This document shows, one piece after another, positions 1 to 64,000 of a stretch of 64,000 nucleotides of DNA. The DNA lies in assembly GCA_963082975.1 (NCBI GenBank), contig OY720344.1, forward strand, positions 94,369,228-94,433,227, given 5' to 3'. The number at the start of each line of letters is the position of its first letter. Positions within the stretch are counted from its first letter, which is position 1. Position numbers and translations under genes: made by a program. The DNA is from Labia minor. Its lineage: Eukaryota; Arthropoda; Insecta; Dermaptera; Spongiphoridae. The notes under the pieces were generated by a model. That model did not search any database, had not been told where the DNA came from, and saw only the letters and a program-made list of their open reading frames with translations.

Positions 1-71
1 TAATTTACGAATTTTAACAAAACAAAATATAAGGTAAAAAATTCAGTATATGGTAATAGAATATTATTTTT

Positions 72-610
72 ACCGACCGACGATAGTAAGGGAGGTATTG
101 TTTTGACACCAAATTTCACATGTGGAGATTTTTACATATCTCCACGAATCATGCATTTTCTTAACAGAAAAAAGTATTTTTAGCATGATGTCTGTCCGTC
201 TGTCCGTCCGTATAGATGTGTACAGCTTGAACGGCTCAACGGATTTTGATGAAATTTGGTATATTTACTTAATACATCAGTATGATGAATTAATCAACTT
301 TTGGTGTATATCCGGAAACCGAAAGTGGGAGTATTAGCGATCGACGAGGAAGGGAAGGGTTATTTTCACACCAAATTTCACATGAGGAGATTTTTTTACA
401 TATCTCCACAAATCATGCACTTTGTATTGGTTTTATCCTCGGGAAAATCATCTTCATTAGTTTTTTCTTAATTTAAAATTATATGACGTCACAGCCAGCT
501 CTTACTTATATATTATAAATAAAATAAAATTAAAAATATTTATGTTATATCCATATCTGTTTTTTATTGCATTAATAGATATATTAAAATTATTTGAAAT
601 TATTTCTGTA
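72..610 (+). repeat. Family A repeat, copy 1 (3' truncated)
   Basis: The copy begins with the family A terminus ACCGACCGACGAT. It continues through the conserved block around ACATGTGGAGATTTTTACAT, a short TGTCCGTC run, and the motif CGGATTTTGATGAAATTTGG. It loses similarity to the other copies near 610, before the expected right terminus. Full copies end with the inverted terminus plus a small hairpin, so this one is 3' truncated or diverged. The open frame at 122-337 lies inside the repeat, is not shared as an intact frame by the other copies, and is not treated as a gene. Confidence 0.8.
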
Positions 611-1154
611 AATAAAATTATTTGCCTAATGGAATATTTTAAATTAAATTTTTAATTAATAATTGTTATTATCACAATCATTAAGGTTAATTTATATGAT
701 TATATAATACATAAGATTATAAATAATATATTAAGATTTATTATTTAAATTGTGTCGTTGCAATGAATTTTTTAAATAATTTTTCTAAATATAGCTCTTA
801 TTACAATTACAATTACAAAGAAATTTCTCAATTATTAATTATTAGATTTTATCAATAATATCGAAAACCTTTCAGAAATTACAATCGATCACATTTTTTT
901 AATTTTATATTTAAAAAATTAATTTAAAATCAATACTTAATATAAATATATAATTATTCTATTAAATAATTTAATTGCTGTGGCGACATTCCTCTAACAA
1001 TTCGAAATATCTCTAGAAAACGCTAATAAAATAAATTTTTATTAAAATTTACTATTTCTACCTATATTTAATGTAGAAAATCACATAGCTTGTGATCTGA
1101 AATGAAAAATTTAAAATTTATATAAATAATATTAACAATATTTTTTCTTTTTAG
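611..1154. other. AT-rich intronic or intergenic sequence
   Basis: Very AT-rich. No frame, repeat or RNA gene is recognised. It ends in the polypyrimidine tract and AG that precede the exon at 1155. Confidence 0.6.
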
Positions 1155-1250
1155 ATTTACGGATCAAGAATGTCCAAATCAATTTGTTAAACAATGTGTT
1201 TGTGTTGTTATCAAAAACCCTCGTCAAATATGGGAAACTTGGTATTTTTG
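1155..1250 (+). CDS. Exon a of a single-pass membrane protein gene
   Basis: Internal coding exon of 96 bases. It is preceded by a strong acceptor (TTTTTTCTTTTTAG) and followed by GTAAGT. The open frame uses the first base to finish a codon, then 31 codons, and leaves two bases (TG). The peptide runs from FTDQECPNQF to ETWYF. It has three cysteines (in ECP and QCVC) and an aromatic WYF just before the membrane segment encoded by the next exon. Base composition is clearly richer in GC than its surroundings. The incoming phase means at least one upstream coding exon lies outside the window. A Cys-containing region followed by a W-Y-F-W entry into a transmembrane helix recalls VOPP1/WBP1-type proteins, but the resemblance is short and only tentative. 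Confidence 0.72.
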
Positions 1251-1314
1251 GTAAGTAATTATAATTATATAATAATTAATATAATATTATTATGGCATCA
1301 TTAAAATATTTACT

Positions 1315-1900
1315 AGAGACCGATTGGATTGTTCCTACATAAGAAAAAAATATCTTATTTTGTTGACAGAAAAATTTATTTTATTAAAACACAAAACGAA
1401 TATTCTATCTTAGATTAAATATTTTATTATAACTATATTGCTCTGTTGACTGTCACACTAACTTAAGTACCAAAAAAAAAAAAAATTTTTATAATATCTA
1501 CACAGCGGAAAAATTCTCCCCAGCTATCTGGAGGTAATTATACCACTTGGTATAAAAATAGTAAACTAATTGAAGATTAATAAAACAAAAAAATATTAAT
1601 AGAATAATATATTTAGATTATTATTATTTATTGATAAATATGAATTAATAGTAATTGAGATTTATAATAAAAAAAATCTGGAGGGGGTCTGGGTAATATT
1701 CTGAGGTTATCATACCAGAGATCTCTAAGTAGATTTATAGAATAGACGTTTTCAAACTTTTTGAATTTCTTACCATAAACCTCCATCAAAAATTTTAGGC
1801 ACCACTAAAATGATTTTGTTACTGGAGGCACCACCGTCAGGTTAAAATGTACCACAGTTTGAGGACCTCTTTTTTAGGGGACATCAATAATTATCAAGGG
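1315..1900. repeat. Degenerate hAT-like termini
   Basis: Near 1755 the sequence CGTTTTCAAACTTTTTGAA, and near 1850 the sequence ACCACAGTTTGAGGACC, resemble subterminal and terminal sequences of non-autonomous hAT elements. The latter matches the end of the intact hAT element at 25.7 kb in inverted form. No target duplication is recognisable, so this is an old fragment or two fragments. Confidence 0.35.
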
Positions 1901-3240
1901 ATTTAATATTTTGAGATAATTTGGGACGAAAGGATGTGTAGATGATGTATTTAAATTTAAATTAACTTTAATTTAATTTTATATAAATCTTAAACTATTA
2001 TGCTGTTTTACTTACACAAATTGTTTAAATTTTGTATTAACTAATAAATAATATTAAATTATAGTTTTTTGTTTATTTCATTTTCCTATGAATTTATATA
2101 TATATATATATAAGTAAAATGTCACATAATTTTTTAGTGAAGAAAGTTAGAAACTATGATGACATGTATCATCAGGGGATGGCGGGTTTGAAATTAATAT
2201 TTTTTGCTTGACATTAAATGACCCTAATAATACACAATGGAGGATACTTGCAGGAAGGAAGGTAGTGAAGTGATTTATGTAAACTAGGAAATAAATAGTT
2301 TTAAAGGTTGAAAAAAATCATTGACTTGCACATCATTTCAAATTTAAAGAGTTTGACACCTTTCACTTCATCTATGACTTCTGATACCTTAATCACTAGT
2401 TTTTTCTTTATTAATATAACAGACATTATTAGCCATTACCAAAAAATATTTTTAAAGAAGCCAATCAGGTAATTACTCTTACAAAAGTAGGATAAAATAA
2501 AATAAGATTTATTTTTTATTGAATTAATTAGAATTGACATGAAAAATAAATAAAATATATAATTATTTTATTTTTAATTGTTTTCTCTTTGAATTATCTA
2601 TCTAAACTTTATGATAAATAAGTTTATTTCATCATTTAATCTAGGCTTTGTAATATATAATTTTGTATTATTATTTGCTCTTATATTGTGATATTTTTTA
2701 ATTTTTATAATCCAATGACTTTCTCTCTGAAAATGAATGAATTGAAATGTTGAATCTTGACACATTTTTTTTTTAAATTTAATTTCTATTTTTTTTTACT
2801 ATTTCACTATCTTTGTAATAAAAGATTATTACAACCATTATTCCAAATCATACAAATTATTATTATTATTTAATCCGCTGACGAAGACTGTTATACTTTA
2901 TACTTTCGAAAAAGTGTTTTTCAAGATTTTATTTTATCTATTTATCTATTTTATCTTGAATGGCATATCGTTTGTCATTTTAAAAATATTTATTGATTTT
3001 AAGGTTTTGGGATTCCTGGGAAAGTAAAAGTTTCACATTAAATTTTTATATTATTATTTTATAATACAAATATTATAATAGTTTATAAAATCGAAAGTAG
3101 AAAAATTACCCCTGCTAGTGTCATTATCACCCATCTATTATGCTAGATATGTAGATTTTATTGATTCAATAGGAAACTAGTTTAGTTAAGTTTGTATTGT
3201 AACTTCGTTCCAAGGCCACTAGAATTGATATAAAATAAAA
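1901..3240. other. AT-rich intron sequence
   Basis: AT-rich, with a short TA microsatellite near 2096-2112. A 30-base segment at about 2731-2761 is repeated in inverted orientation near 5127-5157. No coding sequence is seen. Confidence 0.5.
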
Positions 3241-3299
3241 TTACTATAATTGTAATTCATTATTAACAGACATTAATGGACTGTCTCGATTCTATTTAA

Positions 3300-3530
3300 C
3301 ACCCTTTTGGAAAAAGTAATGAGGAAATGGGAGGAAAGGCTCAAGGAAAAAGGGCTTCACCATGAGATAAGACTTGGGTCAAAGGTAAAAGGAGTGGGTA
3401 TCAACCGCCTAGCCTTTACTGACGATATTGCCATTTTCTCAGAAAACATACCAACAGCTTGTGTCCAAGTAGACCTTTTGAAGGAAATAGCAGCAAAAGT
3501 TGGACTCCAGATTTCATTTAAAAAGAATTT
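3300..3530 (+). pseudogene. LINE reverse transcriptase fragment
   Basis: The frame in the first ~75 codons after 3307 encodes a piece of a non-LTR reverse transcriptase. Residues LAFTDDIAIFS match the catalytic YADD/FADD motif region (the two aspartates are present, with T in place of A). They are followed by a helix-like KEIAAKVGLQISFKKN, as in the palm/thumb of LINE polymerases. The upstream palm and the endonuclease are missing. At about 3530 the frame runs directly into a family B repeat, so the fragment was truncated by or fused to that repeat. It is a relic and is probably not expressed. Confidence 0.75.
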
Positions 3531-3534
3531 GTAT

Positions 3535-3931
3535 ACGCAAAAACGGTTTGAGAAATTTGGTACACGGGCATTATTCAAAATTCGTAGGAAGAGGGTCATT
3601 ACCTACCACGTTTTGATTTTTTTCCTCTAAAGTGACCGTAAAAATAAAGATATATGTTTTATAGTTTTTTACATGATTAAAAATTGTATAAAACTGTTAT
3701 ATATAGAATTTCAGCTTGATTGAATCGGTGAAAGTACCGGAATTAATTTTTTAACACGTAGACTGACAATCACGCGCCAGCACGAGACGTGATGCCATCA
3801 ACAAAGAGACAAACACGCGCTCGTTTAATTAATATTATTTATTAATTTTAATTTTAAATTTAAATATAATATATAATATATGTTAATTAATTCACTTCAA
3901 ATTGCGAGATAGTCGAGATGAGGCACTCCAG
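3535..3931 (+). repeat. Family B repeat, copy 1 (5' truncated)
   Basis: It shares with the other family B copies the block starting CGCAAAAACGGTTTGAG, the AATTTGGTACACGGGCATTATTC segment, and the right end with GCGAGATAGTCGAG and a GGCACTCCAG-like terminus. The left terminus (ACTATCTCG) is missing because the copy is joined to the LINE fragment at about 3535. Confidence 0.8.
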
Positions 3932-5859
3932 TTTTTTCATTTTTGAAATCTGAAAATATTGCGAAAGGGATTCTCCTTTCAAGTATAAATGAAGATAATT
4001 TCTAATGTGATAAGGAAAATATCGGAGCCAATTGACCCTATCGATTATCAATCTATTAAATACCATAAAAATCTTTATAGTTTTTAATAAAGAGAAATGG
4101 CCGGGAATTCCCCTTTATGAATAATAAATAGAGCAGAGAGGGCTTTTATATTATTATCTTACTATAATTGATATTAATTTCAAAATAAAATGAATCGTAT
4201 CATCTTATATATCAAAGTGTCATTTTTAGTGTGTGCTCTTTATTAAAGGAAATAATCAAATTGAACTTTCCATATAAAGTTCATTTTTTTTCTAATTATT
4301 GTTGTCTAAATCTATAATTTATTCTCTAAATTATTTCTTTGTTTTCAAAAATACTTGAAATATTTATGAACCATTAATAGTAATAAAAAAGAGTTGTGAA
4401 TTGATATTTTTATTAAATCAATCAGTAGTTCGTCATTATTTATGGTAAATTCAAGTTAAAATTAAAAGTAATTTGTCAGAATGATTTTAGATAATTTTTT
4501 GAAAATGTACAACAGGGGTGTCAAACCACTATTTTTGCGAACCGTGACAACTTTCAACGACTTTTTTAAAAAATTTACAATTTGTCTCTGAAAAAAAACT
4601 GTCTGTGAAAGTTAAACCTTGTTTGTCTGGCCCAACTATTTACATTTATAGGTCTACCTACGATGAACAACTACGAAAAGACTCAGACTCAAAGGCGAAG
4701 GAAATATACCCTCTATTTCAGAATTTTCAACTGATAAAAGCAAAAAATTGGTTTTCTTTTTTAATTAAAATTAGAATTTTATATTATAAATTTTTTATGA
4801 TTAACATTTTTTAAATTTAAATGAAAGTGGTGAGAATTTAGAAATAAGATTTTAATAAATGGATATAAATTCCAAAAGACCATAGACAAAAATCAATAAA
4901 TATAAAATGTATTGTAATTCATAATAAATATATATAAGTAATTAGATTGTTTTATTTTATAAAAAATTCAAAAATTTTAGTTTATTTTTATTTATCTACC
5001 ACTATTCGCAGCTCAGTTTTCAATCATAATTTCCGCTTTTTAAAATGAAATGTATACAACATTAATGTGAAATTTTTAAATTTTCTTTTTCATAAAATTT
5101 TATAGGAATAATTAGATTAAAATGATATGTGTCAAGATTCAACATTTCAATTCATTCTTTTCCACTCAAAGCGAATGTGATCAAACTTTGTCATAAAAAA
5201 TTTAAAAAATATATTACTAGTAAATTAATAAAAAAATTATATACTATCAAATAAATAAATAATAAATAATTAAAAGAGATAAATATGAGTAATAAAAAGA
5301 CTATATTAATATATATATAATTACCTATATCAGCATTTAATATCAGTAGTGTATTATGAATAAAATAATAGTCTCGAGAAATCGATTGAATCCAAGAAAA
5401 TTAAAAACTATACTAGACGATAAATTATTAATAAATATATAATTAATAAAATCAAGAATATAAGATTTAATGTAACAGATTTCTTAAGGTACGACTAAGT
5501 ATAATATTAATAAAAACAATATTAGAAAAATGAATTTAAATTAAAAATGAAATACTTTCATATTGACGTGACGCTACTGGTATGGTACTGTAAATTTCTT
5601 CTAGAGGACTCAACTAGAGCAAAATAAATGGGTTTAAGTAATTTGATAAAAGTTCTAGATTCCTATGAAAGATGATATTATGATAATAAATTATTTATTT
5701 TATTTATTTATTTAAAGAGACTATTTACATTTATAGGTGTCTTACTCCCTCACATCTTATTTAAGGTAGAGCAGTTACATATAATATATATATATATAAT
5801 ATTTACTCTAAGAAAGTAATATGGATTTCGTTTTGATAATTTTTGGGTGGTTATTTTCC
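3932..5859. other. AT-rich intron sequence
   Basis: Mostly simple AT-rich DNA. Around 4514-4560 a CAGGGGTGTCAAACCA motif resembles the end of a hAT element, without a recognisable partner. The short frame at 4605-4814 is not convincing. A small TA run is at 5783-5797. Confidence 0.45.
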
Positions 5860-6490
5860 CAAAGAGGACCTTCACTCAGCAATTCAAAATAAGATTTAAG
5901 TTAGAAGGCTCAGTTGTTTGAAATTTATGTCGTGTCGCACACACCTAGAAAAAGAACTTGTAAAAATATTTGAAGTAGTCTTTATGTTGGCATTCTCAAT
6001 ATTTTGCAAAGCCACCACAGTGCTCTCCTAAATATACAGACTATTACTGGCTCAAATTCAAATTATGTTCTGAATATTAAAACACAGTATAATTGCTGCC
6101 CTTTAATTCTGACGTGGCTGTTTATTATGCTATCTCCTCTTCTGAAGTCTGATTGGCATTCACGAATAATAATTATAGGTGTCCATCCAAATAATGATCT
6201 AGTAAACACCTTTGTAATACAGTTAATGATTGATATGTTCCTATAATTACTGGAGGTTGGGATCCTCTTTTTTGATACATCTGAATCATGAGCAATAATG
6301 GAAGAGTGTTTTCCTTAACGAAGACCCTATTAAACACAATTTCACTAGTAAATATTTCCCTAAACATAGTATTCATATGGAATCTCATCTAAAGCCGGGT
6401 CTTTGTTTCATTTACAGTTTATAAGCACTAATTCTACTTCTGTTAAGTTCATTTCTACATCTAAAAAGCGCGAGTGTCCTCCCCTAGATT
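5860..6490 (-). pseudogene. Degenerate LINE reverse transcriptase, N-terminal half
   Basis: Read on the minus strand, the segment near 6470-6360 gives NLTEVELVLINC followed after one stop by NKDPALDEIPYEYY. This matches the region just before reverse-transcriptase motif 1 in LINE polymerases, where the usual form is K-x-P-G-x-D-x-I-P. Further down, many stops and frame changes interrupt traces of later motifs. The two open frames inside this interval (one on each strand) are by-products of decay. It is a dead element inside the intron between 1250 and 7848. It may belong to the same LINE family as the copies carrying the C-terminal tail. Confidence 0.6.
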
Positions 6491-6599
6491 TTCCCGCATA
6501 GGTATAAAGAGTTGTGAATGAATATTTGGAATGTGTAAACTTGGTATTGATAAAGAGCCAGTTCGTGTTAGTTTATTGGTGTCAAATTTGATATTTGGT

Positions 6600-6632
6600 A
6601 ACATTTATATATATATATATATATATATAGAA
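6600..6632. repeat. TA microsatellite
   Basis: Uninterrupted TA run of about 26 bases. Confidence 0.9.
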
Positions 6633-7175
6633 TAAAGTGCTACTTCCAGTTAACTGATATTTTAAATGTAAAATATCTGGAAGTAAACTGTAACTTTACT
6701 AAAAAAGGTAAACGCTACTTGTATAGGTAAAATGTCACTTCCGGTAGTCAGATCATGATGAAATTTGGTATCTGAATTTTTTTCATATTTTTAAATCTTT
6801 ATACAAAATATGAAGCAAATATCTCGAAGCAAACTGGTACTTTACTTGAAAGGTAAACGCAACCAGTGTAGGTAAAGTACCACTTCCGGTTAACCGATTT
6901 TGACGTAATTTTGATAGAAATCTACAAACTGTGAATAATATCGGTATACCAAATTTCGAAGTCCTAGCTTGATTAGTATCTGAGTAAATTTGCTCACAGA
7001 CAAACATTACATACATCCATACATACACACACACCGACATAATTCGAAAAATGGTATTTTCCGACTTAGGGAGGTCTAAAACGTCAAGATCTATCGAAAT
7101 CTCGAAGTCGAAATTTTTGACGATTCCAATACTTCCCTTATACGAAGTATGCGGGGAAGTACAAATGAATGGAAA
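6633..7175 (+). repeat. Family F repeat (GATGAAATTTGGTAT type)
   Basis: It contains repeated short blocks of the form GGTAAA..CCACTTCCGGT, the phrase GATGAAATTTGGTATCTG, a later ATACCAAATTTCGAAGTC, a CA-rich spacer, and a right end with GAAGTATGCGGGGAAGTAC. Its motif vocabulary overlaps that of families A and B but it is not collinear with either. The minus-strand open frame at 6783-7193 covers the repeat and is not regarded as a gene. Confidence 0.5.
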
Positions 7176-7246
7176 GAGTGCAATAAAAAACATAGGGTTT
7201 CATAAAGGGAATTGAAGTATTTTTCGCATGTCAATATATCTATCTA

Positions 7247-7320
7247 TAGAAGTGATTCTCAACCTTTTTTTTACCACGGCACACTTTTAATGGTTTAAAA
7301 CTTTGGCGACACAAAATGAA
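7247..7320 (+). repeat. Solo hAT-like terminus
   Basis: GTGATTCTCAACCTTTTTTTTACCACGGCACAC has the look of a hAT terminal plus subterminal sequence. No second end with a target duplication is recognised. Confidence 0.4.
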
Positions 7321-7847
7321 AATGATAAGTGTAATAATCCTACCAATTTTTACCTTTTGTTTTTTAGAACCATATTGAAAAAATTGAAATTAAAGTCGGA
7401 AATGTTTAAGAGCCTGATCGCAAAAACATTTTTCCTTTATTTAAATACATATAAAGAATTCAACGGTATTTTTGCATCTGAAATATTATTTATAACTTTC
7501 CTATAGTAATAATTTTTTTTAAACTTTAAAATGATTTTGAAGTCACTTTTTGGTCTAAATACGTTATTAATTATAAACATGGCTCTATATTGTTTTAAAC
7601 ATATATTTTAATTTAAATTTGGCCCTATCAAACCGAGGTTGTTGTAATGAGATTTTATAAGGTTTCATTATGACGTCGCTTCTCATTTCCGAACAAATAG
7701 CATAATCTTAAAACAAATGAAAAATTATTATAATATCAAGCTTACGTCAATCACAATAATTATGGTTATTGTAAAAACATTTGAATTGATTAATATAAAA
7801 CTTAGTGGATAGATATGTAGGTAAATGTTGATACTATTCTATTTTAG

Positions 7848-8078
7848 GTTTGGCGTTATTCTTCTCTGTATCTTCATAGTTACTTCACTCCTCTCGTATG
7901 GTTTAGATTCATGTAAACGAAGAAAACATCATCTTGTAAGAATACAAAACACAGTGCCCCAATCAGCTGCCATTTCAACGATTTTTGGCCCGGGTGGTAT
8001 AATTCAACCAATGGTCAACTTAAATAAAAGTCGCCATCAAAAGGAAGGGGAAGAAAAAGTGACTGCTTATATTGGAAG
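7848..8078 (+). CDS. Exon b of the membrane protein gene (transmembrane exon)
   Basis: Coding exon of 231 bases with acceptor TTCTATTTTAG and donor AAG|GTATAA. The first base completes the tryptophan codon left by the exon at 1155-1250, then 76 codons are open and two bases (AG) remain. It encodes a hydrophobic helix of about 20 residues (FGVILLCIFIVTSLLSYGL), then a basic stretch CKRRKHH, as expected for a type I single-pass protein with a cytoplasmic stop-transfer signal, then a polar tail (IFGPGGIIQPMVNLNKSRHQ). Codon use and GC content stand out from the intron. The frame as read without splicing stops shortly after the donor, which supports splicing at 8078. Confidence 0.75.
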
Positions 8079-9475
8079 GTATAATTGATTTTTATGATTA
8101 ATAAACACATTTTATTTATTAAACATTATAAAATAAACACTTGAACATGAAAGGTTAATATTTAATTAAAAAGAATTAATTTGAAAATTAAATTAATACA
8201 CGAATAAAATTTTTTTATAATCAAATTGATATATATATATATAGTTAGTTTATTATTAATAAAAACATCCCGTATCAATTTTTCATAATAAAAATATTTG
8301 ATAATAAAAAATTTTAAAATATAATATAATAAATGTATGAATTGCATGACTTCATTACACTTGTTTGAGGGGGAACAGTTGCTAGAGAATGAAATAATTT
8401 TGTAAGGAAGTTGGGAGTGAATAAGAGTTGGGGGGGGGGGTGGAGATGACTTAGAAGTTAGGAGGAGTATAGTTGCTGCAGTCAAGAACTTTCTAGTTCC
8501 TTAGGGTCAAAAAAGGTAGATAGATAATAAAGAAATTAAAAAAAAAATTCGTAATGATTAGTTAAGCTTTTAAAGTCGAGAGTCCCTAAAGGAATTGCCC
8601 GAACTTTATATTTTTTGAGAAGTTTAAGAAATATTTTTCAAAAAGATTTCTGAATGAAAGAGAATAAAAATGAAAAATAAGAATGAATACAATTACTAAA
8701 AAAAATTGTATATCTAGATTATAGATTTAATATTACTTTTGCTATTTATTGAATATTAATAATATTAAGATGTTTTATCAATCAATTGAATTAATTAAAT
8801 AGATTAAATATTCTCTATTAATAAATGAAAATTTTAAATATTCATTTTTTATAGATATGTAGAATTTTATAATCTTATAAATAAAATATTTTCTTTTTTA
8901 ATAGTTGTTAATATCTACAAGCAGCTCAGGGATATAGGTCTGAAACTTGATAACGCGAGGTTTTATACTTCATAAACTTCACAAAAATTTAATCCTGGAT
9001 ACGAAGACTGGATTTGTTTGATCCCTAGGGCATATATATAGATAAATAAAAAAAATTATAATTTCAATATAAAAGTTTCTTTGTTTTTAAGTTTAATTGA
9101 AAAACATATGTAGGAAGCTATATACAAAGTTTCCTTCAATAAATACATAATAAATAACAATAAGTGAATAAAAGAGAATAAGAGTTAATGCGCATGAACT
9201 ATTGACATTGCCCACAGGGTATCCGTATTTACTCACACATTATTTGACTTTGCTCGCCTGTTTTCTAAAGTTTACTACATAAGTCATTTATGAATTTTGT
9301 TTGTTGAAATTACTAACTTTTCATCTTTTAGTCAAATTAATAATACACTAATAATCTTTTTTTTTAATGAAAAAACAAACAAATAAATTCTAAGGTCAAT
9401 ATATTCAGTCAGAATTTATAATAAATTTAAAAAAAACAAACAAATTATATCAATTATTTGTAATTCAAGAATATA
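8079..9475. other. AT-rich intron sequence
   Basis: AT-rich with a short G run at 8429-8439. The minus-strand frame at 8162-8485 is an artefact of that G run and AT-rich DNA. Nothing else is supported. Confidence 0.5.
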
Positions 9476-10124
9476 CGAGGTCTGTTCAAAAGAAAAGGTG
9501 AATTTTGAATTTTCGCAGGATGTGTACATTCAATTATTGAAATTGTTTTTTGTTTTGTTGGTACACATATGTTTGTCATATGTTGACATTATCAGCCATT
9601 TTGGATTAGTAGTCTGTTTTTGAAAACTGAAAAAGTTAATCACGTTTTTGTGTGTTCTTTTATTTTTTACTTATTTCATCAATTGTGGCAAAACGCTTTC
9701 CATTCATTGGTCTCTTCAGTTTTGGAAATAATAAAAAGTTGCAGGGAGCCAAATCTGGTGAATACGATGGTTGAAACATGATTACGGTGTTGTTTTTGGT
9801 CAAAAAACAAGCAATGATGTGCGAGCTGGTGCATTATCGAGATCCATTATTTGTTTTTCCTCAATTCCGATCGTTGGAGCCGTATTGCTTCACGCAAACG
9901 TTGAATAACTTCCTTGTAGTATTCCTTATTTTTTTTAAAGTAAAAAATCGAAGAACATACAAAACGTGACTAACTTTTTCATTTGTGAAAAACAAACCAC
10001 TAATCCAAAATGAATGATAATGATTACAAACATATGTGTACCAATATAACAAAAAAAAATCGATAATCGAATGTACACAGCCTGCGAAAATTCAAAATTC
10101 ACCTTTTCTTTTGAACAGACCTCG
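9476..10124 (-). mobile_element. Internally deleted mariner-like element
   Basis: It is bounded by inverted termini CGAGGTCTGTTCAAAAGAAA and flanked by the target dinucleotide TA on both sides (9474-9475 and 10125-10126). The terminal match extends to at least 40 bases (through AATTTTCGCAGG). Inside, minus-strand fragments at about 9665-9865 resemble a mariner transposase: an LHNNDQAH-like motif before TSLL, then a short piece resembling the K-L-K/R-P-M-x-G-K-R-F-A-T block near the C terminus. Most of the transposase is missing and stops are frequent, so the 649-base copy cannot be autonomous. The open frames on either strand here are not genes. Confidence 0.85.
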
Positions 10125-10126
10125 TA

Positions 10127-11875
10127 TTAATTTTTATTAATTTCCATTTTAATCTCTATAATAAATGTCTATTTATTTTAAATAATCTAAAAACTATTCT
10201 TTGAGAGAACAAATCAGTTACTAGTAGGCAAGAAACCAACATGGTTTCGATTTGCATAGCATATGGTCGTGAAAACTGATTTATTACTGGGAAAAATTTG
10301 GGCTTATCAAGGTATTTCCACTAAAATGTTGTTCAATTGGGTCTTAAAAATTTTAAAATCAGTGCCACCTATTGAGAAAATTCATTATCTCTCCTTATTC
10401 CAGCAACATTCAACATTCTATTGATATCATCTCTACGATTTTGCCTACTAAAATACCGAATGTAAATATCACAACAGTGTTTTTACCTATTATTTTAATT
10501 TCTTTTAAGAATTAATATTCTTTACTATTACAAATCAAAAAGAATAGTTTAATCTTTTCTATTTCCATCCCCTCTCATATATCAATCGACTTTATTTTCA
10601 TTCCACCAATTTTTTTTCTATATTTATTTTGTTACTAATAATAATTTAGTAGGCAAAGACGAGCTGTGGGTAAACTGAGTTGAAAGCGTGTTAGATAAAA
10701 TAATTTGAGGAGAATTGAATTTGGAATTGGCATTGATAAAAATTATTAAAATATTATCTTTGAAAATAAATCATTTGTTAAGTATATATTCAAGGAGTTG
10801 GAACGTTAAAATTATATGCTGAGATTTTCAATATACTTTTTCCTTCATATGAATTGATTTTATTCTGTAATTGGAGTTGAGTGAACTTAAGAATTTCCTG
10901 TTTAGTAATAGTATCTTTTTTATTCATTATGTAAATTGACTAAGAATGACATTTCTAGCACGCTATTAGTAATTCAAGAATGCCAATCAAAAATTGTTTG
11001 TTATTATTTGAAATGAAGGTACATTTTGAGTATTTTCGTTTAAATCTAATATTCTTAATTATATAATAACAAACAAATATATTGTTTCTAAGTAAAATAT
11101 AAAATGAATTTTGTAATTTTTTAACTTCCAACTTTTATATTATCCAAATATAATTATCCTATTCCAAATTAGACTGAAACATTTCAAATATGTTTGTTAA
11201 TATTTAATCAATATCGTTTGATAATCTAAAAGAATAGGTCAAATGTGATTGATTTGTTGCTTTGAATCGAAAATCATTTTCGTTAGTCATGAAGTTGATT
11301 CAATTATAAAGCAAAAACCATCTAACCAAGGGCATAATGAATGTTTTATTATCTAAGAAGCTATTTATGTATTTGTAATAGGATGATTATCAAGCTTGAT
11401 CTATTTTATAAAAAGAAGTTCACTTAGTACATAATCTATTATTCTATAATAACATATCCTTCGATGTTTTTACCTAGGTAATTTTCAATACAACTAATTA
11501 TTTAAAACAAAACTTGTCATTTATTATAATTATTAAATGAATGAATATTAAATTTATTTCAATAAATTTTTAATCATTAATTAATATTTTGTCGAATTAA
11601 TTAAAGGCATTATTTAATAAAAAATTCGAAATTTTTTGAAACAAGGAAATCCCATTAAGTTTTATTTAGAGATTTTCATCTTTGATATATAATCGATCAA
11701 TAAACTCTAATACCAAAATAAATGTAGAAAAAACCTTAACAAAAATTGTAATATAAGATAATAGTTTAGCTTACTGGACTCTTTCTTGTCTTATCGTATA
11801 AAATAATTTTTCCTTAAATTTTATATTTTTTTAAAATTATTTCGGTCAAGCATGTTTATCTTCTCTCTCTCTTTC
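10127..11875. other. AT-rich intron sequence
   Basis: No gene or repeat boundary is recognised between the mariner relic and the TA microsatellite. Confidence 0.5.
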
Positions 11876-11878
11876 TCT

Positions 11879-11879
<1 letters not shown>

Positions 11880-11929
<50 letters not shown>

Positions 11930-11931
11930 TA
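11880..11931. repeat. Long TA microsatellite after a CT run
   Basis: A CTCTCTCTCTTTCTCTC tract leads into about 24 TA units. Confidence 0.95.
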
Positions 11932-11932
11932 G

Positions 11933-12065
11933 CTGCTCAAACCCCTTCGGCGTTCTTCACACCTAGATGGGGACTAGGTACAAAATCTTGAATAAAAATT
12001 TCTATAAATCTAGAGCATTTCTACTTCGGCTTATTAAGCCTGTTCTTACATGTTCTATAAAGAAT
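11933..12065 (-). mobile_element. Helitron 3'-end fragment (variant)
   Basis: ACTAGCTGCTCAAACCCC followed by TTCGGCG is the reverse complement of a Helitron 3' end (hairpin then CTAG before a T). The hairpin is decayed relative to the copy at 37.75 kb. The inner part beginning TAGGTACAAAATCTTGAA recurs at 28676-28770. Confidence 0.6.
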
Positions 12066-12273
12066 TAAAAAATATCATTGCCAAAAAAAAAATTTCAAAA
12101 TATATATTAAATGTTTATTTTATTTTCTAATACTTAATTTATCAAATATAATTTTATAATTGTATAATTTATTATAAAAGTTCTCATTTTAAATAATTTA
12201 ATAAAATTATTGTAGGTCAAATTTATTGAGAATTTTAGTTGAAATAAAATATTTAATTTTTATTTTAAATGAA

Positions 12274-12600
12274 ACTAGCTGCTCAGACCGCCTTTGGCAT
12301 TCGTCAGACCTGGGCGCTCTGCTCCCTGTACCCCTGAAGTAATACATAGTATTTAGTTGAAAGTTTATATGTAAAAGGTTTTCATCCATTTTGTTTCAAT
12401 CAGTATATTACATAAAACATTCATTTTTTTCGTGTTCTTACTTTTAATATATTTTAATTTAATTAATAAATTAATTATATATTATTATTGTATATGTTAT
12501 ATCTATTTATCTATCTATCTCTGTGGCTCCACAGTACTCGAAAGTTCTTGGCCGCAACAACCACATTTCTTTAAGTGTCCCTTTTAAAATTAAAAGAGGT
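12274..12600 (-). mobile_element. Helitron 3' half with LINE fragment
   Basis: The left edge ACTAGCTGCTCAGACCGCC is the inverted Helitron terminus. Through 12500 it is collinear with the last ~230 bases of the Helitron at 36636-37781 in reverse complement, including the segment around GGTTTTCATCCATTTTG. It then enters the same LINE tail (from 12505, ATCT repeats and TCTGTGGCTCCACAG). It breaks off in the LINE at about 12600. The short minus frame at 12207-12389 lies in this element and is not a gene. Confidence 0.7.
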
Positions 12601-12827
12601 AATTTAGTCACAATGTGAATGTTTTCAGTGTGTTAAATAAATTAAAAAGGCCATTATAATCAATTGAAATATTGTAAATATTAGAAAAACAAAAATAAAA
12701 ATATAAATATTATAAACATTCATTGTATTGTATTATTTGCGCTGCTGAATGACATCACCACATATCAAATTTTTAAAAATAAATTTCTGCAGTTATTGAT
12801 TAGATATTAAATAAGTATAGTACAGGG

Positions 12828-12895
12828 ATGGCGAACCTATGCACGCGTGCCAAAAGTGGCACGTTTGAAATATTTCATGACACGCATAAAGACAA
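12828..12895 (+). repeat. hAT-like terminus
   Basis: CAGGGATGGCGAACCTATG followed by a CACGCGTGCC palindrome is a typical hAT terminal plus subterminal arrangement. The matching other end was not found, so the copy is truncated or too diverged. Confidence 0.5.
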
Positions 12896-13169
12896 AATTA
12901 TTTTTTTAATAATTATAACTTTTTACAATAGAAATAAATTAAAAATGAATAAATCACATTAAAATTAAAATTTATAAAATTTGAAGTACTTAATATTTAT
13001 TTATCTATCTTAATAGAGAGAGAGAGATTAAACCGGCAAATTATACATTTATACATTTTATTAAGCTGAAATATCGCTTGAATTCCCTCTCAGTATAAAA
13101 ACATTCATGATAGATAGACTCAGTGGATACCGTTTGGACTTCTACTATGTCATTGCGTGTTGTTACCGT

Positions 13170-13400
13170 ACAAATAGCATTGTTCAGGATTTAAAATTTT
13201 TTGCAAATCTTTACTCTTCATGACCTGGGGAACCCAAATATGACTTTTGACTTATTTTTCGTGAATGTCATTTTATTTGTCTATTTGTCTGGGAAATTGT
13301 GAAGTTATAAACTCCAAATTGATTGGGGCGATGAAATACACCTATTATCAGAATATTCTTATATGCTCTTATTTTAATATATGCTGTAAATTTTATCAAT
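13170..13400 (+). repeat. Family G repeat, copy 1
   Basis: Diverged pair with 13750-13960. Shared order: a CCAAA.TGAC block, a TCTGTCT/TTTGTCT-rich stretch, GGAAATTGT..AGTTATA, a GATTGG-like block, ATGAAAT, and then ATATTCTTATATGCTCT or its variant. The arrangement is similar to families A and F. The frame at 13265-13480 lies in it. Confidence 0.5.
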
Positions 13401-13699
13401 ATTTATTAAAAAAAAAGAAAAATAAATTTTATAAAATTTATATCAAGCTTTACTTTACGCATAGGACGGTTGGAGAATAGTGCCAGAATCGCAATCTTTT
13501 TCTAGAATTTAACATAACATTATCAAAACAAGAAAATGTAAGTGGTTCACGGTATCAAATATAAATTTTGCTTTTTTGTCATTACCTACAACTAAAAACA
13601 ACAAACTAAAATCAATTAAAGAATTTCCATACAATAAAAATAAAAAAAAAGACATAAGACATAAAAAATTCTAAAGTCCTTTTTGAATTCTGAACAATG

Positions 13700-13702
13700 T
13701 GC

Positions 13703-13751
<49 letters not shown>

Positions 13752-13752
13752 G
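13700..13752. repeat. TA then GA microsatellite
   Basis: A TA run of about 38 bases followed directly by a GA run. Confidence 0.95.
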
Positions 13753-13965
13753 TTTTTTCTTCACGTTTGATGAACTCTAGAATCCAAAAGTGACATAATT
13801 TTTAATTACATTCTGTCTTTATGTAAGTATATCCGGAAATTGTAACGTTATAGATTCAAAATTGGCTGAACCAATTATTATGAAATTAAATCACAATATT
13901 CCTATATAGCTCTATTTGAACATAGGCCAAACATTTCATTAGTATATAAATGTAAAGATTTTACG
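13753..13965 (+). repeat. Family G repeat, copy 2
   Basis: See copy 1. This copy keeps TATCCGGAAATTGTAACG and AATTGGCTGAACCAATTATT, which give a clearer view of the shared module. Confidence 0.5.
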
Positions 13966-14164
13966 TGTGGCAAATAATTTATATTTTATTTTATATAATT
14001 TTGTGGAAATTAGAGTCAACATATTTCATATATCAATATTATAATAACAAAAGTAATGAATCAATTTAATCAACAATATCAAATTTATTTTTATAAATTT
14101 TCTTGTTTTTTACTACTAAAAAATAAATGTAAATTACATTATGTGTCTGTTTGTTTATGCATAG

Positions 14165-14333
14165 CACAACGTTGAAGGTGGAGGAGCTCGGTGAACCCCT
14201 TTCGCCTGCTTACCCCGCCTCGCAGCCCGTCACACTCGTCAAAGGGTCACTTCCGGCACGCGGGTTCCGTCACACACACACTTACACTGAGTTGGTCTTA
14301 CCACCGGGTTTTGTAGACTCAGAAAAACGATGA
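14165..14333 (+). CDS. Exon c of the membrane protein gene (terminal coding exon)
   Basis: Acceptor TTTGTTTATGCATAG. The first base completes a serine codon with the AG left by the exon at 7848-8078. Then 55 codons are open to a TGA at 14331-14333. The segment is strikingly GC-rich against its flanks. The peptide is polar and proline-rich (for example EELGEPLSPAYPASQP) and ends FVDSEKR. It fits a disordered cytoplasmic tail. I see no good donor before the stop, so I take this as the last coding exon. The visible spliced product totals about 164 residues, with introns of 6.6 and 6.1 kb. No family assignment is secure. Other exon-like islands downstream could be alternative ends. Confidence 0.7.
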
Positions 14334-14790
14334 TTACAACTTCACCTAGAATTCAATCTTCTCCACGGTCGTTCCTTTAAATGTTGAAATGATCCACTTT
14401 TTGAAAAAAAAGCTTTTCTTTTGAAATAATTACTTCATGTTGTTTATTATTGAATGTTATAGAATGCTAATTTGTGATTAAAAATATTTTTATATATAGA
14501 AACTATTTATTGTATAAAAGTCAACTTTTATAAAATTTTATATATATAATTATTAAAAAGAATATACATTATGAATTATATATTATTTAAAAATTATAAA
14601 TCTATTGTAATTTGGTAAATATATAGAATATTTATATAAAATTATTTATTGATTATATATATATAATATTGATAAACAAATTAACATTATTACAAATTCT
14701 TATTGTATTGTTATGGTTGATGAAGAAAAGAGTATATTTGTATTAGGAAGAGACAGTGAAAGTACAAATGAATTAAATATATATGTATAT
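14334..14790. other. Probable 3' UTR or downstream AT-rich DNA
   Basis: It follows the stop at 14333. No convincing polyadenylation signal stands out among many AT-rich hexamers. Confidence 0.35.
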
Positions 14791-14794
14791 ATAT

Positions 14795-15454
14795 GTTACG
14801 GCCAATGTCCGAAATCGGCTAATATCCGATTTTCTCTTGATTTTGGGATTTGGCCAGATAGTTCACGAAATGGCTTGGGGCATCTGGCCAAAGTCGGAAG
14901 CAAAAGATTAGGATCAGAATTTAGGGTGATGTATACCAAAATAATAATCATAGCATCATACTGATTATCAATTATATTAAATTATCAAAATTAAAGTTTA
15001 TTAATATAAACTAATATAATGTATATAATATTTAATATAATATTAACTAATATAAACAGTAAATAATCAATCTTCAACTCAAAATTATATAAATGTATAA
15101 TATTTTATTATTATTAAAACATTTATATATATATGATATATTTAAAAATATTAATAACTTATTACAACAATAATAAAGTATAAACAATTTCTTTCTTTAA
15201 TTAATATTCATTTAAAATGATAATTAATCTATTCAAAATAAATTTTTGAATAAATATGATCTAATAATAATAAATAGAAATAGAAAAGCATAAATAGATA
15301 TTTTTTTAATTCCTGTTCCTTTAAAATATTTGAAATTTTTTCATTTATTTTTTAGCAGTAAAGTAGCATTTACAGTAACAATTTCTAGTACATCGGATAT
15401 TGGCCACACGCCTCGGCTACTTTCCGAAATGGCTGGCCAATTTCCTTCCGTAAC
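14795..15454. mobile_element. 660-bp inverted-terminus element embedded in TA repeats
   Basis: The left end GTTACGGCCAATGTCCGAAA and the right end (ending TTCCTTCCGTAAC) are inverted with respect to each other. The ATATATG/CATATAT flanks extend the palindrome into TA repeats. Both ends carry TGGCCA and TATCCGAT/ATCGGATAT blocks in inverted order. The centre (about 14970-15380) is AT-rich without coding capacity. This looks like a non-autonomous DNA transposon (MITE) of undetermined superfamily. A TA target site is possible but is masked by the TA repeats. The frame at 14713-14964 runs over the left end and is not a gene. Confidence 0.6.
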
Positions 15455-15533
15455 ATATATATATATATATTGTATAAATAATTTGCATTTAAAAATAATA
15501 TTTTAAATATACAGTTCAATATGTAACTACATA

Positions 15534-15905
15534 TCTATCTATCAATCTCTGTGGGTCTACGGAACTCGAAAGTTCTTGGCCGCAGCAACCACACCCCTCC
15601 AAGTATACCTATTCTGAGCTACAACCCTCCAGTCCTTATCCTCTCACATCCTTTCCCACATTATCCACCCACCGTGTCCTTGGTCTTCCAAGCGGACGTT
15701 TCCCACTCGGTCTCCCTACCAAAATATTTTTCGCCATTCTACCTTCTCCCATTCTAGTCACGTGTCCTACCCACCGCAGCCTTCTCGATTTTATAATTCT
15801 AACTATATCTCTCCAGATAGATAGAGGATAGAGGCATAGTTGGATAGAGGTCAAGCAATTCCTCGTTATGCAGTCTCCGCCATTCCCCGTTGACCTCATC
15901 TTATG
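15534..15905 (-). pseudogene. LINE C-terminal fragment (copy 1)
   Basis: Minus-strand reading gives the C-terminal tail of a non-LTR retrotransposon polyprotein: RWVGHVTRMGEGRMAKN, then VGRPSGKRPLGRPRTRWVDN. This basic R-P-x-x-R-P-R-x-R-W motif typically follows the reverse transcriptase in such elements. An ATCTATCT run lies just beyond the 3' side (15530-15545), consistent with a microsatellite tail at the LINE 3' end. The upstream part is missing. Confidence 0.85.
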
Positions 15906-18640
15906 TAGTAAATATGTAGCTACCTAAAATTGCTAAAATTTTTGTTAAAAATGTTATATTATATTATAATAATGTTATAATAAATTCTTTGTTGCTTAAA
16001 TAGAAGAGCTCTGAAAGGGAGGAGATGCAAACTCTCCCCATACATATAGTTATGGGGTGTTAAGTTGTTTGGGCTTATATAATATTAAGCCCTGAACCAA
16101 ATCCAAAATCCCAATAAAAATTTCTTATATTAAATAAATAAAAATTCTTATTTAATATTAAAATAAAAACTAAAATTAAATTTGCAAAATAGGTTAATAT
16201 AAAATTAAAATGGATACTGTAATAAAATACATAAAACTAAAATTCAATAATTATTATTATATTAAAAAAATGTTGATTTTGAGTAAAAGTATGTTTATAC
16301 AGATGAACTATAACAAACGACATTTAAAGGAGTGATATTTTAATATTTTTATATTTAATTGTTAGTATTTTCTGAATGTTAAATAAAAATTTTATATGTG
16401 TAATTTAAGAGCTAGTTATTAAAATCTAAGTATTGAAAAAATAATTTCATATAATCATAATAGTTGTTAATCGAAATTATTAAATTATTATAATTATTTT
16501 ATTTGAATTTGATTTTATCTTATTTTGCATATTTTTATTTCTAACAGTTTTGTTTTTGATACAATAAATATAATTTTTATATTCATTTTAAATTAAATAA
16601 ATTATTATCAAAATCCAAAAATCAGAATGAAAACCAAAACTTAATTTAATTTGTAATTGATTTAAAATACTTAATCGATTTATATAGCAGTTAGATTATT
16701 AGTAAAAAATAATTTTTTTTTGTAGTACTAATTTTTTCATAATGAAAAATTGAACAACTTTTTCAAAAACCGGAATACATTTTCGAGTTTCAGTATTGTT
16801 TTAATATTATCAATGTAATGACTCGAATAGATTTTTATTTTTCAAATCTACGCAGAAGTCATTAATAGTAATTCATGTCAAGGATAAACGAATAGATGAC
16901 GGGAACTGGCATCAATTTAAAAATTCATCTTCATTGATAAGTTTTCATTTTTCTTATTTACCAGTGAATATAAATGTTTGAATTTCTATATAAAAATGTG
17001 TATTTGATTGAAATATAATTTATTATATAAATTAAAAAAAAAACTATATATATTTTGATTATATCCTGTTTTCCAATCATTCTTATTCCTGTATTCATTT
17101 TCTAGATATATATTGACCGAATGGAAGGAATATAAAAATAAATTATATTTATGATATTATTGTAATTGGCCATTGACTGTGCTATATCTATTTGTATGTA
17201 TTGTAAGATTTTTTAGAATTACTCTATTAAGGAGGTATACTTGAATTTTCTAAAATTATATTATAAATTAATCTGAGTTTTCAAGCCAGTATTTAAAATT
17301 GTAAAGAAATGCATCTAATTTGGTTCTACTTTACTCTTTGATAATTCTTTATGCGTTTTATTTAATGAATCAATTTTTACTTCATATATTTAATGAAGTG
17401 AAAATCGTCCACGTAATTATAATTGAGTTCATGGTTTACAAATTTTAACAAATCTTTATGTGTTTTAAAATTCTTTTAATTATAATTAGCCGTGTAGTTG
17501 TGTCAAATTGCTCAACATATTTATTATAAATTTATTTTTTTACTTTAAAATTAAAAACAAATATTTAAATTTTGAAGGATAATTTATTAATTTTTTGGAG
17601 AAAGAATTAAATCTAAATTATGAGATATAAATATATATATATATAAATATGATATAACAAGCTTGAAATAAAAATCTAAATGATATAAATAATAATTAAA
17701 ATAAATGAATTAGCATATCTAATTATGCATAAATATAAATAAATATAAATATGTATATAAGTAATAAATATAGTTTTAAACGATAATTTAAGTCATAACA
17801 TATTTAACTTTAACATTTTTGTCCCGTTCATTTTCAGTGAATAAATTTCAAAATTTTTTATTCTATTGATAAAACACAATTAAATAAAAGTATAATATAA
17901 TACTAAATAAAATTATAAAATTACTTAAAATAAAAATTTTAATTTTATTGTCTTCATTAATATAAATTATTTTATAAAGGGATTATATATGCCTCTCTCT
18001 CTCTCTCTGGGGTTTAAGACAAAAGATAGGCCATAGCAATTAGATTCCTCCAAAGGTCTTTATCATAAGCTATCTACAACCAGCTCTTATTTTCTTCCAA
18101 CTCTATCTTGTCCTTCATTAAAAGAATGATGTATAATTAATATTTCTTAGACTTAGACTATCTTTCTTTCAATTCATAAAATTAACTTTTCTTAAATTGA
18201 TTGAACAAGCAAAAATATTATACAATGATCTTATGATATAATATATATTAATATAATTTTTATTTTTCAGAGTTCTAATTGAATTAGATGTATGTTTGGA
18301 AATCATTAACTTAATTTATTCAAATGGTTTTGACTATAATTTTTATAAGTGATATAAAATAAATTAAAATAAAAACTCAGGATTTAATAAAAAAAAATAT
18401 TTCAAGTTCCTTTTAAATAAAAAATTATTTTATTAATCTATAAATATATTTATGGATTTTTTTTACCATTATATTCAAATTTTATAAGTATTTTTTTAAA
18501 TATTATTATTTAAAATCCATTAATAATAATTTAAATTTTTCATATATTGGTATATATTTTATAATAACGACCTATCAGGAATTATAAATTATAATTATAT
18601 AATAATAAGAGAAGGATAAATACAAGAAAAAGTAAAATTA
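15906..18640. other. AT-rich DNA without supported genes
   Basis: Long AT-rich stretch. A small hairpin CCCCATA..TATGGGG is at about 16037-16060, TA runs lie near 17632-17646, and a CT run near 17994-18009. No coding region or recognisable transposon. Confidence 0.5.
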
Positions 18641-18679
18641 TCCCTAAATCGGTAGGCCACCCGCATTACTTCTCGATGA

Positions 18680-18909
18680 ATGGCGGTCCCTCCCCTCAAC
18701 TTCACTCAAAATGAAATTGACAAAAAAACTTATGAAAAATATCTATTTCATTCCAAAATATATAAAGCAAATTTTTCAAGAAATAGCTTAACGGTACTTT
18801 ATTACGAGTGGAAGGGGAGCCTTGTAAGTCAAGTTTACTATTCAGTCCCTCGCCAGGCCTCACGCCAGAACGACATATGCAGCACCGAAACCCCGTCCGC
18901 CCTAAACAG
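18680..18909 (+). CDS. Candidate exon ending at a splice donor (18909)
   Basis: The right part (18846-18909) looks most like an exon: TTTACTATTCAG acceptor, 64 GC-rich bases encoding PRQASRQNDICSTETPSALN, then CAG|GTAATT. It leaves two bases (AG), which fit the one-base start of the candidate exon at 30563. The same frame stays open back to an ATG at 18680, so a single first coding exon of 77 codons is an alternative, though the middle part is AT-rich. A second frame is also open through 18658-18795, which weakens the call. No family is recognised. Confidence 0.35.
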
Positions 18910-19215
18910 GTAATTATTTATTAATTAGTAATTAACATAAGGGCTTAATTAATCGTTTTATATTCTATTATTCATATTAACATTCTAATATATTTTTTTT
19001 AAATTCTTATATTCATCTTTAATCAAAAAATTTAATCTTTCTATGTATAAATAAAATATACATTAATTAAAATTTAATTTTAATTAAAAAAAAAGTAATT
19101 TAAGATATTTAAGTTACATATTATATTATTAATATAATAACATTATATAGAGATGTCCGGAAAACTCAAGTGCTTTTTTGTTTATTTTTTAATATTATGT
19201 ATTAATATAACCTAT
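18910..19215. other. AT-rich DNA
   Basis: Nothing recognisable between the candidate donor and the family E motif. Confidence 0.45.
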
Positions 19216-19250
19216 TAGTACCGGGACCCCGAGCCTCGGCACGGTAATTA
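19216..19250 (-). repeat. Inverted family E motif
   Basis: GTACCGGGACCCCGAGCCTC is the reverse complement of the GAGGCTCGGGGTTCCGGTAC motif at about 20070-20090 (one mismatch), placing the same signature on both sides of the 19.3-20.7 kb structure. Confidence 0.55.
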
Positions 19251-19253
19251 AGT

Positions 19254-19550
19254 CTCTCATTCACTCCTTACAAGATTCACCTTAAGACAAAACTTTAAAA
19301 GTTATCATTTTTCTAAATTCTATAAATTATATTTCTCTACATTAAATAGATCTCTATATTTTATATTTGTAATTATATTTTATTATATATAAATAGATTC
19401 AAATATAGATATAAGTTATTAATTAGAATAATGAATAATTTAATGAACAATCTCTATGAATCAAAATTGGAAGAGCAATTTTTAACAAATTTTGGCTTAA
19501 GCTGACACATCTCTTATTTAATTACAATAAAAATGTCACAATGGAATAAG
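19254..19550. repeat. Left arm of a long inverted repeat
   Basis: 297 bases that pair with 20399-20698 in inverted orientation, with only scattered mismatches and one- or two-base gaps. It starts CTCTCATTCACTCCTTACAA and ends CACAATGGAATAAG. The arms flank an 848-base spacer holding family E repeats and a Helitron-like terminus. Confidence 0.9.
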
Positions 19551-19619
19551 AAAATTTAAAAAAATTTTCAAATTTGAAACATTTTAGGAAACAAATTCTT
19601 AGAAATCCCATTTAACAAT

Positions 19620-20095
19620 TATAATAAATAATTAGAAAATTGTAAAATTTTTAAAGTATATAAAAATAAATTGTATAAATTTGTTAAAGGGTAGAGCAAT
19701 AGTTCGGTGTCCCAGGTATATATTTTATATCAACACGCCAACTTTTCTGTTTGTATGTTATTATTTGAATGGCGATTCGGTGAATCTCTCTCTCTCAGGT
19801 ATTAATATTACCAGTCAATAAAGAATCATTTTTTATTGACCGAGTGGTGGCTCGGTGAACCAGGTATTATTATTGAGGACCCCAGTTCCATTCATTTTAA
19901 TCAGATTGATGCAATGATGCAACATTTAATAATTGAAATAAATAATTAAAGAATTGTATATCAATATTTTTTAAAGGATCGAGTGAGAGCTCTGTGTCCC
20001 AGGTATTAATATTACCAGCCAAAGCCAAGAATAATGAATCAATTTTTTTTAACTTAATTACCGAGGCGAGGCTCGGGGTTCCGGTACTATTTATG
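19620..20095 (+). repeat. Family E tandem-like modules
   Basis: Two diverged modules about 280 bases apart. Each contains GTCCCAGGTATTAATATTACCAG or a variant, a GAATCA-rich stretch, and a CGAG..GGCTCGG signature. The first matches 56215-56400 and the second matches 58660-58885 nearly throughout. Tandem modules inside a segment ending in a Helitron-like terminus would fit a Helitron interior. The minus frame at 19897-20142 is incidental. Confidence 0.6.
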
Positions 20096-20353
20096 ATATA
20101 TATATACACAGGCAACAGCCCAAAGATTAGGGCAACCAACAAATGTCAATATTAAACATGAATTTATCGACAAAAGAGATCGTTTTTTTAATTTTTTAAT
20201 ATTCACGACCAGAACAACATCAAAACAAAAATTAAAGAGAACTCCGCTCAAGGCAGATTACTAAAAAATGATCATTAGGTATACGAAAAATATTATTTTC
20301 AAAGAACTATATAAACTGAAATTGCAAACACCGTTTGCAACGGGTTCAACTAG
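20096..20353 (+). mobile_element. Helitron-like 3' end, second family
   Basis: The segment ends with an 8-bp stem TTGCAAAC/GTTTGCAA (loop ACC, 20322-20340), a nine-base spacer, and CTAG followed by T at 20350-20354. This is the hairpin-then-CTRR layout of Helitron 3' termini, inserted before a T. The hairpin differs from that of the 36.6-kb Helitron, so it is another family. I did not find its 5' TC end with confidence. Confidence 0.55.
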
Positions 20354-20398
20354 TATATAAATAATATTGATATGTGTAATATTTTATTTTTACATTTT

Positions 20399-20698
20399 CT
20401 TATTCCATTGTGACATTTTCATTGTAATTAAATAAGAGATGTGTCAGCTTAAGCCAAAATTTGTTAAAAATTGCTCTTCCAATATTGATTCATAGAGATT
20501 TTTCAATAAATTATTCATTATTCTTATTAATAACTTATATCTATATTTGAATCTATATTTATATATAATAAAATATAATTACAAATATAAAATATAGAGA
20601 TCTATTTAATGTAGAGAAATATAATTTATAGAATTTAGAAAAATTATAACTTTTAAAGTTTTGTCTTAAGGTGGATCTTTGTAAGGAGTGAATGAGAG
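20399..20698. repeat. Right arm of the long inverted repeat
   Basis: Inverted partner of 19254-19550. It starts CTTATTCCATTGTG and ends GAGTGAATGAGAG. Confidence 0.9.
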
Positions 20699-20739
20699 AG
20701 AAAGAGTACTCATCCTTCCCGTAATACAGGATGACTACT

Positions 20740-21214
20740 TTCAGACAAATCGTTCAAATCTCGATTTACCCTAAATTTGATATATAAATTTATATTTTTA
20801 TCTATACAAAAAAAATTTTAACTATTAAAATTTTTTATGTAATTTATTTTTGTTAAAACGAGTCAGAAAGAGAGATAAAAAAGGCTATTTAAATCTCTAA
20901 GCTTAGTATAATTTAATTTTTTTTTTAATTTTGTAATCTAAAGTGATATTATATTTTTTTTCCATATCACCATATCATAAGAGCTGAATTTTTTCCTCAT
21001 CTAATTAAAATGATCCCTTCAATATAATATTCCTTTCTTAGAACACAAACGGTTTTTTAACGACTTTTAACATTTGATAATCCTTGACGCACTTTGATAT
21101 TTGTTCTTTTTTAAATGTAATATATTTTTATTGTAATTTTGTTATATACAAATACTTATATAAGTTCATATTTATCCATCCATAACATAAGTTACTTGTT
21201 TTTTTTTAATTTTT
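20740..21214. other. AT-rich DNA
   Basis: No supported feature. Confidence 0.45.
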
Positions 21215-21764
21215 ACTATCTCGCCAGAGATCACAAAAATTTTCGAAGTCGAGATTTTGATGTTTTTATACGTTTTGAAGGTCCTTGAGTCATTTTCATT
21301 AAGGTTGAGAAAAGATTACGCGAAAACGGTTTGAATTAGAATAATGAAATTTGGTACACAGGCATTATTCAAAATTCATAGTTTTCTATCAACTTTTGAG
21401 AAATGTAGCTCATCCGGAAGAGGATCATTACCTACAAAGTTTTCATTTTTTTTCTCTAAACTGACTGTAAAAATAAAGATATATGTTTGATAGTTTTTCA
21501 CATGATTAAAAATTGTATAAAACTGCTATAAATAGAATATCAGCTTGATTGAATCGTTGAAAGTACCGGAATTAATTTTTTAACACTGCTAATCACGCGC
21601 CAACACGTGACATGGTGGCATCATCAAAGAGCCAAACACGCGCTGGTTTAATAAATATTATTTATTAATTTTTATTTATAATTTAATTAATTAAATTTAT
21701 TTAAATATAATATATGTTATTTAATCCAATTCAAATTGCAAGATAGTCGTGTGGAGACACTCCA
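21215..21764 (+). repeat. Family B repeat, copy 2 (near full length)
   Basis: Left terminus ACTATCTCGCCAGAG. It runs through TTTGAAGGTCCTTGAG, CGCGAAAACGGTTTG, AATTTGGTACACAGG and ACCGGAATTAATTTTTTAAC, and ends at AGATAGTCGTGTGGAGACAC. The GCGAGATAGT-type ends face each other. No coding capacity. About 550 bases, the usual full length of the family here. Confidence 0.85.
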
Positions 21765-22375
21765 TATTTTGTATTTTGTCATATAATATATTAGATTAAT
21801 TTTATTTCATTGTATCTTTTTAATGACATTAATAACATTAAAGAATTACCCTCAAAGTGGTATATTTTATTTAATAATCTCAATTAATTTTTATTTGTTT
21901 ACTCGTTAATTTATTCTCACATTAAAAATAAATAAAAGTGACATCTAACTTTATTTTAATTAGATATGTATCCTTTTAAGAAGTGATTTTGTTTACACTC
22001 TCTAACTTATTCAGCTCCCTTAATGGCTTGATATTTGATTTCATTTTTACTTTGACATTCCTCCTTAAATTAGATGGAAGTCATTGAACGCATATTCTGA
22101 TAACAAAATACATCTACCACAATGGAAGGACCCTTTTACAAAAGCTACTTCATACAATAATTAATTCATAAATAATAATAATAACATTATCAGAGTCCTG
22201 GAATATATTAGCTTTGGGTGGGGTTCTACCTTAAATTATAAAATAGTTTATATTAAATTTTTTAATAGAAAAAAAAAAACCGAGAAAATATTTTTTCTAA
22301 AAAAAGCTCTTAGGGCATGAATTGGTTAATGGACTAAGTCCCTTCTATTCTATATTGGTTCGTGCCTGGAATATG
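21765..22375. other. AT-rich DNA
   Basis: No gene recognised. It ends at the hAT target duplication. Confidence 0.45.
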
Positions 22376-22769
22376 GTCTAGGACATAGGTTCTTAAACTT
22401 ATGTACTCCACGGACCCCCACTTGAAAAAATTTTTTTTGACGGACCCCCATCACAACTTTAGGTACTTTACGTCATTTTATTAATTAATTTCTGGCTTAC
22501 GATCTCATAAGGACAAGGATATATGATGAATATTTCTAACAGTGATTGGTGAATAACGATTTTTTTGCATATTGTAGAACACATTTTATTAGAAATTATA
22601 ATATTGAAGAAAGAAAATACAAACATTGTCATAGCAACAAATCTCACAAATTATAATGGGTACTTACATTAAATTCATATAAATATTTTATAATTTTTTT
22701 CAGAAAATATTAAATAAGAAATATTTTAAAAAATAACTGCATCTATCTCATTAAATATAACTTACATAT

Positions 22770-24662
22770 TTAATGAGATGTATGCAGTTGTTTTCTTGAA
22801 ACAAGAATCTCAATATCTGGCTTAATATTGGAAACTTTTAATCTAAGATCCGGCTCTACATTTAATTTGTTTCTATATTTAGACTTAATATAAAATAGTA
22901 CCGAAAAAGCTTGTTCGCATAAATATGTTGTGCAGAATGGAATCAAGTGTTGAAGTGCTTTATTTGCAAGCGCAGGATAATCTGACCTGAGAAGTAACCA
23001 AAAGTTGCTCAATTCAGTTTTGTTAAATTTTAGTTTATAAGTTGTATCACATGATAATTCCACGAGAATATCTTGTTCAGGTGCAGATAAATGTTTAGCA
23101 TTTGTAATTTCCATATTAAATGGATCTCTGATCCAGTTATTGCAAGGATCAGGAGTAGAAAAATACTTCCTGAAGTTGCTTTTCAAAGTAATTAAATGTT
23201 CAACAAATAATTGACGCGTTTGATTAAGCAATTTTTCACTGGAGCTTTCTATGAAATCATTGAGAGTTGGAAAAGACTCATATACAGCGTTCTGGATGCG
23301 TTTCGACCACAAGTCGATTTTTTTAATCATTGCTTCTATTTTATCTTCAACTTTAAATATATTTACAACAGTACCTTGCAGGCTCAAATTAAGTTCGTTC
23401 AATTTTGTAAAAATATCAGTCAAGTAAGCCACCTTAGCTAACCAGATAAAATCATTGAAACATTCGGTCAGTTCAAAATGCGCATCTATTAAAAACAATC
23501 GTATTTCATCTCGAAGCTCAAAAAGGCGAATGAGTACTTTCCCGCGGGACAACCAACGTACATCTGTATGTAATAATAAATGTGTATGTTGACTACCCAT
23601 TTCCTCACACAAAATTTTAAAAACTCTGGAATTAAGTGGACGAGCCTTAATGAAATTGACAATTTTAACTACTTCGTCTAATGTTCTTTTCAAATCTGGT
23701 GACATATTTTTGGCTGCTAATGATTCTCTGTGAATGCAGCAATGATTCCAAACAACCTGAGGCGCAACATTTTTAATAAGAGCAATCAATCCAGTTCTTG
23801 TACCTGACATTGCACGAGCACCATCAGTGCAAATTCCAACACATTTTGGCCACTCTATTTCATTTTCGGTTATAAAATTATTCAAACTGTTAAATATGTC
23901 ATTAGCTGTCGTTCGTGAAGGTAGTGAATCACAAAACAATACATCTTCTTGTATTTGATTTTCAAACTCATATCTAATGAAAGCTAACAAATTGGCATTA
24001 TTAGTGACATCAGTACTTTCATCCAATTGTAATGAGTAATAGTGACTTTTGCGCACTCTCGATATTAATTCTTCTTTTATATTACATGACATGTCTTCAA
24101 TCCTATTCTTAACCGTATCATTTGATAATGAAATCAAATTTATATCGTTTGCTGCTTTAGTTCCTAACATTATATTTGTAATTACTTTTGTAGCAGGAAG
24201 AATTAATTGCTCTGCTATATTATGCGGCTTTCCTGCTTTAGCAATAAGTAGAGCTACTTCATATGATGCCATTACTGCTTTCTTACTCATACCACCAGAT
24301 CCCGTCTTTACCATCAATTTCTGACTTGAATTAAGTTCTTCTTTTTTCATTTTAAAAAATTCGATAGACTTACTAACATGCTCGCTGTGCTTTGTTTGTA
24401 AATGACGTCTGAGATTAGCAGGTTTCATACTTTCATTGGATAAACTTTCCTGACATAGAACGCAGACTGGTCTTTCCACATCATTGTTGCAAATATAAGT
24501 AAATCCAAATGATAAATAATCATCCGAATATTTTCTAGTTTTGCGTTTCTTGGTAGAGTTTGCTGTTGATGCCTCATCATCTGATTCTTTCCGTTTCTGT
24601 GTTGAACCAGTTTGTAGCCAACGATCCATTTTATGGAGTAATTTATTAACATTGAACTTCAA
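22770..24662 (-). CDS. hAT transposase, BED zinc finger type (ZBED5/FAM200-like)
   Basis: A 630-residue transposase that would cut and paste its own element. Residues 20-46 are Lys/Arg-rich, like a nuclear localisation segment. A BED-type zinc finger follows with C67, C70, H87 and H92. The RNase H-like catalytic core shows D214 in LQLDESTDVT, D280 in GICTDGARAMSG, and E583 in YLCEQAFSVL, the expected D-D-E set with a long insertion between the second and third residues. DVRWLSRG at 367-374 is the usual motif of this subfamily. The C-terminal dimerisation region covers about 520-605. The length is normal for this group and no stop or frameshift is seen. The ATG at 24662 is the first in frame, and MDRW at residue 12 is an alternative start. 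Domesticated relatives exist in vertebrates, but the flanking termini and target copy mark this as a transposon gene. Confidence 0.95.
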   Translation of the reverse strand: MKFNVNKLLHKMDRWLQTGSTQKRKESDDEASTANSTKKRKTRKYSDDYLSFGFTYICNNDVERPVCVLCQESLSNESMKPANLRRHLQTKHSEHVSKSIEFFKMKKEELNSSQKLMVKTGSGGMSKKAVMASYEVALLIAKAGKPHNIAEQLILPATKVITNIMLGTKAANDINLISLSNDTVKNRIEDMSCNIKEELISRVRKSHYYSLQLDESTDVTNNANLLAFIRYEFENQIQEDVLFCDSLPSRTTANDIFNSLNNFITENEIEWPKCVGICTDGARAMSGTRTGLIALIKNVAPQVVWNHCCIHRESLAAKNMSPDLKRTLDEVVKIVNFIKARPLNSRVFKILCEEMGSQHTHLLLHTDVRWLSRGKVLIRLFELRDEIRLFLIDAHFELTECFNDFIWLAKVAYLTDIFTKLNELNLSLQGTVVNIFKVEDKIEAMIKKIDLWSKRIQNAVYESFPTLNDFIESSSEKLLNQTRQLFVEHLITLKSNFRKYFSTPDPCNNWIRDPFNMEITNAKHLSAPEQDILVELSCDTTYKLKFNKTELSNFWLLLRSDYPALANKALQHLIPFCTTYLCEQAFSVLFYIKSKYRNKLNVEPDLRLKVSNIKPDIEILVSRKQLHTSH

Positions 24663-24721
24663 TAATATAAATATAATATAAATATAATATAAATATAACG
24701 AATTATTATTTACTAGCTATG

Positions 24722-24850
24722 TTTTAATATGATTTTAAATGAATGTTTTAATATCATTTTAAATGAATGTTTTAAATCATTTTAATAAATGTTTTAAATC
24801 ATTTTAAATAAATGATTTAATATCATTTTAAATGAATATTAATTTATATA
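24722..24850. repeat. Short tandem repeats, 5' flank of the transposase gene
   Basis: Several units of about 24-28 bases built on TTTTAAATGAATGTTTTAA. They lie upstream of the transposase start and could belong to its promoter or to subterminal binding sites. The role is inferred only from position. Confidence 0.7.
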
Positions 24851-24879
24851 ATAAATATATTTCGTAATTTGATTCTAAA

Positions 24880-24952
24880 ATATTATTAATTTCGTAATTT
24901 GATTCTAAAATATTATTAATTTCGTAATTTGATTCTAAAATATTATTAAAAT
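24880..24952. repeat. Three-copy tandem repeat
   Basis: Three near-identical units of about 30 bases containing TTCGTAATTTGATTCTAAAA. Confidence 0.9.
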
Positions 24953-25142
24953 AAATATTTTTTATTCATAAAACTAACTTATACTTACTCTCAAAAACAG
25001 CCTTTCTGGGAAATTGCAAAATGTGTTTAGTGTTTTTATAAAATAATGATCATGCAAATTACACTAAAAATTAAAAAAAATTATTAGCTATAATAAACTA
25101 TTATTAGCTATAATTTAATTATAATTAATTAAATTAATAAAA

Positions 25143-25246
25143 ATAATTTAAAGATACAACTCGTTGAGAAATGAACTTATAATTAACATTAATAAAAATA
25201 ATTTAAAGATACAACTCGTTGAGAAATGAACTTATAATTAACATTT
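25143..25246. repeat. Two-copy tandem repeat of about 53 bases
   Basis: Two near-identical units containing ACAACTCGTTGAGAAATGAA, within the hAT element. Confidence 0.9.
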
Positions 25247-25718
25247 GCTTTAAAACTGTTTAAAACCCCAGAGTGGACGCTGACAATTTGGGTTTTTCCG
25301 GGTAAGACTGTCCCCTCCCCTGGTTTTCCCCAATAACAAAGTGAAAGAAAATTCCCTTATATGCCTCCCCTTCCGAGCCCCTAAGAGGGATTATTTTAAA
25401 GGAACAATCGAAAAATGATTTTAAATGAATGAATGGATGAAAATTCAAATTTTATATATAGTTTTTTATATATGTTTATTTATTCACAAAAAATTAATTG
25501 ACATAATTATCAATTTAATAAAATAAAATAGTATTATTAATAGTATTAAATTATAGCCGTAATTCTCTAGGAGGATATAGTTAAACAATGAACTTTAAAT
25601 ATTTATATATGTATATATTTTTACGATGATTTTTTTCCGAGGACCGCGGACCCCCAGTAAAGGCTTCGCGGACCCCCAGGGGTCCGCGGACCACAGTTTA
25701 AGAACCACTGGTCTAGGA

Positions 25719-26370
25719 AATTAATTCGGCTAATGGTTATGTATATGTAATCTAAATTCCTTCTTTTGTTACCTTAATCCGCCTATTTAAAATTCATTAA
25801 CCTATTAATTTAATAAATTAAATTGAAAAAATTATTGATTATAAATTATTATTTAGAAGAGGTAATACCCTTAAGTATTGAAATGATAGATGTTATAGGG
25901 GCATTGTTCTTTTATTGATACATCCATCATGAACATCATGTTTCTAATGACATAATAGATATATTATATATATACTATATAAAAAGGCATTGTTTCCTTA
26001 AAGATAAAATTTTTTAAACGTTTTCGCTTAGCTTATAGAGGAAGAAGGAGGCTAGATGGAAAGACAATCCAATCTATAAACAAATTGTTTTAAACCGTCA
26101 CCAATATTTGCTTTGTATCTTCATTAACCTAAATATCTTTTTCCATCAATCATTTGAAAATCTTCATTATTATATGTTAATATATAACATTTGATAATAC
26201 ATATCTATATTAAAATAATTTATATAAATAATTTTAAAATTGAGGTTAATGATAAGAAAAGGATTTGTATCATTCTGATTACTGCTTGTTTGTTGATTAC
26301 TTACATGTTAAAAAAATAAACACATATATACAATTTCCAATTAGGAATGAAAATTTTCGGAAATTCAGAA
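25719..26370. other. AT-rich DNA
   Basis: No supported gene or repeat. Confidence 0.4.
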
Positions 26371-26399
26371 CTTGCTTGACCTCTGGATTATATATTATC

Positions 26400-26425
26400 A
26401 CCACAGGGGCGGTCCAATGCCATAA
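26400..26425 (+). repeat. hAT-like terminal motif
   Basis: CACAGGGGCGGTCCAATGCC resembles a hAT end. It is isolated. Confidence 0.25.
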
Positions 26426-26627
26426 TTGAAATTAAACCCTTTGATTTAAATAATTGTGAGTATATGGCATAGGAATCAAAATATTCATAACTAACATAAT
26501 GAGAACATAAATAAATTAAAACTCAATTTTATATAATAAGACTGGTAAAATATTAGAGATTTGCTTTCCGAAATGATATTATTTCAATTAAATATGAATT
26601 AATTATTGTATTAACTAATTTGTATAG

Positions 26628-26824
26628 GAGTAGCGGGTGGACACTCTATGATCCAGATAGAGATACGTCCACTTCAGGGAAGCAACTCTGCTCACGCAAG
26701 CCATGACTATTCCTCACCTTCCATTGAGGAAGTCGTGTCCCAAACTCTAAAAATTCCTATCTATTCGATATTCAAATCCTTCACAAATACTCCATCCACT
26801 CGGCAACCCTTCTGGCCAATGTGA
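26628..26824 (+). CDS. Candidate coding exon, product unknown
   Basis: An acceptor-like TAATTTGTATAG is followed by two bases and 64 sense codons to TGA at 26822. The stretch is much richer in GC than its surroundings. The peptide has normal protein composition: a start VAGGHSMIQIEIRPLQGSNS, a middle SSPSIEEVVSQTLKIPIYSI, and an end RQPFWPM. An internal ATG exists but the frame is open before it, which favours an internal or terminal exon over a small gene. A weak donor (GTGACG) at 26821 could replace the stop. One other frame is open for 25 codons from the same acceptor. No family is recognised and no neighbouring exon is proven. Confidence 0.45.
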
Positions 26825-27840
26825 CGTTTCATGATAAACAACCCTCTCTTCATTTTGAAAATTCATAGAAAAAGATGTAAACAGTTAAGGGAGATTAACA
26901 TCCGAAAATTTAAGGAATAAGAAAAATAGACTTAAAAAAAGTTATTTTATATAAATTATAATTAAGTTCTTTTCTTCTCACATTCAAAACAATTGTGAAT
27001 AAAAAATTTCAGCTAAAATTTGAGAAAAATAGCTTTTAAATTTTTAACCTAGACCTACAATATAAGTAGAAGAAAAAGCCATTAAAAATTAATTTATAAA
27101 ACAATAAATAATGTTAAATATTTAAGTTTAAGAAAATTTTTGATAATAGAAATTAAAATTATGCATAAGAACTTAAAGCAATAAAAATTAAAAACTTACT
27201 GCACACTTATAATTTAAATTTATTTGTCTATTTATAATTTAATTTTATGAATGATAAAATTTTTGTTCATTGTATTGCCGAAAGTATTTAATCAAATTCT
27301 GATTTGACATTGATAACATTTTTATTTTTTATTTTATAAAAATTAATTCCTAAAAATAAAAACTAAATAAAAACAATTTTTTTTTTTTGGTTATTTGTAA
27401 AACAAATATTTTGTTTTAAAATATAAGACAAACTGAACAAATAATTCAAATTTAAAAAGAATGAGAGCGAGAGAGAGCAATAAATTTGGAGTGAGTGAGA
27501 GAAATTATCAACTTATTGATCAATGATTGATTAATATATAAACAAAATAATATTATTGTTTAACTTACATATTTGCAATACCTGAATGTTTACTTTTTAA
27601 CTAGTAACATTCTAGAATATATAATCTTGAATGTTCATGAATCAATAAACCATGATCGATCAATCATTAGATTGAGAATTAAAAAATACCTAAGAGTTTT
27701 TTCTTTGTATTTTATTTTTACTCAAAAGCTAAAGGTAATATATTTCTCATTTAAAAGACTCCACTTAAAATATATTTGAATGAGTTTATCCATATATAAA
27801 TTTAAAATAAATAATAATAACTTATGGAACTAGTTACTAA
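26825..27840. other. AT-rich DNA
   Basis: No gene recognised. A GA-rich stretch is at 27460-27505. The frame at 27573-27779 is in AT-rich DNA and not supported. Confidence 0.4.
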
Positions 27841-27844
27841 TTAA

Positions 27845-28001
27845 TACGGACACATAACGGACGGAGGGACGAACGGACAGACATCATGCTAAAAATACTT
27901 TTTTTCTGTTAAGAAAATGCATGATTCGTGGAGATATGTAAAAATCTCCACATGTGAAATTTGGTGTGAAAACAATACCTCCCTTAGTATCGTCGGTCGG
28001 T
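27845..28001 (-). repeat. Family A repeat, copy 2 (truncated)
   Basis: Reverse-complement copy that ends at ATCGTCGGTCGGT on the right and breaks off within the TGTCCGTC region on the left. It keeps the ACATGTGGAGATTTTTACAT block. Confidence 0.85.
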
Positions 28002-28099
28002 AAAAATCATCTATGACAAGTTTTGTTAATTTTGAAATTATATTTAAGAAAATATTCTCAAATTTGACATCATCTATATATAAAAAAAGGATTAATAGA

Positions 28100-28270
28100 A
28101 ACTTGGAACATTAGTTCTCAGTTACTAGTTCCTTTCATTTTGAGGATCTAGTTACAAGTTACTACTTAAAGTAAAGTAACTTTTTTAGGATCTTGAATAA
28201 AAGGTACTTTTACGTATCGTAGTAGACCGTTAATGGGTCTTAAATTTAACCTTTTAAGTAAAGTGATGCA
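28100..28270. repeat. Possible TE remnant with TTACTAGTTACTT-type motif
   Basis: Repeated and inverted forms of AGTTACTAGTTCC and AAGTAAAGTAACTT resemble subterminal sequence of some DNA transposons. No ends can be fixed. Confidence 0.2.
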
Positions 28271-28669
28271 AAGATTATTTAGTTTAAAAAAAGTTATATC
28301 TTAGCTTTTTTATAATTTAAAATTTTACTATATAATAATAGGTATTCCATATATATGTATATTGTGTATAAAATAGACTAAATTTTAAAGATATATTTTA
28401 TATAATTAAATATTTTTGCAGATTCATTTAATAGGCAATAGGTACTCTTTGACATCTTTTATTTTATAAATAATACCTGGTACACACATAAAATTCAATA
28501 CTTTAATAAATTTATTATTTAAGAACCGAGTGAAAAAAAGTATCTGTCAGGAAATATTAATAAATAAACTGGTCGAATTATTTTGAATTATTTAATAATT
28601 ATTTAATAATTATTTACGTCAACCAATTGTGATATGTGCGTGTATATTCAAAAAATCAAAAATTAATTT

Positions 28670-28800
28670 TAGGTACAAAATCTTGAATACAAATTTCTAT
28701 AAATCTAGAGTATCTCTACTTTGGCTTATTAAGTCTGTTCTTTTACCTAAAGAATTAAAAAATATCATTCCCAAAAAAAAAAATATTAAATTTTTATTTT
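28670..28800 (-). repeat. Helitron-associated interior segment
   Basis: Matches 11973-12095 (TAGGTACAAAATCTTGAAT onward). It precedes the LINE fragment at 29040, as in the other composite copies. Confidence 0.55.
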
Positions 28801-29034
28801 AATTTCTAATGTATTTTAATAGTAGGTCAAATTTATTAACTATTTTAGTTGAAATAAATATTATTTGATTTTCATTTTATATGAAATTAGACAATTGACA
28901 ATTTTCTTAATTAAAATAATTTTCAACAGGTTTCGATAAATATCAAATTAATGCAAGGTGACTTTGGAAAAATATTAAAAATTATAAAACTATCTAAAAA
29001 TTAATTAATAAAAGAACAATGAATAAATCTATCT

Positions 29035-29855
29035 ATCAATCTCTGTAGGTCTACGGAACTCGAAAGTACTTGGCCGCAGCAACCACACCCCTCCAAGTAT
29101 TCCTATTCTGAGCCACAACCATCCAGTCCTTATCCTCTCCCATCTCTCTCACATCCTTTCCCACATTATCCACCCACCGTGTCCTTGGTTTTCCAAGTGG
29201 ATATTTCCCACTCGGTCTCCCTACCAATATATTTTTTGCCATTTTATCTTCTCCTATCCTAGCCACGTGTCCTGCCCACCGTAGCCATCTCGATTTTATA
29301 ATTCTAACTATATCTGGAGATGCATAGAGGTCATGCAATTCCTTCACCAATCTTCACCATTCTCCGGTGACCTCATCTTTCTTTTGCCCATAAATGCTTC
29401 GCAGAATCCTATTCTCAAATACTCTAAATCTACTCTCGTCACATAAGGTCATAGAACATGTCTCACACCCATATAATACAACCCCATATAATACAACCGA
29501 TAAAATAATTGTTTTATATATTTTAACTTTTATCCCCTTTGATAATAATTTTGATGCGATAAGCCCCTTTATTGCATGATACCAGGCGTTTCCCGATTGT
29601 AACCTCGCTTTAAACTCATCTCGAATATTATTATCTTTCGTTATTACTTATTACAGAACCTAACGATTCAAATTTTTCTACATTTTCAAATTCTATATCT
29701 TGTATGTTATGACTTTGTCTTAGTATTATTAATTTTCAGTCCCACTTCTTTTCCTGCTTCGATTAATTTTTCTACGCTATCTATGATTGCAATTGCCGAA
29801 TCTCCTATTATATTTAAGTCGTCTGCGTAACCTAATACTTGAATTTTTTTTTAAT
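29035..29855 (-). pseudogene. LINE, reverse transcriptase palm to C-terminal tail (longest copy)
   Basis: Minus-strand reading begins near 29850 with QVLGYADDLNIIGDS, the catalytic YADD motif. It continues through EAGKEVGLKIN, then with frameshifts through a VVLYG block and a CETCSMTL-like Cys segment. The last part, open from 29350, carries LRWAGHVARIGEDKMAKN and GRPSGKYPLGKPRTRWVDN, ending NTWRGVVAAAKYFRVP. An ATCTATC tail lies at the 3' side (about 29024-29040). An insertion of about 15 bases repeats CCATATAATACAAC near 29470-29500. The N-terminal half is absent. At least seven shorter copies of this family occur in the window. Confidence 0.85.
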
Positions 29856-30500
29856 TCTACTTCGTTTGACAATGAAAAAATAAATATAAAATAGTAACTT
29901 AATAAAAAATAAACACGAAAATAGATTAAAAAAAATAACATAAAATTAACTAATAAAAATTTATAAGAATTAACAAAAATTATAACGACAAAACATATCA
30001 AAAAATTTTTCTTTTTTTTGGAATATATCACCATTTTATTATTTTTATTTTTAAATATTGATGCACTCGGCAAGCTTCCATCCCTCAAACTCTAGTCGTC
30101 AAAACAATCGTTCTAACCGCGCGACTAATATATTAAAAAAATTAACACAATATATTTTCTCATGTAAGCAAGACAATTACCAAGCCATATTTGTTTTTTG
30201 TCTTTTTGAGATATTTATATATATTATTAAAATAAATATTTTTAATTTTATTTCGAAATTAAATAATAAATTTTAAAATATTTTAAATATAAAAAAAATA
30301 TTAATACAATATTAAATAAAGGAAAAAAGAGAAAAATTTCAATAAGGAGGTCATTTGTGACGTCATTCATATATAAATTTAAATTAAGAAAAAATTAATG
30401 AAGATAATTTTTCTCCAGTTTTGTATTTATAAATATTATCTATGGTGTGAATTTCAAAAAAATCCTTCTAGTGGTTAATTAATAAATTACAATAGAATAT
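29856..30500. other. AT-rich DNA
   Basis: A small GC-richer patch at 30060-30130 has no supported frame. The segment at 30340-30420 resembles, inverted, the right-hand part of family A (GTGACGTCATTCAT), but is too short to delimit. Confidence 0.35.
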
Positions 30501-30562
30501 ATATATATATATTTTGTAACGGGCGGACCATTTATTTTATTTGTAATTATATTTAAACCTAG

Positions 30563-30698
30563 TGAACCCCCATCCACTGGTATTGGCTCCCAGGAGGTGC
30601 TGTTCAGATGGAGCCCGCCCAAACTAAAAGGGATTCCCACAAAATATCTTACCAAGCCCTTTACTCGCTATGAAAGACAGTCGTTGCAAAACAATTGA
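30563..30698 (+). CDS. Candidate terminal coding exon, product unknown
   Basis: The acceptor is AATTATATTTAAACCTAG. One base then completes a codon, and 44 codons are open to TGA at 30696. The peptide is basic and proline-rich: it begins EPPSTGIGSQEVLFRWSPP and ends FTRYERQSLQNN. The incoming phase fits the donor at 18909 and also the donor at 8078, so it could be a last exon of a gene to its left. The opposite strand is also open for most of the island, with an ATG context and a GTAAGA donor near 30638, so a minus-strand first exon is the competing reading. Confidence 0.4.
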
Positions 30699-31712
30699 GC
30701 TGATGATATAGGGCATGGTACCCAATCCTTAAATTTATGTTTATATGTTCCATGTTCTGAAATATTTTGTAAATTTATCTTTACTTTTGTTTTCTTTCTT
30801 TCTATTAAACCCGTTAACAATATATAAATATTTTGTGAAAGTTATTTTTAACAACCCTTATTATCTTGGCGCCCAAATTAAAGTTATATCATTATCAAAT
30901 CGTTGTTATTTCTACAATATACAATTTTTGCTATTATAATAAGAGAAGATAAGAATAGAATAGTTGTATAATTCATTAGATAATATCTAATCCTTCAAGA
31001 TTTTTTTAAATTAAATATTTTATAAAATAAATAAAAATATATAATATATTAAATAACAAAATTTATATATAAAATTAAGAAAACTAATAATTATATTTTA
31101 ATGAAAAATAAAAAAAAAAATAATTCTTTGATATCTACCGTATCAGATGAAAAGATATCTGATAATTAAATTTTTAATAATGATAAGTAGTGATCGGTTA
31201 CATAATTATTAAGAGAAACATTAATTTTAAACTAGTGGGCGATTGATCAATGACTTTTAAATAATAGTTCTCTCATAATCTCTTATTTGCTATATATGTG
31301 CGACTCGTAAGCCAGACCGATTAACCCCAATTTTTAAAATTTTGGTAGTAATGTAATATAATGTAATCTGCAACATATGAAGTGAATAATGATAATCTTA
31401 ATATTCCAATACAATATACATTTTTCTGTATACAATAACCCCTGAATTTAATACAAGCTGTGAACTTTGGGCTTCATTTTCTGTTTTTTTAAATGTGGAG
31501 TTAATCGCTTTGGCTTCTGAGTGGCACATATATAATACGATGTCCAAAATAATTCTCGTTATTAGTTCTATTTATATTGTTTATTTTGAAAATAAAATTA
31601 TAAGAATAATTTATTTGTACAGTAATAATTCATTTGAAACTTGTTATCTTCTAGTTAACCGATCCGATTAAATCTATCCAAATAATATTTATGTATTAAG
31701 AGATTTTCCTTT
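30699..31712. other. AT-rich DNA
   Basis: A diffuse patch at 31290-31560 (for example AAGCCAGACCGATTAACC) resembles the family F/G vocabulary but has no clear borders. No gene. Confidence 0.35.
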
Positions 31713-31713
31713 A

Positions 31714-32218
31714 TAGTCAGCTTAATAAGTCCGTGACTTTTTGAATCATACAGATTTTTGGATAAAAAAATATTTTATTTTTCAACGTAGTCTTCTTTGA
31801 GCTCTATACATTTCGTCCAACGTTTCTCCTATTTTTTTATCCATTCCAAAAAATAAGATTGATCGAGGAAATCAAAATAGATTTAGTTGTGAGTTGATTT
31901 CATCGTTCGAGTTAAATTTCTTTCCGCAGAGGCATTTCTTTAGGTTTGGGAACAAGAAATAGTCACTCGGGGCTAAATCTGGAGAATAGGGCGGATGAGA
32001 GTGCAATTCATATCCCAATTCATGGATTTTCATGGATATTCACTTTTTTCCATTCTTTTCTCAAATCACCAGGAAGTCTGCTATTAATGGATGCCAAACA
32101 AAAACTAAAAACCCAGCTGTACAGGAGTCAGCTGATAGTTGCCTGCTGACAGGAGCATGGTTGCCATTTCATTTAATAGACCGGAAATTTAAAGTCACGG
32201 ACTCATTGACCTACCCTA
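31714..32218 (-). mobile_element. Internally deleted mariner-like element
   Basis: The left end reads TAGTCAGCTTAATAAGTCCG. The right end, inverted, reads AGGGTAGGTCAATGAGTCCG. Both are followed by TGACTTT and sit next to TA. Minus-strand fragments at about 31900-31770 match the C terminus of a mariner transposase: LDQSYFLEWIKK, a stop, then EKRWTKCIELKEDYVEK. The block with the catalytic residues is lost. The two overlapping plus-strand frames at 31946-32310 lie in the element and are not genes. Confidence 0.75.
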
Positions 32219-32587
32219 ATAGATATTATTTATTTATTAAAATGAATGAAATATTCTCAAAAAATGAAAGGATCAAAATTGTTTTCTTTAAATATGCAAA
32301 TAACAAATAATTAAAAAACAGTTTAAGGTGAAGTAAGGAATAAAGAATTTAATTTTTATTATACTTATAAAAATATTTTATTTGAATTTATTATTGAGGG
32401 TTTTGATGGTATTTTGTACTCAATTTTTTTAACTAGCTTCTAATTATTTGATTAATTCGAAATTTTTTATACTTATTTGTTTTTGTTGACAATATATTAA
32501 CTATTTGTAAAATTTACTAAATTTTATTAATATTAATTAATTAGAATTTAATTATTTTAACACGTAAAAGTAAATCTATATTATCAG

Positions 32588-32629
<42 letters not shown>

Positions 32630-35600
32630 CATTTATAATATATGTATTTAATATGGGATATAAAGTCAACTAATAAACCTTAAGTGTTTATATTTATCCA
32701 ATAACAAAATAAATTTTTAAAATTCTTAAGACTAGCAATATCGCGTTACTGTCTAAAATAAATAATAAAATAATATCACTTAATATGCATTCTATGAGAA
32801 TCAATTTTTCTTATTGGATTCTTTATTAAAATTTAACCTTAACATTTTTGTATAATTTTTATAAATTTTATAACTAAAAATTAATCAAACTCCTGTGATG
32901 TATTAAACCGATTGCAGCCTTTCTCTCGTTATAGAAGATCCAAGGATAAAAATTTTATGATGCAGTACAAATGATTACTCTTTATTTTTTTATTTCGCTT
33001 CATAAGGAAAATTAGGACACATGATGCAACGTAGAAAATTCTTCTGATCCTTAATATTCAATTAGAAATGAATTAAAATTGAATATTAGATTGGTCAGAT
33101 AGGTTGTTGTTATCGATGTGAATTTAAAAGAACCTTTCTCGGAATTATTCATTAAACATCATTCATGAAACAGAACGAAAAAGATTCATAGAGAAGTTAA
33201 AAGATCAACGTCAATGAGAAGAAAAACATGGAAACGGAAATTAAAAATAACAACGAATTGATATTAAGCATACAACATAAAATTATATTTAACGAACAAG
33301 TAAGAAAGTATTTAAGGGGACTGGGGATTAAATTAACTAATTTGAATAACGACAATGTATAATGCGTAGATCAAATCATATAGATTATAGAATATATATA
33401 GAATCTATTATTAAGTTTTGTATTATAATATAATGTAATATTTTCACTTTTAAAAACAATATTTAAAGAATTTAATGATTATTTATTTGGTAAAAACATT
33501 ATTTTATTTATCATTGGTCTCTTGCCCCTTACCCCTTCCAAATATATATATATATATATATATTGATATAAATAAATAGTTAATTAATTATTTATTGATT
33601 TGAAAATTATACAAAGTCATATAAAATATTTAGAATTTCATATATAATTTATTTAATTATATATATAATTAATTGAAATAATATTCAGCCCCATTATCCA
33701 GGATTCCAATTAACCAGAGTCTTGATTGGGTAATTATTTTTTATTATTTTTTAACTAAATAAATTCATAAATATTAAATATGTGTATGTGATGACGAAAA
33801 ATTACTATTATTTTCTCTAAATTAAAATTTAATTCGAATTTGAGTTTATTTTTGCACCTATAGAAATTGTTAATTAATAGATATTTCTTAATAAAAATGT
33901 TTATATGACATCTTCTATACAGCAGAATAATTTTATAAGCTTATATCCCACCCAACACATTTAGCCAATAAAATATTATGTTTCGGTTATCCACCACCTT
34001 CTCACAATTACACCGGATAAGCCCTACTATATATATATATATATATAATATTTTATCATTAAAATTATATAAAATCTCTTCTTTAATTTACATCAAAAGA
34101 ATTGAAGATTTTTCTTAAAAATTTCCAATTAATAATTATTATTTGTTTTATATTTGTTAATAAAATCTTTTATATAAATAAAATATTAAGTGAGAGTTAT
34201 TGATTTTCAGTTCTCAATCATAAATATATACACTTGAAATGACATTCACATTAATAAATATTTTAATATTAAATAGATATATTATGAAAACAGTGTGCTC
34301 AGAAAAATTCAACAAAAACAAAACTTTTAGTGATCCTAATAAATCCTTAATAAAGATTTAAATTTTTTGGTTATAAATAATTGATGTTTTCAATCCTTTA
34401 ATCAAAATTAATATAAAATTATATGATGAAGCATTAAGAATATGCATAGAACATTTAAAGAGGTTTAAAAAGACATCAAATTGATATCTGCAAATTCTTT
34501 TAATTTTATTTATATTTAATGTTGTTTTTTGAAATCTGTAGCCTCAAGATATAATATTCATTCTAAAAAATATTAAAATTTAAAAATTAACCCTATTTTA
34601 TATTTTCCACTTTTAAATAAATAATCTATGTTATTATTCTCCTTATCGAATTAATCGATTGGTAGCTTTTAAAGAAAAACATTTAATTTTTAAGTTTTAC
34701 AATTTCAAAATTTTTATACATGTATTTTCTTCTCTAAAAGTTTTATGTTTATATACTTAAATTTATAAAGTAATCTCGATCAACTTCAATATGAGAAATA
34801 AAAAAAATGAAGATTAGATAAGATTTTATTTCATTTATTAATAAGTCGAGGGGGAGGGAAAAATAAATACAAAATAAAATAAAAATTATTATATGGATTA
34901 TTGATAAGCCATGATAAATCTAATAAATATCAAATTAAATCTTATAGATAGGCAATTGGCAGTTCATTTTAATGAGGTATTTGGAGAACTTTTGATATAT
35001 GACAAACTAATATTATCATTAAATATTATACTATTCAATAAATATCAAGGTATTTATTCAATATTAGTGGAAAATTTAATTTGTGTGACATATGAATGTC
35101 TTTTTATCATTTATACTAGAATTTTCTGGTAAAAGTTCATTCTTTTTTTTTATTGGTTTTATTTCTACTTAATAATTATTTTATAGTTTGAATTATAGAT
35201 AATAGAAAAATCGTTCCTTATTTAATATATTAAAATAACAAAAGAATAGGTGTAGAAGTGGTATATTGTTTGCAGACAATTAGGGGTTATTCAAATTAGA
35301 AAAAAATATTTAGGGCAAGAAATTATTATAATTATTTTAAATATTAAGTTAATTTTGTTTAAATATTCTCAACGGAAGAATTTTTATTTCATTTTTACTG
35401 AAATTATGAATTACATCAATATTAATTTATATATATAATATTATAATTTTGTCATCTTAAATAAAAATATATATTAGAAACTAGATACCAAAAAGTCTTG
35501 TCTTAGATATTTAACGGGTATCTTATCTAAATATTTATTATAATAATAAATATCTTTGATCTAATGCTATGTATAAAATTAGTTTGAAAAATATATAAAT

Positions 35601-35940
35601 GCCTGATACAATCTATATAATTTCTCTTAAATTATTTACTTGTCCGCGTTTCTGCACATCATCACATGAGATCAATATATATTAGGATTAAATGTTACTG
35701 AATATCCGTAAACACTCTAGAAATTGTAAATTGTCATTGAGCTGTTTATTGGATTAAATCTTAACGATCAGATATATTGATAAAAAGAAAATAAAAAATA
35801 AATCATAACTCTTAGAATTTGATAAAATAATTGATGTGTTATATAATATGGAAATCAGGAATTTCACTTTCGATTTTAATTACCTTATTATCACTTATTT
35901 AAGAGAGAAAAAACATTGAAATTGAAAAATTGAAAATTTC
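32219..35940. other. Long AT-rich stretch
   Basis: TA microsatellites at about 32592-32626, 33543-33562 and 34027-34047. No coding sequence or delimited transposon is seen. The frame at 34911-35132 has the composition of chance AT-rich DNA. Confidence 0.5.
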
Positions 35941-35950
35941 ACCTTTTTTT

Positions 35951-36592
35951 ACCGACCGACGATAGTAAGGGAGGTATTGTTTTCACACCAAATTTCACAT
36001 GTGGAGATTTTTACATATCTCCACGAATCATGCATTTTCTTAACAGAAAAAAGTATTTTTAGCATGATGTCTGTCCGTCCGTCTGTCCGTCCGTATAGAT
36101 GTGTACAGCCTGAACGGCTTAACGGATTTTGATGAAATTTGGTATATTTACTTAATGCATCAGTGGGATGAATTGATCAACTTTTGGTGCAAATCCGGAA
36201 ACCGGAAGTGGTAGTATTAGCGATCGACGATAAGAAGGGAAGGGTTATTTTCGCACCAAATTTCACATAAGGAGATTTTTTTACATATCACCACGAATGT
36301 ATTGGTTTTATCCTCGGGAAAAATCATCTTAATTATGTTTTTCTTAATTTAAAATTATATGACGTCACCCAGCCCTTCATGACGTCACAGCCTCGGGTAA
36401 CGCCGGCAACGCCGGCTACTTCAGCTATATATTATAAATAAAATAAAATTAAAAATATTTATGTTATATCCATATCTGTTTTTTATTACATTAATAGATA
36501 TATTAAAATTATTTGAAATTGTTTCTGTAGCTGGAAATTAATTTATTTCAAACCGTCGGTCGGTTCGGACCTGGCCACAGGTCAACTTATTT
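35951..36592 (+). repeat. Family A repeat, copy 3 (full length)
   Basis: The left terminus ACCGACCGACGAT and the right terminus ACCGTCGGTCGGT are inverted copies with one mismatch. A small hairpin GACCTG..CAGGTC follows the right terminus. Between them are the ACATGTGGAGATTTTTACAT block, a TGTCCGTC run, CGGATTTTGATGAAATTTGG, ATCCGGAAACCGGAAGTGG, and paired TGACGTCA sites. No coding capacity. Confidence 0.85.
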
Positions 36593-36635
36593 AAATATTA
36601 AAAATACTTTTCATTAAAAATAAAAAAACATGAAA

Positions 36636-37781
36636 TCTATATATATAAAGGAGAGTGTTTGTATGTATGTAATTTGTTTACTTTTTTGCTGTCATAGAAA
36701 CAAAAAAAAAGAAATTTCTTACTTAACCGACACTTGGTAATTTAGAATTATAAACAAAAACAATTGAACATCAAAAAAAAATTTCTCACTTAACCGACAC
36801 TTATGCATACACGTAATGTATGATGGAATTGAAGAAGGAAATAAGATGGGGATTTAAATTAATATGGATAAATCAAAATATTTAGTAAGAGAGAAAAACA
36901 TTAACACACAAAGTCTTAACATACAAAATGTAGAATTTGAAAATGTAGAAAAATTTAAATACTTAGATTCTATAATTACAAATGATAATAATATTGGATA
37001 AGAATTTAAATCGAGGTCGCAATCGGCTAACGTCTGATATCATACAGTAAAGAGGCTTAACTCATCAAAACTTTTATCAAAATGGATGAAAATTGAAATA
37101 TTTAAAACAATTATTTTCCCTGTTGTATTATATGGGTGGTCGATGTTCTTGGAAGAAAGTAGATTTAGAAAATTTGATATTAGGATTGTTTGCAGCATTA
37201 AAGGACCAAAGAAAGATGAGATCACTGGGCTATGGCGGAGATGGTATAACGAGGAATTGCATGACCTCTATGCATCTCCAGATATAGTTAAGGTTATTAA
37301 GGTTATAAAATAGAGAAGGCTGGGATGGGAAGGGGTCATGGCTAGAATGGTAGATTAGAGATCCGCGAAATATATTTGGAAAGACCGATTGGGAAACGTC
37401 CTGAGTTATTGGGAAGACCAAGAACGTGGTGAGTGGACAATGTAGGAAGGGATGTGGGACAGATGGGACAGGGTAGGAGTTAGGTGGTTATAACTCAGAC
37501 TTGGGGGTTACTTTCGAGATCCGTAGAGCCACAGGGGTAGGTAGATTGATATAACAAATACAATAGTAATATATAATTAATTAACTGATTAAATTAAAAT
37601 ATCTTTTAAATAAGAACACAAAAAGATATGATAATATAATGTAATATACTGATTGCAACAAAATGGATGAAAACCTTTTACATACAGACTTTTAACGAAA
37701 TAATATGTATTACTTCGGGAGTACAGGGGGCGGAGCCCCCGTCTAGATGAGAAGAGCGCCGAAGGCGCTCTGATCAGCTAG
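36636..37781 (+). mobile_element. Non-autonomous Helitron carrying a LINE fragment
   Basis: The 5' end is TCTATATATATAAAGGAGAG, preceded by A. The 3' end has an 8-bp hairpin AGAGCGCC/GGCGCTCT (loop GAA, 37753-37771), six bases, then CTAG followed by T, the canonical Helitron layout between A and T. A second hairpin, GGGGGC/GCCCCC, lies at 37726-37740. The interior holds a LINE piece at about 36830-37550 in the same orientation. No Rep/helicase gene is present, so it would depend on a partner. The 5' and 3' ends match the inverted copy at 38634-40511. Confidence 0.85.
36830..37550 (+). pseudogene. LINE C-terminal fragment inside the Helitron
   Basis: Plus-strand pieces match the LINE copy at 29.0-29.85 kb: NTQSLNIQNVEFENVEKF, a VVLYGW block, then after frameshifts the ELHDLYASPDIV segment and a decayed RW-V-N-VG tail, ending with CCGTAGAGCCACAGGG. 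Several stops and frameshifts are present. The overlapping frames at 37040-37421 on both strands are fragments of this relic. Confidence 0.75.
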
Positions 37782-38633
37782 TATAATATATAAAGAGAGG
37801 TAATATAAGGATATATAAATTTTATATTTTTGTTATAGATAAGTAATTTTGTTTATTTACAAAAATTGACGTCATTAATTATAAAAAAAAAGAAAATTAA
37901 TTTCTACTTTTTTCATCTTAATGTTTAGTTTATTTTAATTTCGATCCTCGATCTTTCATTTATTGATTTAATTGAGAATAGAAGTTAAGGGAGGGAAGAA
38001 GAAGAAGAATGAAAAAATTAAGTGGGTTATCAAATGGATTATACTACCTAACTAAAAATACCATTGGGTATTAAAAACAACAAATTAGTCATTGTCTTGG
38101 CTAAGAGCCCTCCTATTTGAGTAGTTGACCATATGTTCTATAAAACATATTTATTTTGCTTTCATTTATTATTAAATAAGATCATCATGTCATATCTTAT
38201 CCAATATGATAATTATGGATCTTTTACTTTATTAATCATAATATCAACACGTGAATATCACAATCTTAACACTAAAGTCAACTGATAGTTTGACACGTTT
38301 CTAGCGTCATCTATACCACCGTTACAAGTCATGAACAATTGTGAAACAAGTTAATAGAAATAAACTAATTTCGTTTCTCTCGGAAATAAATGTTTATTCC
38401 ATACGAAATGATGATTGTTAATATACTCAGAAGTTAAATTAAATATTTCATTTATTCACTTAATATTTTTAAAATAGATTGGAAATATAGAATTTCAATT
38501 ATTCGGTGTAAAAATAGGCAGGATTAGTATCATTATCATTATCAAATACTTGGATCTTCGATTCAATTACTAATATAATTCATAAAGTTAACCTAATTTC
38601 AGTTAATAATAGCTTATATTTTTTTATTTTATA
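37782..38633. other. DNA between the two Helitrons
   Basis: Mixed AT-rich sequence with a purine-rich GAAGAAGAAGAA tract near 37998-38012. The part from 38200 to 38540 is less AT-rich and less repetitive and could be regulatory, but there is no direct evidence. Confidence 0.35.
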
Positions 38634-38843
38634 CTAGCTTCTCAGAGCGCCTTCGGCTGCAACAACCACATTTCTCCAAGTGTCCCTATCCTGAGCCCTT
38701 GTCCCATCTCTCTTACGTCCCATCCTACGCGTGTTCCGGCTAAATTTTACTTTACGGGCCTTTTTTCTAACACGTGTTTTTTGATTGATATAAAAATATA
38801 AAACATATCCCTTTCCTGTTTGAGTCAGTCTGAAGCGCGGAAC

Positions 38844-39005
38844 ATGGCGGAAACACTTAATTTAGTGAAAATTCATATGATTTGCAATAGTGATAATTTG
38901 GTTCAACAGTTGCAAGATTGGCAATTAATACCAACTGAACCGACATACAAGTGTCCCAAATGTGATGGCCCACTTAAATTAACAAGTGATACAACAAAAG
39001 TGTAA
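38844..39005 (+). pseudogene. N-terminal fragment of a Merlin/ISXO2-like transposase
   Basis: The frame (an upstream in-frame ATG lies at 38820) reads MAETLNLVKIHMICNSDN, then LQDWQLIPTEPTYKCPKCDG. A short helical segment followed by the first half of a zinc ribbon (CPKC) is how ISXO2/Merlin-type transposases begin. The second Cys pair and the whole catalytic domain are absent. The frame stops at 39003. GTAAGT follows directly at 39002, so a splice donor may have joined a lost second exon. It is not a functional transposase. Confidence 0.55.
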
Positions 39006-39250
39006 GTTTTCGGTTTTTTAAATTCAGTTTATTTTATTTTAGAAATAGTTTTATCCATACTAAAGTTATTTAAAGACTTTTTCGGTTTTTTAAATTCGGT
39101 TTATTTTATTTTAGAAATAGTTATTATTTTATTTTAGAAATAGTTTTATCCATACTAAAGTTATTTAAAGACTTTTTCGGTTTTTTAAATTCGGTTTATT
39201 TTATTTTAGAAATAGTTTTATTCATACCAAAGTTATTTAAACGCTTTTTC
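39005..39250. repeat. Three-unit tandem repeat inside the Merlin-like element
   Basis: Near-identical units contain TTTCGGTTTTTTAAATTCGG, TTTATTTTATTTTAGAAATAG and ATACTAAAGTTATTTAAA. One unit has an extra internal duplication at 39105-39140. Confidence 0.9.
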
Positions 39251-39381
39251 GCTTGTGATTTTGATTAGTTCCGCGCATTAATTTCAATAAATAATCATTT
39301 TTTTGAACATTATTTTGTGTTATTATTCATTTTTTTTAACTTTTAAAAAAGGCCCGTAAAGTAAAATTTGACCCGTCTTCC

Positions 39382-39634
39382 AAGCGGTCGTTCTCCAATC
39401 GGTCTCCCCACCAATATCTTTTTCTTCTCCCATTCTAGCCACGTCCCCTGCCTATAACCCTAACTTTTTCTGAAGATGCATAGAGGTCATGCAATTCCTC
39501 GTTATGCAGTCTCCCATTTCCGACCTCATCTTTCTTTGGCCAATAAATGCTGGGAAGAATCCTATTCTCAAATACTCTGAATCTACTCTCATCTCCCAGG
39601 TTCATAGACCATGCCTCCCATATTTTAATTTTGA
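39382..39634 (-). pseudogene. LINE C-terminal fragment within the second Helitron
   Basis: Continuation of the LINE piece interrupted by the Merlin-like element. It corresponds to the tail region with CTTCCAAGCGG, GATGCATAGAGGTCATGCAA and CCAATAAATGCTGGG. Heavily decayed. Confidence 0.8.
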
Positions 39635-39857
39635 TTAAGGTAAGTGTCCACTTGAGACAAATTCTCGAGAGAAAGTCTCGAGATTAGTTCCGAAGTGTTG
39701 TCCATTTGAGATCACTTGCGCTCTCGAGACAGCATTTGGAGACTCGACAGTCACTGCAGTCTCGAGATCGGAAAATTTTGTGTACACTTGAGAGCTTACT
39801 CTCAAGTCTCAGTCGATTCTGTGACTTGGTTGTTAGTTTTGAGATTAATTTCTTTCA

Positions 39858-39990
39858 AAATGGATTACGGCAAATCTTAGCCTTTCTAATTGTGCGTAAA
39901 ATTATGAAAAAACGGGAAGTGAAAAAAAGGCGTGTTGGGTAAGAAAATGGGTAAATCGTGAATCTTTCGCTGAATTTCATTTCCACTGCA
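39858..39990 (+). pseudogene. N-terminal fragment of a Harbinger transposase
   Basis: After a short ATGGATTACGGC start, one frame gives LAFLIVRKIMKKREVKKRRV. One frameshift later it gives WVRKWVNRESFAEFHF. The basic stretch followed by W-V-R-x-W-(x)-x-R is the typical N terminus of Harbinger transposases. The catalytic domain is missing. The track frame at 39706-39942 overlaps it by chance. Confidence 0.5.
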
Positions 39991-39994
39991 ATTT

Positions 39995-40144
39995 TCAAAT
40001 TTCGAAGCAAATTCTTCGTACATTGCCATTTTTTTCGCGATTTCTATAAAGTTTATGTTTTACATTCCATAAAAACTCTTTCTCCTCATAAAGTTCGATT
40101 AATTTAAACACTTCCTCGTCAGTCCACTCGCGCTTATCATTCAT
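39995..40144 (-). pseudogene. MADF/Myb-like partner protein, N-terminal fragment
   Basis: A 49-codon frame from ATG at 40144: REWTDEEVFKLIELYEEKEF, then LWNVKHKLYRNREKN. The pattern W-T-x-E-x(3)-L-I-x-L-Y-x(4)-L-W matches the first part of a MADF/SANT-type DNA-binding domain, the usual second gene of PIF/Harbinger elements. The frame stops at 39995 shortly before meeting the transposase remnant, so it is truncated by the internal deletion. Confidence 0.6.
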
Positions 40145-40511
40145 TTTTTAAAAAATTGATTTGTAATTTAAATTAAAGAAATATTTTAAATAAAAAGTAT
40201 CCAGACCGACTCTCAGCTCTTCCAACAATGACGGAAGACTGGTGACTAAATCTCGTGAGCAGGAATGATCATGTCCACTTGTGACAAGTGCAGTGTCTGA
40301 TACTTGTATAGGCTTGTCTCTGAGAGCGCTCTCAGACACACATACATTTGAGAGTCTTGTCTCGAGAGCAGTCTCGAGACCAATTTGTCTCAAGTGGACA
40401 CTTACCTTTATATCGGTTAAGTAAGAAATTTCTTTTTTTTTGTTTCTATGACACCAAAAAAGTAAATAAATTACATACATACAAACAAACACTCTCCTTT
40501 ATATATATAAA

Positions 40512-42466
40512 TATAAATAAATCAATTTTCCAACGCCAATTTTGGCATCATTTTCCAGAGAATTTATTTTTAAGAGAGAATGTTTAGGAATTCTGAGTCT
40601 TAGTCTGAGTAACCAAATGTCATTATTGGTATTTTGAGTTGAATGGGTGAGTAAACTTTAACTTACTCTCTTAAATTGTCATGAAACTGATGAATCTTCG
40701 ACACTTACACAAGTCCGGCTCGTTCAAACAACCCGAGTCCAATTGTAGAATAAAAGCAAAGTCGTTAATAAAGTAACGACTCTGTTAATTTTTTGTAGTT
40801 ACATCGACACTATTACAAGTGAATTTCGAGTATATAAAACTATACCATAGTAAATGAATCATAATTTATTTCATCACTATTTTAAATCGATCATGTACCA
40901 CAGAAAGAAAAGAGCCACAAAAATTAGAAATAAAAATATTGTAGTTTATATAAACTAATTTAAATGTAAATATCTAAAATAAAGTGAAAATTAGCAATAT
41001 AAGACCAATCATTATTTTTTAACATTGTCTTTAATATAATATATAAATGTGTATTATATTATAATTTATTTTTTAACGAGTTTACAGAATATTGTCTATA
41101 AATTAAAAAAAAACTAAATGTCTATATTTCTAGATGTTTATTTTGTCTAATCAATTTATATACCAATAACGTAGATGTTACATTTTTACTCTCACTTTTA
41201 TCTTTCTCTTTTAAGTTCATCAGAATTTATTTATTTTTCTAATGTTACTGATTTTTTTAAATTAATAATATTATCTTTTTTATCTCATTTCATATTTTTT
41301 TATTCCTGTGATATCGTTTTCAACTATTTTAACTCCACTTCTTATAAATTTATTTATATCAACCAACCAAGATTATAATTCAACTATCATACAACTATAT
41401 ATATATATATATATATGTAAAATAAATAAATAAAAATATATTGAAAATTTATTTTAATTCTTTCATCTTGATTTTTTAAAATGTTATATGAAAATTTATA
41501 AACGAAGCATTTAATGCTCATGATTCATGAAATTTGAAAAAATAATGTTTATTTCTCTAAGACACCATGTTGTTTGTAATATTATTAAATTTTCATTTAG
41601 AATACAAATTTAATATGCTTTCTATTTATTTAATAAATTTATTTTGGTAGGATTTAATGGAGATTATTAAACTTAATCTATCTAATCACAATTATTTATT
41701 TATTTATCTATTTTAATAATTTTTTCTTGAAATATAAAATTATCTAAAAATCAAATAATTTTCAAATTTGATTAATTAATTTAAAAAAAAAAAGTAAATT
41801 ATCTTTTTGTTATTGTTTTAGAAAATATTTATTTGAAGGTGTGCTTAGAGAATTTTCCTTAAAAGGAAAGAGAAAGTTTTCAATTATATATTTACATATG
41901 TATCAGTGAAAATGTTTTTTGAGTTTTTTCTATACAACAAACTCTCATAATTCAATCAGCAAATATTTATAGATATTTTCTTATTAGACAATATGTTAAT
42001 CCAGATAGACTAATGAATTTATTATTAAAAATAATTAATCGAAATCATCTTGTTTAAAAAAAACTAAAATAAGTTTTTATCATTATTTCTTATTTTATAA
42101 TATTTAACTGTTTCAGTTTGTATGAATGGGTGCCTTTTTTAATATTAGTTGGTTAGTAAAAAACAAAAAAGTAAGTAAATTATTTTCAAATCAATTCTTC
42201 TATAGATTTCCCTTTTAAATTTGAATTTATATTCAATAAAATTATTGCCATAAATTTGATTTTTTGGCATTACATGAATAAATAATTCTCAATACTCTTT
42301 CTTTACTTGATCTTTTTGATTAAATTTAATATTTTTTCTCAATATAATCATGATACATTATATGTAATAATATTATTTTACATTTGAGATAAGGGACACA
42401 GGAAAAAAATTGAAATATACCCTTTCTAAACAAAGGAAACATTTTATTTAATTTATTAAAATTAGC
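40512..42466. other. AT-rich DNA
   Basis: The first ~300 bases are more complex, with TGAGTC and TGAGTAA motifs at about 40592-40614. The rest is AT-rich with a TA run at 41398-41416. No supported gene. Confidence 0.4.
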
Positions 42467-42962
42467 AGGAGTGTCTCCACTCGACTAACACGCAATTTGA
42501 ATTGAATTAAATAACATAATATATTATATTTAAATTAATTTTAATTAATTATAAATTAAAATTAATAAATAATATTTGGCTTTTTGTTGATGGCACCACG
42601 TCACGTGTTGGCGCGTGAGATTTGCAGTGTTAAAAAATTAATTCTGGTAATTTCAGCAAATCAATCAAGCTGAAATTCTATATATAGCAGTTTTATACAA
42701 TTATTAATCATGTGAAAAATTATCAAACATATATCTTTATTTTTACGGTCACTTTAGAGGAAAAAAAATCAAAACGTTGAGCTACATTTCTCAAAAGTTA
42801 ACTACGAATTTTGAATAATGCCCATGTACCAAATTTCATGATTCAAACTCAAACCGTTTTTGCGTAATCTTGTCTACATACACACACACATACATACAGA
42901 CATTTTTCTCAACCTTAGTGAAAATGATTCAGGGACCTTCAAATCTCTGGCGAGATATTAAA
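42467..42962 (-). repeat. Family B repeat, copy 3
   Basis: From GGAGTGTCTCCACTCGACTA to CTGGCGAGATATTA. Slightly shortened, with a CA-rich spacer. Confidence 0.85.
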
Positions 42963-43950
42963 AATTTAAAATATAGATATTTTTCAGATATGTTTTAGAA
43001 ATAATTTTCACGAAATATCTAATATTTTTTAATTCTTATCAAAAAATTTATTAGTTATTTTATATACATATATATTTTTTCTTTTATTTTGTAAATAATA
43101 CATATATTTTTTTCTTTTGGTGATATGCGAATGTGTAAAGTGTAATGTTTACATTGTAATATTACACTGTAAAAATCTACTAAAATCTTTCGAAATCTTT
43201 TAGTTTGGAAAAAAAAATTTAAATTTAAAATCTTTTTTTCTGATTAATTTTTATGAAAATTAATCATAACTTATTTAATTTGAGTATAAAAAACATTTTT
43301 AGAATATTTAAAATACATATATTTTATGTACAATTATGAAAATAGGAAATAGATATTTATTTTATGAATTGAAATATTTTTTTGATTTTAATTACAAAAT
43401 CTATTTTAAAGTTACAAATGTGTTTTGCATATATATATATATATATATATATATTGATTTAAAAAATAAGTTTGTTTTAATTGAATAAATAACAATATTT
43501 GTAGTAAATACAGGAAGAAAATCAGACTTAGAGAAAACATCCCTCTAGGAAGAAAAACATTTTTTCTTTTTTTTCTTTCGACCATCTTCCTGAAAATATT
43601 TAATTAAACCAGTCATTTATTTGTGGTAGCCCCTTCAATCTATATATTCAATCGTTGAATAATTGTAATTTTATTTTTTTTTTATAAAATATAATAGGAA
43701 AAAATATATTATTTAAGTTGTAACAATTAAAAAACAATATTTTTAAAATTATCTAAAATCTATAAAAAAATTATTTCTTAAAGGGGACATTAAAAAAAAT
43801 TAATAAAATGAATAGCATACCGGTAGTGAATCGGGATTACAAATCATTTACTGTCAAAAAACGAAATTTTTTTTCGATTGAAAAGTAAAAGAGAATAATT
43901 CGAGAACTACCGCAAAAACATTCTTTATTCAAAAAAGAAAAAAAAAATAT
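42963..43950. other. AT-rich DNA with a TA microsatellite
   Basis: TA run at 43430-43455. Nothing else is recognised. Confidence 0.45.
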
Positions 43951-43951
43951 A

Positions 43952-44485
43952 AAGCGTCTCCGCTCGATTATCTCGCAAATTTTAATTGAATTAATTTATT
44001 GGATTAATTAATTAATTCATTATACAATTTTAATTTACAGTACAGTATTGTTATTAAATTAAATTAATAATTAACATATATTAAATTTAAATTTAAAATC
44101 TTTACTTCCATTTTTAAGATAAAATTTAAAAATTAATAAAATGAATTCCGGTACTTTCAATCAAACTGAAATTCTATTTTAATCATGTGAAAAACTATCA
44201 AACATATATCTTTATTTTTACAGTCACTTTATAGGAAAAAAAATGAAAAGGTGGTAGGTAATGACCCTCTTCCGGTTGAGCTACATTTCGCAAAAGTTGA
44301 TAGAAAACTACGAATTTTGAATAATGCCTGTATACCAAATTTCATGATTCTAGCTTAAACCGTTTTTGCGTAATCTTGTCTACATTAACACAGACATTTT
44401 TCTCAAACTTAATGAAAATGACTCAGGGACCTTCAAAACATATAAAACATCAAAATCTCGACATTGAAAATTATCGTGATCGCAA
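43952..44485 (-). repeat. Family B repeat, copy 4 (diverged)
   Basis: It starts GCGTCTCCGCTCGATTATCT and ends near CTCGACATTGAAAATTATCG. It retains GACCCTCTTCCGGTTGAGCT and CAAAAGTTGATAGAAAACTA. Confidence 0.8.
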
Positions 44486-44784
44486 AAAAAATATATAGTA
44501 AAAAGGAAAAAAGAATCCCAATATTCGAGTATAATTCAATCATATTAAATAAGCAATGAATATATTTTCTTTAAAATTGAATTGTCATTTTCAATTTATT
44601 TTTAAGGTGTCGATATTGTGTGGTTTAAATAGAAATTAAATGTTGATATACATAGAAATTTATTCAAAAATAAATGAAAAAAAATATTAAGCGTAATAAT
44701 TTTCAGGTGTCATATTCATGTTGTGTTTCTCTATTACGTTATTAGTTTTCCAATAATAATGAGATGAATTTGTCGAATGGAACG

Positions 44785-45020
44785 TGACCCGTGAGTTATC
44801 TTCCTGAGTGACTGCCCTCCCCCCTACCCCAACTTCGGGAGACATCTGCGCGCTCATCTCACGCGTGATTGTAACGCGATCTTTGGTTCAGTCGTCGTTT
44901 AGCCACCTTTCAGCTATCATTCTTATGATTCGCAATCTTTTCGTAACGGCAGTGATAAGACAATACGTGATTCTAAAGGGCGAGATGGTGGCCCATATAA
45001 ATGTTAACAAATAAACAGGC
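44785..45020 (+). promoter_or_regulatory. GC-rich island, possible promoter or 5' UTR
   Basis: A CpG-containing stretch in AT-rich DNA. It includes TTCAGTCG at 44887-44894, which fits the arthropod initiator TCAGT, and TATAAAT near 44995. It lies just upstream of an ATG with a splice donor 51 bases later. The frame at 44808-45014 is open but ends right before that ATG and has no family resemblance. Confidence 0.3.
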
Positions 45021-45071
45021 ATGCACCAGGAAATGACCTTCCACCACATCCCTCTAATATTTATTCTTGTG
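45021..45071 (+). CDS. Candidate first coding exon with signal-peptide-like start
   Basis: An ATG in good context begins 17 codons, MHQEMTFHHIPLIFILV, followed exactly by GTAAGT at 45072 (phase 0). A hydrophobic run cut off by a donor is a common design for first exons of secreted or membrane proteins. No downstream exon in the correct phase could be identified with confidence, so the product is unknown. Confidence 0.4.
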
Positions 45072-45455
45072 GTAAGTCGATGTATTCATTAATAAAAGAA
45101 ATCCTAAATTATATTTTATTTACATCACTCATAAAAGACTATTATTATCATGAAATCAAAATTTATATTTCAAACAAAAATTTTTTCATTTTATGATAAA
45201 AATTTATAATTATAATATTTACTCGTATATATTTTCTTTACAATTCAGCATTAATTTTGTAATTCTTGATTAATTTATTTGAAATTAAAATTTTAATTTA
45301 AAAAATATATTTAATATTTTTATCTCTTATTGTTTAAATAATTTATTTTGACATTTATCAATTATCAGTGACATATCTCTATATTTAAATTTATTTATAT
45401 ATCTAAAAATAAGCTAAAAATCAAAATCGGAGTGATTTTAGTTCCCCGTAATGAA
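45072..45455. other. AT-rich DNA, possible intron
   Basis: No supported features. Confidence 0.4.
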
Positions 45456-45460
45456 TCTAA

Positions 45461-45605
45461 ACCAGTCGTTCCCAATGTTGGGCATACGCCTCACAGGGGG
45501 CATTTGACTGAGAGGTATTGGAAAAAATTGAGCAGTCATTAAAATTTATATCTGGGGGAATTTGGTGGAGCTTGGAATAAAAAAAAGGTTGGGAAACACA
45601 ATCAT
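45461..45605. mobile_element. Small hAT-like non-autonomous element
   Basis: The left CCAGTCGTTCCCAATGTTGG and the right AAAGGTTGGGAAACACAATC form partial inverted ends. It is about 145 bases long. A target duplication is not clear. Confidence 0.4.
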
Positions 45606-45910
45606 TAAATTATAATAATTAAGAATATATAATTAAACTTTTTTTAAAATCAACAATAATGAGTCTAATTGTAATTTTCAGGAATTTTCTATTATTTTTT
45701 TAACTGTAAATTATATTAATACATCAGCTTATTTTAAATTTCTAAAACTTTTCAGAGGTTGTTTATGAATCAATCCCAAATTTTCAGCAATTATTTTAAA
45801 AGAGGGCATAAAAAAAATAGCTTATTAAAATGTGTTTGTTTGAATCTTTTAATAAATTTCATTGAAATTTTTATTTATAAAATTAGTCAATGTTCATTGA
45901 TTATATTTAA

Positions 45911-46428
45911 GGTGAATGTACCAGTAGTTGACACTATAAGGACATATGAGAAAAATTTGATATCTTCTATTTTTTATCAGATATCAATTTGAGTTTTGGG
46001 TGATATGATTCATAATTAAGAATTTATCTGCAAACCAATGCAATTATTTATTTATTTTATTTTTTATATTTTTTTTTAATATTAACATCTAAAAGCACCA
46101 ATAGTTGACACCCTTAAAATTAGATAATATGGACTGTCAATTAATAATACTTAATATTGATGTTAATACTAAAAAAAAAAAATTAGCAGTAAGCATTCGA
46201 AGAACAAAATATTAAAATATCCATTTGTTCGATTCTTTAAAAAGTAATTGTTGTGCCGTTTTTCTCAGACGGTTACTCAAAACTTTTATATTTAGACATC
46301 TTCAATATAAAAGGAAATACTTTCATATAGAGCGCATTTAGAAATGTTTAGACAGATATGTCTTATTATCCGATATTAAATGTACAAGTGTCAACTACTT
46401 GTACACTGTCAACTACTGGTACCTTTAC
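45911..46428. mobile_element. MITE with GTACCAGTAGTTGACA termini
   Basis: GTACCAGTAGTTGACA at 45918-45933 is repeated inverted at 46407-46422. Outer bases GGTGAAT and GAGTAAAG are similar. Two further internal copies of the core exist, GCACCAATAGTTGACACC near 46095 and GTGTCAACTACTTGTAC near 46388, so the core may be a transposase-binding site present four times. The interior is AT-rich. The frame at 45759-45992 spans the left end and is not a gene. Superfamily unknown. Confidence 0.6.
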
Positions 46429-46429
46429 T

Positions 46430-47556
46430 CTATCATAAACAAAAATATATAAAAAATTACAGGTATTACAATACTTTTTTATAAATGTTTCTAAATAGGT
46501 AAATAAAAAAAAAGTTTAAAATGAAATGGTTGTCTAATCGTCAGGAGCATAACAATTATACATTGTTAAATTCTCTTTTAAAATTAAAATGTAATTTTTC
46601 TTAACAAAATATTGGACTGAAAAATAATAAACTATTTATTGTTTCTATATTTTTACAAATAAATTGAATAAAATTAATTTATACATAATAATGATATTTT
46701 TATTTTTATTATATTTCAATATAAACTCTTATTGTAAATTTCAATGCATAAATTATTATTATTATTATTTTTTTGTATATAAAAAACATAATATTAATAT
46801 TTGTTTCTTATTTATTTATTCTTTTTGAGTTAAATTTAGCTTTATTTATTTTAAAATATTTTTTAACAAAAATTATAATAATATTCATTGAAAAAAAAAT
46901 AATAGTCCATTTTTTTATTTTAAATTAAATTTTAAAATTTTAAATTAATTAAAATAATTCACTTCTTTTTATAGATAAAACTTAAATACATATTTGCTTT
47001 TTGCCAAGGATTTTATGGTTAGTAAGTTTGCATCCATTAATAAACTGAGTAAATTCTTCGAAAAGAAATAAAAATTGAACCCCTAAGTGATTAAATGATT
47101 AATCATATTTGATTTTATCACTTGTGTGGGTGTATTTTTAAATAGCCCTAATGAAGTATAAATCAATAGGATAATAAATACATTAATCTCAATATTTTTT
47201 TGTGTCAATTGATAGGAGTGAAATAATTGAAGGGCAAAGGAATTTCATCTATTAATTGGCGATAAGAAACCTTTGGACAATTGGTTAGCTTGAATGAAAC
47301 CTCAGAGGTTGCTTAACTATAAAATCAACGAATAATGTCTAAAAGAAATTGATGGTTCACTTTTCAATTAAATAAACTATTTTTTTTTTCGCTATCTATT
47401 CGTATTTCAAATTTGCCAACAAAATATTTAAGTTTATTAAAATTTTTAATATATTATTAAATAAAATAATTTTTCCATTATATGGTCATAGCAATATCAA
47501 TTAAATTCTATTTATAACGGATATTTTTAAATTAATGACATGTTTTGAAAAATATC
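46430..47556. other. AT-rich DNA with a more complex patch
   Basis: Mostly AT-rich. 47190-47320 (around TTGGCGATAAGAAACC) is of higher complexity, has no long frame, and could be a conserved regulatory element. Confidence 0.3.
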
Positions 47557-47956
47557 TGGAGTGTCTCCACTTGACTATCTCGCAAATTTTAATTGGATTA
47601 ATTAACATCTATTATATTTAAAATTAATAAATAATAATTATTAAACCAGCGCGTGTTTAACTCTTTTTTGATGCCACTACGTCACGTGCAGGCGCGTGGT
47701 TGCCAGTCAACGTGTTAAAAAATTAATTCCGGTACTTTCAGCGATTCAATCAAGCTGAAATTCTATATATAGCAGTTTTATATAATTTTTAATCATGTGA
47801 AAATCTATCTTTATTTTTGCGGACAATTTAGAGGGAAAAAAATGAATACCGAAAGAGCTACATTTCTTAAAAGTTGATAGAAAACTACGAATTTTAAATA
47901 ATGCCCGTGTATAAAATTTTATTATTCTAGCTCAAACTCTCTGGCGAGATAGTAAA
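47557..47956 (-). repeat. Family B repeat, copy 5 (internally shortened)
   Basis: It begins CTGGAGTGTCTCCACTTGAC and ends CTCTGGCGAGATAGTA. Most of the segment with the CA-rich spacer is deleted. Confidence 0.85.
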
Positions 47957-49400
47957 ATAAATTGTACGAATGTTAAAATGACACCAACGTTATTTACATT
48001 GGAAAAAAAGTAAAATAGATCTAAGGTGATAAATGCGGCTTTTTACCAAGATAACTGTGTGTAAAAACTAAAAAATCTACTTATTATTATTATTTTAATA
48101 TATTTTTTAGTTTCGGTGTTGAGAGAAAACTTTCTTAGTCCATTTTTTTTATCTCGTGTCTATTTTTGATATTAGTTATAATTAATTTATTTATCTAGTC
48201 TAATCCAGGATAGCTCTTTTACAGCCACTCCAATAGAATTAGCATATTTATTTATTTATTTACTTTACTCAAATCTAGAATAGCATCTTTAAAGATACTC
48301 AAATTGGTTTAGTCTTATAAATAAATAATTATTTGTTTATCCCAGTCTAAAAATATATTTGTTTACCAAATTTCATTATCTAAACAAAAGTTTACTTCTG
48401 TTATATCAAGATTTGACTATTATACTTATACTTAAAATAATATTTTTTAAATTATGAAATAAGTATTTTGTATTTTTTTTGTCTCTTATTCTCTTTTACA
48501 TATGTTATAGCTTGATACATATTTCACATAAAATTTTACATAAGACTTATATAAAATTTATTGTAACAATAGTATTTAAAATTTTAATTTTAATCTTTAT
48601 AGATAATTATGACAAACAGAATGAAGCTCTCATTGATTTCAACCTTTTCTAACTCTGAATTGAATAAATTAGTTCTCTTCGAAACTATAAATTCAAATAA
48701 ATCATTTTAATTCTGATATCAAAGACACACAATACGTATTAGAACAATTTATCAATATCAAATCAATATAAGAATAGTTTAAAATTTATTCTTGAAAAAA
48801 GGTGTATAACAAGTAATAAGAAATAAATTATTTTCTTTTTTTACAATGTTTTATTCAACTTGCTTGGTTGTCTGTATGGTTCAAATCTAGTAACTCAGTT
48901 GCAGTTGACCAATCGAACTAAAACTTTGCACACTTTTCAGATTTCGATGACAAAACATGAATATGAAATAAAGATTTCATTTTCTTAATTAAATAATTAA
49001 TTAATAATTTAATTAATAAATTTTAACCCATCATTAAATATCATTTATAATCTCAAAGTATATTCAAATAAAACTTAAAACCTTAAAAATTTATTTACTA
49101 AAAAATTAAAAATAAAATAAATAATTAAAAAAAAATAAGTTACAGTGTTTTATTTATAAATGCACTAAAAACTAGAAAATAATTTTTCTCTTAGCCTCAT
49201 TAAGTATATTCTTCTTCACGATGGGGTTGTACAATGGTCCGCTTACTTAGCACTTCATCAACAATGGTCTCGATACTTTGAATAAAATGAATTAGTTAAT
49301 TAATTTTCTAGGGATCTCTCAAATAAAACTACGGCCCGACATCTATTTTTATCAGTCCCACTGATAAATATTGTCATTTTTGATGCAAATTCAAAAGAAA
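47957..49400. other. AT-rich DNA
   Basis: A patch at 48865-48960 (GTATGGTTCAAATCTAG and CTAAAACTTTGCACACTTTT) resembles the family F/G vocabulary. No gene. Confidence 0.35.
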
Positions 49401-49409
49401 TTTCCATAT

Positions 49410-49750
49410 TTCAAAATCCATTTGAGTGTCAGAATTTCAGTTGGAAGTCATTGATCTGCAAAATGATGACACACTAAAAACCAAATTCAATAATGCATGA
49501 ATCTTACAAAATTCTATGAATATCTTTCCGAGAATGAATGAATATGGTCGATTAAAATCATATGCACGAGGATTTATTTCTGTATTTGGAAGTACATACC
49601 AATGTGAAAAGACATTTTCGAAAATGAAGTATACAGATGATTTTTAACAGATGACCATTTGCAAACAACTTTAATTATAGGAAGTACTAACTTTGTACCC
49701 AATTATGATGAAATAATATCACAAAAAAAATTACATTCATCACATTAATG
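49410..49750 (+). pseudogene. hAT transposase, C-terminal relic (GTF2IRD2-like group)
   Basis: Plus-strand reading in a mostly single frame gives YGRLKSYARGFISVFGSTYQ, CEKTFSKMKYTDDF, then after a stop LQTTLIIGSTNF and KLHSSH at the end. CEKTFSKMK contains the third catalytic glutamate position and the start of the hAT dimerisation region, and the SSH ending matches this group. It belongs to a different hAT lineage from the intact gene at 22.8-24.7 kb. In-frame stops make it dead, and its termini were not found. Confidence 0.75.
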
Positions 49751-49819
49751 CAAAATTTATTATTTAATTAATTAATTAATTTAAAATTTATTTTTTATTA
49801 GATTCTTCGTTATATTATT

Positions 49820-50160
49820 CTATCTCTGTGAGTCTACGGAACTCGAAAGTCTTGGCCGCAGCAACCACACCCCTCCAAGTATTCCTATTCTGAGCCCCAA
49901 CCTTCTAGTACCTATCCTCTCCCATCTCTCTCACATCCTTTCTCACATTATCCACCCACCGTGTCCTTGGTCTTCCAAGTGGACGTTTCCCACTCGGTCT
50001 CACTGCCAATATATTTTTTGCCATCATCTTCTCCCATTCTAGTCACGTGTCCTGCCCACCGTAACCTTCTTGATTTTATAATTCTAAATATCTGGAGATG
50101 AATAGAGGTCATGCAATTCCTCGTTATGCAATCTTCTTTGGCCCATAAATGCTTCGTTAG
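49820..50160 (-). pseudogene. LINE C-terminal fragment (copy with tail)
   Basis: Same family as at 29 kb. The minus strand carries the tail with GRPxxKxPLGRPRTRW-type coding, interrupted by small deletions. TTATTCTATCTCTGTGAG precedes it at the 3' side. Confidence 0.8.
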
Positions 50161-51395
50161 TACAGTAAAATATATAATCTATAATGTCTGGGTATACTTA
50201 GCCCTTTCCTAATAAAATTTGCCGACCCTTGTCTTAAGGTATAATAACTCGTCACTATATAGTATTCGTCATATAATATGATAGGAAAAAATTGATTTTG
50301 TCAAAAAAAAAGATTGATAAAGTGATATGAGTGAAAAAGAGAGAATATAAAATTAGAAATTTATAGTAAATGAAAATAAATAAAACTGTTATGTGTGTTG
50401 TTATTGAGGGAGTATATTAAAATATATATTGGAAACGGTGTTGTTCAGAGGATCAGGGTCAATGTCGCTATTGATCGATAACCACCCTCCTCATCATCAA
50501 CGTGCAAATAAATTAATTGTTTGTTCTTTGCTAACGATTGAAGGTTAACACAAGAGCACTTAATCTATTGTCAAATATTCGGCAGAAAAGCTAAAGGGCA
50601 GTTGGAATCGCCACTGACCTTATTTCATTACCTTATCTTTTCATGATTCGTAACTTCCCAAAAACTATCTTCACAAAAATTGGAAACTTTATTTTTTGGT
50701 AATCATAGATGATAAGATGAATGTGACGTTTGAGATTTGACTTGGAATCAAGTTGTTGATAATAATATTTAATATTATAAAATTTTATTGGAAAAAATGG
50801 CTTATTTTATAACGTTTTTATTAACTTCACTTCAAACCTGTCTATCTGTCTGTTTGCTCTTATGATAAATTAAATCGATTTTTCTTCAACTTTAAATTGA
50901 GACTTTTGAAAATTTTTATAGATATTTCAATGGATCCCTAGAAGGTATGGAAGAAATATAATTGAATTGTAATTAATTAATTTTAATGTAATGCGTCAAA
51001 AGTTTTTCCTTGTATATGATTCATCCATAAACTATGTCAGCCTTATAGAAAAATTATTTTATTCTTTTTAGTCCATGAGAAAATATTTTTTATATTTATA
51101 TTTTTAGCAATATTTTAGGTATATAGATTGAACTCCATATAAATTTGTTTTTTATAAGATTGATAAATTAATTTTTATATTTTCCAAAAATTATTAATGA
51201 ATTGTTTCAGTTTTATTACCAAACCAAAATGGTTAGTAAATCTTTGAATCAGATTTACGTTTTATCATAAGATTTTAATTTATTTTTTCTTTTAAATGTT
51301 TATTGACTTTAATTTTTTAACGATAACATTTGAAACCAAACGCTAAGTCAGATTCTTTATTATTGCATTTATAACTTTTGTTATTTTATTATTAG
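50161..51395. other. AT-rich DNA with a higher-complexity island
   Basis: 50430-50650 has balanced composition (for example GATCGATAACCACCC and GGCAGTTGGAATCGCC). The longest open frame is about 44 codons with no splice support. It may be a conserved non-coding element. Confidence 0.35.
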
Positions 51396-51403
51396 ACTTA
51401 CTG

Positions 51404-51485
51404 CGTTTGGCAGTGGCAGAGAATGATTGTCTCATTTGTTTTCGATCTTGTTTTCCTCATTTCGGGGTTCAAATCCCGAATTAGA
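51404..51485 (+). tRNA. tRNA-like or tRNA-derived segment (degenerate)
   Basis: A perfect B-box-like GGTTCAAATCCC (51467-51478) lies about 45 bases after an A-box-like TGGCAGAGAATG (51414-51425). The T stem pairs only in its inner three bases, and the acceptor stem does not pair well. A decayed tRNA or the head of a SINE is more likely than a functional tRNA. Confidence 0.25.
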
Positions 51486-52390
51486 TCGAAAATGTTTTTT
51501 TATGTGATTATTGTAAGACATTATGTTACAATCTTGATGGGGTTAATTTCAATGAACTGAGTGGATTAGACAGAAGATTGATAATGAAATTAACAACCCT
51601 CTCTTCTCACACTAATATCAATAGATTGGATTTCTCCACCTCTACGTGTGAATCAACAAAGAATGAAAGATAATAAACTCTTGTATAAAGAAAATAATAA
51701 TACTAATGCAAATTATTTATAATATAATTAATTTTGATCAAAATAGTTAATATAATAAGATTAATCGATATTTATTATCATTTATTTATACAATATATGT
51801 TTAAAGTAAATTAAAAATAACTGATTTATAATAAAAAAATATAATATAATAAATATTAAGGAATATTGAATCCGATTTACATTTTTTTATAATTATTTGT
51901 AATTATTTTTATAATTATAAATCTCAATTTTAACCAGCTTTCTCAGAATTATTATGAATTAATTTTATTTATGCCTAAATCTGTATGAACCTCGAGGTTC
52001 GATCCTTAGAACTTAGGTTCGGCGGACCAGGATTATAACGAAATATACAATTTAGTATATAATTAATTTAATGATTCAATTAAAAAATAAAAATTAAATG
52101 AAAGGTTTAATGTGTGTACCGATTGAAAAATTTATTTCATACAGACAGAGTGTCTAGGAAATCTGTCTGTGTAGTTAATTTGATTTATTAAAACATTCTA
52201 CTTTTTCATTTCTAGGGATGAGATAAGTGAAGATTAAACTTCCTATAAAATATAATTACCTTTATTATTTAATAATTTTTTTAAGGATTTATTTAAATTT
52301 GTAAATAATGATAATTTTTATATATGTTTTGTATTAATAATTTTATAAAGAAGTGTGTAATTTATCATTTATTTGTCAATTTCCGTCGTT
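51486..52390. other. AT-rich DNA
   Basis: Another isolated GGTTCGATCC occurs at about 51994, with no matching A box. Nothing else is supported. Confidence 0.35.
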
Positions 52391-52392
52391 TT

Positions 52393-52625
52393 ACTGACCG
52401 ATGATAGAAAGGGAAGGATTGTTTTCCCACTAAATTTCACATGTGGAGATTTTTACATTTCTCCACGAATCATGCATTTTGTTAACAGAAAAAAGTATTT
52501 TTAGCATGATGTCTTGAACTGATTTTGATAAAATTTGGTATATTTACTTAATACATCAGTTGCATAAATTCATCAACTTTTGGCGTATATCTGGAAACCG
52601 GAAGTGGTAGTTTCCAAAGTAATTA
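52393..52625 (+). repeat. Family A repeat, copy 4 (shortened)
   Basis: Left terminus ACTGACCGATGAT. It keeps the ACATGTGGAGATTTTTACAT block and GATAAAATTTGGTATATTTA but lacks the TGTCCGTC run. It ends in the CTGGAAACCGGAAGTGG region, then shares TTAATTTTATATTCATTG with copy 6 beyond it. Confidence 0.8.
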
Positions 52626-52881
52626 ATTAATTTTATATTCATTGTTGGAAATTTTTTACTTAAATTATAGTAGTAATTAATAATTGAGTTATTAAACTAA
52701 AAATAAAAACCAAGATAACATAATTTAGTCATTTTAATTCAAATTTTAAATTTTAAATAATTTTAATAAAAACCTCTTTTGAACTTATTTTCAATAAAAC
52801 CTTTACTTTTATGGTTTCTGTTGTTTGAAATACATTCAAATCAATTTGTGAATGTTATTTTTGGATAAGAAAACCTAGAAC

Positions 52882-52884
<3 letters not shown>

Positions 52885-52913
<29 letters not shown>
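52885..52913. repeat. TTA microsatellite
   Basis: About ten ATT units. Confidence 0.95.
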
Positions 52914-52915
<2 letters not shown>

Positions 52916-53033
52916 TTATAAGTAAAATTGGAACTTTTCGGGTGTTCTTAATAAATGCAAATAAAAATATAAACCATCGTTTATTAGTTAAATAACTTTG
53001 AGGTAAAAAAGCATGAAAAAATCAGTTAGTTAA

Positions 53034-53560
53034 TTGATTAATTTAGAAAGGTTAGTACTCTGCAAGTTGCCTGTTGATAATGCCCTTCATTTTGCCGCAC
53101 ACTCGTTTTCCTTAATTGACCTGTTGCATTCCAGCCTCGGGGAAAGTTCAACGTGCCACATTAGAGAGATAAAAAATCTTTGTTTTTTTTTTAATATCTC
53201 AATCAAAAATATTTTATCAAAAATTCATGTATCGATTGAAAAATATTATCCTTGACAATGATTCAAGAGCAAGGATGTTGAAAATAATATTTTTAATAAT
53301 TTATGATAATGCTACACTTCATTGTTTTAAGATGAATAGCTGAACAATTGAAAAGAGCTAATCATGTTTATCATATACGTGTTATTGTCTCCTACGGTAG
53401 TGAATAGACTTTGGGTTGAGAACTTTTCAATTGCTATTAATCAAGGTGTAAGATAAGTGATAAGAAAGAGTATCAGGGGTGCTGAAATGGGTTATTAATC
53501 GATATCAGACATTATACAATAATATAATTACAATAAACAAGGAGAAATTAATTTAATCAT
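53034..53560. other. Higher-complexity island, coding status unclear
   Basis: 53060-53175 is GC-richer and open on both strands: the plus frame reads KLPVDNALHFAAHSFSLIDL, and a minus frame of about 40 codons also exists. No convincing acceptor/donor pair bounds either. 53330-53500 remains less AT-rich than the background. Conserved regulatory DNA or a missed exon are both possible. Confidence 0.3.
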
Positions 53561-53661
53561 CGCTGTCTTTAATATACAAAAAAAAAATATATAAAAAAAA
53601 CTCTTTAAAAACATCCTTTAATTTAAATTCACTAAAAAGGAGAAAATAATTTGTCCACACA

Positions 53662-53902
53662 CACCACGATTTCCTTATAATTAATCATATCTAAAAAATG
53701 AAAGCATGGGCGCCAAGCATGCAGGGAAAGGAAACGAATACGAAGGAGATTTCATTGTATATGCACAAATCTTTTTTTTCCTTTTACACTATAATTGATA
53801 ACTATGTCTATTTGAAGTAGAATTTACGTTTTTCATTGTATGTTTGGCGCCCATGCACGCTTTCATGTTTTAGATATGATTAATTGTAAGGAATTCGTGG
53901 TG
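53662..53902. repeat. Inverted repeat with ~60-bp arms
   Basis: Arms 53662-53720 and 53840-53902 pair with few mismatches. The left arm begins CACCACGATTTCCTTATAAT and the right arm ends TTGTAAGGAATTCGTGGTG. Both include GGCGCC next to GCATG. The loop is 119 bases. It could be a small foldback element or a long hairpin transcript. Confidence 0.85.
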
Positions 53903-55129
53903 AGAAATTATTATTATTATTAGATTATTCGTTCTTTTCATAAACAATATCGCGATTACTTTAATTGATTTTCATTTAAATTAAAAAATATAGTATAGAA
54001 AATGATTAAACATGATTTAAATTAATTTAATTAAAATTAGTTACGAGGGCAAGTCAATAAGCCATTGTTTTTTTGAATGAAACTCAGGTTTTTGAAATAA
54101 AAATTTAAATTGGTTCTTATTAATATATTATATATATAACATAGATATAAATAATTACTATTTTTAATATTATATAAAAGTTACTATTTTTCAATATGAT
54201 GTATTGTGTAATTACTAATTGATAAAAATAATACCTCCTAAGTCACCTATGACCTGGGATGAACCTGATTATTGCATTGTCATCGAAGTTACATATGTAT
54301 TTCAGCTCATTCAAACATTGGGAAGTTGGTCAAATTCACCTTGCAAATTTTGTCGACAGGACACGGTGTGGAACTAAATAAAAGCATGTAAAAAAACAGA
54401 ACAATGTAAAATAGATTTAAAGAGGAATAATTTAATTAAAATTGCATAGAAACTCTTAAAGAATATTTTTAAATTTTTAAACAGATAATCTCATGGAAAA
54501 ACATTTACAATTTTATTTTATCTTAATTGGACCACTTTAAAGTTTTTTTAAAAAAATACCTTTATGTATATTCTTTTTGATTTTTATTAATTTCTTATTG
54601 ATAATTATTAAAATTACGAATTAAATTTTAAATATGAAGTTTGAAAATACAGTAAAGTTAAATAAAAAATCTATTTTTATTTTTCTATTGTATATAAATT
54701 CATCTATAAAATTTTTTTTTTATATATTTATTGTAATAAAAATAGTAACAAATATTTTTTTATATGTATTTACAATAAAATTATACAAAAGGTATTATCA
54801 ATGAATGTGTTCTATAAATTTAACATCCACCTTCTCTTTTATTTTTCAATGAATCTATTGAAGGTTGAATGAAAATTGCGAATGATTTAATCGTATGGAA
54901 ATGTAAATAAGTTGTCGGATGGAAGAAAAGGTTTATATATACATTTATATATCTTTTGTTTATTTAGATCAGTCACATTAAAAAAAAAATTGTTTATTAC
55001 GTAACAATATTTTGTAAATGTAGGTTTCATTAGAATTGAATAAATTTTCTGACAGTTCAATAATATAAATATAAACTACAAATGAAAATATATACCATTC
55101 GATAGGTCTATAATAAATTAGATATTTTT
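53903..55129. other. AT-rich DNA
   Basis: No supported gene. 54040-54110 (AGTCAATAAGCCATTGTTTT) resembles a weak mariner-type end without a partner. Confidence 0.35.
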
Positions 55130-55669
55130 ACTATCTCGTAAAAGAGATAGTATTGCGATCATGAAAATTTTCGATGTGATGTTTTTATACGTTTTGAAGG
55201 TCCCTGAATCATTTTCACTAAGGTTGAGAAAAATGTCTGTGTGTGTGTGTGTGTGTGTGTGTAACCAAGATTACGCAAAAACGGTTTGAGCTAAAATGAT
55301 GAAATTTGGTACATGAGCATTATTCAAAATTCGTAGTTTTCTATCAACTTTTGAGAAATGTAGCTCAACCGGAAGAGAGTCATTACTTACAACGTTTTGA
55401 TTTTTTTTCCTCTAAAGTGACCGTAAAAATAAGGATATATGTTTGATAATTTTTCACATGATTAATAATTGTATAAAACTGCTATATATAGAATTTCACC
55501 TTGATTGATTCGCTGAAATTACCAGAATTAATTTGTTAACACTGCAAATCTCACGAGTCAACACGTGACGTGGTGCCATCAACAAAATTTATTTAATTAA
55601 ATTTAATTAATATATTATGTTATTTAATCCAATTCAAATTTCGAGATAGTCGAATGGAGACACTCCAGC
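55130..55669 (+). repeat. Family B repeat, copy 6 (full length)
   Basis: From ACTATCTCGTAAAAGAGATA to GGAGACACTCCAGC. It includes a GT microsatellite at 55235-55262. It abuts the mariner relic on its right. Confidence 0.9.
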
Positions 55670-55674
55670 TTATT

Positions 55675-55965
55675 TCTTTTAAAAAATGTATCATTACCTT
55701 GGCAGGGATTTTTTTCGATTTATCCCGAAGCCACTTTTGCACCGTTTCCTTAACTTCCTCATTGTTAGAAAATATTTTTCCACGTAGAGAGTCTTTGAGT
55801 GGTCCAAACAGATAAAAATAAGATGGGCCAAAGTCGGGACTGTAGGTAGAAGGAGGCAAGACCTCCCAACCCAATTTTTGAATCTTATCACGGGTAGGCT
55901 TAGGAAGCTGCAGGAAAGATGGGACAAGTGCAAAACTGTGGGAGTGATTGTATTGTTAAATAGCC
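55675..55965 (-). pseudogene. Mariner transposase, C-terminal fragment
   Basis: Minus-strand reading (one frameshift near 55875) gives PKPTRDKIQKLGWEVLPPST, then YSPDFGPSYFYLFGPLKDSL, then RGKIFSNNEEVKETVQKWL. YSPDFGPSYFYLF matches the Y-S-P-D-L-A-P-x-D-x-x-L-F block that carries the third catalytic aspartate of mariner transposases, but that position reads Y here, so the site is dead. The protein N terminus and both element ends are missing. The family B repeat truncates it on the left. Confidence 0.85.
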
Positions 55966-56109
55966 TGAGTTTTGTAAGAATCAAATAAACCTTTTTTGAG
56001 CTATAGCAATTTTTCTTTTTTACCTCGTAAATTAATACTGGAAATTTGGTTTAAAATATTTCAATTTAAATTGTTAATTTTATATAATGAATATGAATTA
56101 CGGTTTTTT

Positions 56110-56170
56110 CATAACAATTAGAGATGTATATACTATCTATCTATCTATCTATATCTATATATATATCTAT
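56110..56170. repeat. ATCT microsatellite
   Basis: CTATCTATCTATCTAT followed by TA-rich units. It resembles the tail of the local LINE family, but no LINE sequence follows. Confidence 0.85.
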
Positions 56171-56214
56171 ACTTACTTTTATATAATATATCTTATCTTG
56201 TTTGTAATTAAAAA

Positions 56215-56400
56215 ATTGTAAAATTTATAAAGTATATAAAAATAAATTGTATAAATTGGTTAAAGGGTCGAGCAATAGTTCGGTGTCCCAGGTATATATT
56301 TTATATCCACACGCCTTATTTGAATGGCGATTCAGTGAATAAGGTATTAATATTATCAGCCAAACCCGATAATAAAGAATCATATTTTAATTTTTATATA
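56215..56400 (+). repeat. Family E repeat
   Basis: Close match to 19630-19830, including GTTCGGTGTCCCAGGTATAT. Confidence 0.8.
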
Positions 56401-56499
56401 ACCAAGAAATCATTTTTTCACTTAAAATATAGTTGTAAAGCCCAAATCTCCCACATCATCGACTAGGCCACTACCATATAAGGAGTCTTCTCTTGCTCT

Positions 56500-57539
56500 G
56501 GCTAGGGCAGGGCCGGCCCTAGAGCCGAGCCAGTAAGGACATGGCTCGGGGAGCTTGGCTGGCAGGGGCGCCATTATGAAAAAAAATTAATCCTTCGCAA
56601 GATATCAGGGCTTATAAGACTTAATAGTAAATAAAAAATTATGGTACGCAATAAAAAAATTGCGTTTATTTAAAATAAGTAGTAAATTATTACATTTTTA
56701 AAAATATAATGTTGATATCATACCAAGATATCTCCTTTTTAGGAAGATAAATAAAAATATTTTTTTAATAACAAACAAAAATTTTTTAGTTGATTCTTTT
56801 TTTTACCGACCGACGATAGTAAGGGAGGTATTGTTTTCACACCAAATTTCACATGTGGAGATTTTTACATATCTCCACGAATCATGCATTTTCTAAACAG
56901 AAAAAAGTATTTTTAGCATGATGTCTGTCCGTCCGTCTGTCCGTCTGTCCGTCCGTCTGTCCGTCTGTCCGTCCGTATAGATGTGTACAGCCTGAACGGC
57001 TCAACCGATTTTGATTAAATTTGGTATATTTACTTAATGCATCAGAGGGATGAATTGATCAACTTTTGGTGTATATCCGGAAACCGGAAGTGGTAGTATT
57101 AGCGATCGACGATAGGAAGGAAAGGGTTATTTTCACACCAAATTTCACATGAGGAGATTTTTTTATATATCACCACGAATCATGCACTTTGTATTGGTTT
57201 TATCCTCGAGAAAAATCATATTTATTAGTTTTTACTTGATTTAAAATTATATGACGTCATCAAGCCATTCATGACGTCACAGTCTGGTCTTACATATATA
57301 TTATAAATAAAATAAAATTAAAAATATTTATGTTATATTCATATTTGTTTTCTATTACATTAATAGATATATTAAAATTATTTGAAATTGTTTCTGTAGC
57401 TGGAAATTAATTTTTCAAACCGTCGGTCGGTTCGGACCTGGCCACAGGTCAACTTATTTTGCTTGTTAAAACATATGGGGCGAACTTTAGACCCTTGGCC
57501 TAGGGCGCCATAAGAGCTCGGGCCGTGCCTGGGCTAGGG
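56500..57539. mobile_element. Non-autonomous hAT with 8-bp target duplication and a nested repeat
   Basis: GGCTAGGG flanks both ends (56500-56507 and 57532-57539). The body 56508-57531 starts CAGGGCCGGCCCTAGAGCC and ends GAGCTCGGGCCGTGCCTG, which gives inverted hAT-style termini CAGG(G/C)..GGCC. No transposase is present. A family A repeat (56805-57450) occupies its middle and splits its own short AT-rich interior. Confidence 0.85.
56805..57450 (+). repeat. Family A repeat, copy 5, with expanded TGTCCGTC minisatellite
   Basis: Full-length copy bounded by ACCGACCGACGAT and ACCGTCGGTCGGT plus the GACCTG/CAGGTC hairpin. The (TGTCCGTCCGTC)-type run at 56923-56976 is much longer than in the other copies. 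It is inserted in the hAT element. Confidence 0.9.
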
Positions 57540-57699
57540 CTACCGGTATTAGTCTCGAAAAAATAATATTAAATTGTATAAAAATTTAAAAATTAGAATA
57601 TTTGAATTTGTTTTAATTTTAACACATGTAATCAATCATATGCATAAAGAATAGAAAATTTTGAAAATCAACTTGGTATTAAATTCAGAAAAAAATTAG

Positions 57700-58246
57700 C
57701 TGGAGTGTCTCCACTCGACTATCTCGCAATTTGAATTGGATTAAATAACATAATATATTATTTTTAAATTAAATTTAATTAATTATAAATTATAAATAAT
57801 AAATATTAAACCAGCGCATGTTTGGCTTTTTGTTGATGGCACCATGGCGTGAGATTTGCAGTGTTAAAAAATTAATTCTGTTACTTTCAGCAATTCAATC
57901 AAGCTGAAATTCTATATATAGCAGTTTTATACAATTATTAATCATGTGAAAAATTATCAAACATATATTTTTATTTTTACGGTCACTTTAGAGGAAAAAA
58001 AATCAAAACGTTCTAGGTAATGACCCTCTTCCGGTTGACCTACATTTCTCAAAAGTTGATAGAAAACTATGAATTTTGAATAATGTCCATGTACCAAATT
58101 TCATCATTCTAGCTCAAACCGTTTTTGCGTAATCTTGCCTACATACATACACACACACATACACACACACAGACATTTTTCTCAACCTTATTGAAAATGA
58201 TTCAGGAACCTTCAAAACGAATAAAAACAAATGGCGAGATAGTAAA
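57700..58246 (-). repeat. Family B repeat, copy 7 (full length)
   Basis: From CTGGAGTGTCTCCACTCGAC to ATGGCGAGATAGTA. CA-rich spacer at 58146-58172. Confidence 0.9.
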
Positions 58247-58655
58247 AATACTCATATATAGAATATATAGACTATTCGAATATAATTGAAACTCTTTCTC
58301 TCCCTCTATTTTAAATTTTAAAAAACGGAATGTTAAGAAATTAAGATGCCTTATGCAACATGGATGGGTAAATGAATTGGGCTCCCTACCTCCCTGAGAT
58401 ATTCCCATTAAAAATGTTGATAATATTTTAGTTTATTAAATCAAACTATTATTTTTTACTTCAATATTTTTAATGTTTAACAATAATTTTGATTTTATAA
58501 TCTATAAAATAATTTAATTATTTTAAAAAACTGCGGTTTTCAATTACAATTGTTTTACTCTCTACTGACTGTTCATTTCATAACTGAAAATAGTGTCGAA
58601 TAGAAATAGACGATATTACTTGGATTAATTTTATTATGCTAGCTAAAATTGTTTG
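58247..58655. other. AT-rich DNA
   Basis: No supported gene. The minus frame at 58202-58408 is incidental. Confidence 0.4.
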
Positions 58656-58659
58656 TTTA

Positions 58660-58885
58660 TATTATTGAGGACCCCAGTTCAATTCATTTTAATCAGATTG
58701 ATGCAATGATGCAACATTTAATAATTGTAATAAATAATTAAAGAATTGTATATCAATATTTTTTAAAGGGTCGAGCGAGATCTTGGTGTCCCAGGTATTA
58801 ATATTACCAGCCAAACCCAATAATAATGAATCAATTTTGTTTAACTTTATTACCGAGCCGAGGCTCGGGGTTCCGCTACTATTAT
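58660..58885 (+). repeat. Family E repeat
   Basis: Near-continuous match to 19873-20093, ending GAGGCTCGGGGTTCCG. Confidence 0.85.
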
Positions 58886-59089
58886 ATTATATCCACAGGC
58901 CATACTTTTCTGTCTTTCAGTGTATTAATACGTACGTTTAAGGGCCGTATGTTTTATGACTATTTTATTTTTAATTTATGTTCTCTTACATTATTTGAAA
59001 TTGTTTAATATATTTTGTCGTTTATTTATTTCAAATATAATAATCTTAAAATATTAAATATTCATAGTTCATAAGAAATATTTTTTTTT

Positions 59090-59235
59090 AAAATACCGAA
59101 CCGCTGCTCGGTGAACCTGATACTATAAATATACGTAAACTAGGTCGTGAATAAAAATCAAAAGCCCTTTAAAAGACAAATCAACAAACAAGACAAACCT
59201 ATCTCCAGGATAGGCAAATAGTGATATGGTATCTA
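59090..59235 (+). repeat. Family E-related fragment
   Basis: ACCGAACCGCTGCTCGGTGAACC and TAGGTCGTGAATAAAAATCA echo pieces of the 19.8-20.2 kb segment. Short and diverged. Confidence 0.4.
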
Positions 59236-60240
59236 TTCTCAACAATAATAAGGAAAACTTAAATAAAAATTCTATTTTAAAAAATTAAATAAATAGTTAC
59301 TTTTCATGTTACATGTACAATACTTACCTTTATCTATGTATGTCTAGTTAGATTTAGATAGATATAAAAAAATTAAATTTCTAGTTGTACATCATTTTTT
59401 TGATATTTTATATATAATATAAGTATACATAATGTTGAATTATTATCTACAATAAATATTAACTGGAAAAAATACATTTATTGTATAGAAATAGAATGAA
59501 TGAACACATTTAAGTGGAGGAAACACATTTCACTAGAATTGTCAAATTAAAAAAAATAAAATTTAAAAAAATAGGTATAACATTATTAAATTATATATTT
59601 TAATGCAATTTGAACTATCGAGTATTTCATTGGTTATTATAACTACAATAGACATTCAATATAAAAAAATAAATAATTTTCAATATATATTGTATTTATA
59701 GTAAAAGTGATAATAAATTAAATTTGTTTATAAATGAACTGGAATATTTACGGGAACTTTACTATTGCTAGTATTAATATTTGCTACGTATTTTCATGAT
59801 TAGATTGGAATGTAAAAGTTAAAAGAGTGACAACAAATATTTTGTTTATATAAAATAATTAAATTTGCATTACTTATGAAAATAATAAATACAAGGGCTT
59901 TTGTACTGTTATATCGTTTTAATTAATATGCCTATATTTAATGTTTTTCATAACGGGAATTTTGGAGTATTACGGGCGGTATTAGACTGATTCACGGTTT
60001 GGTTTGTTGATTTGTTGTTAAATATATTAAACATATCAAAAGTATCTGTATAATTTTAGTGAACATCAAGGATGTTCAGGCTCTTGTCAACTGACAAAAG
60101 AATAAATTTGCTTTTTGTTAGGTGAACTGTTTTGTCATTTGTTTAAAAAAACTAATATTTAAGAAATCTTATTGGTGAATGAATAAAACAATAGTTTATT
60201 GGTTTTTCTTATGATCAAATAATAATAATTCTATGAAAAA
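59236..60240. other. AT-rich DNA
   Basis: No gene recognised. 59950-60130 is somewhat more complex, without a supported frame. Confidence 0.4.
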
Positions 60241-60244
60241 TACA

Positions 60245-60360
60245 AAATCTTTGAATCCTTTTGATAATCCTCTTCCTAGACATGTATATTTTGATCTAAA
60301 ACTTCACTGTAATTATGTCCAGCATCCATGTTCACCAGACTGTGTGATATTTTTCCAAAA
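60245..60360 (-). pseudogene. Possible Tc1-like transposase fragment
   Basis: The minus strand reads SLVNMDAGHNYSEVLDQNI, which resembles the G-x-M-x-A-x-x-Y-x-x-I-L-x-x-N-L block of Tc1-like transposases. The plus strand is also open for about 40 codons. Very short and weak. Confidence 0.25.
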
Positions 60361-60904
60361 ATAAAAAATATAAATTCGTTTATAAATACTTAATTTAAAA
60401 AATTTGGTAATTATTCAAGTAAACGCATTTTCGTGGATTTGGATAATACTTTACCAGTGAGTTCCTTTTAAAATTCCAAATAAACTTTTCTTATGAAATT
60501 TTTTTAGGCTTCTTCTAGTTTACGAGATTTATTAAATAAATTATAAAATCTAAAATGGAGATATTTTTTTCTTTTTTCTTATATTATTTTACAATTATTT
60601 TTCATATAATAAAAAGTAAAAATTAAACATCATTGTATTTTGTATAGTCATTTTTATTTGCAAAATACACACACAATTGAAGAGTTATTATTTAAAACAA
60701 ACAAAAATCCAAATCAATAACCTTGATTAGTATTATGAAACTTAATATCGACTTGTTAAATGAATAGTTATACATTTGTTTTTATAAGTACAACTTGTCG
60801 ATAGTCATAAATAGTCCAAGATGTTAAAAAACATCATTCGAGTTTGTTTTTATGAATTTCGAATTCACACCCACCCACACACCTATATAAATCTTATTTA
60901 ATTA

Positions 60905-61040
60905 TAAGGCATGAATACCGCTTTCGCCCTTCTGGACTCCTCCCACTTTAGTGTCGTATGTAAAAGGCTCGATCATCGTCACTACGTTGACGTCGATATC
61001 AGTATCCATCGTCACCCTCCATCATAAGCAGACATCTTCT
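60905..61040. other. GC-rich island open on both strands
   Basis: Plus: after AATTATAAG, a frame from ATG at 60911 reads MNTAFALLDSSHFSVVCKRL and ends HRHPPS at a stop near 61025. Minus: MDTDIDVNVVTMIEPFTYDT, ending KGESGIHAL at a stop near 60908. Each is below 40 codons. The composition strongly suggests selection (exon or conserved element), but strand and gene cannot be settled from the sequence alone. Confidence 0.35.
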
Positions 61041-61244
61041 CTTGATTATTTTTGTTAAACCAACCATTAAACTTTTTAATTAATATTTTAAATTTATTAT
61101 ACATATTTTTATAAAAATGAATTACAATAGAATGTACATATATATATTTAAACTAAAATTAAATTTCAAAAATATTGTAAAACTTAATAAAAATCATTTT
61201 TAAATAAACATTCGGTGAAATTTAAAATTTTTGCTGTTATAATA

Positions 61245-61295
61245 GAGGGTGTCTCAAAAAAATGTACTAACACTTTGAATGTCTATAAAAACATT
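61245..61295 (+). repeat. Possible Tc1/IS630-type terminus
   Basis: GAGGGTGTCTCAAAAAAATG resembles the termini of Tc1/IS630-related elements. No partner end was found. Confidence 0.25.
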
Positions 61296-61469
61296 ATTTA
61301 TGAACATAAAAACAAGTTTAAAGGCTTGAATTACAGAAAAAAGATCTAATTAATTAAAGAATAAAAGAATATTTTCAATAAAAATCAAGTTGTTTATTTC
61401 ATACACAAAAATTGCAAAATAAATATTTAAGAAAAAATAAGATGTAAAAAAATAATAAGAATTTCTAAA

Positions 61470-61530
61470 ATTTTTTCGAGACCCGGTAACCGGGTCGAGA
61501 CCCACACTTTGCGAAACACTGTAATAGGTG
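61470..61530 (-). repeat. hAT-like terminus
   Basis: Inverted, it reads CAGTGTTTCGCAAAGTGTGG, then a palindromic GGGTCTCG..CGGTTACCGGG stretch, typical of hAT ends. Only one end is visible. Confidence 0.45.
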
Positions 61531-61544
61531 AAATGCGCATTATT

Positions 61545-61950
61545 TAAATCTATCTATCTCTGTGGCTCTAGGAACTCAAAAATTCTTGGTCGCAGCAACC
61601 ACTTTTCTCCAAGTGTCCCTGAGCTATAACCATACAACTTTTAAACGTCCTTTCCTACATTGTTCAGCCAACGCGTCCTTGTTCTTCCAAGAAGACGTTT
61701 CCCAATCGGTCTCCCCCCCTCCAATATTTTTTCGCCATTCTTTCCTCTCCCATTCTAGCCACGTGGCCTGCCCATCGCAGCCATCTCGATTTTATAAGCT
61801 AACTATGTCTGGATGTGTATAGAAATCATGCAATTCCTCGTTATGCAGTCTCCGCTATTTCCGGTGACCTCCTCATTCTTTGGCACATAAATGGTGCGAA
61901 GAATAATATACTCAAATACTCTAAATCTGCTCTCGTTTCCCAAGGTGGAA
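61545..61950 (-). pseudogene. LINE C-terminal fragment with ATCT tail
   Basis: Minus-strand relic of the same LINE family. It covers the R-W-x-G-H-V-A-R-M-G tail and the region up to the CCAATAAATGCT-type block (here CACATAAATGGTGCG). Many small indels. ATCTATCTATCTCTGTGGC lies at its 3' side. The plus frame at 61562-61822 is antisense to it. Confidence 0.8.
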
Positions 61951-62815
61951 TACGCATAAAGTAATTATATTGATAAATTTAAAACTTCTCCGAATGCTTA
62001 ACTAAAGATGATTCATAGAAAGTTTTATATTTTTGAAGTTAAATTTTAGTTTCGATTTTAATATTATCTATATATATTGTACTTAAAATAATAAAAAAAA
62101 AAATTATTTGATATAATTTAAAATATAATAACATTGCAAAAGTATCTTTATAAATTTAATCGAGTTCATGCAATACTATATTACTATTTGAAACTTTGAC
62201 AACGAGTAAACAAAACCAAATAAGATAAAATTTAACATTAAAAAACTTTTTTATTAACTTAAATATTACTCTTAAAAAATAAAAAAAATTGGTAATAATA
62301 AAGTTGAAAAATATATGTATTATATATTTCTTCAAATTAATATTAATATATTAATAATAATATAATATCTAAAGCTAACTCAAGGCTTTATTTATTTATT
62401 AAAGTTTCATGAAATACTGTTCATTTAGATCTATTATTTATTAAATATAAAAGTTAAAATTTGATTTATATAATATTTTTCTATAGATATGAATTTATTA
62501 CTTTTTTATGTCAATATCCCTAATTTATTATTTTATTTTATTATAAACATTGAAATATGTAAAATAAAAGTATAAACAAGAGAAGGGTGATGAGAAAATC
62601 TACTTCTTCAAAGATAGATTTAAATAATAAAAATTTGATTATGATAAAAATGAAAAAATAAATAAATAAATCATTTTCTAGAGATAAATAAGTATATATA
62701 AATATATATATATTTTTGATTAGAACAATTTAGGAAAATAAATTTGAGTATTTTTATAATAATTTGTTCTAATCAACATATACTAATTTAATTTTTGAAA
62801 ATGATTTATTTAATT
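61951..62815. other. AT-rich DNA
   Basis: No supported gene. Confidence 0.45.
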
Positions 62816-62821
62816 CTTTTT

Positions 62822-63342
62822 ACCCACGCCGATAGGAAGGGAAGGTATTGTTTTCACACCAAATTACACATGTGGAGACTTTTCATACCTCCACGAATCA
62901 AGCATTTTGTTAACAGAAAAAGTATTTTTAGCATTATTTCTGTCCGCCTGCCCGTCTCTCCGTCTGTCCAAAATGTGTCTGTATAGACGTTTACAGCTTG
63001 TACAGCTCAACGGATTTTGATAAAATTTTGTATATTTACTTAATGCATCAGTAGCATGAATTCATCAACTTTAGGTCTATACCCGGAAACGCAAAGTTGT
63101 AGTTTACAAAGTATTAATTTTATATTCATTGTCGGTAAATTTTTCACTTAAAATATAATAATAATTAATAATTGAGTAATTAAACTAAAAATAAAAACCA
63201 AAATAATATAATTTAGTAATTTTAATTCAAGTTTTAAAAATATTTTTTTATTATACTTTATATATGGTATATATATATAATATTGTTTGGGGAAATTAAT
63301 TTATTTCAAATCGTCGGTCGGTTCTGTGACTGGCCACAGCTT
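62822..63342 (+). repeat. Family A repeat, copy 6 (diverged)
   Basis: Left end ACCCACGCCGATAGGAAGG. Right end ATCGTCGGTCGGT followed by a CTGGCCACAG remnant. A short TGTCCGTC run is at about 62940-62970. The middle is shared with copy 4 (ATTTTATATTCATTGTCGG) rather than with copies 3 and 5, so two subtypes exist. The frame at 62795-62986 lies in it. Confidence 0.8.
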
Positions 63343-64000
63343 ATTTTTTTATATTTTTATCATATAATATTGTTTCGTTTATATATGATTTGATAACACT
63401 TTCGAATATTAAAGGTATTTATTTCTTATGTTCATTACTATTTGATTAGATATGTGTGAACAAATAATAATAATTCGATAAAATAAATATAAAACTAATA
63501 AATATTACCTAATATAATACATATTAATATACCTATATATTATTATTAAATTACATTCTTTTTAAAATATACTTTAAAGAATAAAACATTAAATAAATAG
63601 GATAGGAATAATATAATTATAAAATCTGACAAAACTATTGTGTATAAAGTATTAAATGTGATCATTCAAATTTTTTTTGTTATCCCATGATTATGATTTC
63701 TTTATCATTTATCAAAATAGATTTTATCTCATTATTATAATATTGTTTTTAAGTTGGATTAAGTTAAATACATGACGACAAAGATATGCATATTAATAAA
63801 TAATTTTATACCATCTGGAATGGTTACTTTACTCCAAACATAGAATATACACGAGAAACCAATATAATTATGATTTTATCAGTAAAAATTCATATCGATT
63901 AATTATTTTAATTTATCAAATAAATAAATGAAAGCATGTTCTTGCAAATGAACAGTTGAACAATATTTAGTCATTTTTATTTAATTTTACTAATAAACTT
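63343..64000. other. AT-rich DNA
   Basis: No supported features to the window end. Confidence 0.45.

Follow-up and report, generated by a model that had tools for sequence, protein, structure and literature searches.

Two Helitrons (Hel1 and Hel2) in the 64,000-nucleotide stretch of Labia minor DNA analyzed here (i.e., the window) are non-autonomous members of one high-copy family that inserts between A and T, and both contain LINE-derived DNA. The history to which we assign a probability of about 0.88 is a single LINE insertion into the Helitron, followed by the spread of the composite element, by deletions, and by later changes in Hel2. A 5'-truncated LINE would have entered a non-autonomous Helitron once by target-primed reverse transcription, with a 16-bp duplication, and the composite may then have been copied genome-wide by rolling-circle transposition, with the activity presumably supplied in trans by an autonomous Helitron. 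Internal deletions would have given rise to a 1.87-kb form, the 1.15-kb Hel1 subfamily, and the lineage of Hel2 and locus L035; later changes in the Hel2 copy were the insertion of two elements, one Harbinger-type and one Merlin-type, and the loss of the 3' hairpin. The features are listed in Table 1.

TABLE 1 Coordinates of the Helitrons, LINE remnants, and inserted elements in the window
Feature	Position	Strand	Details
Third family copy	12275..12583	-	LINE 3' end and Helitron 3' segment, same junction, CTAG end
Hel1	36636..37781	+	Complete non-autonomous Helitron, 1146 bp, TC...CTAG, between A and T
LINE remnant in Hel1	36826..37549	+	Part of putative reverse-transcriptase ORF to 3' GATA-type tail; aligned to free copies and consensus; 5' boundary approximate
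3' copy of LINE target-site duplication	37550..37565	+	TATAACAAATACAATA; family form TATAACATATACAATA
Helitron 3' segment downstream of LINE	37566..37781	+	Common to the family
First GC-rich hairpin near Hel1 3' end	37726..37740	+	From hairpin analysis
19-bp palindrome, terminator-type hairpin	37753..37771	+	10 nt before 3' terminus; z -6.4 for 37722-37781
Hel2	38634..40511	-	Second Helitron, same family as Hel1; 1878 bp with its two inserts; 3' terminus 38634
LINE remnant in Hel2, 3' part	38655..38737	-	Joined directly to last ~21 bp of Helitron by deletion
Merlin-type element	38738..39373		636 bp; terminal inverted repeats of 29 bp that begin with GG; duplication of 8 bp at 38730-38737 / 39374-39381
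53-codon open stretch	38844..39002	+	Presumed resemblance to N-terminal exon of Merlin/IS1595-type transposase
LINE remnant in Hel2, 5' part	39374..39634	-	5' boundary approximate
PIF/Harbinger-type element	39638..40407		770 bp; duplication TTA at 39635-39637 / 40408-40410
49-aa ORF in Harbinger-type element	39995..40144	-	MADF/Myb-SANT match (PF10545, E 3.1e-5, 24.7 bits, cutoff 22)

Two Helitrons of one family

The initial annotation had described two Helitrons sharing a LINE fragment, one of them holding a Merlin-like and a Harbinger-like element. These elements proved to be real on the basis of their ends, their target-site duplications, and the matches to their end motifs: a 5' motif of 22 bases (with at most 3 mismatches) and a 3' motif of 18 bases each matched twice in the window, where 0 matches were expected by chance. 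As had also been claimed, the LINE-like DNA has the same relative orientation in Hel1 and Hel2, lying on the same Helitron strand in both. The pair had been called head-to-head, a geometry that we dropped because the two 3' ends (positions 37781 and 38634) face each other across 852 bp in a tail-to-tail arrangement. Hel1 has both ends intact (TC...CTAG, preceded by A and followed by T); Hel2 is flanked by the same bases and ends in CTAG but starts with TT instead of TC. Neither end motif had a match in viral contigs, and scans of the window against Rfam (at the gathering threshold) and for tRNA genes were empty.

The 604-Mb genome to which the window belongs was searched with Hel1. The first look yielded 8005 candidates, and the 40 that were scored produced 56 matches, of which the 40 longest have 90 to 100% identity. 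Of 28 loci compared (L001 to L028, Hel1 included), 19 align end to end; exact TC...CTAG termini between A and T are found in 13 of these, and the other 6 are off by one base. The loci differ by 1.3 to 4.3% from a 1149-bp consensus, a range that applies to the best-scoring copies and is narrower than the true spread of the family. Stop codons are already present in the LINE reading frame of this consensus. The family has the termini of Helitrons (5' TC, 3' CTRR, insertion between A and T without target-site duplication), and a GC-rich 3' hairpin is found in Hel1 (z = -6.4) and in the long form described below (z = -3.8) and is lost in Hel2. At least one other member of the Hel1 family (L010) is also without the hairpin, with CTAG kept; hairpin damage thus extends beyond Hel2.

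Entry of the LINE into the Helitron

The window has four free copies of the LINE, near 15.6, 29.1, 49.9, and 61.6 kb, each of them on the minus strand. Every one ends in a GATA-type tail, beyond which the DNA is unrelated, with no target preference seen, and the end of the reading frame (...FRVP-stop) is visible in the first three, the fourth being degraded there. In the Helitrons, one constant 3' segment comes after this LINE end and tail. The YADD segment of one of them (copy C) matched RVT_1 with an E value of 2.5e-5 and 24.5 bits, below the curated cutoff of 29.6. The 3'-terminal ~0.2 kb of the composite was considered as a part of the LINE and ruled out, the free copies carrying other DNA past the tail.

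The LINE was most likely retro-inserted into the Helitron and then copied along with it, as judged from its junctions, because it is flanked by a 16-bp duplication, ends in its own tail, and is lacking in two relatives (L068 and L069). The insertion point is ~0.2 kb from the Helitron 3' end, and the target-site duplication that flanks the 5'-truncated LINE in longer relatives reads TATAACATATACAATA. The 5' junction is visible in 11 rows, representing 10 distinct loci. Before the LINE, the 16 bases match completely in six loci, at 15/16 in one, and at 14/16 in three; after the LINE tail, the same bases match ungapped at 14 to 16 of 16 in these ten loci. Both copies are complete (16/16) in L047 and L060, and the inserts in L047, L033, and L060 measure 994, 936, and 933 bp, respectively. 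The hallmarks of non-LTR elements (5' truncation, 3' tail, and target-site duplication) are all present. In Hel1, the 5' duplication and some of the LINE are missing; the 5' copy is absent from Hel2 as well, and the membership of both rests on their relatives.

Relatives without the LINE were sought with a query joining the two LINE flanks. Among the 40 of 995 candidates that were scored, two span the empty site (L068, 86%; L069, 81%), each with a single copy of the target, which is degenerate in L068, and the other 38 matches end at query base 69, where the 5' duplication ends. Of the 69 Helitron 3' segments examined, 66 had LINE sequence or tail at the same site and in the same orientation (56 passed the strict tail score, 8 had a shortened tail, and 2 had tail remnants only). 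The set of 69 counts Hel1 three times and L029 twice and is biased toward LINE-bearing copies, most loci having come from LINE-containing queries. The remaining three were the segment of L047, which is displaced by an insertion, and those of the LINE-less L068 and L069. With the Hel2 LINE piece as the query, the Helitron segment was found downstream in the same orientation in 26 of 29 loci (L033 to L061; the exceptions were L056, L057, and L061). The earlier proposal that the LINE was captured before the Helitrons spread is therefore supported as to the timing, given the 66 shared sites and the two empty ones, and not supported as to the word "captured," given that the duplication and the LINE tail indicate retro-insertion.

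Comparisons of Hel1 with the Hel2 type bear on the number of insertions. In a LINE tree of 34 rows (4 of the original 38 were too short for inclusion), whose base and 16 of 31 inner branches are open, the Hel1 LINE is placed apart from the Hel2-type LINEs, alone on a branch of 0.16. In the comparison of Hel1 versus Hel2-type consensus, the LINE differs by 15.4% (89/578) and the 3' Helitron segment by 9.3% (21/226; Fisher p = 0.023), and the LINE 5' boundaries of Hel1 and Hel2 are unlike. These features fit two independent insertions, with the Hel1 lineage hit separately from the lineage of Hel2 and the long form, and the lower divergence of the 3' segment could be explained either by such separate histories or by constraint on the Helitron end. 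When free copy E was added as a reference, three of six informative sites joined Hel1 with the Hel2 type. In both lineages, however, the 3' junction falls at one and the same Helitron position. Since no target is common to the four free copies, a single LINE event is more probable than two that hit this position; we regard two insertions as improbable.

Still less probable, to the point of being very unlikely, is that LINE DNA was captured in the course of rolling-circle replication of the Helitron, by read-through or template switching. Helitrons have picked up flanking DNA by read-through in known cases, according to the account of Helraiser (PMC4778049), whereas the LINE here is internal, 5' truncated, and terminated by its own 3' tail, and the duplication that flanks it consists of Helitron sequence present only once in the two LINE-less copies. 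Rolling-circle capture was rejected on account of this 16-bp duplication.

Long form and deletion derivatives

The composite attributed to LINE retro-insertion occurs in a long form of 1868 bp (L029:5793-7660), in which ~0.8 kb of Helitron DNA is followed by the LINE and then by the 3' segment. The 1.87-kb form amplified recently: a LINE-free 661-bp piece of it was found at 99 to 100% identity in all 40 places scored (of 1795 candidates). Six long-form copies were fetched; all six carry the LINE and start with TC after A, and five run to CTAG followed by T, the sixth (L062) being rearranged and cut by the fetch limits. Their main pieces are 97.9 to 98.9% identical to L029. The region of the two window copies is AT-rich (24 to 32% GC in the three 2-kb intervals that cover positions 36001 to 42000), and chance or low-complexity likeness has a negligible probability, given that 0 matches were expected for each end motif and that 40 long copies were found among 40 scored candidates.

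Hel2 and L035 have a common junction at which the Helitron 5' end is joined directly to the LINE. Hel1 and Hel2 are different deletion derivatives, each shortened from a longer element that amplified recently. The initial annotation had missed that both copies are shortened and that the 3' end of Hel2 reflects a deletion.

Inserts and 3' deletion in Hel2

The later insertion of a Merlin-like and a Harbinger-like element into Hel2, as proposed earlier, is borne out by empty sites in two sibling copies. The Merlin-type insert of Hel2 lies between GGAAGACG and GGAACACG, and L036 reads CTTGGAAGACGCGTAGG at this place, as predicted for an empty site. The terminal inverted repeats match at 27 of 29 positions, and the duplication in Hel2 (CGTGTTCC / CGTCTTCC) matches at 7 of 8. 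An initial boundary (a 25-bp repeat with an AAATTT duplication) was replaced when the empty sites gave the GG ends and the 8-bp duplication. The 636-bp boundaries recur elsewhere at up to 99% (86 matches, 40 of 506 candidates scored); a copy at L071 has the duplication ATTAATTT, 8/8 by eye, and its first G reads A. Terminal GG and a target-site duplication of 8 or 9 bp, as in Merlin elements, are thus found. The name "Merlin-type" rests on the ends, the duplication, and a presumed resemblance of the 53-codon stretch to the N-terminal exon of Merlin/IS1595-type transposases. A Pfam scan of this 53-aa stretch, outside which the C-terminal DDE domain would lie, gave no transposase match, DDE_Tnp_IS1595 included.

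At the Harbinger-type site, L035 reads ACCGATATAATCAAAATT with a single TAA, and the Hel2 insert lies between two TAA copies. Its terminal inverted repeats match at 26 of 31 positions, the duplication is the 3-bp TTA/TAA of PIF/Harbinger elements, and six-frame translation gave only short ORFs. A fully readable insertion order had been claimed as well; the Merlin-type and Harbinger-type elements are not nested in each other, and this claim did not stand.

At its 3' end, the Hel2 LINE directly abuts the last Helitron bases as the result of a deletion that removed the hairpin (z = +1.1 for 38635-38694, versus -6.4 in Hel1). Only Hel2 itself spans this junction (query bases 88 to 106) among the 40 of 61 candidates that were scored. 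In the Helraiser account, hairpin loss led to less transposition and to more noncanonical events (PMC4778049). Hel2 is probably immobile or imprecise because its hairpin is lost, as Helraiser without the hairpin transposes less.

Relation to known elements

PIF/Harbinger elements generate a 3-bp TTA/TAA target-site duplication. The Hel2 insert resembles them in this duplication and in its MADF/Myb-like ORF and differs in its length of 770 bp, with short ORFs only. The family resembles Helibat/Helraiser-type Helitrons in its TC...CTAG termini and AT target, with the 19-bp palindrome 10 nt from the 3' end here and 11 nt in Helraiser, and is unlike the Helraiser type in having copies of 1.15 to 1.87 kb without a Rep/helicase ORF and with a retro-inserted LINE (PMC4778049). 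Helentron/DINE-1 elements, for whose CR1-like endonuclease a retrotransposon insertion into a Helitron or DNA transduction was proposed as the source, are likewise rolling-circle elements; the LINE part here is instead putative reverse-transcriptase ORF sequence, interrupted by stop codons in the consensus of Hel1, rather than a functional endonuclease, and the ends are canonical Helitron ends (PMC4067079). The Merlin-type insert shares terminal GG and an 8-bp duplication with Merlin and differs in having 636 bp with only a short N-terminal-like open stretch and no DDE domain matched in the 53-aa scan (PMC8101967).

We recognized no literature title as describing this LINE-carrying Helitron family. 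Both Helitrons with foreign DNA and rolling-circle elements with LINE-derived parts are known already, and the present family is an unusually well documented example. Its history is well resolved but is an ordinary nested-transposon history, with no new kind of element.

A tentative and rather doubtful extension is that a still-amplifying Helitron has become the main means by which a dead LINE fragment multiplies, such that most recent copies of the LINE 3' end would have arisen by the rolling-circle route and the LINE may be neutral or even helpful to the success of the Helitron. With both occupied and empty sites, the family provides a clean natural case in which a retrotransposon fragment became a Helitron passenger by ordinary insertion and not by capture. 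LINE copy numbers and ages derived from repeat masking can be inflated by such Helitron amplification.

Additional repeats and an open frame in the window

A repeat of ~550 bp is present in seven copies in the window, and three more stretches of it lie inside L029, another locus of the same genome. In the four copies whose ends were read, the termini lie near GAGTGGAGACACTCCAGCTAAT or close variants, this type of end consisting of a hairpin followed by CTAA|T. The repeat looks like a second Helitron-type family. Another window family, with six copies, starts near TTTTTACCGACCGACGATAG, and several of its copies contain a TCCGTCCGTC microsatellite. An inverted CCGTCGGTCGG near the end of two copies suggests that this family has terminal inverted repeats.

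Features in the window.
Feature	Position	Strand	Remark
~550-bp repeat	3534-3947, 21229-21777, 42458-42943, 44133-44485, 47533-47937, 55124-55696, 57684-58230		
TTTTTACCGACCGACGATAG-start repeat	67-610, 27857-28010, 35944-36592, 52389-52750, 56797-57459, 62813-63238		
Helitron-like 3' terminus, CTAG-ended	about 11925-11975	-	a short way downstream of third family copy
Open frame, 630 codons	22770-24662	-	weak hAT C-terminal dimerisation match

The additional CTAG-ended terminus is followed by a long TA run. At other loci, a copy of the Hel1 (non-autonomous Helitron) family in L010 (about 2082-2115) retains TCAGCTAG without the terminator hairpin, a loss that resembles the 3' damage of Hel2, the second Helitron of the family. 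Two more Helitron 3' segments, each with a LINE-type tail, lie in opposite orientation in a single 3-kb locus, L054.

The open frame is long, uninterrupted and transposase-like, with a weak match to the hAT C-terminal dimerisation domain (E = 8.6e-4; 19.5 bits, under the cut-off of 21.4).
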